A stretch of DNA of 43,810 nt from NCBI GenBank assembly GCA_017535725.1, contig JAFXTO010000037.1:1-43810 (forward strand), given 5' to 3'. Shown here one piece after another: positions 1 to 43,810 of the stretch. Position numbers and translations under genes: made by a program. Every line of letters starts with the position of its first letter. The stretch's first letter is position 1. The notes beneath the pieces were generated by a model that was not told the DNA's origin, did not search any database, and saw nothing but the letters and a program-made list of their open reading frames with translations. This DNA is from Bacteroidaceae bacterium. Lineage in GTDB: Bacteria > Bacteroidota > Bacteroidia > Bacteroidales > Bacteroidaceae.

Positions 1-470
1 CGCGTTAGAGAGAAAGAAAAGAGCTGCTTGCATGGATTTTTTCAACGCGGTTGTTATTTTTTTTATCTTCAACGCAGAACCGCAGAGCCGCGGATATGTT
101 TCGAGACATTCAGGCTGTATTCAGAGCATGTCCTCTGACACTTCGTGTGAGGGCGCCGAAGCAGTGGGAACGCTACGCGGGTTCCCGCTGCGCGGAGGCC
201 GCAGAGGCCTACGGGGTGGCATACAACGAATACTGCCTTCAATGAAAATCTCTGCGGGCTCGGCCTAAGTCAAAAGTTGCGAAGCGTTTCGGCTGGCTCT
301 TGCGTACTCACCGAAGGTCAGCTGCTATGTCTCTGATTCCTCAAAAAGGTCAGAGCCTTTGCGCTTTTGCGCCTCCGCGTTAGAGAGAAAGAAAAGAGCT
401 GCTTGCATGGATTTTTTCAACGCGGTTGTTGTCATTTTTGTCTTCAACGCGGGGTCGCGGAGGCCTAGCA
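1..470. repeat. Repeat A, tandem copies (about 375-bp unit)
   Basis: Bases 1-55 recur exactly at 376-430, so the window opens inside a tandem array with a 375-bp period. Each unit starts near TTCAACGCGGTTGTT and ends near GCGCCTCCGCGTTAGAGA. The copy at 41-415 holds two hairpins: CCTC..ACAC/GTGT..GAGG at 132-152, and GCAGTGGGAAC/GTTCCCGCTGC at 161-171 and 181-191. The second unit is cut off at about 470. Related copies lie at 1013-1577 and 38328-38695. The short reading frames here are not credible genes. From 471 to 559 I see only AT-rich spacer. Confidence 0.85.
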
Positions 471-559
471 GATATGGGTTATTGAAAGAAAATACGGGAA
501 AAAGACATTTGTTTGAAGATTAATTGGACTTTTTGTAAAGCCATATTTATAAAAAGGAC

Positions 560-567
560 TATCTTTG
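560..567 (+). promoter_or_regulatory. Promoter -7 element for the GxxExxY gene
   Basis: TATCTTTG matches the Bacteroidetes TAnnTTTG -7 element, followed by GCACCC. It lies 28 bases upstream of the ATG at 596, giving a short leader. Confidence 0.6.
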
Positions 568-595
568 CACCCAAGAAAGAACAAACTTAACGATT

Positions 596-991
596 ATGGA
601 ACCGAAGACATTAGAAGAATACAACGAATTGACGCATGCCATTATCGGCGCAGCCTTGGAAGTCCACAGGACTTTGGGGCCGGGCCTGCTGGAGGCTGTT
701 TACGAAGAATGTCTTATCTCTGAGTTGCAGATGCGGGGACTTCAGGTAGATCACCAAGTTCATGTACCAATATTATACAAAGGGCAGGAAGTGGGCAACC
801 CACTTATTATTGACATATTGGTGGAGAACAGTGTTATTGTGGAACTGAAGACTGTTCAAGAGTTGCAGGACATCCATTCGGCACAGTTACTTTCCTATTT
901 ACGTCTGACGGGAAATAAACTCGGCTTGCTCATCAACTTCAATACGGTGCATCTGCGTGATGGGTTGAAGCGCGTAGCCAATGGGCTGTAA
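596..991 (+). CDS. GxxExxY family protein (PD-(D/E)XK-like fold)
   Basis: The 131-residue product matches the GxxExxY family in length and motifs. The namesake motif GLLEAVY is at residues 30-36, and a PD-(D/E)XK-type core is visible as D73 followed by E83-L-K85 on two beta strands. The family is predicted to have a nuclease-like fold, but its substrate and role are not established. The gene has its own promoter and is flanked on both sides by copies of repeat A, a placement I recall as common for this family. It is intact with an ordinary ATG start. Whether it acts on the repeats is inference only. Confidence 0.9.
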   Translation: MEPKTLEEYNELTHAIIGAALEVHRTLGPGLLEAVYEECLISELQMRGLQVDHQVHVPILYKGQEVGNPLIIDILVENSVIVELKTVQELQDIHSAQLLSYLRLTGNKLGLLINFNTVHLRDGLKRVANGL

Positions 992-1012
992 ATGGATTGC
1001 GCTAGCCCTCTG

Positions 1013-1577
1013 CTCTGCATTAGAGAAAAGACCAACTTCCATAGAATAATTTTCAACGCGGTTGTTATCATTTTTATCTTCCACGCGGTTGTTATTTGAT
1101 TTTTTCAACGCCGAGGCGCGGAGGCGCGGATGTTTTTGAGGCATTCCAGACTGCTTTCAGAGCATGTCCTTTGACCTTCGGTGAGGTCGCCGAAGCAGTG
1201 GAAAAGCTACGCGGGTTCCCGCTGCGCGGAGGTCGCGGAGGCCTACGGAATGAGGTTCATCAGTTTGTTATTTAATTAGTTAGTCAGTTTATCTGTAATC
1301 CCTCGCCCCTTTAGGGGTAGTGAGGAATCAGGTGATTGACTGAATGTCAATACCCCCGAACGACCGAGGCAGACCTCTTCTGCTGAGGACGGAATGTTGG
1401 AGAGGGGCTTACTTAGCGCAGCCTCAGCGTGTCAGAGCACAAACCTTGGCGTTTGCGCCGTTTGTGCGCCTTCCGCGTACTCACCGAAGGTCAGCTGCTA
1501 TGCATTTCTGTGTTCTCTCCACTTGCAGAACCTCTGCGCCTTTGCGCCTCCGCGTTAGAGATAAAGAAAATAGTTAG
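1013..1577. repeat. Repeat A, split copy
   Basis: Bases 1013-1250 match the 5' part of repeat A (CGCGGTTGTTAT, CAGAGCATGTCCT, CGCGGGTTCCCGCTGCGCGG). Bases 1427-1577 match its 3' part (TCAGCTGCTATGCATTTCTG, TGCGCCTTTGCGCCTCCGCG). They look like the halves of one copy separated by about 175 bases of unrelated sequence. That insert contains a small hairpin at about 1304-1318 (GCCCC TTTA GGGG). No gene is credible in 992-1554. The 3' end of the repeat runs into the toxin gene at 1555-1800. Confidence 0.8.
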
Positions 1578-1800
1578 CGGTAGCCGTAATAACGCGTGCT
1601 CCACCAGACGCACCACGTCCTTTGGAGGTGATTGCCATACGAATTATACGGATGCCAGGCGACATTTCTACGCCTTGAAAAGGATTGGCCATCAAACTGG
1701 TCTTCAATGCGGCAAAGTCAGTCATGAGGCTGCGGTGACGCTTCGAAAGATGCTTGAACTCAGTTGTAAACTGAGAGGTGAAACTAATTTTGTACTGCAT
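1555..1800 (-). CDS. RelE/ParE-family toxin, C-terminally truncated
   Basis: The 81-residue product begins with a recognisable RelE-superfamily sequence: a helical N-terminus rich in Lys/His, then the conserved stretch IRMAITSKGRGASGGARVIT near residues 51-70. RelE-like mRNA interferases of this subgroup normally run on for about 20-30 residues that supply the last beta strand and catalytic residues. Here the frame changes to an unrelated tail and stops exactly where the 3' end of repeat A begins (about 1577). The start overlaps the antitoxin end by 17 bases, the usual antitoxin-toxin coupling. I infer that arrival of the repeat removed the end of the toxin, so it is probably inactive. Confidence 0.7.
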   Translation of the reverse strand: MQYKISFTSQFTTEFKHLSKRHRSLMTDFAALKTSLMANPFQGVEMSPGIRIIRMAITSKGRGASGGARVITATANYFLYL

Positions 1801-2062
1801 CTAAAAATTCCTCCCAAGAAAGCATTTTCGCTTCGTCGCCATTTAAGTAATCCCGCCAATCCTTCATGGCCTGACATATTTCAGCTGTCACATCACGCGC
1901 GGATTCATCCGTCTGTTCCTCTTCAGAATCTTCTGTTGTGGGCTCGAAGGTCACACGGTAACGTCCTCCACGGGAACGGAGGACGACATGCTCACCACTG
2001 CGAACCATGCGCAGGTAATGGGACTGTCTGGCGCGGAACTCTTTGGAACTAACTACAGTCAT
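1784..2062 (-). CDS. Phd/YefM-like antitoxin
   Basis: A 92-residue protein starting MTVVSSKEFRARQ, the N-terminal pattern of Phd/YefM-type antitoxins (a strand and helix that bind DNA), followed by an acidic, disordered-looking centre (EDSEEEQTDES) and a C-terminal helix likely to clasp the toxin. The frame is open upstream, but ATG 2062 is chosen because a TATCTTTG promoter element lies just before it and the homology begins there. It overlaps the RelE-like toxin by 17 bases and is transcribed first. Such antitoxins normally autorepress their operon. The antitoxin is complete although its toxin looks broken. Confidence 0.75.
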   Translation of the reverse strand: MTVVSSKEFRARQSHYLRMVRSGEHVVLRSRGGRYRVTFEPTTEDSEEEQTDESARDVTAEICQAMKDWRDYLNGDEAKMLSWEEFLDAVQN

Positions 2063-2089
2063 AACATCTTCTTTTACGGTTTTGCGCCG

Positions 2090-2097
2090 CAAAGATA
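2090..2097 (-). promoter_or_regulatory. Promoter -7 element for the toxin-antitoxin pair
   Basis: On the minus strand this reads TATCTTTG, followed by CGGCGC, 28 bases before the antitoxin ATG. A second similar hexamer group (TACCTTTG) lies about 25 bases further upstream. Confidence 0.55.
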
Positions 2098-2366
2098 AGC
2101 ATAATGACCTTGCGTGCAAAGGTATTCTTGTTAAAAAGATGTTATGGGAGGGGCGTCTTATGATTGATTCGACTTTCGGAAGTTGATATAATGAAGACAA
2201 AAACAGTAAAAACCCTTTCTGATGTCTGAATCTCACATCTTCGATGCGATCTTTGGTGTAATTTGAAGAACACCGCCCTTCGGGCTGAAAAACCAATCCC
2301 TCACAATGCACAGCCCTTTTTTCAGTGGAGCGTAGCGTAACGGTGTTTTTTCCACCATGATGGCTT
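2098..2366. other. Spacer without a credible gene
   Basis: Together with repeat B and the spacer after it, this makes a 618-base stretch without a convincing gene between the antitoxin and rseP. It holds a short hairpin GCCC-TTC-GGGC at about 2276-2286 and a separated inverted pair, ACACCG near 2271 and CGGTGT near 2340, followed by a T run. The minus-strand frame at 2233-2502 resembles no protein I know and contains repeat B. Confidence 0.5.
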
Positions 2367-2476
2367 GTTCTTGAAGGGTCAAGCGTCGCAGAGCGCCGAG
2401 CGTTGGAACAAAACCGTGCTTGGCTTCTGGATTACGCAAGAGCTTGCTCTTAGGCGTAAGGCCAGAAGCCAAGTAC
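2367..2476. repeat. Repeat B copy 1 with adjoining long hairpin
   Basis: Bases 2367-2402 match 37872-37907 at 35 of 36 positions (it begins GTTCTTGAAGGGTCAAGCG). The first bases form a small hairpin, CTTGA-AGGG-TCAAG. Just downstream is a long imperfect hairpin at 2419-2473: outer arms CTTGGCTTCTGG/CCAGAAGCCAAG pair perfectly over 12 bases, and inner arms TTACGC-AAGAGC / GCTCTT-GCGTAA add 12 more with a 2-base bulge. No T run follows, so it does not look like a terminator. Confidence 0.7.
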
Positions 2477-2549
2477 GAAGGGCCGAAGGCCACAGCCATC
2501 ATGAGTGGGGTTTTTAAGGTTTTTGTCCGCTCACCTCTGCTGCTTCACG

Positions 2550-2622
2550 CTTAAAGAACTCTAAACACTACACTCTAAACAATTCAACTGCTCTAAACTC
2601 TACACTCTAAACTCTACACTAA
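2550..2622. repeat. CTCTAAAC-type minisatellite spacer
   Basis: Degenerate repetition of units such as ACTCTAAAC and TCTACACT fills the spacer just downstream of rseP. It is one of several low-complexity spacers in the window and has no coding potential. Confidence 0.65.
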
Positions 2623-2680
2623 TATGGATCAATTTGTGATAAATTTGTGTAAGAGATGCAAAGAGCAAATTGGCGGGGGG

Positions 2681-4090
2681 TCAGAAGATGAACTTCATGG
2701 CGTCGTTGAAGAGGGCGAGGGCCATAAGGGCGAAGAGGAGGATCATGCCGGCGTACTGGGCGTACTCCATGAATTTGTCGGAGGGTGGACGACGGGTGAC
2801 GGCCTCTACGAGGAGGAAGAGGATGTGGCCTCCATCGAGCCCTGGGATGGGCAGGATGTTCATCACGGCCAGGATGATGCTGATGAAGGCGGTGATGTTC
2901 CAGAAGGCCTCCCAGTTCCATGCGGAGGGGAAGAGGTTGCCGATGGTTCCGAAGCTGCCCACGCTCTGTGCTCCTTTCTTCGAGAAGAGGTAGCGGAGGT
3001 CGCTGACGTAGCCCTTCAGGGTCTCCCAGCCGTAGGCGATACCTGCGGGAATGCTCTCGAAGAAGCCGTAGTCGCGATGGATGTAGGAGTCGCGGTAGTA
3101 GTACTGATAGGCGAGCTTGAAGAAGCCGAGTTTGTAGTCCTCGCTGAGCTGGATGGCGACGGTGTCTGTCCGGCTGCCGTCAGCGTTGGTGAATATCATG
3201 GGCAGGATGCGCAGGCGTACGCTGTCCTCGTGGCTGCAGTCGGAGGCGAGGACGTCGTTCTTGCGGCCCATGAGCTGGTCGAAGTCGCCCCACCAGGTGA
3301 TGGGTGTGTCTTCGACGGCGAGGATGCGGCTTCCTTTCTCGATACCTGCCAGTGCCGCAGGGGTGCCAGGGAGCACGCTGTCCACGACGGCGGGCACGTT
3401 GACGGAGAGGAAACGTGGGTCGGTCTCAATCATATCCAGCAGGTTCAGCCCTTCTTCGGGCATCTGCAGGGTGACCTCGGTACCATCGCGCAGGACGGTG
3501 ACGGTCTTGGCCTTGGAGAGGATGCGGTAGACGGTGCCGTCCCATGCCTCGATGGGCTGTCCGTCGGCAGCGACAGGGATGTCGCCATCGACGAAGCCGA
3601 CCTCTTCCGCCATCGTGTTGTAGGCGAAGCCGTCAGTCATCGAACGTATGGGGAGGCTGTCACTGCCCCAGGTGAAGAGAATCATGGCGTAGATGAACAG
3701 CGCCAGGAGGAAGTTGACGAGGACGCCGCCGACCATGATGAAGAAGCGCTGCCATACGGGTTTGGCGCGGAACTCATCGGGTTGTACGGGCTTCTTCATC
3801 TGTTCGGTGTCCAGACTCTCGTCAATCATGCCGGAAATCTTGACATAGCCGCCGAGTGGAATCCATCCGATGCCGTACTCGGTCTCGTTGGCTGCCACCT
3901 TCGGGAAGAGGCGTGCGAACCACTTGTCCTTGGTGGAGAAGAGATGGAATTTCCAGTCGAAGAACATGAAGAACTTCTCGACGCGGACGCCGAAGAGCTT
4001 GGAGAAGAAGAAATGTCCGCCCTCGTGGAGTACGATGAGGAGGGCGAAGCAGAGGAGGAGTTGGAGGGTTTTGATTAGAAAGACGCTCAT
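2681..4090 (-). CDS. rseP: RIP metalloprotease RseP (site-2 protease family, M50)
   Basis: This 469-residue integral membrane zinc protease would cleave transmembrane segments of anti-sigma factors or signal-peptide remnants within the inner membrane. The first transmembrane helix carries the zinc-binding HEGGH motif at residues 22-26. A second hydrophobic segment follows at about 113-135, then a periplasmic region with PDZ-like sequence (GTPAALAGIEKGSRI). The C-terminal membrane core has the conserved NILPIPGLDGGH motif, whose Asp is the third zinc ligand. Length and domain order fit the family. It is the last gene of the tsaB-DUF4290-murA-rimM-dxr-rseP operon; dxr-rseP adjacency is common in bacteria. 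The long plus-strand frame opposite it is a shadow. Confidence 0.95.
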   Translation of the reverse strand: MSVFLIKTLQLLLCFALLIVLHEGGHFFFSKLFGVRVEKFFMFFDWKFHLFSTKDKWFARLFPKVAANETEYGIGWIPLGGYVKISGMIDESLDTEQMKKPVQPDEFRAKPVWQRFFIMVGGVLVNFLLALFIYAMILFTWGSDSLPIRSMTDGFAYNTMAEEVGFVDGDIPVAADGQPIEAWDGTVYRILSKAKTVTVLRDGTEVTLQMPEEGLNLLDMIETDPRFLSVNVPAVVDSVLPGTPAALAGIEKGSRILAVEDTPITWWGDFDQLMGRKNDVLASDCSHEDSVRLRILPMIFTNADGSRTDTVAIQLSEDYKLGFFKLAYQYYYRDSYIHRDYGFFESIPAGIAYGWETLKGYVSDLRYLFSKKGAQSVGSFGTIGNLFPSAWNWEAFWNITAFISIILAVMNILPIPGLDGGHILFLLVEAVTRRPPSDKFMEYAQYAGMILLFALMALALFNDAMKFIF

Positions 4091-4163
4091 AATGGGAGAC
4101 CCAAAGGGCTATAGGGTCATTTATTAAAGATGATGTTATTGGTGATTATTCTTGGGGGGGAAT

Positions 4164-4193
4164 GCTCTCTCCTTAGAGGGAGGGCAGGGGGAG
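4164..4193. repeat. Short palindromic-type repeat at the end of dxr
   Basis: CTCTCCTTAGAGGGAGGGC and the following GGGGGAG match the repeat inside the GH92 linker (11676-11706) and resemble the arms in the AraC regulator. Here it supplies the last codons and the stop of dxr, so the C-terminal PLPSL appears to be repeat-derived. Confidence 0.6.
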
Positions 4194-5351
4194 GATCTGC
4201 TCTGCCGCAATGCGCCTTGCCTCGGCATCACTCTGGAGGTAGTCCTCGTAGGTGGGTGTTTGTATGAAGGTGGCGCGGTCGAGTGTGCGTTCGATGATGT
4301 CTGCCATCTGCAGGAAGCGGCAGCGTCCTTCGAGGAAGGCGCGGTTGACGATTTCGTTGGCCGCATTGACGATGCAGGGGGCGTTGCCGCCGCGTTGCAG
4401 GGCTTCGTAGGCGAGAGCCAGGCAGTGGAAACGGTCGGTGTCGGGCCGCTCGAAGGTCAGGGAATGCATGGTGAACCAGTCGAGGCGGTCGAAGCTACTC
4501 TGCAGGCGTTCGGGGAAGGAGAAGGCGAGCTGGATAGGCACGCGCATATCGGGCACGCCTAACTGTGCCTTCACGGCACCGTCGGCAAACTGTACGGCAG
4601 AATGGACGACGCTCTGCGGATGGACGACGACCTGGATGCGGTCGGGCTCGACGCCGAAGAGCCACTTGGCCTCGATGACCTCGAAGCCCTTGTTCATCAT
4701 CGAAGCGCTGTCGATGGTTATCTTGGCTCCCATATCCCAGTTGGGATGCTTCAGCGCCATGGCGGGCGTGACGTCTTCGAGTTGCTGGCGGGAGAAGGTG
4801 CGGAAGGGGCCTCCCGAGGCGGTGAGGATGATTTTCTCAATGGGGGAGACCTCGCCGATGAGGCTCTGGAAGATGGCGGAATGCTCGCTGTCCACGGGCA
4901 GGATGGGCACTTCGTATTCGCGGCAGAGGCGGTTGATGAGTTCGCCAGCCACTACCATTGTCTCCTTGTTGGCGAGGGCGATGGGCTTGCGCGCACGGAT
5001 GGCTGCTATCGTGGGTGCCAGTCCTGCGAAGCCAACCATGGCGGTCAGCACCATATCCACCTCTGAGGACTGCACGACCTGGCAGAGGGCGTCGGAGCCT
5101 GTGTAGACCTGGATGGGGAGGTCGGCGAGTGCTGCGGCGAGGGCGTCGTAGTGTTGTTCGTCGGCGATGACGACGGTGGCGGGCAGGAAGCGGCGTGCCT
5201 GTTCGGCGAGCAGCTGCCAACGGGTGTTGGCGGTCAGGACGCGGGCCTCGAAGCGGTCGGGGTGCTCGGCGATGACCTCCAGGGCCTGGGTGCCGATGCT
5301 GCCGGTGGAGCCGAGGATGGCTATTTGTTTCTTTCGTTGTTCTTGGTTCAT
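4173..5351 (-). CDS. dxr: 1-deoxy-D-xylulose-5-phosphate reductoisomerase
   Basis: Dxr converts 1-deoxy-D-xylulose 5-phosphate to 2-C-methyl-D-erythritol 4-phosphate with NADPH, the first committed step of the MEP isoprenoid pathway. The protein shows the NADPH-binding ILGSTGSIGTQAL motif near residue 11, the metal-binding PVDSEHSAIFQ segment, the ASGGPF loop, and the MGAKITIDSASMMNKG signature. The frame is open further upstream, but ATG 5351 (MNQEQRKKQIAIL) is chosen because the upstream part is a Pro-rich run with no homology. That gives 392 residues, the usual length. The last few residues come from a repeat element. It lies between rimM and rseP in the minus-strand operon. Confidence 0.97.
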   Translation of the reverse strand: MNQEQRKKQIAILGSTGSIGTQALEVIAEHPDRFEARVLTANTRWQLLAEQARRFLPATVVIADEQHYDALAAALADLPIQVYTGSDALCQVVQSSEVDMVLTAMVGFAGLAPTIAAIRARKPIALANKETMVVAGELINRLCREYEVPILPVDSEHSAIFQSLIGEVSPIEKIILTASGGPFRTFSRQQLEDVTPAMALKHPNWDMGAKITIDSASMMNKGFEVIEAKWLFGVEPDRIQVVVHPQSVVHSAVQFADGAVKAQLGVPDMRVPIQLAFSFPERLQSSFDRLDWFTMHSLTFERPDTDRFHCLALAYEALQRGGNAPCIVNAANEIVNRAFLEGRCRFLQMADIIERTLDRATFIQTPTYEDYLQSDAEARRIAAEQILPLPSL

Positions 5352-5471
5352 ATCGGGTGGGGTGAGTGGCGGGGGTGGTGGGAGGTGGGGTGGTTGCCGT
5401 GACACGGCAACATACTCAACGATTCGGGGTGAGGTCGGAGTCAACTGTTTAGGGGAAGGGGGCTTGGGGAG

Positions 5472-6011
5472 TCAACTGTTTAGGGTGAGGAGGTCGGGGG
5501 GAACGTTGACGAGGAGACGGCGGTCGCGGTGGTCTGCCTCGAGGATGAAGTCCTCGTGGGCCGGGATGAGGAGCTCGCGGCCATCGGGAGCGGTGACGAC
5601 GAGGAGTACGTTGGCGGTCTGGTCGAGGACTTCGGTGACGGTGCCTAAGAGTGTCGTTCCCGCCTCTGGTGCTTGCCATACCTCGAACCCCGTGAAGTGC
5701 TTCCAGGTGAGGTCCTCTTCATTGAGGTCGTCGGGCGTGAGTTCCTTGGGGAAATAGATATCGGAACCAACGAGCTGCTGGGCTGCATCGGCGGTATCGA
5801 TGTCACAGAACTTCAGGAGAGCTACCGAGTCCGAACGGAAGCGCCACTCTTCGAGGAAGAAGGGCACAAGCAGCCCATCAATCTGCAAAAAGAGATAGTC
5901 TGCCTCCACACGGTCCCAGACGTCGTCCGTGAACTGGAAGGCAACTTCGCCGCGCACGCCGTGCGTGCGCGTGAGCGTTCCTATTTTATATGTGGAGGTG
6001 GGGGAGAACAT
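5472..6011 (-). CDS. rimM: Ribosome maturation factor RimM
   Basis: The 179-residue protein has the two RimM modules. The N-terminal half begins YKIGTLTRTHGVRGEV, the typical start of the reductase-like beta-barrel domain. The C-terminal half is PRC-barrel-like (LLGTVTEVLDQTANVLLVV, then LLIPAHEDFI). RimM binds 30S subunits through S19 and helps 16S rRNA 3' major-domain folding. The start at ATG 6011 fits the family. It sits between murA and dxr; the 47-base spacer from murA is a GAGTTATGTGAGTT-like minisatellite. Confidence 0.95.
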   Translation of the reverse strand: MFSPTSTYKIGTLTRTHGVRGEVAFQFTDDVWDRVEADYLFLQIDGLLVPFFLEEWRFRSDSVALLKFCDIDTADAAQQLVGSDIYFPKELTPDDLNEEDLTWKHFTGFEVWQAPEAGTTLLGTVTEVLDQTANVLLVVTAPDGRELLIPAHEDFILEADHRDRRLLVNVPPDLLTLNS

Positions 6012-6012
6012 A

Positions 6013-6066
6013 GGGGAGGTGAGTTTGTGAGTTATGTGAGTTGATGAGTTATATGAGTTTATGAGT
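6013..6066. repeat. GAGTTATGTGAGTT-type minisatellite spacer
   Basis: Imperfect repetition of GAGTT(A/G)(A/T)TGA units fills the murA-rimM spacer and reaches the rimM-side end of the murA stop region. The same unit type appears in the DUF4290-tsaB spacer of this operon. Confidence 0.65.
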
Positions 6067-7369
6067 TGATGCGGGTGATGTGGGCACCGAGGGCGTTGAG
6101 GCGGTGCTCGATGTTCTCGTAGCCGCGGTCGATTTGTCCGATGTTGCTGATGGTGCTGGTGCCTTCGGCGCTCATGGCGGCGATGAGCAATGCGATACCT
6201 GCGCGGATATCGGGCGAGGTCATGCGGGATGCACGCAGGCGGAGCTTGTGGTCGTGGCCTACGACAACGGCGCGATGGGGGTCGCAGAGGATAATCTGTG
6301 CGCCCATGTCGATGAGTTTATCGACGAAGAAGAGGCGGCTCTCGAACATCTTCTGGTGGATGAGGACGGTGCCATTGGCCTGCGTGGCGACTACGAGGAG
6401 CACGCTGAGCAGGTCGGGTGTCAGACCTGGCCACGGCGCATCGGCAAAAGTCATGAAGGAGCCGTCCCTGAAGGATTCTATCTCATAGTGCTCATGGCGA
6501 GGGACATAGAGGTCGTCGCCCGTCCGTGCCATCTGAATGCCCATGCGCTCGAAGGTGTAGGGGATGATGCCGAGATCATCGAAATTGACGTCCTTGATAA
6601 GGATGCCGTCGCCACACATGGCAGCCATTCCGATGAACGAGCCGACCTCAATCATATCGGGCAGCACGCGGTGCTGGGTGCCTCCGAGGTGGTCAACGCC
6701 ATAAATGGTCAGCAGGTTCGAGGCGATGCCCTCGATGCGGGCTCCCATGCGGTTGAGCATCCGGCAGAGCTGTTGGATGTAGGGTTCGCAGGCGGCGTTG
6801 TAGATGGTGGTCGTCCCCTCGGCGAGGGTGGCCGCCATGATGATGTTTGCCGTGCCGGTGACGGATGCCTCGTCAAGTAACATCCAGGCTCCATGCAGTT
6901 GTTGTGCCTCGATGCGGAAGAGGCAGCGGTCGGCATCGTAGGTCACTTGAGCACCCAGTTTCTCCATTCCGAGGAAGTGGGTGTCCACGCGGCGTCGGCC
7001 AATCTTGTCGCCGCCGGGTTTTGAGACTAATGCCTTGCCATAGCGAGCCAGCAGCGGGCCAACGAACATGATGCTGCCACGAAGTTTTGCGGAGCAGGAG
7101 AGGAAGTCGTCGCCCTCGAGGAAAGTGAGGTCGAGGGCGTCGGCCTGGAAGGTGAAGTCGCCCTTGGCGTGCCGCGTGACCTTCACGCCAATCTGACGGA
7201 GCAACTGGATTTGGTTGTTCACGTCGGCGATATCGGGGATGTTGGTGATGCGCACGGGCTGGTCGGTGAGCAGCACGGCGCAGAGCACCTGCAGGGCTTC
7301 GTTCTTGGCGCCCTGCGGAGTTATTTCGCCACTGAGGCGGTAGCCGCCTTCGATTCGGAATGAACTCAT
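6059..7369 (-). CDS. murA: UDP-N-acetylglucosamine 1-carboxyvinyltransferase MurA (Asp active-site variant)
   Basis: MurA transfers enolpyruvate from PEP to UDP-GlcNAc, the first committed step of peptidoglycan synthesis in the cytoplasm. The 436 residues show the N-terminal GAKNEAL motif with Lys22-Asn23, and the inside-out alpha/beta-barrel repeats of EPSP-synthase-like enzymes. The active-site loop reads SKPGGDKIGRRRVDTH: the position usually held by the catalytic Cys (Cys115 in E. coli, target of fosfomycin) is Asp121. Natural Asp variants are active and fosfomycin-insensitive in other phyla. The gene is in the minus-strand operon after a G-rich repeat spacer. Confidence 0.96.
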   Translation of the reverse strand: MSSFRIEGGYRLSGEITPQGAKNEALQVLCAVLLTDQPVRITNIPDIADVNNQIQLLRQIGVKVTRHAKGDFTFQADALDLTFLEGDDFLSCSAKLRGSIMFVGPLLARYGKALVSKPGGDKIGRRRVDTHFLGMEKLGAQVTYDADRCLFRIEAQQLHGAWMLLDEASVTGTANIIMAATLAEGTTTIYNAACEPYIQQLCRMLNRMGARIEGIASNLLTIYGVDHLGGTQHRVLPDMIEVGSFIGMAAMCGDGILIKDVNFDDLGIIPYTFERMGIQMARTGDDLYVPRHEHYEIESFRDGSFMTFADAPWPGLTPDLLSVLLVVATQANGTVLIHQKMFESRLFFVDKLIDMGAQIILCDPHRAVVVGHDHKLRLRASRMTSPDIRAGIALLIAAMSAEGTSTISNIGQIDRGYENIEHRLNALGAHITRINS

Positions 7370-7417
7370 GGGGGATGAGGGGGAATGGTGGTGGTGAGGT
7401 TGACGTTTTTAGATATC

Positions 7418-7438
7418 CCCTCGGGGAAAACCCGAGGG
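7418..7438. other. Perfect hairpin in the murA leader
   Basis: CCCTCGGG (7418-7425), a 5-base loop and CCCGAGGG (7431-7438) form a perfect 8-bp stem about 50 bases before the murA start on the minus strand. No T run follows, so it could be a leader structure rather than a terminator. Confidence 0.5.
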
Positions 7439-7755
7439 CACCAACGCAGGGAGGGAAACTCGGGAGAGGGGTGGGAGCTCGGCGGGAAGGGAGTCCGGAG
7501 GGAGGGCACCAACGCTGGGAGGGGAACTCGGGAGAGGGGTGGAAACCCGCGGGGAAGGGAGTCCGGGGGGAGGGCACCAACGCAGGGAGGGGAACTCGGG
7601 AGAGGGCGGGAGCTCGGCGGGGAAGGGAGTCCGGGGGGAGAGAGGGGATTCGGCGGGGAAGGGATCCGGGAGGGGAGGGAATCCGGGAGGGGAGGGGCGA
7701 GCAACGGAGGTGGTGGGAGGGGGGAAGGAGGGGAGGAGGGAAGGGAAAGGGACGG
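7433..7755. repeat. G-rich polypurine tract with three 69-bp direct repeats
   Basis: The 388-base DUF4290-murA gap is nearly pure purine on the plus strand. Three imperfect copies of a roughly 69-base unit lie at 7433-7500, 7501-7570 and 7571-7637; each starts GAGGGCACCAACGC and carries AACTCGGGAGAGG and GGGAAGGGAGTCCGG. The remainder (7638-7755) decays into GGGAGGGG runs that satisfy the G3+N1-7 quadruplex pattern. Open frames in all phases here reflect composition, not genes. The mRNA across it would be C-rich. Confidence 0.85.
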
Positions 7756-7757
7756 GG

Positions 7758-8351
7758 TTAGCGCTTCTTTTTCTTCTTGGTGGCGGCGTTGCTGCCGGGG
7801 AGGTGGCCGTTGGTGACGGATGCGAATTGGAAGCCTTCGGGGATGCGGGCGGTGCCGTCGGTGTAGGAGGCGAGGTCGGCGTCGACCTTGCGCTCGTCCA
7901 TGGCATCGCGGTTCCAGTTATAGAGGCTGCGCTTCATGTAGTTAGCCATCATGGCTGTCAGCTCTTCGCGCTCTGGTCCTTCGGGCATGTCGCGCAAATG
8001 CTTCATGAATGCCTCGGTGAGGTGGCCGTAGTGGCGGAAGCGGATGCGCTGCATGGGATATTTCAGTGGACGGGGACGCGCCTGCATATCCTCTTTCTTC
8101 ACGACCTCGAAGGGATAGTCGATATCCAGTCGATAGTCAGAGAGGATGGCCAGCTGATCCCAGAGCTTGTGCTCGAAGTCGGGCTGCTGACGGCCTTCGG
8201 GGTTCATCGTGGCCATGATGCCGATGATGGTTTCGGCACAGAGTTGTCGCTGTGCGCGGTCTTCGATGGCGATACAGATGTCCACCATCTCCTGAATGCC
8301 TCGTCCGTATTCGGGCAGGATGAGTTTCTCGCGTTGGGTGTTGTAGGTCAT
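7758..8351 (-). CDS. DUF4290 domain-containing protein
   Basis: The 197-residue protein begins MTYNTQREKLILPEYGRGIQEMV, the signature start of DUF4290, a Bacteroidetes-specific family of unknown function. It is predicted soluble, mostly helical and without a signal peptide, so cytoplasmic. The C-terminus ends in a Lys run (ATKKKKKR), which may be a disordered basic tail. It lies between tsaB and murA, the usual setting of this family. Conservation next to cell-wall and translation genes hints at a housekeeping role, but nothing in the sequence shows an activity. Confidence 0.9.
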   Translation of the reverse strand: MTYNTQREKLILPEYGRGIQEMVDICIAIEDRAQRQLCAETIIGIMATMNPEGRQQPDFEHKLWDQLAILSDYRLDIDYPFEVVKKEDMQARPRPLKYPMQRIRFRHYGHLTEAFMKHLRDMPEGPEREELTAMMANYMKRSLYNWNRDAMDERKVDADLASYTDGTARIPEGFQFASVTNGHLPGSNAATKKKKKR

Positions 8352-8363
8352 TATTTTAGGAGG

Positions 8364-8458
8364 GGGAGTTTTTGAGTTTATGAGTTTTTGAGGTGATGGG
8401 GTGAATGGGCTTAATGGGGGGTGATGGGGATAATGGGGTTTATGGGGTTAATGAGTGG
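8364..8458. repeat. GAGTTTTTGA / ATGGGGTTA minisatellite spacer
   Basis: A run of GAGTTTATGAGTTTTTGAG followed by degenerate ATGGGGTTAATGGGG units fills the tsaB-DUF4290 spacer. It reaches into the end of tsaB, whose last codons (LTP-stop) lie in the repeat. Confidence 0.65.
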
Positions 8459-9147
8459 AGGAGGTCCTTGGGCTTGGTGGCCACGAACTCCTTGAGGTAG
8501 AAGGGTTCGAAGTAGGCGGTGTCTGCAAAGTCGTTGTTCCAGAACTTCCGCTCGGCCAGGGGCTGCATGTACTTCGCCTGCGGGTGGATATCCTCGATGA
8601 AGATGGCGTTGGGGTGGCTGATGACCTCACGACACTTGGCTGCACCCGGACCAAAGAAGCAGACGGGGCCTCGGTCAAGGTATTCGGCGTAGGTCGAGGC
8701 ATCGACGATATCTGCCTGTGTCCCTCGCACTTCACGAAGTGCCCGGTCGTAGACGGCGGCATAGACCTCCATGCGGCGGGCATCAATCATGGGAACGAAA
8801 AGCGCCTGTTCGGGCAAGTCCTCGCGGAAGAGCAGCAAGGGTACGGTCAAAAGCTTCAGGGTAGGGACAGAGAGCAAGGGTACTCCACGACCGTAGGCCA
8901 CGCCCTTGGCCAGGGAGACGCCGATGCGCAGCCCTGTGTAGCTGCCCGGGCCTTCGCTGACGGCCACCGCATCGAGCGGGATGGCGTGGCTCTCGGCAAA
9001 ACTCAGTGCTTCCTCCACAAAGGGAGCGCAGACCGTGGCATGGTTAGGCCCCTCGAAGTCTGCCTGGTCGAAGATGACGGCGCTGTCCTGACTGACCGCC
9101 ACAGAGCACACTTTCGTACTGGTTTCTATATGTAGTATGCAAGCCAT
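8440..9147 (-). CDS. tsaB: tRNA threonylcarbamoyladenosine biosynthesis protein TsaB
   Basis: TsaB is the ASKHA-fold partner that scaffolds TsaD and TsaE for N6-threonylcarbamoyladenosine formation at A37 of ANN-decoding tRNAs. The 235-residue protein has the N-terminal ILHIETSTKVCSVAV strand pair, the signature SEGPGSYTGLRIGVSLAKG at about residues 63-82, and the PMIDARRMEVYAAVY segment, all typical of TsaB. It starts at ATG 9147 close behind a TATCTTTG promoter element and is the first gene of the six-gene minus-strand operon ending in rseP. Confidence 0.95.
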   Translation of the reverse strand: MACILHIETSTKVCSVAVSQDSAVIFDQADFEGPNHATVCAPFVEEALSFAESHAIPLDAVAVSEGPGSYTGLRIGVSLAKGVAYGRGVPLLSVPTLKLLTVPLLLFREDLPEQALFVPMIDARRMEVYAAVYDRALREVRGTQADIVDASTYAEYLDRGPVCFFGPGAAKCREVISHPNAIFIEDIHPQAKYMQPLAERKFWNNDFADTAYFEPFYLKEFVATKPKDLLHSLTP

Positions 9148-9175
9148 TTCTCGCGTTCGTTTGATAATTTGGGCG

Positions 9176-9183
9176 CAAAGATA
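9176..9183 (-). promoter_or_regulatory. Promoter -7 element for the tsaB-rseP operon
   Basis: Minus strand TATCTTTG, followed by CGCCC, lies 28 bases upstream of the tsaB ATG; AT-rich sequence precedes it. The GH92 promoter is divergent. Confidence 0.6.
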
Positions 9184-9258
9184 TAAAAAACTCCCGTCAT
9201 TAGAGCAGGATTAGTAAAAAATAACGTTTCAAGGGGGCGACAAGATGACAGAAAGCAG

Positions 9259-9266
9259 TAACTTTG
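9259..9266 (+). promoter_or_regulatory. Promoter -7 element for the GH92 gene
   Basis: TAACTTTG, followed by CACACG, fits the TAnnTTTG pattern. The predicted leader then holds four 7-base variants (TTTGACG, TTTAGCG, TTTGGCG, TTTATAA) before the ATG at 9323. Confidence 0.6.
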
Positions 9267-9322
9267 CACACGAAATCTCGTTTGACGTTTAGCGTTTGGC
9301 GTTTATAAGCAACAAAAAATAC

Positions 9323-10768
9323 ATGCAAAACCTTAAGTATTTCCTTTCCCTCGTATTCCTGATTTTCTTCGCCCTCACGCCCAGCGTGTCGGCCAAAGAT
9401 GTACGGGTGCAAACGCAAGTTCCGCCTTTGGAACTCGTGAATCCTTTTATTGGTACAAGCGGTATGGGCCATACTTTCCCCGGTGCCTGTGCGCCCTTCG
9501 GAGCCGTGCAGCTTAGCCCTGATACCGACACCATTCCGCACAATGTCGATGGACAGTACCAACCACAGACCTACGACTACTGTGCCGGCTACCGCTACGA
9601 TGACCCGACGATAGTTGGTTTCAGCCACACCCACCTCAGTGGAACGGGACACAGCGACCTGGGCGACCTGCTTATCATGCCACAAACGGGAGCCTTGCTG
9701 CTGAATCCAGGCACACGCGACAACCCCGACGCCGGCTACCGACAGCGCTACAGCCACGAGACGGAGCAGGCGAGGCCGGGCTATTACGAGGTCACGCTGG
9801 CCGACAACGGTGTGCGCGTCCAGCTGACAGCCTCTTCGCGCGTGGGCGTACATTGTTATACTTTCCCCAAGGATGCCGAGGTGCAACGCCTTGTCCTGGA
9901 CCTGACACATGGCATCTACAACTACGACTCGAAAGTACTATGGAGCAGCCTGCGCGTGGAGAACGACACTTTGCTGACCGGTTACCGCATCACACAAGGT
10001 TGGGCACGAGCCAATTACACCTATTTCGCCATCACCTTCTCCCGTCCTATCAAGAATTACGGCTACCGTGACCGCCGACGCGAACCTTATATGGGTTTCT
10101 GGGGCAAGCTCGATCTCCAACATAACTTCCCAGATATCGGTGGACGTAGCGTGGTGGCTTATTTCGAGTTTGACGGCGTAGCAGATGAAGGCTTGGTCGC
10201 AAAGGTCGCCCTCTCCGCTGTCTCGGCAGAAGGCGCGCTGAAGAACCTGCGCACGGAAGTGGGCGGCAAGAGTTTTGACCAAGTCTGTGCAGAGACGAAA
10301 GCCGCCTGGGAGCGCGAGTTGTCAACCATTCAGGTGGAGGGTACCGACGATCAGCGGGCCATGTTCTACACTTCGCTCTACCACACGATGATTAACCCGT
10401 CGGTCTATTCAGACGTGGATGGGCGCTACCGTGGTGTGGACGGAGCCATCCATGAGTCCGAAGGGTTCCAGAACTACACTGTCTTCTCGCTCTGGGACAC
10501 CTACCGCGCATTGCATCCCCTGCTGGGACTCATCAAGCCCGACCGCAATACCGATATGGTACGTTCGATGCTGGCCCACCAGCAGCAGAGTGTGAATCAC
10601 ATCCTGCCCGTATGGAGTCTGATGGGCAACGAAGGTTGGTGCATGACTGGTTACCACGGCGTTAGTGTGGTGGCCGATGCGGTGGTCAAAGGTGCTCCGT
10701 TGGAACGTAGGGCAGTACTCGATGCGTTGAAGACAACAGCCACCTGGTCGCGTTTCCCTGGACTGTAA
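9323..10768 (+). CDS. GH92 alpha-mannosidase, N-terminal part (ends at an in-frame stop)
   Basis: GH92 enzymes are calcium-dependent exo-alpha-mannosidases that trim host or yeast mannans and N-glycans. This 481-residue part starts with a signal peptide (MQNLKYFLSLVFLIFF..SVSA) and shows the family N-terminal motif VNPFIGTSGMGHTFPGACAPFG, then GFSHTHLSGTGHSD, and FYTSLYHTMINPSVYSDVDG at the start of the catalytic barrel. ATG 9323 is preferred over the upstream TTG because the signal peptide begins there. The frame ends at TAA 10766-10768 after PGL, in the middle of the catalytic domain, and continues in the same frame without loss of homology. It is one gene broken by a single nonsense codon, unless that is a sequencing error or a read-through site. 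Confidence 0.9.
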   Translation: MQNLKYFLSLVFLIFFALTPSVSAKDVRVQTQVPPLELVNPFIGTSGMGHTFPGACAPFGAVQLSPDTDTIPHNVDGQYQPQTYDYCAGYRYDDPTIVGFSHTHLSGTGHSDLGDLLIMPQTGALLLNPGTRDNPDAGYRQRYSHETEQARPGYYEVTLADNGVRVQLTASSRVGVHCYTFPKDAEVQRLVLDLTHGIYNYDSKVLWSSLRVENDTLLTGYRITQGWARANYTYFAITFSRPIKNYGYRDRRREPYMGFWGKLDLQHNFPDIGGRSVVAYFEFDGVADEGLVAKVALSAVSAEGALKNLRTEVGGKSFDQVCAETKAAWERELSTIQVEGTDDQRAMFYTSLYHTMINPSVYSDVDGRYRGVDGAIHESEGFQNYTVFSLWDTYRALHPLLGLIKPDRNTDMVRSMLAHQQQSVNHILPVWSLMGNEGWCMTGYHGVSVVADAVVKGAPLERRAVLDALKTTATWSRFPGL

Positions 10769-10774
10769 GCCTAT

Positions 10775-12397
10775 ATGCGACGTGGCTATGCACCCTTCGA
10801 TCACGACGGCACAGCAGCCTCCAACACCTTGGAGTATGCCTACGATGACTTTGCCGTCTATGCAGCAGCCAAGACGTTGAATGACAAGCCGATGGCCGAT
10901 ACGTTCGAGGCACGTGCAGGCTACTATCGCAACACCTTCGACCCGCGAACCGGCTATGCCACGCCACGCTATGCCGACGGTCGCTTCAAGGACGACATGG
11001 ATCCGTTGCAGACCTATGGTGAGGGCTTCATCGAGGGCAATTCCTGGAACTTCTCGTTCCACGTACCGCATGATGTCTATGGACTGATGCAGCAGATGGG
11101 TGGTGAGAAAGTGTTCCGTCAGCGGTTGAATGAACTGTTCTCCATGCATCTGCCCGAGAAATATTACGCAGATAATGAGGATATCACTGAAGACTGTCTC
11201 GTGGGAGGCTACGTCCACGGCAACGAACCCAGCCACCACGTGCCTTATCTGTATGCATGGACCGCAGAACCCTGGAAGACGCAGGAGTGGCTGCGCACCA
11301 TCATGAATAAGATGTACCGCAACGATATTCGGGGACTGGGCGGCAACGACGATTGTGGGCAGATGTCTGCATGGTTCATCTTCTCTGCCATCGGCTTTTA
11401 CCCCGTCTGTCCAGGTACGGATCAGTATGTCATCGGTGCTCCCTACCTCCCATACGCGGACGTGACATTGCCCAACGGCAGACATATCGTCGTCAAGGCC
11501 CCCAAGGTCAGCGACCGCAACCGCTATGTCAAGCGCCTGCTGCTCAACGGGAAACCTTATCCGCACCTTTTCCTTACCCACCGCCAGCTGACCGATGGCT
11601 GCGTCCTCGAATTTGAGATGAGCGACAAGCCTAACCGCCAGCGCGGTCTGAAGCCGGAAGACAAGCCCTTCTCCCTTTCCTCCTTAACAGGGAGGGCGGG
11701 GGGAGAGTCTTGGGACGCCCACCTCGGAGCTATCGCTTTCATCGATAAAGCGCCTCATTCACAGGGATCTGCCATCTATCATGCCCTCATCCAAGACCCG
11801 GACGCCTACATTCGCAAGGTGGCGTGTGAGGTGATGCAATGCCTCTATTTCACTCCCGAGGACAGCATTCCACAGCTGCACCGCCTGCGCTACGTCCTCA
11901 AGGACGACCCGGGTGTCTCGGCTAAAAACGGAGGCGGCGGCTACGTGGAAATCTTCTACAGCTCGCGTCATGTGGAGAAGTCCTTCAAGAACAATGACAC
12001 GGCCCGTGTGGATTTCGAGACACGCGGTGTGCTGCTCCATGAGCTGACCCACGCCTTCCAGCTCGAACCGCAGGGCATTGGTGGCTATAGTGATAATCCC
12101 GTTGTGTGGCAACTGATTGAAGGCGTGGCAGATGCCGTGCGTGTTGCCTGTGGCGGCTTCCATGACGAAACCGACCGTCCGAAGGGCGGTAACTACACCG
12201 AAGGCTACCGCCATGTAGGTTACTTCTTCGACTGGCTTCGCCGCAACAAGGACAAGGACTTCATCCGCAAAATCAATCGTTCGTGTCTCGAAGTGGTGCC
12301 CTGGTCGTGGGATGGCGCCATGAGCTATGCTCTTGGACGAAAATGCACAGCCGATGAGCTCTGGAAGGAATACCAAGTGGCAGTAGGGGACATATAA
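10775..12397 (+). CDS. GH92 alpha-mannosidase C-terminal part fused to a basic secretory protein (BSP) metallopeptidase domain
   Basis: This frame continues the preceding gene in the same phase: AYMRRGYAPFDHDG directly follows the stop and aligns with the GH92 segment before the TLEYAYDD motif. Family motifs HGNEPSHH and GNDDCGQMSAW, which carry acid/base residues of GH92, are present. GH92 similarity ends near residue 285. After a linker (SLSSLTGRAGGES) derived from a repeat comes a roughly 240-residue BSP-type peptidase domain with HELTH at residues 422-426 and the family follow-up LIEGVADAVR. BSP proteins are predicted zinc metallopeptidases. Together they suggest a secreted glycoprotein-degrading enzyme. 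On its own this fragment lacks a signal peptide, so export needs the upstream half. Confidence 0.85.
   Translation: MRRGYAPFDHDGTAASNTLEYAYDDFAVYAAAKTLNDKPMADTFEARAGYYRNTFDPRTGYATPRYADGRFKDDMDPLQTYGEGFIEGNSWNFSFHVPHDVYGLMQQMGGEKVFRQRLNELFSMHLPEKYYADNEDITEDCLVGGYVHGNEPSHHVPYLYAWTAEPWKTQEWLRTIMNKMYRNDIRGLGGNDDCGQMSAWFIFSAIGFYPVCPGTDQYVIGAPYLPYADVTLPNGRHIVVKAPKVSDRNRYVKRLLLNGKPYPHLFLTHRQLTDGCVLEFEMSDKPNRQRGLKPEDKPFSLSSLTGRAGGESWDAHLGAIAFIDKAPHSQGSAIYHALIQDPDAYIRKVACEVMQCLYFTPEDSIPQLHRLRYVLKDDPGVSAKNGGGGYVEIFYSSRHVEKSFKNNDTARVDFETRGVLLHELTHAFQLEPQGIGGYSDNPVVWQLIEGVADAVRVACGGFHDETDRPKGGNYTEGYRHVGYFFDWLRRNKDKDFIRKINRSCLEVVPWSWDGAMSYALGRKCTADELWKEYQVAVGDI
11670..11710 (+). repeat. In-frame repeat remnant in the GH92-BSP linker
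   Basis: TTTCCTCCTTAACAGGGAGG and the G-rich bases after it encode SLSSLTGRAGGES. The sequence matches the repeat at the dxr 3' end and resembles the right arm of the palindromes in the AraC regulator. It sits exactly between two protein domains and keeps the frame. Confidence 0.6.
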
Positions 12398-12485
12398 GTG
12401 GCCGTAGGAGACATAAAAAAATAGGCTTTTGAACCTTTAAGCAGAAAAACTCCAAACTCTCAACCTTTAACTCTCAACTTTTTTG

Positions 12486-12493
12486 TACCTTTG
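12486..12493 (+). promoter_or_regulatory. Promoter -7 element for yicC-gmk-nadD
   Basis: TACCTTTG, followed by CACCCG, lies 56 bases before the yicC ATG. Just upstream is a short repeat of AACTCTCAACCTTT. Confidence 0.6.
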
Positions 12494-12549
12494 CACCCGA
12501 AATCCTCATATTATACGTCAAACGTTCATCGCAAAACGATCAATCAACA

Positions 12550-13428
12550 ATGATACTCTCCATGACAGGCTACGGCAAAGCCTCCGCCGAGTTTGGCGGC
12601 AAGAAAATCACAGCCGAAATCAAGTCCTTGAACAGCAAGGCGTTGGACTTGCAGACCCGCATCGCACCCATCTACCGCGAGAAGGAGATGGAACTCCGCG
12701 CCATGATTAGCTCGGAACTCGAACGTGGCAAGGTGGACTTCAGCCTCTACATCGAGTGCGACGATGCCAGTGCCGCCACACCCATCAACCGTCCCGTCCT
12801 GAAATCCTATTTGGAGCAGCTACGCTCTGTAGCCGATGAGCTGGGAATCAAAGATCCCGAAGGACGTTGGCTGCCCACGTTGCTGCGTCTGCCGGATGTG
12901 TTGACAAGAACGGAGGTGGTGGAACTCACGGACGAGGAATGGACCGTTGCACGGGGTGTCGCACAACAGGCTATCAGCCGACTGATGGATTTCCGTCGTC
13001 AGGAAGGTGCTGCGCTGGAACGCAAGTTCACGGAGAAGATAGACAACATTGCCGCATTGCTCACTCAGATAGAACCCTACGAACAGGCACGTGTGGAGAA
13101 AATACGTAGCCGAATCGTCGATGGGCTCAACTCCATCCCGGAAGTGCAGGTGGACCGCAACCGTCTGGAGCAGGAGATGATCTATTACATCGAGAAGTTA
13201 GACATCAACGAGGAGAAGCAACGACTCGTCAATCACCTCCAGTATTTCCGTCAGACCATGCAGAACGGCCACGGTCAGGGCAAGAAGCTCGGATTCATCG
13301 CCCAGGAGATGGGACGTGAAATCAACACCACTGGCAGCAAGAGCAATATCGCCGAGATGCAGAACATCGTCGTACGCATGAAGGACGAGCTCGAACAGAT
13401 TAAGGAACAAGTACTAAATGTGATGTAA
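12550..13428 (+). CDS. yicC: YicC/YloC family endoribonuclease
   Basis: The 292-residue product starts MILSMTGYGKASAE, the family's hallmark N-terminus, and ends with the conserved C-terminal motif FIAQEMGREINTTGSKSN followed by a helical stretch. The E. coli YicC is reported as an endoribonuclease acting on small RNAs; the Bacteroidetes member is unstudied as far as I know. It is cytoplasmic and full length. The stop is one base from the gmk ATG, so the two are translationally close and co-transcribed, an arrangement seen widely. Confidence 0.93.
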   Translation: MILSMTGYGKASAEFGGKKITAEIKSLNSKALDLQTRIAPIYREKEMELRAMISSELERGKVDFSLYIECDDASAATPINRPVLKSYLEQLRSVADELGIKDPEGRWLPTLLRLPDVLTRTEVVELTDEEWTVARGVAQQAISRLMDFRRQEGAALERKFTEKIDNIAALLTQIEPYEQARVEKIRSRIVDGLNSIPEVQVDRNRLEQEMIYYIEKLDINEEKQRLVNHLQYFRQTMQNGHGQGKKLGFIAQEMGREINTTGSKSNIAEMQNIVVRMKDELEQIKEQVLNVM

Positions 13429-13429
13429 T

Positions 13430-13999
13430 ATGAGTAAAGTCATCATTTTCTGCGCTCCTTCGGGTAGCGGCAAGAGTACCATTATCAACAGCCTGATGCC
13501 CCGTGAGGAATTGCACCTCGCTTTCTCCATTTCCGCCACCACTCGCTCACCCCGCGGTGATGAGCGCGATGGCGTGGAATACCTGTTCTTGTCGCTCGAC
13601 GAGTTCCGTAAGCATGTGGCCAAAGAGGATTTTATTGAATATGAGCAGGTTTATTTAGGTTGCTTCTACGGAACCCTGAAGTCTCAGGTGGAGTCTCAGT
13701 TTGCAGCAGGGCAGAATGTGGTCTTCGATGTGGATGTCCACGGCGGCATGCGTCTGAAGGAATATTTTGGTGACCGCGCTCTCAGTCTATTCATCCAGCC
13801 CCCCAGCATCGAAGAATTGCGTCGCCGTCTGGAAGGCCGTGCCACCGACGCCCCTGAAAAAATCGACGAGCGTATTGCCCGTGCCGAGTACGAACTCTCC
13901 TTTGCTCCTCGCTTTGACCGAGTGGTCATCAACGACGACCTCGAAATGGCCAAGGCAGAAGCCTACGAGGTCATCAAGAAATTTCTTTCAGAAGATTAA
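13430..13999 (+). CDS. gmk: Guanylate kinase
   Basis: Gmk phosphorylates GMP to GDP with ATP. The 189 residues show the P-loop APSGSGKSTI at residues 9-18, the GMP-binding SATTRSPRGDERDGVEYLFL segment, YGTLKSQVE, and the conserved FDVDVHGGMRLK. Length is standard. The ATG follows the yicC stop by one base, and its TAA overlaps a repeat-derived ATG that leads into nadD. It is the middle gene of yicC-gmk-nadD. Confidence 0.96.
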   Translation: MSKVIIFCAPSGSGKSTIINSLMPREELHLAFSISATTRSPRGDERDGVEYLFLSLDEFRKHVAKEDFIEYEQVYLGCFYGTLKSQVESQFAAGQNVVFDVDVHGGMRLKEYFGDRALSLFIQPPSIEELRRRLEGRATDAPEKIDERIARAEYELSFAPRFDRVVINDDLEMAKAEAYEVIKKFLSED

Positions 14000-14075
14000 T
14001 GGGTCTTAATGGGGCCTATGGGTCTCATGGGCTTTATGGGTCTAATAGGTCTAATGGGCGCAATAGGTTTTATAA
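13999..14075. repeat. ATGGGTCTAATGGG minisatellite spacer
   Basis: Imperfect ATGGGNCTNA units (for example ATGGGTCTCATGGGCTTTATG) fill the gmk-nadD spacer. They extend the nadD frame upstream as MGLNGAYGSHGLYGSNRSNG, which has no homology and is probably not translated. Confidence 0.7.
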
Positions 14076-14094
14076 CCTTCATCCATCATTTCTT

Positions 14095-14697
14095 ATGATT
14101 ACAGGAATCTACGGCGGCAGCTTCAATCCCATCCATCAGGGCCACACTACTCTCGGTCAGTGGCTGGTGCGTCATCATTATTTGGAAGAACTATGGTTTC
14201 TAGTGTCGCCGCAGAATCCGTTGAAGCCTGCGTCGGGATTGTTGGATGACGATGCCCGCCTGCATCTGGCACGTCTCGCAGTAGGACGGAAACGACATTT
14301 GCGAGTCAGCGATTTTGAGTTCCATCTGCCTCGTCCTTCTTACATGGTACATACCCTTGAAGCCTTGCGGGAGGCGTACCCTGATCGTGATTTTGTCCTC
14401 GTCATCGGAGCCGACAATTGGTATCGCTTCCCTGACTGGTATCAGTCCGATGAAATCATGCGTCACCACCGCCTGCTCGTCTATCCTCGGCCTGGCTATC
14501 CCATAGACCCTGCTTCCTTGCCGGATTCCACAATTTCCGGAGCCCCTTCCGTCATGCTCGTGGACACGCCTCTGCTGGATATCTCTTCTACCCAGGTGCG
14601 TCGGTCTATCGCCCAAGATTCCGATTATGCAGGCGAAGGTCTTGACCCACGTGTCTGGCAGGCGATTCAACGAAATCGTTATTACTTTCCTGTTTAA
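14095..14697 (+). CDS. nadD: Nicotinate-nucleotide adenylyltransferase
   Basis: NadD adenylates nicotinate mononucleotide to deamido-NAD in NAD biosynthesis. The protein begins MITGIYGGSFNPIHQGH, the nucleotidyltransferase (T/H)xGH-type signature, and has LVIGADNWYRFPDWY and the C-terminal ISSTQVRRSI motif. ATG 14095 (200 residues) is chosen over the earlier in-frame ATG at 13999 because the extra 32 residues are minisatellite-derived and the conserved fold begins at 14095. It is the last gene of yicC-gmk-nadD and converges on the EF-G2 gene. Confidence 0.94.
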   Translation: MITGIYGGSFNPIHQGHTTLGQWLVRHHYLEELWFLVSPQNPLKPASGLLDDDARLHLARLAVGRKRHLRVSDFEFHLPRPSYMVHTLEALREAYPDRDFVLVIGADNWYRFPDWYQSDEIMRHHRLLVYPRPGYPIDPASLPDSTISGAPSVMLVDTPLLDISSTQVRRSIAQDSDYAGEGLDPRVWQAIQRNRYYFPV

Positions 14698-14740
14698 GCC
14701 CCAATAGGTCATTAGGCCGACCTATATATAAAAAAGGTGT

Positions 14741-14774
14741 GAAAAAGGGGACTTTTCCGATTGGAAAAGTCCCC
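14741..14774 (-). terminator. Rho-independent terminator for the EF-G2 gene
   Basis: GGGGACTTTTCC (14747-14758), loop GATT and GGAAAAGTCCCC (14763-14774) make a perfect 12-bp stem. On the minus strand it is followed by TTTTTC and, a little later, another T run, so it terminates the minus-strand gene. Confidence 0.85.
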
Positions 14775-14802
14775 TGCAATAACTTTAGTAGGAGGGAATG
14801 AA

Positions 14803-16953
14803 TTAGTCTTCCTTCTGACTCTCTTCGAATTCCTTCTGGAGCTTGGTCTGCACGTCGATGGGCACGAGCTCGTAGGAGGAGAACTTCATGGTGAAGGAGC
14901 CGCGGCCACCCGTGATGGAGCTCAGGGCTGTGCTGTAGGAAGACATTTCCTTCAAGGGCACCTTGGCGTTGAGCTTCTCGATACCGTTCTCGGAGTTCAT
15001 ACCCATAATCATGCCACGACGTCCCTGGAGGTCGGACATCACGTCACCCATGCAGTCTGCGGGCACGAGGACTTCGACATCATAGATGGGTTCGAGCAAC
15101 TTCGGTCCTGCCTCGCGGAAGGCCTGCACAAAGGCATTGCGGCCCGCGAGCATGAAGGAGAGTTCGTTGCTGTCCACGGGGTGCATCTTACCATCATAGA
15201 CGATGACGCGCACGTCGCGGGCGTAGGAGCCGGTGAGCGGACCCTGTTCCATCTTGCTGAGCACACCCTTCAGGATGGCGGGCATGAAGCGGGCATCGAT
15301 GCTACCGCCGACGATGGAGTTAATGAACACGAGCTTGCCGCCCCATTCCAGTTCGGTGACATCCTCGCTCTTGGCGTTGATGCGGTATTCCTGATTGCCG
15401 AAGCGATAGACTTCCTTGATAGGTTCGCCCTCTACGAAGGGCTCCACGATGAGGTGTACTTCGCCGAACTGACCGGCACCGCCGGACTGCTTCTTGTGGC
15501 GATAGTCTGCGCGGGCAGCCTTGGTGATGGTCTCGCGATAGGGAATCTTAGGTTCGTCAAAGACGATAGGCATCTTGTCGTTGTTCTCCATGCGCCATTT
15601 GAGGGTGCGGAGGTGGAATTCGCCCTGACCCTTGACCAGAATCTGGCGCAGTTCCTTGGACTGTTCGACCACCCATGTGGGATCTTCCTGGCTCATGCGG
15701 GCGAGGATGGTCATCATCTTCTCGGTATCGGCCTCGTTCTGGGCGCGGATGGCACGGATGTACTTGGGGTCGGGATAGGTGATGGAGAAACTGTTCTCAC
15801 AGTCCTTGCCGTTGAGGGTGTTACCCGTGCGGACATCCTTCAGCTTGACGGTGCAACCGATGTCGCCAGCGGTAAGTTCGGTAACCTTTGTGCGGTTGGC
15901 ACCTGCGCAGACGAAGAGCTGAGCGATGCGCTCCTTGGAACCACGGTCAGCGTTGGTCAGGTCGTCGCCTTCGTGGACGGTACCAGACATCACCTTGAAG
16001 TACTGTACTTCGCCGATATGCGGTTCCACGCTGGTCTTGAAGAAGAAGAGGCTGGTGGGGCCATTGGAATCGGGCTTCACGTCCTCGCCGCGGGTGTTCT
16101 TGGCGGCAGGCATCTGATCCACGAAAGGAACGACGTTGCCCAGAAATTCCATCAGACGGCGGACACCCATGTCCTTGCCTGCGCAAACGCAGAAGACGGG
16201 GAACATGCCGCGGGAAGCCAGTCCTGCACGAATACCCTCGCGCATCTCGTCCTCGGTGAGCTCTTCTGTCTCGAAGAACTTCTCCATGAGAGTCTCGTCG
16301 TGCTCGGCTGCTGCCTCGATAAGTGCCTGGTGCATCTCGGTAGCCTTGTCAAGTTGGTCGGCTGGGATGTCTTCGATGATGGGAGCGCCGCCTTCGGGCT
16401 TCCAACTGTATTTTTTCATGAGAAGGACATCGATGAGGGCATTAAAGTCCGGACCAGTCTTGATAGGATACTGGACGGGCACGACCTTGGAGCCGTAGAC
16501 ACTCTGCAGCTGTTCAAGCACATTGTCGTAGTCGCATTCGTCATCGAGTCGGTTGACGAGGAAGATGACGGGTTTCTGCATCTTCTCGGTCAGACGGAAG
16601 TGGTTCTGGGTGGCCACCTCAACTCCGTTCTGTGCGTTGAGAAGGATGACGGTAGTATCGGTGACACTCATGGCTGTAATGGCGGAACCTGCGAAGTCAT
16701 CACTACCCGGGCAGTCGATGATGTTCAGCTTCTTGTCGTTCCATTCCACGTGGAAGGGAGTGGCGAAGACGCTGTAGCCGTATTCCTGCTCCACGGGGAG
16801 GTAGTCAGACACAGTGTTCTTCTGTGTGATGCGTCCGCGACGATTGATGATGCCGCTCTCGAAGAGCAGCGCTTCGGTGAGGGTGGTCTTACCAGCCCCG
16901 TCACTGCCAAGCAAGGCAATGTTCTTGATTTCCTTTGTCTGATAGTTTCTCAT
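14803..16953 (-). CDS. fusA2: EF-G2-type elongation factor G paralogue lacking the catalytic His
   Basis: The 716-residue protein has the EF-G domain order: G domain, domain II, and domains III-V (ending with GRRGMIMGM and the SYSTALSSITGGRGSF segment). It is a divergent paralogue rather than canonical FusA. The P-loop is GSDGAGKT (residues 16-23) instead of the usual AHIDAGKT, G4 is NRLD (134-137), and switch II is DCPGSDDF (80-87), with Ser84 where the catalytic His should be. These traits match EF-G2 of Bacteroides thetaiotaomicron (BT2167), reported to support translation without GTPase activity and to aid gut colonisation during carbon limitation. It is monocistronic with its own terminator and divergent from hemW. 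Confidence 0.92.
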   Translation of the reverse strand: MRNYQTKEIKNIALLGSDGAGKTTLTEALLFESGIINRRGRITQKNTVSDYLPVEQEYGYSVFATPFHVEWNDKKLNIIDCPGSDDFAGSAITAMSVTDTTVILLNAQNGVEVATQNHFRLTEKMQKPVIFLVNRLDDECDYDNVLEQLQSVYGSKVVPVQYPIKTGPDFNALIDVLLMKKYSWKPEGGAPIIEDIPADQLDKATEMHQALIEAAAEHDETLMEKFFETEELTEDEMREGIRAGLASRGMFPVFCVCAGKDMGVRRLMEFLGNVVPFVDQMPAAKNTRGEDVKPDSNGPTSLFFFKTSVEPHIGEVQYFKVMSGTVHEGDDLTNADRGSKERIAQLFVCAGANRTKVTELTAGDIGCTVKLKDVRTGNTLNGKDCENSFSITYPDPKYIRAIRAQNEADTEKMMTILARMSQEDPTWVVEQSKELRQILVKGQGEFHLRTLKWRMENNDKMPIVFDEPKIPYRETITKAARADYRHKKQSGGAGQFGEVHLIVEPFVEGEPIKEVYRFGNQEYRINAKSEDVTELEWGGKLVFINSIVGGSIDARFMPAILKGVLSKMEQGPLTGSYARDVRVIVYDGKMHPVDSNELSFMLAGRNAFVQAFREAGPKLLEPIYDVEVLVPADCMGDVMSDLQGRRGMIMGMNSENGIEKLNAKVPLKEMSSYSTALSSITGGRGSFTMKFSSYELVPIDVQTKLQKEFEESQKED

Positions 16954-17200
16954 TGGGTTATGAGCTTTTTTTAGAGTTTGTTATGTTTTTTGTATATGAG
17001 TTCTTAGGTATGTTTCACGGCCCATGAGATTTGGGATTTTAGTTCCTTTTTGTTCTCCTTTTGGGCACTTTTTGGGCGAAAACGCCCGCAAGGTAGGAAA
17101 AAAAAGTCAAACGACATGCATCTTCTCCCTTTTTTTTCCGCGTAGGAGCCCGCTTTATCATTTTTTTGGTTTTCATAGTACGAATATGCTCTGAAATCGT
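16954..17200. other. Divergent EF-G2 / hemW intergenic region
   Basis: This AT-rich 265-base gap (with the hemW promoter at its end) holds a small hairpin GGGCG-AAAA-CGCCC near 17076-17089 and several T runs. No clear TAnnTTTG element was found for the EF-G2 gene; the best minus-strand match is TACCTTGC near 17090. In Bacteroides the homologue is under control of the regulator Cur, but I cannot recognise a binding site here. Confidence 0.4.
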
Positions 17201-17208
17201 TATTTTTG
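17201..17208 (+). promoter_or_regulatory. Promoter -7 element for hemW
   Basis: TATTTTTG lies only 10 bases before the hemW ATG, so the transcript would be almost leaderless. Confidence 0.5.
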
Positions 17209-17218
17209 CAGTCGAAAT

Positions 17219-18445
17219 ATGGCAGGCTTGTACATTCATATTCCTTTTTGCAAGTCGCGTTGCATCTACTGCGACTTCTACTCTACGACCCAGACGGCGG
17301 AAATGGCGGACTACGTTAGTGCCCTTTGTCGGGAAATCCGATGTCGTCGCCACGAACTTGCGGGAGTCGAAGGCCTCTCGCGCGTGCGTACAATATATAT
17401 AGGTGGTGGCACTCCCTCGTTGCTCACTCCTCGGCAGCTTGCTGAAATCTTTCAATGCATACAGGAGAACTATGTTGTGGAGGCAGATGCGGAGGTGACT
17501 GTGGAGATGAATCCAGAGGATGTCGTGAGGATGAAAAATGAAAGAATGAAAAATGAAAAATGTGGAAATGAAAGAGTGAAAGGTGAAAAATGGGAAAGTG
17601 GAGGAATGAAAAATGGAAGATGGAAAAGTGAAAAGGGAGAAAATGAGAAATGGAAGGCCAACAGGGTAAGTTTGGGGATTCAGACGTTCGATGAGGAACT
17701 GCTGCGGCTGTTGCGCCGTCGCCACACGGCGCAGACTGCTGTACGGGCGGTACGGGAATTGCAGGATGCCGGGTTCGCCAATATCAGCATCGACCTTATT
17801 TACGGCTTGCCTGGGCAGACCATGAAGCAATGGGAACATGACCTCGATGTGGCTTTTTCATTAGGAATACAACATTTGTCTGCCTACGCACTGAGCTACG
17901 AGACGGCTACTCCGCTGTGGCAACTGCGTCAGCAGGGCAGGGTAGAGGAGGTGGAGGATGAACTCTCCGTGGCGATGTATCGCAGGTTGTGTGAGCGAGC
18001 GCGCCAGGCAGGCTTTGAGCATTATGAGATTTCCAATTTCGCCCTCCCCGGTTTCTACTCACGTCACAACAGTAGCTATTGGACGGGTGAGGCTTATCTG
18101 GGCTTCGGTCCTGGCGCCCACAGCTTTGATGGAGTGAAGAGCCGAAGGGCAAACGAGCCAGATTTAGCAGGGTACTTGGAGTCGCACGATGTCCATTTTT
18201 CCATTGAAACGCTCTCGGACGACGAACTGTATGATGAGGCTGTCATGTGTGGGCTGCGCACAGCAAAAGGTATCAACTTGTATCACATTGAAGAACACTT
18301 TGGCGTCGAACGTCGTGCCTATCTGCTTCGGATGGCTGCGCCCCACTTGCGAGCAGGTCGGCTCGTGGAAGCGGATGGTCATCTTCTTCTGAGTGAACAG
18401 GCGTTGATGATTTCTGACTCTGTTATGAGTGATTTGATGGCCTGA
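17219..18445 (+). CDS. hemW: Radical SAM protein HemW with an in-frame low-complexity insertion
   Basis: HemW is a cytoplasmic radical-SAM haem-binding protein thought to deliver haem; it was formerly called an oxygen-independent coproporphyrinogen III oxidase. The 408 residues begin MAGLYIHIPFCKSRCIYCDFY with the HemW-type CxxxCxxC cluster (C11, C15, C18), then YIGGGTPSLL, IDLIYGLPGQT and YEISNFALPG. After NPEDVV the expected helix is replaced by about 44 residues (105-148) made of Met, Lys, Asn, Glu, Arg and Gly (MKNERMKNEKCGNERVKGEK and more). These come from an ATGAAAAATGAAAGA-type minisatellite. The frame then resumes at NRVSLGIQTF. Whether the enzyme still works is unknown. Confidence 0.92.
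   Translation: MAGLYIHIPFCKSRCIYCDFYSTTQTAEMADYVSALCREIRCRRHELAGVEGLSRVRTIYIGGGTPSLLTPRQLAEIFQCIQENYVVEADAEVTVEMNPEDVVRMKNERMKNEKCGNERVKGEKWESGGMKNGRWKSEKGENEKWKANRVSLGIQTFDEELLRLLRRRHTAQTAVRAVRELQDAGFANISIDLIYGLPGQTMKQWEHDLDVAFSLGIQHLSAYALSYETATPLWQLRQQGRVEEVEDELSVAMYRRLCERARQAGFEHYEISNFALPGFYSRHNSSYWTGEAYLGFGPGAHSFDGVKSRRANEPDLAGYLESHDVHFSIETLSDDELYDEAVMCGLRTAKGINLYHIEEHFGVERRAYLLRMAAPHLRAGRLVEADGHLLLSEQALMISDSVMSDLMA
17531..17663 (+). repeat. ATGAAAAATGAAAGA minisatellite inside hemW
   Basis: About 130 bases of degenerate A-rich units (ATGAAAAATGAAAGA, GTGAAAGGTGAAAAATGGG), all purine except for Ts. Composition differs sharply from flanking hemW. The unit type is that of intergenic spacers in this group; similar bases appear at about 37941-37958. 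Confidence 0.8.
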
Positions 18446-18491
18446 AAGCTGATTTTTAGCGTTATTCTTTGGCTGTTCCAGAATTTCGCGC

Positions 18492-18499
18492 TACCTTTG
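18492..18499 (+). promoter_or_regulatory. Promoter -7 element for the CxxC-repeat secreted protein gene
   Basis: TACCTTTG, followed by CGCCGC, lies 52 bases before the ATG at 18551. Confidence 0.6.
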
Positions 18500-18550
18500 C
18501 GCCGCAAAAAAGTCGAATAAATCAAACTAATTCATATAACAACATTATTA

Positions 18551-21500
18551 ATGATGAAAAGACTTAAGTTTCTTGTGGGAATGTTGCTGGTGACCCTTGT
18601 TGCCAGCGCTCAGTCCCTCAGCATGGGCGGCTCCCGTGTGCTCCCCACTCTCCCCGCCTCCCTGCAATCCCCTATGATTCGTTTCGACCAAGCACCTCGT
18701 TTCGTACCTCGTCGGGCGCCCATCAACGTTGACGAAGACCGTCAGATGTGGTGGGGCTACTATCCCTACAGCTTTGTTGAAGGCGCTATTGGCTATGGTG
18801 CCCAGCAGCCAGAGACCTACTGGGGTGCCATCGCAATTCCTGCTTCCGAGGCCCTGCCTCAGGGTAAAAGTATTAAAGGTGTTCGCTTTGGCCTCGCCGG
18901 AACAAGCGTGATGCGTAATCTCCACCTCTGGATAGCAGAGAAGTTGCCCAATGATCTCAGTGAATGTATTCAGGACATTCCCGTGGAAATCTCGCAGGCC
19001 GTCAATCAGGATTGGACGGAAGTTGTCTTGCCCCAGCCTTTTACTATTCCGAACAAGACGGTCTATGTGGGTTATACCTTCGAAATCTATGAAGTCCCTG
19101 ACGGAAGTCACGATTCGAACTACCCCATGCTCATTCGCTACAATGGTGCCAACCTGGACAACAGCTTCTGGGTACGCACTTCATCCTTGGCTATGAACTG
19201 GACGGACGAGAACAAGCAGTATGGTCCCCTGGCTATTCAGGTATTGCTGGACGGCGATAACTTCCCCCACAACGCCATCCAGATTTCCAAGACCTTCTTA
19301 GATGTCTTCGCCCTGGTTGGCGGCAAGGCCAATGCCACCGTCACCCTGACCAGTCAGGGATTAGGAGAGGTTAGCAGCATAGACTATATCGTCGGCGATG
19401 CGAATGCCGACAGCGAGGAACAGCATCTGGACTTCGAGCCCATTAAAGGAATGGGAAGCAGCACCACGGTGCGCATTCCCCTGACTGCCGATGCTACCAC
19501 AGGACGCTCTCCTCGCTACATCACCGTCACCAAGGTCAATGGTGTGGAGAACACCATCGAGAATGCTACCTCCGATGGCTACATCGTCAGTCTCGAAGAG
19601 GCCGTGGAACGCCGCACCGTCGTCGAGGAGTTCACCGGTACCTGGTGTGGATGGTGTCCTCGAGGGATCGTAGGAATGGAACAGGTCAACGAGAAGTTCG
19701 GCGACAAGGCCATCACCATCGTTGTCCATAGCAGTGACCCCATGGCCATCAATTATGGCATCAGCGCTAGTTCCTATCCCATGGCCTACGTGGACCGTGG
19801 CGTCGCCGCCGATCCTTATTACGGCGTCTCCGGTGACAAGCCGGCAGGTATCTGTGACCTCGTTGAAGAGCGCAACTTCCTCCTCTCCGAAGCCAGCGTC
19901 AACCTCCAGCAGCCTGTTCTTGCCAAGAGTGGAACGATAAGCTTCAAGACCGAAGTCACCTTCCTCTATGACAACCCCAAATCTGCTCCCTACGCCATCG
20001 GTTACGTCCTTTTGCAAGATGGATTGCAGGGCAAGGGTCGTAATTGGGCACAGTACAACAACTACAGCGGCAATACAGAGAGCTTCGGCAACGATGAGTT
20101 GCTCAAGCCGTGGGTGGATGCAGCCTCATACGTCCCCATGACCTTTGACCATGTGGCCATCGCTGCCAAGGGTATGGATGGCTCTGGAGGAGGTTTCAAT
20201 GCTCCTATCAAGAAAGATGTGCTTCGCACCCTCACTGGTTCGCTCTCCATCTCTGGCAACGAGATTCTTCAGGACTTCGAGAAACTCAAGGTGGTTGCCA
20301 TCCTCTTCAACACGGAGACGGGTTACATTGTCAATGCCGACGTTAAACCCGTGCAGGTGGCTGATGACTTCTCGCAAAACCGCATGCAAATCAAGGCTTT
20401 TGAGCAGGCCGGTGCTCTCAAGGGCGAATCTGCCAAGGCCATCGTTCCTGTGGCCAACTTCGGCCGTCAGGGCGTCCACAGCATCGACTATGTTGTCCGC
20501 GAGGGTCTCGATGACAGTGACACGCTGCACATAGACCTGGCCACACCCATCACTTCCTACGGCGTCTATGAAGACGTGGAGTTCCCTTTGCCTGCTCATT
20601 CTGAGAGCGGCCTTACCAGCGTCACTATTATGATAACCAAGGTCAACGGCGTAGAGAACGAAGCCACTTCCGGCAAGAGCGCTAAAGGTAGTGTCATGAC
20701 TGTGGCCAAATACTCCAAGCGTCGTACGGTCGTTGAGGAGTTTACTGGCACGTGGTGCGTGTGGTGTCCTCGTGGCATGGCTGGTCTCAAGCGTGCTTCA
20801 GTGGAATATCCCGACGATGCCGTCTTGATGGCCATTCATGGTGGCAGAGATTCCGAACCCATGAAGGTCGCCGCCTTTACCACCCAGCTCAACAGTGTTT
20901 CCGGTTTCCCCAGTGCACATGTCAACCGTTATCTCACCTGTGACCCCTATATGGGCCTTCAGGATGACGGCTTCGGCCTCGGAGCTCTTATCGAGAGTGA
21001 GAACAACCAATGGGTGGAGGCTGCCGTAGAACTTCAGCAACCCACCATGAACGCCACTACCGGTGTCATCAACTTCACTACCGACGTCACCTTCCAGATC
21101 AACCGCAAGTCCGCACCCTACCTCCTCAGCTACGTACTCGTGGCCGACGGGCTCACGGGCGAAGGCGATGACTGGATGCAGGCCAACGCCTACGCTGCCT
21201 ACTACCGTGGCAGCTATGCCGATGACCCCTACATGAGCGAAATCTGCAACGAATGGGATGTTTATGCCAATGTTGTTTTCGACCATGTGGCTATCTCCGC
21301 CAATGGCATTGACAACGGAGTCGCAAACAGCCTCAAGTCCACCGTTGAGGAAGGACAGACACAGACGCACAGCAGCAAGTTCAACACCAAGACTAACGCC
21401 TTGGCCAAGAAGGCCACCAAGCTGCGCGTCATCGCACTCCTCTACGACAAGACACGCAAGGTGTTCATCAATGCCGATGAGAAGGAAGTTGTGACCGTGG

Positions 21501-21631
21501 ACGATGTCAGCGATGCCCTCACGCCCGCTGCCGTTTCTCCCGTCGAAATCTACAACCTCTCCGGCCAGCGTCTGGGTGCTCTCCGTCGTGGAGTCAACAT
21601 CGTAGGGGGAAAGAAAGTCGTTGTCAAGTAA
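18551..21631 (+). CDS. Secreted protein with two thioredoxin-like (Omp28-type) modules and a T9SS-like C-terminal tail
   Basis: The 1026-residue protein has a signal peptide (MMKRLKFLVGMLLVTLVASAQ), a jelly-roll-like N-terminal region, and then two similar modules. Each has a CARDB-like beta domain (SSIDYIVGDANADSE; HSIDYVVREGLDDSD), a sentence-like shared segment ITKVNGVEN, and a thioredoxin-type motif, RRTVVEEFTGTWCGWCPRG (C366/C369) and RRTVVEEFTGTWCVWCPRG (C736/C739). Both modules then share ALxxQQP and MTFDHVAI-like strands. The last residues (YNLSGQRLGALRRGVNIVGG) resemble the short type-A sorting tails of Bacteroidales. It is probably surface or extracellular. The double CxxC points to a redox or disulfide role, but the family is uncharacterised. 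Confidence 0.85.
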   Translation: MMKRLKFLVGMLLVTLVASAQSLSMGGSRVLPTLPASLQSPMIRFDQAPRFVPRRAPINVDEDRQMWWGYYPYSFVEGAIGYGAQQPETYWGAIAIPASEALPQGKSIKGVRFGLAGTSVMRNLHLWIAEKLPNDLSECIQDIPVEISQAVNQDWTEVVLPQPFTIPNKTVYVGYTFEIYEVPDGSHDSNYPMLIRYNGANLDNSFWVRTSSLAMNWTDENKQYGPLAIQVLLDGDNFPHNAIQISKTFLDVFALVGGKANATVTLTSQGLGEVSSIDYIVGDANADSEEQHLDFEPIKGMGSSTTVRIPLTADATTGRSPRYITVTKVNGVENTIENATSDGYIVSLEEAVERRTVVEEFTGTWCGWCPRGIVGMEQVNEKFGDKAITIVVHSSDPMAINYGISASSYPMAYVDRGVAADPYYGVSGDKPAGICDLVEERNFLLSEASVNLQQPVLAKSGTISFKTEVTFLYDNPKSAPYAIGYVLLQDGLQGKGRNWAQYNNYSGNTESFGNDELLKPWVDAASYVPMTFDHVAIAAKGMDGSGGGFNAPIKKDVLRTLTGSLSISGNEILQDFEKLKVVAILFNTETGYIVNADVKPVQVADDFSQNRMQIKAFEQAGALKGESAKAIVPVANFGRQGVHSIDYVVREGLDDSDTLHIDLATPITSYGVYEDVEFPLPAHSESGLTSVTIMITKVNGVENEATSGKSAKGSVMTVAKYSKRRTVVEEFTGTWCVWCPRGMAGLKRASVEYPDDAVLMAIHGGRDSEPMKVAAFTTQLNSVSGFPSAHVNRYLTCDPYMGLQDDGFGLGALIESENNQWVEAAVELQQPTMNATTGVINFTTDVTFQINRKSAPYLLSYVLVADGLTGEGDDWMQANAYAAYYRGSYADDPYMSEICNEWDVYANVVFDHVAISANGIDNGVANSLKSTVEEGQTQTHSSKFNTKTNALAKKATKLRVIALLYDKTRKVFINADEKEVVTVDDVSDALTPAAVSPVEIYNLSGQRLGALRRGVNIVGGKKVVVK

Positions 21632-21665
21632 AGCATGTCAAAATAATAATCAAAAACGTATAAAT

Positions 21666-22418
21666 ATGAAATCTCTTGTGAAATGGATGCTGGTCGCTAT
21701 CTTTCTTTGCGGCTCTATGACAATCCAGGCACAAATAATGAAAGCTTCCGACCTGGAGGCGTATGCCAAAGAGAAGTATGGGACGAAGTGGCTGGAGGCT
21801 GCTGCCAACCTGGCCAAGGACATCGTCTTGGACAAGAACGAGAGCCTGACTTATCAGGAGGTCGTCGAGGCACCGGGAAAGACCAAAGAGCAGTTATACA
21901 TCGGACTGAACTACTGGGCTACCGCGACATTCAAGGACAAGCAGGCCATCACGCTGAATGACAAGGATGCCGGATGCATCATCATCTCGTCAACGATAGA
22001 AGCCATCGCAGACCATACAGGTACGCTATACCGCTATATCGTCAATATCACGCCAATCATCCGAATCGACATCAAAGAGGGGAAAGTGCGTATTACTTAT
22101 ACCGTACAGAACTACGACGTCCTGAAAGTAGAGAATGGCGGCTGGCTGGGAGCCATCGGAAACGATGACAAGGACCGCAACAGAAACAAGGACGTTTATG
22201 CTGACGGCAAGCGCATGAATGCCGACAAGACTGATCGCCAGCTGTCTGACGAGCAGTGGGAGATAGTGAAGCACTATCCCTTTGTCGAAAAGGATGCCCA
22301 AAAACGCACCTGCTCGAAAGCCCTCGTGATGACCCACGCCTATTCCAATGCCATTATGGACAAATTGGAGGAGGTCATAAAGAACGGTCTCGTGGGCAAC
22401 GATGATGATGACTGGTAA
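21666..22418 (+). CDS. DUF4468 domain-containing exported protein
   Basis: The 250-residue product has a signal peptide (MKSLVKWMLVAIFLCGSMTIQAQ) and resembles DUF4468 proteins of Bacteroidales: WATATFKD, GCIIISSTIE, and a beta-rich RYIVNITPIIRIDIKEGKVRITYTVQNY region. The C-terminus is acidic (GNDDDDW). ATG 21666 is used rather than an earlier in-frame start that overlaps the upstream gene, because the signal peptide starts here. The gene follows the large CxxC protein by 34 bases and may be co-transcribed. Its function is unknown. Confidence 0.8.
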   Translation: MKSLVKWMLVAIFLCGSMTIQAQIMKASDLEAYAKEKYGTKWLEAAANLAKDIVLDKNESLTYQEVVEAPGKTKEQLYIGLNYWATATFKDKQAITLNDKDAGCIIISSTIEAIADHTGTLYRYIVNITPIIRIDIKEGKVRITYTVQNYDVLKVENGGWLGAIGNDDKDRNRNKDVYADGKRMNADKTDRQLSDEQWEIVKHYPFVEKDAQKRTCSKALVMTHAYSNAIMDKLEEVIKNGLVGNDDDDW

Positions 22419-22488
22419 TCATCGGCATCAGCTGAACCCAATTGGGTTGAATGCGGTAATCTAAAAGACCGATTCTTGTCTTTCCACA

Positions 22489-22526
22489 AAAACCGAGGGC
22501 GCTGCTACGAGTGCCCTCGGTTTGTG
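22489..22526. terminator. Bidirectional terminator hairpin
   Basis: ACCGAGGGC (22492-22500), a 12-base loop and GCCCTCGGT (22513-22521). It is flanked by AAAA on the left and TTTGTG on the right, serving both convergent transcripts. A perfect palindrome AACCCAATTGGGTT lies just upstream at 22435-22448. Confidence 0.75.
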
Positions 22527-22569
22527 TGTGTGCTGTGCGCTATTGTTTGCGTGTGTTGCTTGGAATGTT

Positions 22570-23031
22570 CTATTGCTCTCGTTGGTCGATGTCTATCTTG
22601 CGGATGTAGAACTTGGCCTTTGCGCAAAGTTCGTCGAAGTGCTGTTCCATCTCAAAGACTCGGCGCTGTTGCTGGTAGTAGGCTTCGTTGGCCTTGCCGT
22701 TTGCGAATGGTTTCATCCGCTTGAACCCTTCGCGGGCGGCTTGCAGACTGAGTTCGTAGCGTAGCAAGCTGTCGCGTGTCTCCATGAGTTCTATGCTGTC
22801 GAGGGTGAGTATGGCGGCTCTGCGTGTCTCCAGAGCCGTGGGGTATTGTTGGCGGAGTGCCAGGATGGTGTCACGTGCGGCCGTGAAGTGTCCGTCTGCC
22901 AGCAGCTGGCGTGCCTCAAACAACATCTGATGGGCTTCCTCCTCGGATGCCTCCTGAGCAGTCTTGCACGCCGCTGTAAAGAGGGTGCAGGATGCTGCTA
23001 TTACTATACTATATAGGTATCTGCTTTGCAT
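22570..23031 (-). CDS. Small lipoprotein, tetratricopeptide-like
   Basis: The 153-residue product has an N-terminal hydrophobic segment ending in TAAC, a plausible but weak lipobox, then Lys and acidic residues. The rest is helical and Glu/Arg/Gln rich (FEARQLLADGHFTAARDTILALRQQYPTA), like a single TPR-type helix pair followed by a coiled-coil segment. ATG 23031 is chosen because a TACTTTTG promoter element occupies 23041-23048, so the in-frame TTG at 23043 would be upstream of or at the transcription start. I do not recognise the family. It is probably a periplasm-facing lipoprotein. Confidence 0.7.
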   Translation of the reverse strand: MQSRYLYSIVIAASCTLFTAACKTAQEASEEEAHQMLFEARQLLADGHFTAARDTILALRQQYPTALETRRAAILTLDSIELMETRDSLLRYELSLQAAREGFKRMKPFANGKANEAYYQQQRRVFEMEQHFDELCAKAKFYIRKIDIDQREQ

Positions 23032-23040
23032 TTTCGACCA

Positions 23041-23048
23041 CAAAAGTA
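23041..23048 (-). promoter_or_regulatory. Promoter -7 element for the small lipoprotein gene
   Basis: Minus strand TACTTTTG lies 9 bases before ATG 23031, giving a very short leader. Confidence 0.5.
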
Positions 23049-23101
23049 AGGCTTTCTACAAAAAGTGCCGCGCTGGAGCACGCTGTTCCAACTTTTTTTA
23101 T

Positions 23102-23109
23102 TACTTTTG
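23102..23109 (+). promoter_or_regulatory. Promoter -7 element for the CCA-adding enzyme gene
   Basis: TACTTTTG, followed by CCGCTG, lies 28 bases before ATG 23138; divergent from the lipoprotein promoter. Confidence 0.55.
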
Positions 23110-23137
23110 CCGCTGTTTTTAGCATTGCTTAAACTTT

Positions 23138-24649
23138 ATGAGACATTTGGACCGCGCAGAACTCACCCAGCTACTGGATTCTTCCGTCTTTCACCTCATC
23201 GGTGATGTGGCGGACGAAATGGGCATCGAAGCCTACGTGGTTGGTGGCTACGTTCGTGATCTTTTCCTCGAACGACCGTCAAAGGATATCGATGTCGTTG
23301 TCGTTGGAAGCGGCATTGCTGTGGCGGAGGCTGTGGCGAAGAAGATAGGACGAGGTGTCCATGTGAATGTGTACCGAAATTTCGGCACTGCGCAGGTACA
23401 TTGGCATGGACAGGAAGTGGAGTTCGTGGGTGCCCGCAGGGAGAGCTATAATCGTGACTCGCGCAAGCCCATCGTGGAGGATGGTACGCTGGAGGACGAC
23501 CAGCAGCGTCGCGACTTTACCATCAATGCGATGGCGGTCTGTCTGAATAGCTCCCGCTTTGGTGAACTCGTAGACCCCTTCGACGGTGTCTGGGATTTGG
23601 AGGATCGTCTCATTGCTACCCCTTTGAATCCTGATGTGACCTTCTCCGACGACCCGTTGCGAATGATGCGTTGCATCCGCTTTGCTACCCAGCTGAACTT
23701 CGAAATTGAGCCAGAGACCTTCGAGGCTCTGGAACGTAACAAAGAGCGCATCAAGATTATCTCTCAGGAACGTATCATTGACGAAATTCAGAAAATCATG
23801 GCCTCGGACTCACCTGCCCGTGGCTGGGAACTGTTGTTCCAGAGTGGCCTGCTGGAAATCATTTTTCCTGAACTCTATGCACTGCAAGGTATAGAAATAA
23901 TGAACGGGCGCGCGCATAAGGACAATTTCTGGCACACGCTGGAAGTGCTGACAAATGTGGTGAAGGCACAGCGTTTACTTCATGTTGACCATTCATCGTT
24001 GAGCGAAACTTCGGCAAAAGATATAAGCACTCAACGTTCGACGCTTAACGAAAAGGTCCTCTGGCTCCGTTGGGCGGCCCTTCTTCATGACATCGGCAAG
24101 CCAAAGACCAAACGCTATGACCCTGTGCTGGGTTGGACGTTTCACAACCACAATTACGTAGGTGAGAAGATGGTCCCACAGATTTTCCGGCGCATGAAGT
24201 TGCCGATGGACGAGCGTATGAAGTATGTCCAGAAGTTGGTCTCGCTGCACATGCGTCCCATCGTGATTGCCGACGAGGAGGTGACGGACAGTGCTGTACG
24301 CCGTCTGCTCTTCGAGGCTGGCGATGACATTGATGACCTGATGCTTCTCTGTGAGGCTGACATCACTTCGAAGAACATGCAGCGCAAACAACGGTTCCTC
24401 GACAACTTCCAGCTTGTGCGCCGCAAGCTTGTTGACCTCGAGGAACGCGACCGCATCCGTAACTTCCAGCCGCCTGTCAGTGGCGAGGAAATTATGGAAC
24501 GTTTCCATCTACCGCCCTGCCGTGAGGTAGGCACATTAAAGAGTGCTGTGAAGGATGCCATCCTCGACGGAGTTATCCCAAACGAACGTGAGGCAGCTTT
24601 GGCTTTTGTCATTGAAAAGGCCAAAAAAATGGGGCTGAAAGTTGATTGA
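23138..24649 (+). CDS. cca: CCA tRNA nucleotidyltransferase with HD domain
   Basis: This 503-residue enzyme adds or repairs the 3' CCA of tRNAs. The nucleotidyltransferase head shows YVVGGYVRDLFL, the metal-binding DIDVVV, RRDFTINAMA, and DDPLRMMRCIRFATQL. The C-terminal half has an HD-type phosphohydrolase domain (AHKDNFWHTLEVL; ALLHDIGKPKTK). Between these two HD motifs about 25 residues (HVDHSSLSETSAKDISTQRS and a few more, near 282-307) look inserted compared with the usual direct link to LRWAALLHD. They are encoded by sequence with an imperfect inverted pair CGTTGAGCG/CGCTTAACG. The enzyme otherwise looks complete. Confidence 0.93.
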   Translation: MRHLDRAELTQLLDSSVFHLIGDVADEMGIEAYVVGGYVRDLFLERPSKDIDVVVVGSGIAVAEAVAKKIGRGVHVNVYRNFGTAQVHWHGQEVEFVGARRESYNRDSRKPIVEDGTLEDDQQRRDFTINAMAVCLNSSRFGELVDPFDGVWDLEDRLIATPLNPDVTFSDDPLRMMRCIRFATQLNFEIEPETFEALERNKERIKIISQERIIDEIQKIMASDSPARGWELLFQSGLLEIIFPELYALQGIEIMNGRAHKDNFWHTLEVLTNVVKAQRLLHVDHSSLSETSAKDISTQRSTLNEKVLWLRWAALLHDIGKPKTKRYDPVLGWTFHNHNYVGEKMVPQIFRRMKLPMDERMKYVQKLVSLHMRPIVIADEEVTDSAVRRLLFEAGDDIDDLMLLCEADITSKNMQRKQRFLDNFQLVRRKLVDLEERDRIRNFQPPVSGEEIMERFHLPPCREVGTLKSAVKDAILDGVIPNEREAALAFVIEKAKKMGLKVD

Positions 24650-24831
24650 CAGTGCAAAACGCAATTGTTTTTTTCTGACAAAGACTATTTTGTACAGTTT
24701 ATCTAACATTTTCGTCATAAAAACAACGTTTTTGATGCTCTTTTGACCTCTTTTTTTATCTTTTTTATTGAAAACGTGTTGTTTTAAGCTCTTTTAACAG
24801 TTTTTTTTTTCTCTGTCTAATAGATAGTTCC
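24650..24831. other. AT-rich region upstream of the fimbrial operon
   Basis: This strongly AT-rich region contains two direct repeats, GCTCTTTTGAC near 24736 and GCTCTTTTAAC near 24788, about 51 bases apart. It also has an inverted pair, AAAACAACG near 24719 and CGTGTTGTTTT near 24775. These could be regulator sites for the fimbrial operon, which is an inference. No gene was seen. Confidence 0.4.
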
Positions 24832-24839
24832 TATTTTTG
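24832..24839 (+). promoter_or_regulatory. Promoter -7 element for the fimbrial operon
   Basis: TATTTTTG, followed by AGGCGG, lies 74 bases before the DUF3575 ATG, leaving an A-rich leader. Confidence 0.5.
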
Positions 24840-24913
24840 AGGCGGAAATGAAGCAAAACACGGCTTAGAGCGTGTAAAAGTGATATAAAAACAAGTGATT
24901 TTTAAAAAGTGAA

Positions 24914-25489
24914 ATGATGTTCAAGAAAACAGCATTATTGTTCCTGTTATTTTTGTTCATAGGACATCCGTTATCCTATGGGCAGCATTTCGCCATCAAT
25001 AACAATCTTTTGTTTGATGCGGCGGGTGCTTTGTCAGCAGGCGTTGAAATTCCCTTCTCGAGAAAGACTTCCCTTGAAGTCTATGGCAGCTTGCGCCCTT
25101 GGAAGAGAGCCAGTCAGAACGTTAACAAGCATTGGACTGTCCAAACACAGTTCCGTATCTGGCCTTGTCAGGTGATGAATGGTTTCTTCTTCGGTCCCTA
25201 CGCCCACGTGGGTGAATTTAATTTAGGAAACCAGGATCTGTTTTTCGGCTTGCTCCATAACCTGAGACCCTTCCGTTATGAGGGCTGGTTCGTTGGAGGC
25301 GGCTTGGGAGCAGGTTATCAATTCACCCTGTCGAAGCATTGGAACTTTGGCGTGGAAGCGGGTGTTGGTTATACCTACATTGATTACAGGAAGTACAATT
25401 GTGAATTGTGCGGTGCCCTGAAAGAGGATGACGTACTCCATTATGTGGGTGTCTCACGCCTGGGTCTTAGTTTCATATACCTATTTTAA
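24914..25489 (+). CDS. DUF3575 domain-containing outer-membrane protein
   Basis: The 191-residue protein has a signal peptide (MMFKKTALLFLLFLFIGHPLSYG) and DUF3575 features: INNNLLFDAAGALSAGVEIPF, SLRPW, and alternating beta strands ending in an aromatic residue (SFIYLF), consistent with a small outer-membrane barrel. It has three cysteines, including a CxxC pair NCELC at 163-166. DUF3575 genes commonly open Mfa1/FimA-type fimbrial loci, where the protein is thought to assist outer-membrane steps. It is the first gene of the operon, 18 bases before the DUF3868 gene. Confidence 0.88.
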   Translation: MMFKKTALLFLLFLFIGHPLSYGQHFAINNNLLFDAAGALSAGVEIPFSRKTSLEVYGSLRPWKRASQNVNKHWTVQTQFRIWPCQVMNGFFFGPYAHVGEFNLGNQDLFFGLLHNLRPFRYEGWFVGGGLGAGYQFTLSKHWNFGVEAGVGYTYIDYRKYNCELCGALKEDDVLHYVGVSRLGLSFIYLF

Positions 25490-25507
25490 TTATAATACTG
25501 TAGCAAC

Positions 25508-27010
25508 ATGAGTATATCTGTCAATCATATTACGAAAAAGCTGCAAGGAAACGCAGTAAGCAGACAATGGATGTTGTTCTTGCTGCTGTTCATTCAGCTA
25601 CCTGCCTTCGCCTCCACATTGCTGGAGAAAGATCAGAAGACATACGTTTTTGATTATGTGATGTCAATAAAGCGTTCTGCCTTGGCTATTGTGGACAGCA
25701 ATCTGGTTGTCTCACTTCAGCTGACCGCCATCCAGGATGTCCCTGTCCGCCAGTCTGTGATTCTTGCACCGGTGCTGGAGGATACCACTTCTTTACGCAA
25801 TGTGGAGCTGCCTCTGATATTCCTCAACAGCCGTAACCAGCAGATTTATTATGACCGTAACCTCAGGAAGGCATATCCCGATGCTATTTCCGTCCGGAAA
25901 AAGAAGGGTGTAAATCTCGATATCGATTATATTCGTACCGTGAAATACGAACCGTGGATGAAAAATGCCGTTCTGAAGCTGCGCAAGCAGAGTTGTGCCT
26001 GCAGCAACATGAAGAATCGTGGCGAGATAATAGCTGCAACGTTCGAGAAAGAGGAGGTCGCACCGGAGATTCAGCTCTACCCCGTATTCCTTGTGCCGCC
26101 TGCAGACAACTCCGTGAAAGTGCGTGAGGAAAGCGGTTCTGCCTATCTCTGCTTCGTGGTTAACAAGTGGGACATCAAGCCGGATTACATGAGTAACCCT
26201 GTCGAACTGCAGAAGATTCACAATTCCGTCAACCTTGTTAAGAGCGACTCTGACGTGACCATCCGCAAGATGACCATTGAGGGTTTTGCTTCTCCGGAAG
26301 GAACATTCAAGCATAACTTGATGCTCAGTGAGAACCGTACAGAAGCTCTGAAGAACTACCTCTATATGACGAATATCGCAAAGGATATTCCCATCGAGGC
26401 CAGTGGTAAGGGTGAAAACTGGGAAGGCTTCATGAAGAGCCTCAATAGCAGGACTGATATCCCGCAGCACAGCAAACTTCTCAGCATAGCCACCAGTAAT
26501 ATTCCCGTTGATGAGAAGGAGAAACGCATGCGTCGCGAGGCTCCGGAGGGTTATGATTATGTTCTGAAAAACATATTCCCCTCCTTGCGTTGTACGAACT
26601 ATACCGTCATCTATACCGTCAGACCATTTACTCTGGAGGAGTCGGAGCGCGTCTTTGAGACCCGTCCCATTAACCTTAACTTAAATGAGATCTATCGGTT
26701 GGCGGACAAGTATGTCACTGACGAGGAGAAGTATTACTCCATTATCCGCAAGGCATACAACCTCTATCCCAACGACTCGTACATCAACCTCACTTTGGCT
26801 TACCTCGCCCTCAAACGGGGTTCCACAGAAGAAGCCGCAGAATACCTGACTAGGGTGGACGATTGTCCGCAAAAGGTCATGAACCAAGGCATTATCGCAT
26901 ATCTCAAAGGCGATCTCGATCAGGCTATCCGACTCGTCGAACAGGCTCGTCAACAGGGCTTGACTCAAGCTGAGGTCCAACTTCAAGAATTTAATAAACT
27001 TAAACACTAA
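25508..27010 (+). CDS. DUF3868 domain-containing protein with OmpA-like C-terminal domain
   Basis: The 500-residue protein has an N-terminal hydrophobic export signal (about residues 20-36). A DUF3868-type beta-rich region with the segment VVSLQLTAIQDVPVRQSVILAPVL follows, then an OmpA-like peptidoglycan-binding region (MTIEGFASPEGTFKHNLMLSENRTEALKNYL). The C-terminus is helical with TPR-like repeats. Cysteines cluster in SCACSN near residues 161-164. Proteins of this pair (DUF3575/DUF3868) accompany Mfa-type fimbriae and are suggested to anchor the assembly to the cell wall. It lies between DUF3575 and the shaft-subunit gene. Confidence 0.87.
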   Translation: MSISVNHITKKLQGNAVSRQWMLFLLLFIQLPAFASTLLEKDQKTYVFDYVMSIKRSALAIVDSNLVVSLQLTAIQDVPVRQSVILAPVLEDTTSLRNVELPLIFLNSRNQQIYYDRNLRKAYPDAISVRKKKGVNLDIDYIRTVKYEPWMKNAVLKLRKQSCACSNMKNRGEIIAATFEKEEVAPEIQLYPVFLVPPADNSVKVREESGSAYLCFVVNKWDIKPDYMSNPVELQKIHNSVNLVKSDSDVTIRKMTIEGFASPEGTFKHNLMLSENRTEALKNYLYMTNIAKDIPIEASGKGENWEGFMKSLNSRTDIPQHSKLLSIATSNIPVDEKEKRMRREAPEGYDYVLKNIFPSLRCTNYTVIYTVRPFTLEESERVFETRPINLNLNEIYRLADKYVTDEEKYYSIIRKAYNLYPNDSYINLTLAYLALKRGSTEEAAEYLTRVDDCPQKVMNQGIIAYLKGDLDQAIRLVEQARQQGLTQAEVQLQEFNKLKH

Positions 27011-27030
27011 AACCAATAACCCCTAAAGTT

Positions 27031-28542
27031 ATGTCTCATTCAAGCAAAATCATTTATGCGCTGCTGTTAACCAGTGCCATGCTGTGTGGTTGCAGTCAGC
27101 GCGAAGACCTCGAAGTCATTGACAGCAATGAATCCGTTCCTCAGGAGAATGCCAGCGTTGTTTTCCGTATCAAGACCAACACCTCTACTCCCTCACTGAT
27201 AACTCGTAGCGTGGAAGACAGTTATTCTCATGAGCCGGGAACTGAGACTGAGTATCAGGTGAACAACGCCCGGGTATATCTCTACGATGCTCCCACTAAG
27301 CTCTTTGTAAAGTCTGTCCTGCTTAAGAATCTGAAACTTGTAAGTGAAGACGTGCCGAATAACATCGTCTACGAAACAGAACACGTGTTGGTGCCACAGG
27401 GAACCTACGACATCTTCGTCATGGCAAATACCGACATACAGATTTCTAAGACGAACGAGGCGGATTTCCTGGCATCCATCGACAGTATAACTTACCTCAA
27501 GGGCCGTGTGTACACAGAGGATATTTCCAAAGGTATCGTCATGACGAACCGTGCTTCTGACAATACCAACGTCCTCATTGAAAAGGGTTCGGATGATGCC
27601 GACAACGTCGTTAATATTACGCTGGAGCGTGTCCTCGCCCGCATCGATGTTGCAAGGAGTAACCAGACGTACGCCTTGACCGATAAGAACAGTCAGCAAT
27701 ATGCGACTATCACCCTGGATGGATACTACATCGTCAACCTGCCCAAATATTATTATCCTTACCGCCACGTCGCCGTGTTGACATCCATGAACGTACCCGC
27801 CTGGAGTCTTCCCGAGAACTACAGCAATGTGAGTGATGTCAACGGTTATGTGATTGACCCCTATTTCTTCAAGAAGACGATTGATGCGACAAGTTTCAAG
27901 AATGGCGATAGTTACTATGAGTATTTTCTTGGAAACCTCGCTGAAGGAAATAACATTTCTTGGACGACGTTCAAACCGGCTGCCTCAGATGGTACTCCGC
28001 AGTACAATACGATTTATAGCCCCGAGAACTGCATGTTCGCTCCCGCTCAGAAGAACGGCTACAGCACTGGTGTTGTCTTCCGTGCCAAAGTGGATCCCTA
28101 CAATAGCGTCTATACTCTCTCAAATGGCTCGTTGGTATTACTCACCGACAAGACAAAATATCCAGAGGTAATCTATTACTTCAACTACAAGTTCTATGAC
28201 ACGCCAGAAGCATTGGCTGCTGCCATTGGTGTTGGATCTATCAGCGGAGTCAACCTGGATTTGTATAAGGCCAAGAAATTTGAGAAGACTAATGATGGTT
28301 ATCGTTGCTACTACAACTACTGGATTCGTCACCTGGACAACAACAAGTCCAACGTCATGGGCGTGATGGAGTTCGCTATTGTACGCAACAACCTCTATAA
28401 GATTCTTGTTACTAATGTGTCAGGTCTTGGGTATGAGGAAATTCCTACCGATCCCGATACCCCAGACGAAGGAGAAACCTACCTTAAAGTTGTGCTTAAC
28501 GTGAAGCCATGGATTATAAGAGACCTACATATCGTGCTTTGA
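27031..28542 (+). CDS. Mfa1-like major fimbrial subunit (fimbrillin lipoprotein)
   Basis: The 503-residue protein starts with a lipoprotein signal ending LCGC (Cys21). It has the type V pilin layout: an N-terminal strand region (ASVVFRIKTNTS), a possible trypsin-like cleavage Arg at about residue 59 (LITR-SVED), the N domain with VYLYD and YDIFVMAN, and the C domain with VEVIYYFNYKFYD-like and WIRHLDNN segments. It ends with the terminal donor-type strand YLKVVLNVKPWIIRD. Such pilins are lipid-anchored, cut at an Arg, and polymerise by strand exchange. Two mature cysteines (334 and 426) may form a disulfide. It overlaps the downstream anchor gene by 34 bases. Confidence 0.88.
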   Translation: MSHSSKIIYALLLTSAMLCGCSQREDLEVIDSNESVPQENASVVFRIKTNTSTPSLITRSVEDSYSHEPGTETEYQVNNARVYLYDAPTKLFVKSVLLKNLKLVSEDVPNNIVYETEHVLVPQGTYDIFVMANTDIQISKTNEADFLASIDSITYLKGRVYTEDISKGIVMTNRASDNTNVLIEKGSDDADNVVNITLERVLARIDVARSNQTYALTDKNSQQYATITLDGYYIVNLPKYYYPYRHVAVLTSMNVPAWSLPENYSNVSDVNGYVIDPYFFKKTIDATSFKNGDSYYEYFLGNLAEGNNISWTTFKPAASDGTPQYNTIYSPENCMFAPAQKNGYSTGVVFRAKVDPYNSVYTLSNGSLVLLTDKTKYPEVIYYFNYKFYDTPEALAAAIGVGSISGVNLDLYKAKKFEKTNDGYRCYYNYWIRHLDNNKSNVMGVMEFAIVRNNLYKILVTNVSGLGYEEIPTDPDTPDEGETYLKVVLNVKPWIIRDLHIVL

Positions 28543-29504
28543 AGCATTTATTTTCCATAGTATGCATCTTGGCAATGGTGTCCTGCACGTGGGTGAAGGA
28601 CGACACTGACGACTGCCCCTACGGTTTTTGGCTCAAACTGCACTATTCCTACAACATCCTTGATGTGGAAGCAGCGCCAAAATACGTGCAGGATGCGTAT
28701 GTCTATGTCTATGATGCCGATGGAAAATATATCAAGCGCATTTTCGCAACTCAGGATGCCCTGAAGTCCGATAACTATAAGGTTCGGGTGGAAGGACTCC
28801 CTGAGGGAGATTATCAGTTTGTGGTGTGGAGTGGAATTGGCAACAGTGAGTATGCTGTCTCAAGCGATACCCAGATGTTTGATGACTTCCGTATCTCGCT
28901 GGTAGGAGCCGATGCCGGGTATTCCCAGGAACTGCCTGACCTCTACTATGGCTACCTGCCAAAGGTTCATTTCGACGATTCGTATGCTACTTACGATGTT
29001 GAGTTGATGAAGAACACCAATCAGTTGTCATGTCTCGCGGTGGCCTTGTCCGACGATACGGAAATGAACCCCGATGACTTCGACATGAGAGTCGTTACTG
29101 CCAATGGTACGATGGATGCTCGCAATCAACTGGTGTCTGATGCCGAAATCACTTACACGCCTTTTGTTAAAGACTCCGTTACGTTCGAAGATGTGGACTA
29201 TGGTACACTGCATGGTGTCCAGTTCAGTATTTCTACGTTACGACTGCTGAAAGATACAGACTGCCGTGTCATCCTCGAGAGAAAGAGTTCGGGCCAGAAT
29301 GTATTCAATGTTTCCATTCCGGAATATATTGGTATGATAGGCTCTCTCTATACGAATCTCGGCCGTAAGCTTACTGTCCAGGAATATCTCGACAGGCAGG
29401 ACTTCTACACCATTGTGTTCTATCTCTCAGGAGATTTGGATAAACTGCTCCAGTTGCGGGTGAATAGCTGGCGACTGAGATCTATCAACCACTTAAAACT
29501 CTGA
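28509..29504 (+). CDS. FimB/Mfa2-family fimbrial anchor lipoprotein
   Basis: The 331-residue product has a lipoprotein signal (ILAMVSC, Cys26) followed by the family pattern DDTDDCPYGFWLKLHYSYN, typical of Mfa2/FimB anchors, which stay in the outer membrane and terminate and tether the fimbria. Further strands (YVYVYDADG, FVVWSGIGN) fit two beta-sandwich domains. ATG 28509 lies inside the end of the shaft gene, in another frame, so translation of the two is likely coupled. The stop is followed after four bases by the TTG start of the thioredoxin-fimbrillin gene. Confidence 0.87.
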   Translation: MDYKRPTYRALKHLFSIVCILAMVSCTWVKDDTDDCPYGFWLKLHYSYNILDVEAAPKYVQDAYVYVYDADGKYIKRIFATQDALKSDNYKVRVEGLPEGDYQFVVWSGIGNSEYAVSSDTQMFDDFRISLVGADAGYSQELPDLYYGYLPKVHFDDSYATYDVELMKNTNQLSCLAVALSDDTEMNPDDFDMRVVTANGTMDARNQLVSDAEITYTPFVKDSVTFEDVDYGTLHGVQFSISTLRLLKDTDCRVILERKSSGQNVFNVSIPEYIGMIGSLYTNLGRKLTVQEYLDRQDFYTIVFYLSGDLDKLLQLRVNSWRLRSINHLKL

Positions 29505-29508
29505 AGCT

Positions 29509-31389
29509 TTGAAACGACACTGGAAAGCATATTGTGTATCGCTGTTTCTGTCTTGCTTCGTTGTCATTCTGGCGTCATGCCAGGGTGACAGCGAGGAGGC
29601 AGGCACCCCGACGACAGCGATCAACGTCGGTGATCTCATTCCTGACTTCACGCTGGCTGGTTCCAACGGGAATAGCTTTTCATCCTCCTCGTTGAAGGGA
29701 CAGGTCTATATCTTGAACTTCTTCGATACGGGATGTCCCGACTGCCGGCAGGAGCTGCAGGTGTTGCAGCAAATCTTCGACAAGTATGAGGGGATGGTGC
29801 CGTTGCTCAATGTACCCAGAAGCCAGACCAAGGAGGAGATTCAATCGTATTGGGACCAGGCAAATTTGACTTTGCCTTACTATATACCCAATGACAAGAA
29901 TCTCTACTACAAGTTTGCTTCAAGGACAATCCCCCGTACTTATGTTGTTGACAGCGACGGTATCGTTCATGCAGCCTTCGCGGATTCCCCCGTGGCAGAC
30001 TATGATACGCTCGATGGCCTCTTGGAACAACTGCTGGAAAATGCCCCCGATAACAAAGGTACTGTAAGACTATCCATGAAATTGAGGGTTCCAGGTGCAC
30101 CTTTTAAAGCGGGGAGTCTTCTCAACAACGAATCTGTCATCACCAAACTTGACATCTGGTTCTTTGAATCAGATACCAAGGCGTTCTACAGTAAGGCTGA
30201 AATAGAAAACTTTCAAAGAGCAGAAATCTCTACGGATGGCTATTATGACATCACGTATAGTTTCTATGATTTGAAAATTCCTGTTGGAGTGTATGACATC
30301 TTTACCATCGCCAACTATTACGACCATAGTATTGATTCGATAAAGACTGAGGAAGAGTTACTCAACTGGAAGGATTGCCAAACCTATAAAGTGGGTATGG
30401 GTGCTAATATCCCAGACGAAGGGGCTGTGATGACGAATCGTGCCACCTCTTTGCTGGGTATCGATCTGGTTCCGTATAAAAATCATTATTATGAATTGAA
30501 GGTGGAATTGGAACGCGTGATGGCAAAGCTGCAGATAGGAGTTAAAACGAACTCCTTCGTGCTGAGGCACGAAGCAGAGCAGTATGCTACTATCAATATC
30601 ACGAACTACAAATTGGTCAACCTGAACGCCTGCTACTACCTTTTCCAGCACGTGGATAATCTGCCTGAATTCAAAGAACGTACATCGTTCGTCATGCCGG
30701 ACAATTTCCGCGAATATACCGATGCAGGTCAGGAGTATGTGGTGGATCCGTTGTTCTATGAGAAACGGCCGAATAGTGTGGATATGGCTTCGTGTGCCAA
30801 GCGTTATGTGTCGTGGTATGGGGACTTCAATACAGATAACTTTGCATCCATGCCTTCGGCAGGTTACTTTGGAAATGTCTATATCCTCGAGAATACCTCT
30901 TTTAGGTCGAGCCAGAAGAACGGCTATTCACCGGGCATTGTCTTCAAGGCGGCCGTCAGTCCTGTCTCTGTTAATATCTACGATTCAAGAACAGATAACG
31001 TGACAGGGGAAACACGTCCAGGCTTTTGGCCTGATGTCATCTATCTGTACAACTTCAAATTCTATGGCTCTTTAAAGGCTATCAACCTCGATTCAGGAAT
31101 GACGCTGAACGAAGTTGACAACTATACGGATGCTGATTTGATGGCCAAGGGTATCAAAAGGTGCGTGTTCAATATGGGTGTCTATGAGACGTATTACACG
31201 TATTGGATACAGCATCGTCAGAAAGAATCTGAAATGGGTCCGATGAAATATGGCATTATCCGGAACAACCACTACGTGTTGAGTGTTGACGATGTCACAG
31301 GCCTTGGCTATAGCGTTATTACCCCTGATGTCATGAGGGATAACTATCCCAATTCCTTCACGGATGTGAAAGTTTCTGTCACTCCATAG
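29509..31389 (+). CDS. Thioredoxin (TlpA-like)-fimbrillin fusion lipoprotein
   Basis: The 626-residue protein starts at TTG (MKRHWKAYC), the only start that keeps the lipoprotein signal (VVILASC, Cys24). Residues about 37-190 form a TlpA/AhpC-type thioredoxin domain: VGDLIPDFTLAGSNGNSF, FFDTGCPDC (Cys76/Cys79) and RTIPRTYVVDSDG with the cis-Pro loop. Residues about 195-626 form a fimbrillin domain clearly related to the shaft subunit in this operon, sharing YDIFxxAN, VMTNRA, LERVxAxxxxx, QYATI, QKNGYSxGxVFxAxVxP and IRNNxYxLxVxxVxGLGY. The C-terminus stops after VKVSVTP, where the shaft continues into PWIIRD. I infer a surface-exposed minor or tip subunit with a redox head. Confidence 0.85.
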   Translation: MKRHWKAYCVSLFLSCFVVILASCQGDSEEAGTPTTAINVGDLIPDFTLAGSNGNSFSSSSLKGQVYILNFFDTGCPDCRQELQVLQQIFDKYEGMVPLLNVPRSQTKEEIQSYWDQANLTLPYYIPNDKNLYYKFASRTIPRTYVVDSDGIVHAAFADSPVADYDTLDGLLEQLLENAPDNKGTVRLSMKLRVPGAPFKAGSLLNNESVITKLDIWFFESDTKAFYSKAEIENFQRAEISTDGYYDITYSFYDLKIPVGVYDIFTIANYYDHSIDSIKTEEELLNWKDCQTYKVGMGANIPDEGAVMTNRATSLLGIDLVPYKNHYYELKVELERVMAKLQIGVKTNSFVLRHEAEQYATINITNYKLVNLNACYYLFQHVDNLPEFKERTSFVMPDNFREYTDAGQEYVVDPLFYEKRPNSVDMASCAKRYVSWYGDFNTDNFASMPSAGYFGNVYILENTSFRSSQKNGYSPGIVFKAAVSPVSVNIYDSRTDNVTGETRPGFWPDVIYLYNFKFYGSLKAINLDSGMTLNEVDNYTDADLMAKGIKRCVFNMGVYETYYTYWIQHRQKESEMGPMKYGIIRNNHYVLSVDDVTGLGYSVITPDVMRDNYPNSFTDVKVSVTP

Positions 31390-31417
31390 AGCATCTTCTC
31401 TGTTTGTTCTTATACTT

Positions 31418-31458
31418 ATGCGCCTCCTCGGCTTCGAAACCTGGGGAGGCGCATTTTA
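31418..31458 (+). terminator. Terminator of the fimbrial operon
   Basis: ATGCGCCTCC (31418-31427) pairs perfectly with GGAGGCGCAT (31445-31454) across a 17-base loop, followed by TTTATG. It lies 29 bases past the last fimbrial stop, between convergent genes. Confidence 0.7.
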
Positions 31459-31480
31459 TGTTCGATGTTATGGGTGATGC

Positions 31481-33847
31481 TTACTTGCGTTTCTTGGTGC
31501 CCTTGCCTTTCTTGTTGGCCTTCTGTGCAGTCAGGTCGAGCACTCGGATGTTACGGAGTTTCAGGCCTTCTCCGTGTCCGCAGAAGCAGATGAGGCCGTC
31601 GGTGTTGAAGAGGCCGGGATGGCTCTGGTGGTCAACGGTGTAGGGGTTGGGCTTTCCTTCCTCGGGAGCCATGTTGTGTCCCTGACAGGCTTCGCGGATA
31701 TTGCCGTCCACGAGTACTTCGCCGTTCAGGGTGACGGTGATGTGATCTCCCTCTGCCCGGATTTCCTCGTAGTTCCATTCTCCCAGCGGCTTGTGCTTGT
31801 AGCGTTTGGCAGGAATGATTCCGTAGACTGAGCCGTGAACCTGATACTCACGCAGGCCCTTGTAGATGGGATCGTCGTGGTCGAGGATTTGGATTTCCAT
31901 ACCTTCGTAGGCTGCATCAACGCCCTCCCGGGTTCGGATGCCGACTCCATTATTGATACCTGGGCGCACGAAGCAGAACTCGAATCGGAAGACGAAGTCG
32001 GAATATTTCTTCGAGGTGTAGAGGTTTCCCTCCGAGCCATAGTGTGCGCTGACGTAGATATTGCCGTCGATGGGCACGTAGTCCGTCTTGTTGCCTAACC
32101 AGTTGTCGAGGCTTACTCCGTCGAAGAGGAGTTCAAAGCCTTCTGCCTTCTCCTCGTCGGTCAGTTCGGCCGTGGGTCGGGCGATGGCGTTGGGGTCGTC
32201 GATGATTTTGGGCAGGATGGTGTTCACCTGGTCCACGGCGTAGCCTGCGTCGGCATTCGATGCGGCGTGTGCCTTGAATACCTCCTGAGCCTTCAGCAGC
32301 ATCTGTCGTACGTGGGCGCCTCGCTGCATGGGTTCGTTCTTCTCGATGAGGGTGGTCACGGCGTATGCGGCAGCAAGGTCGTTATCCTTCTTTTCGAGGT
32401 AGTTGGCCGCGAGATTCAGAGCAGGCTCATTGTTCAGGGTGCCGAGGGCACTGAGATAGCTGTTAGCGACCTGTGCCGAGGGTTGCATTTCCAGGGCCTG
32501 CTTGTAGAGCTGGTACTTCTGCAGGCTGGGCAAACTGGCTTTCTTCGTCAGGTCGAGTGCCCGTTTGAGGTATTTGTCGCGTTCTGCGGCATTGGTGCTG
32601 GCGAGTTCATACAGTGGGGATACGACCTCTGCCTTCTCCACTTTCAGCAGGGCTGCAGTTGCTTCCTTCTTATTGGCTCCCTCCTTGGCTGCAGCCACGA
32701 GCTGGAGGATGTCGTCCTGCGAGGCGCGCTGGGCCATCAGTCCGTAGTAGTTCTCGGGATAGGCCTGGAAACGCTGTAGCAAGTCGGGGTACTGCTCGGC
32801 GGTCACGATTTCTGCCAGGCTCTGCACGGCGGCATAATGTACTCCGTCCTTGCCGATGAGCTGTGTCAGTGGCTGGTAGGCTTCGTGGATGCGACGTTCG
32901 CCTGCCAATGCCACCACTTCCTTGCTGACAGTTGCGCCCTGGGTCTGCAGGGCGTTGAGGATGCCTTGCTTGATGTCGCCGTTAAAGGCGGTGAGGGCAG
33001 TCCTGGCCTGTGCGGAGTGGGCACCGTTGAGCTGGCTTATGAGTGCGGTCAGCGCATCTGTTCCACCTATGCGGCCGGCGGCTTCTATGGCTGCGGTGGA
33101 GAGCTGTTCGTCGGTAGCAGGGATAGCGGCGACTACGAGTGCGCTCTCTGCGCTGTTGTGGTTGTTGCCTAACCAGCGGATGACATCGGTCTTGGCATCG
33201 GTGGTCAGCTTAGGATAGCTCTTCACTACCTGCTGGTCGAAACCGTCCAGGGCCAGCTCCGTGCCCAGTGCGAGGGCGGTGTTGCGCATCTGGCGGTCGT
33301 CGCTCTTCAGCGCCTTAATGAGCGTTGCGGCCTGTTTTTTTGCGGGCATGTTGTTGATTTTATCCATGAACTCGGCGATGGCGCGTGAGTTCTCGGCCAC
33401 CGTCTTCAGGTCCTCGGTAGCGTGTGCCACCACCTGTTCCTTGGGACTCAGCTTGGCGAGCTGGTCGCGCAGGAAGGTCTTGTTACCTTCGTCGTTGCAC
33501 TTGACGATGGCTGCTTCCAGTCCCTTCTTGACGGCGGCAGCCTGAGCCTCGCGACCCTTCTGGCTGACGTAGCTCGTGAGTCCGTCGATGGCATATTGGA
33601 AGGGCGCGTTCTTGCCCTGGTCAGAAGGACCGAGCATGGCGGCCAGGCTCTCCACGCCCTCGGCGCCCGTGTCGGCGATTTCGCTCATCACTTGTTCCAG
33701 GGTCTCCAGATTCGGTGCCGGCAGCTGAGCCAGGCCGTCGGCGATGATGGTGCTGGCCACGCGGTTGCGGCTGTCCTGAGCCGTGGCGGTGATGTTCAGG
33801 CCAATCACCACGGCCAGCAGTAGGCTAAAATATCTAAGATGTTTCAT
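31481..33847 (-). CDS. Secreted HEAT-repeat protein with C-terminal DUF1080 (3-keto-glycoside hydrolase-like) domain
   Basis: The 788-residue protein has a signal peptide (MKHLRYFSLLLAVVIGLNITATAQ) and a long alpha-helical HEAT/Armadillo-like region to about residue 560 (for example DVIRWLGNNHNSAESALVVAA; IEAAGRIGGTDALTALI). The C-terminal domain is DUF1080: EGFELLFDGVSLDNWLGN, GEGNLYTSKKYSDFVFRFEF, NNGVGIRTREG, EIQILDHDDPIY. It ends in a Lys-rich tail. DUF1080 proteins hydrolyse 3-keto-glycosides in the Bacteroides keto-glycoside pathway. The adjacent Gfo/Idh/MocA oxidoreductase fits the oxidation step of that pathway. Confidence 0.88.
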   Translation of the reverse strand: MKHLRYFSLLLAVVIGLNITATAQDSRNRVASTIIADGLAQLPAPNLETLEQVMSEIADTGAEGVESLAAMLGPSDQGKNAPFQYAIDGLTSYVSQKGREAQAAAVKKGLEAAIVKCNDEGNKTFLRDQLAKLSPKEQVVAHATEDLKTVAENSRAIAEFMDKINNMPAKKQAATLIKALKSDDRQMRNTALALGTELALDGFDQQVVKSYPKLTTDAKTDVIRWLGNNHNSAESALVVAAIPATDEQLSTAAIEAAGRIGGTDALTALISQLNGAHSAQARTALTAFNGDIKQGILNALQTQGATVSKEVVALAGERRIHEAYQPLTQLIGKDGVHYAAVQSLAEIVTAEQYPDLLQRFQAYPENYYGLMAQRASQDDILQLVAAAKEGANKKEATAALLKVEKAEVVSPLYELASTNAAERDKYLKRALDLTKKASLPSLQKYQLYKQALEMQPSAQVANSYLSALGTLNNEPALNLAANYLEKKDNDLAAAYAVTTLIEKNEPMQRGAHVRQMLLKAQEVFKAHAASNADAGYAVDQVNTILPKIIDDPNAIARPTAELTDEEKAEGFELLFDGVSLDNWLGNKTDYVPIDGNIYVSAHYGSEGNLYTSKKYSDFVFRFEFCFVRPGINNGVGIRTREGVDAAYEGMEIQILDHDDPIYKGLREYQVHGSVYGIIPAKRYKHKPLGEWNYEEIRAEGDHITVTLNGEVLVDGNIREACQGHNMAPEEGKPNPYTVDHQSHPGLFNTDGLICFCGHGEGLKLRNIRVLDLTAQKANKKGKGTKKRK

Positions 33848-33941
33848 TGTCTTTCAATCTTTCAATTTTTCAACATTTCAATTTTTCAACGTTTCAACTT
33901 TTCAACATTTCAACTTTTCAACTTTTCAACTTTTCAACGTC
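33848..33941. repeat. TTTCAACTTTTCAAC minisatellite spacer
   Basis: About a dozen 7-8-base units (TTTTCAAC, TTTCAAT) fill the spacer between the Gfo/Idh/MocA and DUF1080 genes. Confidence 0.75.
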
Positions 33942-35222
33942 TCAAATCTTCCACTCTCCCCGCATCGGCTGGTCGATGAGTGCGTTTGCTGCATCGTCAT
34001 CGATGAATCGCTGGGTCTTCGGGTCGAAGTTCAGCACACGTCGTCCCAGTCGCAGGCCGATGGCCCCCAGGTTGACGAGCGTGCAGCTGTGGTGGCCGTT
34101 CTGCTCGTTGAGAGCGAACTTCTGGCGGGTACGTACACATTCGAGGAAGTCGGTGCGCTGAGGCTCCGGGTCGGGCAGTTCATTGATGAGTTCCTGCACG
34201 TTGGGGATGGTGCATTCGAATCCTTTGTACACCTTACCCTTTGGCCCTTCGATGTATGCCAGCTTGCCTGCGCTCTCGTAGCCTTCGCCTTCGAGCACAA
34301 TCTGGCAACCATCGGCGTAGGTGTAGGTAATCTTGTGCCAGATACCCACGGCGTCGTGGTGTTGCTGCGGAGCGTCGATTTCCACCTTCACGGGGAACTC
34401 GTTGTCCTTGCCCAGCATATACTGCACGGGGTCGAGGTAGTGCTGACCCATATCCGTCAGGCCGCCGCCGTCGTAGTCCCAGTATCCACGGAAGGTCTGG
34501 TGCGTGCGATGGACGTTATACGGTTTGAAGGGCGCCGGGCCCAGCCACATGTCGTAGTTCAGTTCTGCGGGAACGGGTTCCGGGGTGAGGTTGTCCTTGC
34601 CCACCCAGAAGAACTTCCACGTGAAACCCGTGGCGCCGCTGACGGTGACCTTCAGCGGCCATCCGAGTTCTCCGCTCTGGATGAGTTTCTTCAGGGGCTT
34701 GACGGGTGTTCCCAGGCCGTAGAAGGTGTCGGTGAAGCGGAACCAGGTGTTCAGTCGCAGGATGCGGCCATAGCGCTTTACGGCAGCCGCCACCGCCTGT
34801 CCTTCGCCGATGGTGCGCGTCATCGGCTTTTCCAGCCAGATGTCCTTGCCTGCCTTGGCTGCTTCCACCGCCATCAGACCGTGCCAGTGGGGTGGGGTGG
34901 CGATGTGAATGATGTCGGCGCCGGAGCTGGCAATGAGTTCGCGGAAGTCCTCGTAGCTCTTCACGTCCTCCTTCAGCTGTGACTTCGCCGCGCTGACGGC
35001 GCTCTCTAAATGTTTTTTGTCCACATCGCAGACAGCCAGCAGGCGACACGCCTCTGAACTGGAGAAGTGAGAACTGCTGCGACCAATGCCGCCCACGCCG
35101 ATGACCGCCTTCGTCAGCTGGTCACTGGGAGCGATGAATCCGTTGCCGCCCAACACTTTGCGCGGCACGATGGAAAACAGCCCTGCTGCTCCCATCGCCT
35201 TCATGAAGTTTCTTCTGTTCAT
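33942..35222 (-). CDS. Gfo/Idh/MocA family oxidoreductase with Tat signal
   Basis: The 426-residue protein starts MNRRNFMKAMGAAGLFSIVP, a Tat-type signal with the RR motif, so it is exported folded with its cofactor. The Rossmann domain is seen at AVIGVGGIGRSSSH, the CDVDKKHLESA acidic strand end and IIHIATPPHWHG. EKPMTRTIGEGQAVAAAVK is the catalytic Lys motif of the family. The frame is open upstream; ATG 35222 is chosen for the signal. It precedes the DUF1080 gene on the same strand and probably oxidises a sugar hydroxyl with bound NAD(P), which is inference from the neighbour. Confidence 0.92.
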   Translation of the reverse strand: MNRRNFMKAMGAAGLFSIVPRKVLGGNGFIAPSDQLTKAVIGVGGIGRSSSHFSSSEACRLLAVCDVDKKHLESAVSAAKSQLKEDVKSYEDFRELIASSGADIIHIATPPHWHGLMAVEAAKAGKDIWLEKPMTRTIGEGQAVAAAVKRYGRILRLNTWFRFTDTFYGLGTPVKPLKKLIQSGELGWPLKVTVSGATGFTWKFFWVGKDNLTPEPVPAELNYDMWLGPAPFKPYNVHRTHQTFRGYWDYDGGGLTDMGQHYLDPVQYMLGKDNEFPVKVEIDAPQQHHDAVGIWHKITYTYADGCQIVLEGEGYESAGKLAYIEGPKGKVYKGFECTIPNVQELINELPDPEPQRTDFLECVRTRQKFALNEQNGHHSCTLVNLGAIGLRLGRRVLNFDPKTQRFIDDDAANALIDQPMRGEWKI

Positions 35223-35402
35223 GGTTGCTCTGTAAGGGTTTTCTCTATAGTTATTTGGTTCGTTTCTGCCTGTCAAATGGTGCGTCAGCGTGCCGCTTTC
35301 GCACATTTGCGCCGTAAAGTTACACATTACTTTACGAATTGCGCCATTTGTCCCCCTTTTTTTTGCATTCTTTCACGCTTTGTCCTCCTTTTCCCCTGTT
35401 TT

Positions 35403-36227
35403 TCATCCCACTTCCCCTTCTCCATGGAGCTCATCGTCTGGGCTCGCCTTTTTTTCGGTCATATATTTCCAGTATCGTCGGGGCATGTCGCTGAGCTGCT
35501 TCTTGGGATTCAGGCGTTCCTTGATGCAGATGGCCTTGAAGTATGTGCGCCAGAGTTGCTGGAAGAGGGCGTCGTCCTTGCTGAGCACGTCGGCATCGAG
35601 GTCGCCGTTCGTCAGGTCGAAAGGGGCTGCCCCCTCGTCTTCAAAGGTGATGTGGATGGGAGCGGCCGTGCCGTCGTAATAATATCCGTAGTGCCGATGG
35701 GCGTCGTAGATGAGCCAGGGCTGGTCGTTGAAACGGTCCTGGAAATGGCTGGTGATGAGCGGCAACACGTTGTGATCGGGCGAGACGACAGCGAGGTAAG
35801 TTCCATCTTTGGCTTTCTGAAAACGGATGAACTGCTTCATGCGCAGCTGCTCGTGGAGTACGCGGCGACAGGTGTTGCGCACAGCGAGTACATCCGGATC
35901 GCTGGCATTGCGCTCTATCCCTGAGAGGGCAGGCAGGCGAAACACCTTGCAGATGAAGTTGAAAAGTGGCTGGTTGAGTGTGCGTTCCTCCGAGAGCCAG
36001 CTGATGGTTATCATGCGCAGGCCGTCTCGGGAGAGGTGCTTCTCGAGTCCCTTCCACACGCGCTCCGCTTTCTCGCTGTTTGTGTTCACCCGATGCACCT
36101 CGTCGGCGAACAGCGGCATTTGGTCCCCGTCTGTCAGCAGATACTCCGGCTGCTGGTGCAGGAAGAAGCTGTCGAACACGGCAGTCAGCAGGCCATCGAG
36201 GGTGTTGTCGAAGAGGTAAACTAACAT
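35403..36227 (-). CDS. TIGR03915 family putative DNA repair protein (DUF4130)
   Basis: The 274-residue protein begins MLVYLFDNTLDGLLTAVFDSF, the standard start of TIGR03915, and continues with LFADEVHRVNTNSEKAERVW, HEQLRMKQFIRFQKAKDGTY and RHYGYYYDG, which match the family. This family is always found beside the radical SAM protein TIGR03916 and is sometimes fused to a uracil-DNA-glycosylase domain, hence the suggested role in DNA repair or modification. Here it follows that partner by 11 bases. The start fits the family, and an acidic tail ends the protein. No catalytic residues are established. Confidence 0.9.
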   Translation of the reverse strand: MLVYLFDNTLDGLLTAVFDSFFLHQQPEYLLTDGDQMPLFADEVHRVNTNSEKAERVWKGLEKHLSRDGLRMITISWLSEERTLNQPLFNFICKVFRLPALSGIERNASDPDVLAVRNTCRRVLHEQLRMKQFIRFQKAKDGTYLAVVSPDHNVLPLITSHFQDRFNDQPWLIYDAHRHYGYYYDGTAAPIHITFEDEGAAPFDLTNGDLDADVLSKDDALFQQLWRTYFKAICIKERLNPKKQLSDMPRRYWKYMTEKKASPDDELHGEGEVG

Positions 36228-36238
36228 ATAGGTATCAT

Positions 36239-37534
36239 TTACTTGTCTTCGCCGAAGTCGAGCATCAGCTGCTGTTCCCTTGCCGCTTGCTGCTGTTGGC
36301 TCTTGGAGAGCAGCAGGGGACGCAGTCGCTCTGGGCGTAGTTCATTGATACCAACGACAGGCTGCGAGAAAGTGGAAGTGAGTTCGCCGCAGGTGATAAA
36401 GTACTTGGCCTTCTTCATGACCACACCCATCATCTTGAGGTGGTGCGAGGTGACGCGGTTGAAGCGGCGTGAGTTGACGATGAGCACCGCCGACTTCACA
36501 CCGATGCCTGGCACCCTGAGGATATGCTCGTATGGTGCCTTGTTGACATCCACCGGGAAGAACTCGGGGTGGCGCAACGCCCAGCCGAGCTTTGGGTCGA
36601 CATCGAGGTCGAGCTGTGCGTGGGTGTCATCAACTATCTCATCGACCTTGAAATGATAGAACCGCATCAGCCAGTCCGCCTGATAGAGACGGTTCTCGCG
36701 CACCAGTGGTGGCTGCTTCAGCACAGGCAGGCGAGGGTCGTAGGTGTTGACGCTGACGTAGCCGGAATAATAGACGCGGCGCATGGTGGGCTGCTGGTAC
36801 ATGGCGCTGGACATCTGCAGGATGTCGCGGTCCGTTTCTTGCGTGGCTCCCACAATCATCTGCGTGGATTGTCCTGCCGGTACGAAGCGCGGGGTGTGTC
36901 GTATCCTGCGCCTGTCCTCTTTGTTCTCGAGCACGCCCTGCTGAATCTGCGCCATGGGGAGGAAGATGCTCTTGTGATCCTTCTCCGGCGCCAGCGCTTT
37001 CAGCGATTCCTCCTTGGGAATCTCGATGTTGATACTCATGCGGTCGGCATAGCGTCCGGCCTCCGCAAGCAGTTCCTGCGAGGCTCCGGGGATGGTCTTC
37101 AAGTGGATGTAACCGTTGAAGCGATGGACGGTGCGCAGGTCGCGTACGATGGCCGTCAGCCGTTCCATCGTGTAGTCCGGATTTCTCACCACGCCGCTCG
37201 AGAGGAACAGCCCCTCGATGTAGTTGCGGCGGTAGAACTCCATGGTGATTTCCTCCAGTTCCGAGACAGAGAGTGTGGCGCGAGGGATGTCGTTGGTGCG
37301 ACGGTTGATGCAGTAGGCGCAGTCGTACTTGCAGTAGTTCGTCAGCATCACCTTCAGCAGCGAGATGCAGCGCCCGTCATCGGCAAAGGAGTGGCAGATG
37401 CCGACGCCGCCTACCGTAGAGCCTACCATGCCCTTCTTACCAGAGCGCACGGTACCACTCGACGAGCACGACACATCGTACTTCGCCGACTCTGCGAGTA
37501 TCCGCAGCTTTTCCATCGTCTTCTCTGTCAACAT
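36239..37534 (-). CDS. Putative DNA modification/repair radical SAM protein (TIGR03916)
   Basis: The 431-residue protein has the radical SAM cluster NYCKYDCAYC (C68, C72, C75) and an extra early Cys23 in VSCSSSGT. Sequence GYVSVNTYDPRLP and the C-terminal helix-hairpin-helix motif ILRVPGIGVKSAVLIV (VPGIG at 341-345) point to nucleic-acid binding. ATG 37534 (MLTEKTMEKL) is chosen over the upstream in-frame start because the family begins there and a TATATTTG element lies at 37560-37567. It forms a two-gene unit with the TIGR03915 protein; the reaction is unknown. Confidence 0.92.
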   Translation of the reverse strand: MLTEKTMEKLRILAESAKYDVSCSSSGTVRSGKKGMVGSTVGGVGICHSFADDGRCISLLKVMLTNYCKYDCAYCINRRTNDIPRATLSVSELEEITMEFYRRNYIEGLFLSSGVVRNPDYTMERLTAIVRDLRTVHRFNGYIHLKTIPGASQELLAEAGRYADRMSINIEIPKEESLKALAPEKDHKSIFLPMAQIQQGVLENKEDRRRIRHTPRFVPAGQSTQMIVGATQETDRDILQMSSAMYQQPTMRRVYYSGYVSVNTYDPRLPVLKQPPLVRENRLYQADWLMRFYHFKVDEIVDDTHAQLDLDVDPKLGWALRHPEFFPVDVNKAPYEHILRVPGIGVKSAVLIVNSRRFNRVTSHHLKMMGVVMKKAKYFITCGELTSTFSQPVVGINELRPERLRPLLLSKSQQQQAAREQQLMLDFGEDK

Positions 37535-37559
37535 AGCGTCTCTTTTCTGAAAGCGGGCA

Positions 37560-37567
37560 CAAATATA
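37560..37567 (-). promoter_or_regulatory. Promoter -7 element for the radical SAM/TIGR03915 pair
   Basis: Minus strand TATATTTG, 25 bases before ATG 37534. Further upstream, GTCAC occurs five times at 37640, 37648, 37659, 37668 and 37680, spaced about one helical turn. Confidence 0.55.
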
Positions 37568-37871
37568 ACGATATTTCCTTAAATACCCTCGCAAAAAGGC
37601 AAAAATCTGCCTCCTTCGCATCCTATTTTCCCGAATTTCGTCACCTCGTCACCGATTTGTCACATCCGTCACACTTTTCGTCACACTTATAAGCATCTAA
37701 TAATCAACCCGAATAAGTACTCCAAACCTCCATTTGTGACGAAATGACGGCTTTTTCTTCTCTTTCGTGTCCGCGCGCGTATATACGCGCGAGAAGAATG
37801 AAAGAATGAACTTTGGGAGCAGCGAGTGCCATCAAGCTTGCTTGAAATGGCCGAGTCGTGAAAGGCTACGG
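37568..37871. other. Spacer with GTCAC iterations and an alternating Pu-Py palindrome
   Basis: This is the first part of a 1.3-kb stretch (37535-38862) with no gene. It holds the five GTCAC copies and an 18-bp perfect palindrome CGCGCGTATATACGCGCG at 37774-37791, flanked on the left by TTCTTCTC (37756) and on the right by GAGAAGAA (37791). Alternating purine-pyrimidine runs of this kind can form Z-DNA. A further hairpin CAAGC-TT-GCTTG lies near 37831. Confidence 0.55.
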
Positions 37872-37921
37872 GTTCTTGAAGTGTCAAGCGTCGCAGAGCG
37901 CCGAGCGGGCGAGCAAGCTCG
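37872..37921. repeat. Repeat B copy 2
   Basis: 36 bases at 37872-37907 match 2367-2402 at 35 positions. The mini-hairpin CTTGA-AGTG-TCAAG is kept, with the single change in its loop. A second hairpin CGAGC-AA-GCTCG follows at about 37911-37922, again in the position of a hairpin in copy 1. Confidence 0.7.
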
Positions 37922-37967
37922 GGAATCAAAAGTCAACGAAGTTAAAAATGAAAAATATATGATACCT

Positions 37968-38121
37968 CAAACACGTAAGTACGAGATCACAAACACGTCA
38001 GTACGAAAATGCAAACTCGTCAGTACGAAACCATAAACACGTACGGACGAAAATGCAAACTCGTCAGTACGAAATCACAAACTCGTACGGACGATAATGC
38101 GAACTCGTACGGACGAGTGAA
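37968..38121. repeat. Seven tandem 22-bp repeats
   Basis: Seven contiguous 22-base units begin at 37968, 37990, 38012, 38034, 38056, 38078 and 38100, each close to CAAACTCGTCAGTACGAAAT. The core varies between CGTCAGTACGA and the palindrome-containing CGTACGGACGA. Units abut without spacers, so this is not a CRISPR array. An 8-bp hairpin CGTTTGAC/GTCAAACG lies just after the array at 38123-38142. Confidence 0.85.
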
Positions 38122-38145
38122 TCGTTTGACAACCGTCAAACGCTC

Positions 38146-38211
38146 CACCCACCTATATCTATCTCCCCACTCACGTATATCTATCTCCCCACTCACGTAT
38201 ATCTATCTCCC
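38146..38211. repeat. Three tandem 22-bp repeats (second family)
   Basis: Three contiguous 22-base units at 38146, 38168 and 38190, each near CACTCACGTATATCTATCTC; the last two are identical and the first differs at two positions. The unit length equals that of the neighbouring seven-copy array but the sequence is unrelated. Confidence 0.8.
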
Positions 38212-38327
38212 TAAGCTCCCTACTTCTTCCGTTCTTTCACCTTACATCAAATGCCCATGAATCTTTCATGAATTATTGTTGCATGATGTAGGTTGATTCA
38301 TTCAATGCCGTTGTTCTTGTATTCAAC

Positions 38328-38695
38328 GCTGTTTTCCTTGTTTTCAACGCGGTTGTTATCAGTTATTCTTCAACGCAGAATCGCAGAGCCGCAGATATTT
38401 ATCGAGACATTGCAGGCTGCTTTCAGAGCATGTCCTCTGACACTTCGTGTGAGTTCGCCGAAGCAGTGGGAACGCTACGCGGCTTCCCGCTGCACAGAGG
38501 CCGCAGAGGCCTACGGTTCATATACAGCGAATACCACCTTCAAAGAAAATCTCCGCGTTTTCTGCAGAGCACAAACCTCGGCTTCGCCGTTTGTGCGCCT
38601 TCTGCGACCTCACGCGACAGCGTCAGCTGCTATGCATTTCTGTGTTCTCTCTACTTGCAGAACCTCTGCGCCTTTGCGCCTCCGCGTTAAGGATA
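38328..38695. repeat. Repeat A, solo copy
   Basis: A near full-length copy, from TTTTCAACGCGGTTGTTAT-like bases (about 38340), through CAGAGCATGTCCTCTGACAC, GCAGTGGGAACGCTACGCGG and TCAGCTGCTATGCATTTCTG, to GCGCCTTTGCGCCTCCGCGT near 38688. It is over 35 kb from the copies at the start of the window and has no GxxExxY gene beside it. The open frames over it are not credible genes. Confidence 0.8.
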
Positions 38696-38823
38696 AAAGA
38701 CCAGCTTACATAGAAATATTTCTCAACGATAATCTCGGCGGGCAAATGTGACAAAACGGGGGATTATTGCCCGCTTTTTGTTAGTTTAACAGGGAAAACG
38801 GAGAATAATTGAAAGAAAATGTG

Positions 38824-38831
38824 TACCTTTG
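38824..38831 (+). promoter_or_regulatory. Promoter -7 element for the PIN toxin-antitoxin pair
   Basis: TACCTTTG, followed by TGCCCG, lies 31 bases before ATG 38863. Confidence 0.6.
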
Positions 38832-38862
38832 TGCCCGATAACGATAAAAAAGCGATACAATC

Positions 38863-39072
38863 ATGACAGCTACAGCAACAACACAAGGCGTTTACGTGAA
38901 TGTGCCGGTCGTCGACTGGTCGCTCTTTCGCGAGCTCATCCGCAAGTTCGGTTGGCAGGCCGAGACCCGCGAACAGTTGCTCGACCGCTTCGTCAACAGC
39001 CGTCCCGCCAATCCCGCCATCAGCGAAGACGAAATCATGGACGAGGTCAGAGCCGTAAGATACGCCAAGTAG
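38863..39072 (+). CDS. Putative antitoxin of the PIN toxin
   Basis: The 69-residue protein (MTATATTQGVYVNVPVVDW..) has an N-terminal stretch that looks like a strand and a helical rest (LIRKFGWQAETREQLLDRFV; EDEIMDEVRAVRYAK). It ends three bases before the PIN-domain toxin start. Size, order, spacing and an own promoter fit a type II antitoxin. I do not recognise a specific DNA-binding family, so the call rests mainly on its position. Such proteins usually autorepress through the promoter in front. Confidence 0.75.
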   Translation: MTATATTQGVYVNVPVVDWSLFRELIRKFGWQAETREQLLDRFVNSRPANPAISEDEIMDEVRAVRYAK

Positions 39073-39075
39073 AGA

Positions 39076-39486
39076 ATGAAGGTCATCATCGACACCAATC
39101 TCTGGATTTCCTTCCTCATTGGCCATCAGTCGCAGTTCGTGCGCCAGATGCTCACCGACATGCGCTTCGACGTTTATGTCTGCACCCGCCTCATAGAGGA
39201 AATCCTCGACGTGGCTACTCGCGACAAGATACGCAGGTACATCACCCAGACCGACATCGATGACCTGCTGGCCATCATCAATGCCTTCAGCCAGTTCGCC
39301 ATCATCCACACCGAAGCCCCGGCCACAGCCATCCGCGATCCCAAGGACCTCTACCTCCTTTCGCTGGCCGAAACCATTGGTGCCGACTACATCGTCAGCG
39401 GCGATGCTGACCTTACCGACCTCGGTCAGTACAACCAGACCAAAATCATGAAACTTGCCGACTTCAAGGCAATGATGCAATATTAG
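39076..39486 (+). CDS. PIN-domain toxin, COG1569-like
   Basis: The 136-residue protein has the PIN ribonuclease pattern: MKVIIDTNLWISFLIG with the first catalytic Asp (residue 6) at the N-terminus, a Glu in RLIEEILDVA, and the later acidic pair in DPKDLYLLSLAETIGADYIVSGDADL. The conserved SGDADLTDL ending matches the toxin group annotated as putative toxin-antitoxin toxin component, PIN family. Such enzymes cut RNA with magnesium. It forms a two-gene unit with the upstream 69-residue protein and looks intact. Confidence 0.88.
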   Translation: MKVIIDTNLWISFLIGHQSQFVRQMLTDMRFDVYVCTRLIEEILDVATRDKIRRYITQTDIDDLLAIINAFSQFAIIHTEAPATAIRDPKDLYLLSLAETIGADYIVSGDADLTDLGQYNQTKIMKLADFKAMMQY

Positions 39487-39567
39487 CCACCAACCAACGA
39501 TTCATCTAAAACCCGATTTCAGGTGTGAGACAAATGTAGGGGAGGTCATTCAGATGAGTATATTGAT

Positions 39568-41694
39568 ATGAAGACTTTCTGGAATATATATATAATAGGT
39601 ATAGTTGCCGCGCTGGCCATCGTGGGCTGCGGACGGGGAACGGGTGAGCAGGGGCTGACACACGAAGAGGTGGTGGCCATCAACGAGCAGGTGCTGGAGA
39701 AGGCCATCGGCCAGCCCGACAGTGCGCTGATGATGATTGAACAATTGCGGGCGGGCGATTACTCGGCCATCGACACGACGGAAGTCTCGCTGCAATGGAG
39801 CGGGCCGTTGCCCGACTACCGCTGCGACTATCTGCGGGCCAAGGTCTATGCGCAGTCATTGGAGGGGATGTGGCTTGACTCTGCCATCATCATCGGCGAG
39901 CGACTGATGACGACCGACGCGGCCCGCGAGGACCTGGCCTACCAGCAGGACGTGCTGGAGATGCTCATCAACGCGTGTCGCCAGCACCGCGACGACGAGC
40001 AGGCCATCTACTGGTTGACACAGCTGATAGACCTCTGCCATCAGAATGGCGACGAGACGGAGGCCCTGCGCACCGAGGCCGATCTTGGCCTGATGCTCTC
40101 GGGCATCGGTCGTGCAGACGAGGGCCTGGCGAAGATCGACAGCGTCCTCACTCTGCTCAGCGGCAAGCGTAAATTCAACGAACTCGACGCCACCATCACC
40201 GCCCTGAAAAGGAAGATTAATGTGCTGAAGAACATGCAAACTGGCCTCACCCCAACCAGCCTCACCCCCGCCCCCTCTCCCAAGGAGAGGGGAGTATATA
40301 GTCCTGCTCCTGTGATTTCTGACAGCAAAACTAACCACTCCCCTCTCCTTGGGAGAGGGGCTGGGGGTGAGGCTGTAGGGGCCGGGGGTGAGGCTTCCAT
40401 TATTTTCTGTGCCCAGCAGATGCTCGACCTCATGGACGACTACGAGCAGCACCCCGACGTGTACCACGACGGCACCTACCGCGAGCCGCCCGAGCACATG
40501 CGCCCCCTCTACATCGACTTCTTCCGGGCACAGGCATATATGTTTATAGTGGAGGGCAGCCTCACCCCCGGCCCCTCTCCAAAGGGCGAGGGGAGTATAT
40601 ACTCTCAACGCGGAGGTGCTGCCGACAAAGGTAACCACTCCCCTCTCCTTGGGAGAGGGGCCGGGGGTGAGGCTTTGTCCCTCTTCGAGCAGACCAACTA
40701 CGCCAAGAGCTTCTCGGCCCGCAAGGACATGGCGCCGACGTATGGCCTGCTGGGCCAATACGACAAGATGCTGGCCATCCACGACGAGCAGGAGGCGCGG
40801 CTGCGTGAGCAGGGCGACACCGTCTGCGCCGAGTACGCCACCATCCTCCGCGACCGCGCCATGGCCGCCGAGGCCCGGGGCCATTACGCCGAGGCCAACG
40901 CCTATCACCGCCGCTACGAAGCACTCACCGCCATCCTCAACGACCGCCTCCTTCAGGGCAAGGCCAACCTCTACGCCGCCCGCTTCCACGCCGCCGAGCA
41001 GCAGCGCGAGATAGAACGGCATAAGACCACCTCTCGCTATCTCGCCATCGTGGGCTCCTGTCTTGCCGTCGTTGCCGTGCTGGCCCTGCTGTTTGCTGCC
41101 TACGTCGTCCACAAACGCCGCATCGTTGACCAGAAGAATCGTGCCCTCGTCAAGCAGATTGCCGAGGCAGCGGAGTATAGGAAGAAGGTTGACAGCCTCA
41201 CTGGCCTCACCCCCGGCAGCCTCACCCCCGGCAGCCTCACCCCCGGCCTTTCTCCGAATGGAGAGGGGAGTGGTTACACTCAAGGACAGAACACTAATGA
41301 TGCACAAACAGCAGAGGTATCCACTCCCCTCTCCATTTGGAGAGGGGCTGGGGGTGAGGCTGATCTTCTCCACCTCATCAAGTCCGAGCAGCTCTACCTT
41401 GACCCGCATTTCGACCGTCAGGCCGCCTGCGACCATTTCCACCTCACGAAGGAGCGCATCGGCGCGATTTTTGCTCAGGCCGGCGAGTACGCCAGCTTCA
41501 CCGACTACATCAACCGGTTACGTCTCGACCATGCCCGCGAACTGATAACCACCCGTCCCGATATGAGCATCGACGAGGTGGCCACCACCTCCGGCTTCTC
41601 CGTGCGCCGTACCTTCAGCCGCCTCTTCAAGGAGAAGTTCGGCCTCACACCTACCGAATTTAGGGAAGTAGCGAGCAAAGAAGCAAATAATTAG
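39568..41694 (+). CDS. Membrane-anchored AraC-family regulator with TPR-like sensor and three repeat insertions
   Basis: The 708-residue protein has an N-terminal hydrophobic segment ending IVGC (Cys21, lipobox-like, or a signal anchor). A helical TPR-like region follows, then a transmembrane helix near residues 490-514 (YLAIVGSCLAVVAVLALLF) and a C-terminal AraC-type HTH domain near 608-700 (ACDHFHLTKERIGAIF; SIDEVATTSGFSVRRTFSRLFKEKFG). It may sense something outside the membrane and bind DNA inside. Three in-frame insertions, near residues 226-277, 331-371 and 544-599, read SLTPGPSPKGEG...SPLLGRGAGGEA and derive from palindromic repeats. No promoter hexamer was recognised. Confidence 0.85.
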   Translation: MKTFWNIYIIGIVAALAIVGCGRGTGEQGLTHEEVVAINEQVLEKAIGQPDSALMMIEQLRAGDYSAIDTTEVSLQWSGPLPDYRCDYLRAKVYAQSLEGMWLDSAIIIGERLMTTDAAREDLAYQQDVLEMLINACRQHRDDEQAIYWLTQLIDLCHQNGDETEALRTEADLGLMLSGIGRADEGLAKIDSVLTLLSGKRKFNELDATITALKRKINVLKNMQTGLTPTSLTPAPSPKERGVYSPAPVISDSKTNHSPLLGRGAGGEAVGAGGEASIIFCAQQMLDLMDDYEQHPDVYHDGTYREPPEHMRPLYIDFFRAQAYMFIVEGSLTPGPSPKGEGSIYSQRGGAADKGNHSPLLGRGAGGEALSLFEQTNYAKSFSARKDMAPTYGLLGQYDKMLAIHDEQEARLREQGDTVCAEYATILRDRAMAAEARGHYAEANAYHRRYEALTAILNDRLLQGKANLYAARFHAAEQQREIERHKTTSRYLAIVGSCLAVVAVLALLFAAYVVHKRRIVDQKNRALVKQIAEAAEYRKKVDSLTGLTPGSLTPGSLTPGLSPNGEGSGYTQGQNTNDAQTAEVSTPLSIWRGAGGEADLLHLIKSEQLYLDPHFDRQAACDHFHLTKERIGAIFAQAGEYASFTDYINRLRLDHARELITTRPDMSIDEVATTSGFSVRRTFSRLFKEKFGLTPTEFREVASKEANN
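40242..40398 (+). repeat. In-frame palindromic element 1 in the AraC regulator gene
   Basis: Left arm 40261-40295 (starts CTCACCCCCGCCCCCTCTCC) and right arm 40337-40371 (starts ACTCCCCTCTCCTTGGGAGA) are complementary at 33 of 35 positions around a 41-base loop. Each arm is also a small palindrome (CTCTCCC..GGGAGAG type). Partial extra end units precede (CCTCACCCCAACCAG) and follow (GCCGGGGGTGAGGCT). Confidence 0.85.
40557..40679 (+). repeat. In-frame palindromic element 2 in the AraC regulator gene
   Basis: Left arm 40561-40596 and right arm 40637-40671 pair over most of their length, with minor mismatch at the centre of each arm. The loop is about 40 bases. Encodes SLTPGPSPKGEGSIYS and SPLLGRGAGGEA. 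Confidence 0.85.
41198..41364 (+). repeat. In-frame palindromic element 3 in the AraC regulator gene
   Basis: Left arm 41236-41271 and right arm 41323-41358 are complementary at about 32 of 36 positions. The arm core is GAATGGAG / CTCCATTT, differing from elements 1 and 2 on both arms together. Three tandem 15-base copies of the end unit (CCTCACCCCCGGCAG) precede it and encode repeated LTPGS. Confidence 0.85.
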
Positions 41695-41725
41695 GCTGAT
41701 GTTTGGTCTGTCCGTTCTATTTATT

Positions 41726-41733
41726 TAACTTTG
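41726..41733 (+). promoter_or_regulatory. Promoter -7 element for the AAA-ATPase-like gene
   Basis: TAACTTTG, followed by CAACCG, lies 29 bases before ATG 41763; this rules out the TTG at 41703 as the start. Confidence 0.6.
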
Positions 41734-41762
41734 CAACCGAAATTGTATATGACGTTATCTAT

Positions 41763-43397
41763 ATGGCAATGAAGAGAAAATACCCCGTAGGCATCCAGAG
41801 CTTCGAGAAGCTCCGTACAGATGGATACCTTTATATCGACAAGACCCCACTCATCTACAAGATGATTACTGGGGGCTGTCCCTATTTCCTCAGCCGCCCG
41901 CGCCGTTTCGGAAAGTCGCTGCTCATCTCCACCCTCGCCGCAGTGTTTGAAGGCCGTCGCGAGTTGTTCGAGGCATTCACCACCGAGCAGGGCATCGAAC
42001 AGCCACAGCTGTTCATAGCACAGAGCGACTGGAAGTGGGAGAAGCACCCCGTGCTGCGCTTCGACTTCAGCAAGAGCAACTTGACCAGCCTGGAGCGCCT
42101 CGACGAGTTCATCGACTACACCCTGACGGGTTACGAGCAGGAGTACGCCGTGCCGCCATCGAAGGCCAGCACCAGCCTGCGCATGACGAACATCATCCAC
42201 GCCGCCGAGCGACAGATGGGAAAGAAGGTGGTGATACTCTGCGACGAATACGACAACATGATGCTCCACAACTTGGGCGATGCTGAGATGCAGACGGCCA
42301 TCCGCGACCGCTTCCAGGACCTCTTCACGCCGCTGAAGGGCGAGGACAGCCACCTGCAGTTCGTCTTCATCACAGGCATCTCCAAGTTCTCGCAGATGGG
42401 CATCTTCTCGAAGCTCAACAACCTGGAGAACATCTCCATGCAGCCCAACTACGATGCCATCTGCGGCATCAGCGAGGAGGAGCTGACCACGCAGCTGCGC
42501 CCCGACATCGAGCTGATGGCCGCCAACCGCGGCAAGACCTACGACGAGACGCTGGCCGCGCTGAAGCAGATGTACGACGGCTATCATTTCAGCGAGCGCA
42601 TGACCGACATGTACAATCCTTTCAGCTTAGTTAGTGCCCTGAAGTCGGGGAAGATTGACAAGTACTGGTTCGACAGTGCCACGCCCAGTGCGCTCATCGC
42701 CATGTTGCGCCAGATGCCGCCGTTAGAAATCGGTGACGTGGATGGCGCCTTCTGCGAGTCTGGCGACTTCAACAAATCCTTCGACAGCTACAACGCCCCG
42801 CTGCCAGTGCTTTATCAGAGCGGCTACCTGACCATCAAGCGCTACGACGAGGACATCGACATGTACACGCTGGGCTTCCCCAACGAGGAAGTGCGCAAGG
42901 GCTTTGCCGGCAGCCTCTACAGCTACGTCACCAACACCCCGGGCGAAGACCGCGAACGCAGCGCCCTGATGAAAGCCTACAAGATGTTCTGGCGCAACGA
43001 CGACCTGCCAGCCTTCATCGAGGCCATCAAGGCGTTCTACGCCGGCGTGCCCTACCAGTGGGAGAAGGACAACCGCAACGAGCACTACTACCACGCCCTG
43101 CTCTACACCCTCCTCGTGGCCTTCGGCGCCGACGTGGTGGCCGAGGAGCCGTCGGCCAAGGGCTGCAGCGACATCACCCTGAAGATGCCCCGAGGCATCT
43201 ACGTCATCGAGCTGAAGTACGATGACACCGCCGATGCCGCCCTCGAACAAATCGACCGCAAGGGCTATGCCGACAAGTACGCCCTCGAAAGGCTACGGGT
43301 AGGCGACGGCACGTCGGGAATCGGCCGACCCGTCACCAAAGTCGGCATCGCGTTCTCATCAGCGGAGCGAAACATTACCGACTGGAAGGCTGTATAA
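41763..43397 (+). CDS. AAA-ATPase-like protein with C-terminal PD-(D/E)XK nuclease-like domain
   Basis: The 544-residue protein begins MAMKRKYPVGIQSFEKLRTDGYLYIDKT, the start of the AAA-ATPase-like (PF09820-type) family. It has the P-loop variant LSRPRRFGKSLL, a Walker-B-like VVILCDEYDN, and FITGISKFSQMGIFS. The C-terminal region carries a PD-(D/E)XK-type core: CSDITL, then YVIELKYDDTADAALEQI. These proteins are abundant, multi-copy and variable in Bacteroidetes; their role is unknown. Start ATG 41763 is set by the promoter. The gene has its own promoter and terminator, so it is monocistronic. Confidence 0.9.
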   Translation: MAMKRKYPVGIQSFEKLRTDGYLYIDKTPLIYKMITGGCPYFLSRPRRFGKSLLISTLAAVFEGRRELFEAFTTEQGIEQPQLFIAQSDWKWEKHPVLRFDFSKSNLTSLERLDEFIDYTLTGYEQEYAVPPSKASTSLRMTNIIHAAERQMGKKVVILCDEYDNMMLHNLGDAEMQTAIRDRFQDLFTPLKGEDSHLQFVFITGISKFSQMGIFSKLNNLENISMQPNYDAICGISEEELTTQLRPDIELMAANRGKTYDETLAALKQMYDGYHFSERMTDMYNPFSLVSALKSGKIDKYWFDSATPSALIAMLRQMPPLEIGDVDGAFCESGDFNKSFDSYNAPLPVLYQSGYLTIKRYDEDIDMYTLGFPNEEVRKGFAGSLYSYVTNTPGEDRERSALMKAYKMFWRNDDLPAFIEAIKAFYAGVPYQWEKDNRNEHYYHALLYTLLVAFGADVVAEEPSAKGCSDITLKMPRGIYVIELKYDDTADAALEQIDRKGYADKYALERLRVGDGTSGIGRPVTKVGIAFSSAERNITDWKAV

Positions 43398-43432
43398 CAC
43401 ACGTTTCTTTTGTGATAACATAACGCAACACT

Positions 43433-43466
43433 GCCCCGTAGCCCACCGCCGCTGCGGGGCTTTTTC
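43433..43466 (+). terminator. Rho-independent terminator of the AAA-ATPase-like gene
   Basis: GCCCCGTAGC (43433-43442) pairs with GCTGCGGGGC (43451-43460, one G-T pair), followed by TTTTTC. Confidence 0.85.
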
Positions 43467-43527
43467 TTTTCTATTTGTCTCATTCCACTCTCGTATTTGT
43501 ACCATCCGAAGAGGAAAAACACCCTTT

Positions 43528-43571
43528 GGAGGGAACAATGTGTCTTAGAGGAGGGTCCAATGTGTCTTAGT
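43528..43571. repeat. Two 22-base direct repeats upstream of a promoter
   Basis: GGAGGGNNCAATGTGTCTTAG occurs at 43528-43548 and 43550-43570, with only the two middle bases differing. The two copies are exactly 22 bases (two helical turns) apart and end 26 bases before a promoter element, a layout fit for tandem regulator binding. Confidence 0.7.
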
Positions 43572-43578
43572 TATTGTA

Positions 43579-43604
43579 TTTAAGCGCTTAAAGACGTACC
43601 TTTG
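43579..43604 (+). promoter_or_regulatory. Promoter with overlapping palindrome
   Basis: The perfect 14-bp palindrome TTTAAGCGCTTAAA (43579-43592) directly precedes TACCTTTG (43597-43604). A short frame downstream (ATG 43633, 14 codons, MTEPDQLLLLRIEI) could be a leader peptide, but nothing confirms it. Confidence 0.5.
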
Positions 43605-43753
43605 CAGCCAGTAATTCAAAATCGCTGTCGATATGACCGAGCCAGACCAATTACTTCTGCTAAGAATAGAGATATGAAACGTACATGAGCGACTTCGTTC
43701 GCCAAAGGGAATGAAAAAGGGTTGCCCCTTGCACATAGTTGCAGGATTTTAGC

Positions 43754-43761
43754 TACCTTTG
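43754..43761 (+). promoter_or_regulatory. Promoter -7 element for the last, partial gene
   Basis: TACCTTTG, followed by TCGCCA, 32 bases before ATG 43793. Confidence 0.55.
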
Positions 43762-43792
43762 TCGCCACATAACCCCTTAAAGAGCGAATGAC

Positions 43793-43810
43793 ATGAGTAA
43801 GAACGTAGAG
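43793..43810 (+). CDS. Start of an unidentified gene, cut by the window end
   Basis: Only six codons (MSKNVE) are visible. The call rests on the TACCTTTG promoter element at the usual distance and an open frame to the end of the window. The product cannot be named. Confidence 0.4.

Follow-up and report, generated by a model that had tools for sequence, protein, structure and literature searches.

A TlpA-like thioredoxin domain fused to a predicted tip subunit of type V fimbriae from some rumen bacteria: a possible cleavable precursor

Introduction

Why should a fimbrial subunit be made with a thioredoxin at its N-terminus? The question is raised by the last gene of a fimbrial operon on a 43,810-nucleotide stretch of DNA from a Bacteroidaceae bacterium (GenBank assembly GCA_017535725.1, contig JAFXTO010000037.1, positions 1–43,810; the whole stretch is called the window below), the genome of which is 2.9 Mb and 76% complete. 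A preliminary description had read the product of this gene as a TlpA-like thioredoxin joined to a fimbrillin paralogous to the shaft subunit, and had suggested that it either places a redox enzyme at the fimbria tip or base or helps to fold cysteine-containing pilins. In the account of P. gingivalis fimbriae in PMC5789003, as far as the portion used here goes, assembly is called an 'enigma', no chaperone- or usher-like helper having been identified. Among the papers listed in literature searches by titles and abstract openings, we found no described pilin with a thioredoxin head.

Results

The frame in question is open from a TTG at 29509 to the stop at 31389 (29509..31389, forward strand), and profile matches and alignment A1 indicate that its product of 626 residues is a thioredoxin–fimbrillin fusion lipoprotein. 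A signal peptide recognized by eye (29509..29580) leads to the lipobox LASC, the cysteine of which, Cys24, is invariant in all nine rows of A1. The predicted thioredoxin domain (residues 40–160; 29626..29988) is matched by PF00578 and PF08534, and contains a CPDC active-site motif (Cys76/Cys79; 29734..29745), conserved as CxDC in the eight thioredoxin-bearing rows. Sequence alignments further place a predicted cis-proline at Pro142, within IPRTY (29932..29934), the cis geometry being that expected of the fold. The Pfam family AhpC-TSA matches residues 40–155 (E 1.8e-14), above its curated cut-off, as do Redoxin and Thioredoxin_8, and the redoxin families match eight of the nine rows, the ninth being L007, which has no thioredoxin. 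The best solved-structure matches of the head by sequence—3kcm (E 3.3e-13), 5um7 and ResA 4nmu—are all thioredoxins. On profile, CxxC motif and predicted cis-proline, the head is assigned to the TlpA/ResA-like thioredoxins, at the superfamily level only, as it scores under the cut-offs of the curated NCBIfam models ResA, TlpA and DsbE (58 versus 170 bits for ResA).

The remainder of the protein (residues 183–626; 30055..31386) carries both profiles of a type V fimbrillin: P_gingi_FimA (PF06321) at residues 196–315 (E 1.4e-4; 22.6 bits, cut-off 21.4) and Fimbrillin_C (PF15495) at 561–626 (E 2.3e-10; 41.2 bits, cut-off 27). At E 0.01, Fimbrillin_C is found in nine of nine A1 rows and FimA in eight. 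The NCBIfam model fim_Mfa1_fam extends over residues 180–623 (E 2.6e-35); with 122.6 bits the match lies just below the cut-off of 130, so that the fusion is not classed as a major (shaft) subunit of the Mfa1 family. The pilin profile also matches the solved structure 4jrf by sequence (E 1.7e-6), a protein treated among the shaft proteins in the section of PMC5789003 on which we draw. Thus, both halves pass Pfam cut-offs within one protein, as had been proposed, and the suggested paralogy to the shaft subunit encoded two genes upstream is borne out by 32% identity over query residues 210–617 (E 3.5e-43).

The fimbrial setting was also confirmed. The operon, all on the forward strand, begins with a DUF3575 outer-membrane-like protein (24914..25489; PF12099, E 2.3e-53) that has a CxxC at residues 163–166, followed by a DUF3868/OmpA-like/TPR protein with a CxC at residues 163–165 (25508..27010), for which the PF00691, PF12984 and TPR matches are all below cut-off and the gene order is the same in relatives. 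Next are an Mfa1-like shaft fimbrillin (27031..28542; NF038041, 212.9 bits against a cut-off of 130; PF15495, E 4.4e-19), with a TR|S loop and a long C-terminal donor strand (KPW...IVL), and an Mfa2-like anchor lipoprotein (28509..29504; PF08842, E 1.7e-54), which matches the solved structures 3gf8 (E 2e-32) and 4qdg by sequence and of which the lipid-bearing C26 as well as C36 and C175 are invariant in all 12 aligned anchors. In seven of nine fusion or tip frames (the window's at 29509, L006, L007, L050, L051, L053 and L068), the mechanically called start is a TTG or GTG a few bases past the anchor stop, which may lower the tip dose through translational coupling. Within 24640–24930 we detected no inverted repeat indicative of an invertible promoter, and neither promoter-like sites (11 versus 10.8 expected) nor terminator-like sites (6 versus 5.6) exceeded their numbers in shuffled sequences. 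The gene behind the operon (31481–33847) is convergent and encodes a HEAT-like region and a 3-keto-disaccharide hydrolase domain.

Ten of the 139 genomes of the genus were matched at E 1e-30: seven have the fusion (G000, G007, G032, G035, G036, G096 and G110, the window's genome included) and three a thioredoxin only (G016, G068 and G091), while L006 provides an eighth fusion. The seven other fusions are 48–55% identical to the window protein. Each of the eight immediately follows the same anchor gene, and six have a complete shaft gene as well; the shaft frame of G036 is shorter (461 residues) and the contig of G032 begins inside the shaft gene. CxDC is retained in all eight fusions and in all 20 listed thioredoxin sequences, solo genes included. 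Over the 28 pairs of fusions, pairwise identity averages 56.9% in the head and 58.5% in the pilin, which gives no clear sign that either of them drifts faster. Two of four relatives are recorded as coming from the rumen, L005 of sheep and L007 of water buffalo, and we take the RUG names of L004 and L006 to denote a rumen origin.

A mis-joined assembly, an objection that the preliminary description had raised against itself, was rejected as very unlikely, the same fusion being present in eight genomes and a 100% identical protein on the separately binned contig L004. L004 and contig 295 of G275 (L023), which both encode this window-identical protein, are binned in a different genus, probably through mis-binning, and both were left out of the counts, as was L005, which we took to be the same contig as that of G036 (6705 bases each, same proteins).

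A sample of 399 genomes from the family yielded two new linked cases, G431 (genus g14) and G340 (genus g21), and the thioredoxin-less tip of G899 came to light when 45 genomes of g14 were searched. The 17 genomes of G340's genus held no further linked case, their other matches being the identical contig of G275 and two thioredoxins only. In the order, profile A1 at E 1e-25 matched 21 of 393 genomes besides the window's own, all over the thioredoxin part only, and the pilin half at E 1e-25 matched none of 384 genomes except the window's. The fusion was not found outside the family in these samples of 393 and 384 genomes. Because the samples overlap, and because no more than three candidates were scored for each genome in the family sample and the order A1 search and no more than four in the order pilin search, rare or diverged fusions may have been missed.

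In the available portions of PMC5789003 and PMC5954841, the P. gingivalis protease Rgp is described as cleaving Mfa1, Mfa3 and Mfa4 in the beta1–beta2 loop, at an Arg that is exposed. The cut subunit loses beta1, and a second subunit is expected to supply the donor strand that takes its place; the identity of that strand is unsettled in both sources. PMC5789003, in the part used, describes the anchor Mfa2 as uncut and Mfa4 as short and without the C-terminal Trp, and the source passages drawn on here report no trimming of the tip protein Mfa5. The fusion has the lipobox signal peptide of a tip subunit and, as in such subunits, no long C-terminal donor strand: all ten tip C-termini read are without the Trp and final strand, whereas a long, PW-containing end is present in 11 of 11 shafts. 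Tips have a beta1-like strand, for example VRLSMKLRV, between thioredoxin and pilin; in the window, alignments A1 and A3 put this putative strand at residues 186–194 (30064..30090), a place corresponding to that in the Mfa proteins as depicted in the excerpted PMC5789003. Of the 12 tips, a number that includes the broken G431 fusion described below, 11 carry a basic residue in the loop that follows, the limits of which were set by eye: nine have Arg, as do all 11 shafts with the loop read; two have Lys, namely G340 and the window, where A1 points to Lys200 (30106..30108) as the candidate processing site; and G096 has neither. The NCBIfam model FimD_tip_adhes matches two of the nine A1 rows (best E 4.2e-13).

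Peptidase searches of the window's own genome, at its 76% completeness, returned one C11 and one C25 peptidase. The C25 match (L113) lies in a frame of 1330 residues, a length close to that of PorU, so that this genome offered no clear candidate for a gingipain-like pilin protease.

Natural variants separate the two halves in both directions. In G340 (L055; genome 59% complete), the gene order is DUF3575, DUF3868, shaft, anchor, thioredoxin lipoprotein, tip lipoprotein; the thioredoxin (172 residues, CPDC) and the tip (494 residues) occupy separate frames that overlap by 14 bases. As each has, by eye, a signal peptide and lipobox of its own, this is more than a broken fusion. Conversely, the tips of L007 and G899 lack thioredoxin; both are encoded behind a shaft and an anchor gene and still have the lipobox, a beta1-like strand and Arg in the loop. 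By eye, L007 (488 residues) has what appears to be the end of the last thioredoxin helix (RLDEILSQV) after its lipobox, as an in-frame deletion would leave, and in G899 (477 residues) about ten residues lead from the lipobox to the beta1-like strand. The fusion of G431 is broken into two frames, with no shaft or anchor within the 17 kb examined; we counted it as one of the 12 tips and used it for the trees, but kept it apart from the eight fusions.

Tip trees were built without the thioredoxin columns; most of their forks are weak and the G340 branch is long. A single clade of thioredoxin-bearing tips was rejected (p 4.9e-5 for tips, 1.9e-6 for anchor plus tip), as was a sister relationship of the two thioredoxin-less tips (p 3.6e-5), and at least two changes of thioredoxin presence are required. 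With the split operon as outgroup, these trees would favour one fusion followed by two losses, and repeated gains are also compatible. The fusion probably arose from two neighbouring genes. In the thioredoxin tree, the G340 protein falls, on a long branch, outside the clade of fusion heads and beside solo genes of g13; its joint clade with the heads was not rejected (p 0.129), so that the split operon is unproven as the source of the fusion.

Six solo thioredoxin genes of g14 and g1, located elsewhere than the operon, share one clade with the heads (support 99/98) and are 50–59% identical to the head. Since a clade of the eight heads by themselves was not rejected (p 0.072), an origin of the solo genes from fusions is only partly supported. 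Three of these loci have weak matches several kilobases away: a distant fimbrillin-like frame about 8–9 kb off in L060 and L061 (25 and 38% identity) and a weak DUF3868 match in L058. The solo gene of G258 and the broken fusion of G431 share a locus, in which 94.7% DNA identity stops where thioredoxin meets pilin and, in G431, starts again 2.9 kb further along. The solo thioredoxin of G245 ends LEGEVNLSMSVEGN, which resembles beta1 of G035; the match is short, and an equally good score was reached by 23 of 5000 shuffles. Two of 187 natural tails reach this score, that of G245 itself and that of G258, where by eye the match runs through the end of the thioredoxin helix. Separately, a thioredoxin lipoprotein gene of G486 (L065, 8097–8615) is the divergent neighbour of a different type V fimbrial operon, possibly by chance, and a similar thioredoxin of G371 is found elsewhere with different neighbours.

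According to the section of PMC5789003 used, the Mfa1–Mfa2 interaction in P. gingivalis needs the Cys54–Cys285 disulfide of Mfa2, so disulfides matter in such fimbriae. Shaft C334 is invariant in 11 aligned shafts, as are anchor C36 and C175 in the 12 anchors, and both sets include two operons with no nearby thioredoxin gene; across these proteins we found no link between the presence of thioredoxin and conservation of the cysteines. The pilin half has one conserved cysteine, C552 (31162–31164; nine of ten tips), with no conserved partner in that half. The CxxC of DUF3575 occurs in all seven listed operons of this type, as well as in G486. In G371 and G463, the first DUF3575 copy carries CxxxC at this place and the second copy neither motif, numbers too small for a conclusion. 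The window's own genome has one DsbD_TM match, a protein that might serve as outward electron carrier.

Discussion

The thioredoxin–fimbrillin fusion, found in some rumen bacteria, is real and conserved and belongs to a known fimbrial system. We favour, with modest confidence and on sequence features, the reading that a type V (Mfa-like) fimbria tip subunit is made here as a precursor, which would be cut to shed its N-terminal, TlpA-like thioredoxin. Signal peptidase II would lipidate Cys24 and, as the lipobox suggests, thioredoxin and pilin would arrive joined at the outer membrane, where a trypsin-like protease would cut the beta1–beta2 loop (at Arg in most relatives, at Lys200 here), as for Mfa1, Mfa3 and Mfa4. 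The cut would open the groove for a donor strand and leave thioredoxin and beta1 on the membrane lipid, and the mature tip would enter the fimbria without thioredoxin; the latter could then act as an outer-membrane thiol-disulfide oxidoreductase, one per tip subunit made, with envelope or fimbrial cysteines such as anchor C36/C175 or the DUF3575 CxxC as candidate clients. Because the thioredoxin is N-terminal to the beta1-like strand, a cut at the usual place would free the tip of lipid, thioredoxin and beta1 together, and since thioredoxin and tip are also found as separate proteins, a cleavable precursor is the most economical reading. The window's Lys in place of Arg, and the lack of either in G096, count against it, and, given that Mfa2 is described as uncut and that no trimming of Mfa5 is reported in the passages used, an uncut subunit is possible.

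If the chimera stayed whole, it could present an active thioredoxin at the fimbria tip, reducing or exchanging disulfides on a surface or on a partner cell. The active-site residues kept in all eight fusions and the short C-terminus, which suits a terminal subunit, are in keeping with this, and the loops of the window and G096 could mean that no cut takes place. However, the thioredoxin precedes the beta1-like strand, and the published model requires this strand to depart if a donor strand is to be taken up; moreover, the lipid of an uncut protein would remain on the membrane, nine of 12 tips have Arg in the loop, and the split and thioredoxin-less relatives are tips that manage without an attached thioredoxin. 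The position N-terminal to the part removed from Mfa1, Mfa3 and Mfa4 (PMC5789003, in the portion used) also makes the earlier suggestion of a redox enzyme at the fimbria tip or base less likely; we rank the tip-mounted enzyme below the cleavable precursor and hold it to be the least probable of the readings considered. We also give little credence to a protein that is never cut and serves as an extra outer-membrane anchor or assembly platform, with the thioredoxin beside nascent pilins: the invariant lipobox cysteine (nine of nine rows) would fit, and Mfa2 is an example of an uncut subunit in the quoted part of PMC5789003, but the operon already has an Mfa2-like anchor, the C-terminus is without the strand that a C-terminal-donor model asks of an anchor, and most relatives have the loop Arg.

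What the thioredoxin does is a separate matter, as the two remaining functional readings are compatible with cleavage. It is plausible, if tentatively so, that the head is a dedicated disulfide catalyst for fimbrial proteins, cut or not. Its operon partners carry conserved cysteines (anchor C36–C175, shaft C334 with C330 or C426, the DUF3575 CxxC), the correct Mfa2 disulfide is called essential for the Mfa2–Mfa1 interaction of P. gingivalis (PMC5789003, in the part consulted), and the oxidoreductase MdbA is required for pilus protein folding in Actinomyces oris (PMC5478893, likewise in part). Yet shaft C334 and the anchor cysteines are also kept by the operons of G371 and G463, which have no thioredoxin gene in the stretches examined. 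Both operons with thioredoxin-less tips likewise have their anchor cysteines in place, and close relatives of the thioredoxin are found at loci without this operon. That the protein helps to fold cysteine-containing pilins, as proposed earlier, is possible; the cysteines lend this no specific support, since those of anchor and shaft are equally conserved in two operons with no thioredoxin gene in the stretch examined and the tip half has a single conserved one. More doubtful is a self-removing redox prodomain, in which the thioredoxin would be exported with each tip, treat cysteines of the anchor, shaft or outer-membrane partners, and then be cut off. That the two halves have no joint function, a general envelope thioredoxin having been captured by the neighbouring tip gene and tolerated, we consider unlikely: thioredoxin and tip do separate both ways in evolution, but the eight fusions have intact active sites and open frames at an identity of about 50%, which suggests lasting selection on both halves.

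A thioredoxin fused to the tip in eight genomes, and separate beside it in one, is a candidate assembly helper in systems related to the P. gingivalis fimbriae, and its fused, split, thioredoxin-less and solo relatives offer natural comparisons for a redox role in assembly. If a self-removing prodomain were at work, it would link the assembly of fimbriae with redox conditions at the cell surface.

Among known systems, the fusion is most readily compared with the tip proteins Mfa3, Mfa4 and FimD, which it resembles in its lipoprotein nature, its FimA and Fimbrillin_C profiles, the position of the gene behind shaft and anchor, the beta1-like strand and mostly basic loop, and a short C-terminus as in Mfa4; it differs from them by a complete thioredoxin domain between lipobox and beta1. 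The head is like the extracytoplasmic thioredoxins TlpA, ResA and CcmG in domain profile, CxxC and cis-Pro loop, and unlike them in its CPDC, in scores well under the NCBIfam cut-offs and in its fusion to a pilin. Mfa5 of P. gingivalis, as described in the portion of PMC5954841 used here, is likewise an accessory protein of fimbriae that carries an additional functional domain, although this is a von Willebrand A domain (vWA) instead of a thioredoxin and the protein is translocated by the T9SS. Finally, MdbA of A. oris (PMC5478893, as excerpted) is also a thiol-disulfide enzyme tied to pilus assembly, a functional analogy only, as MdbA is a separate protein of a Gram-positive sortase pilus system.
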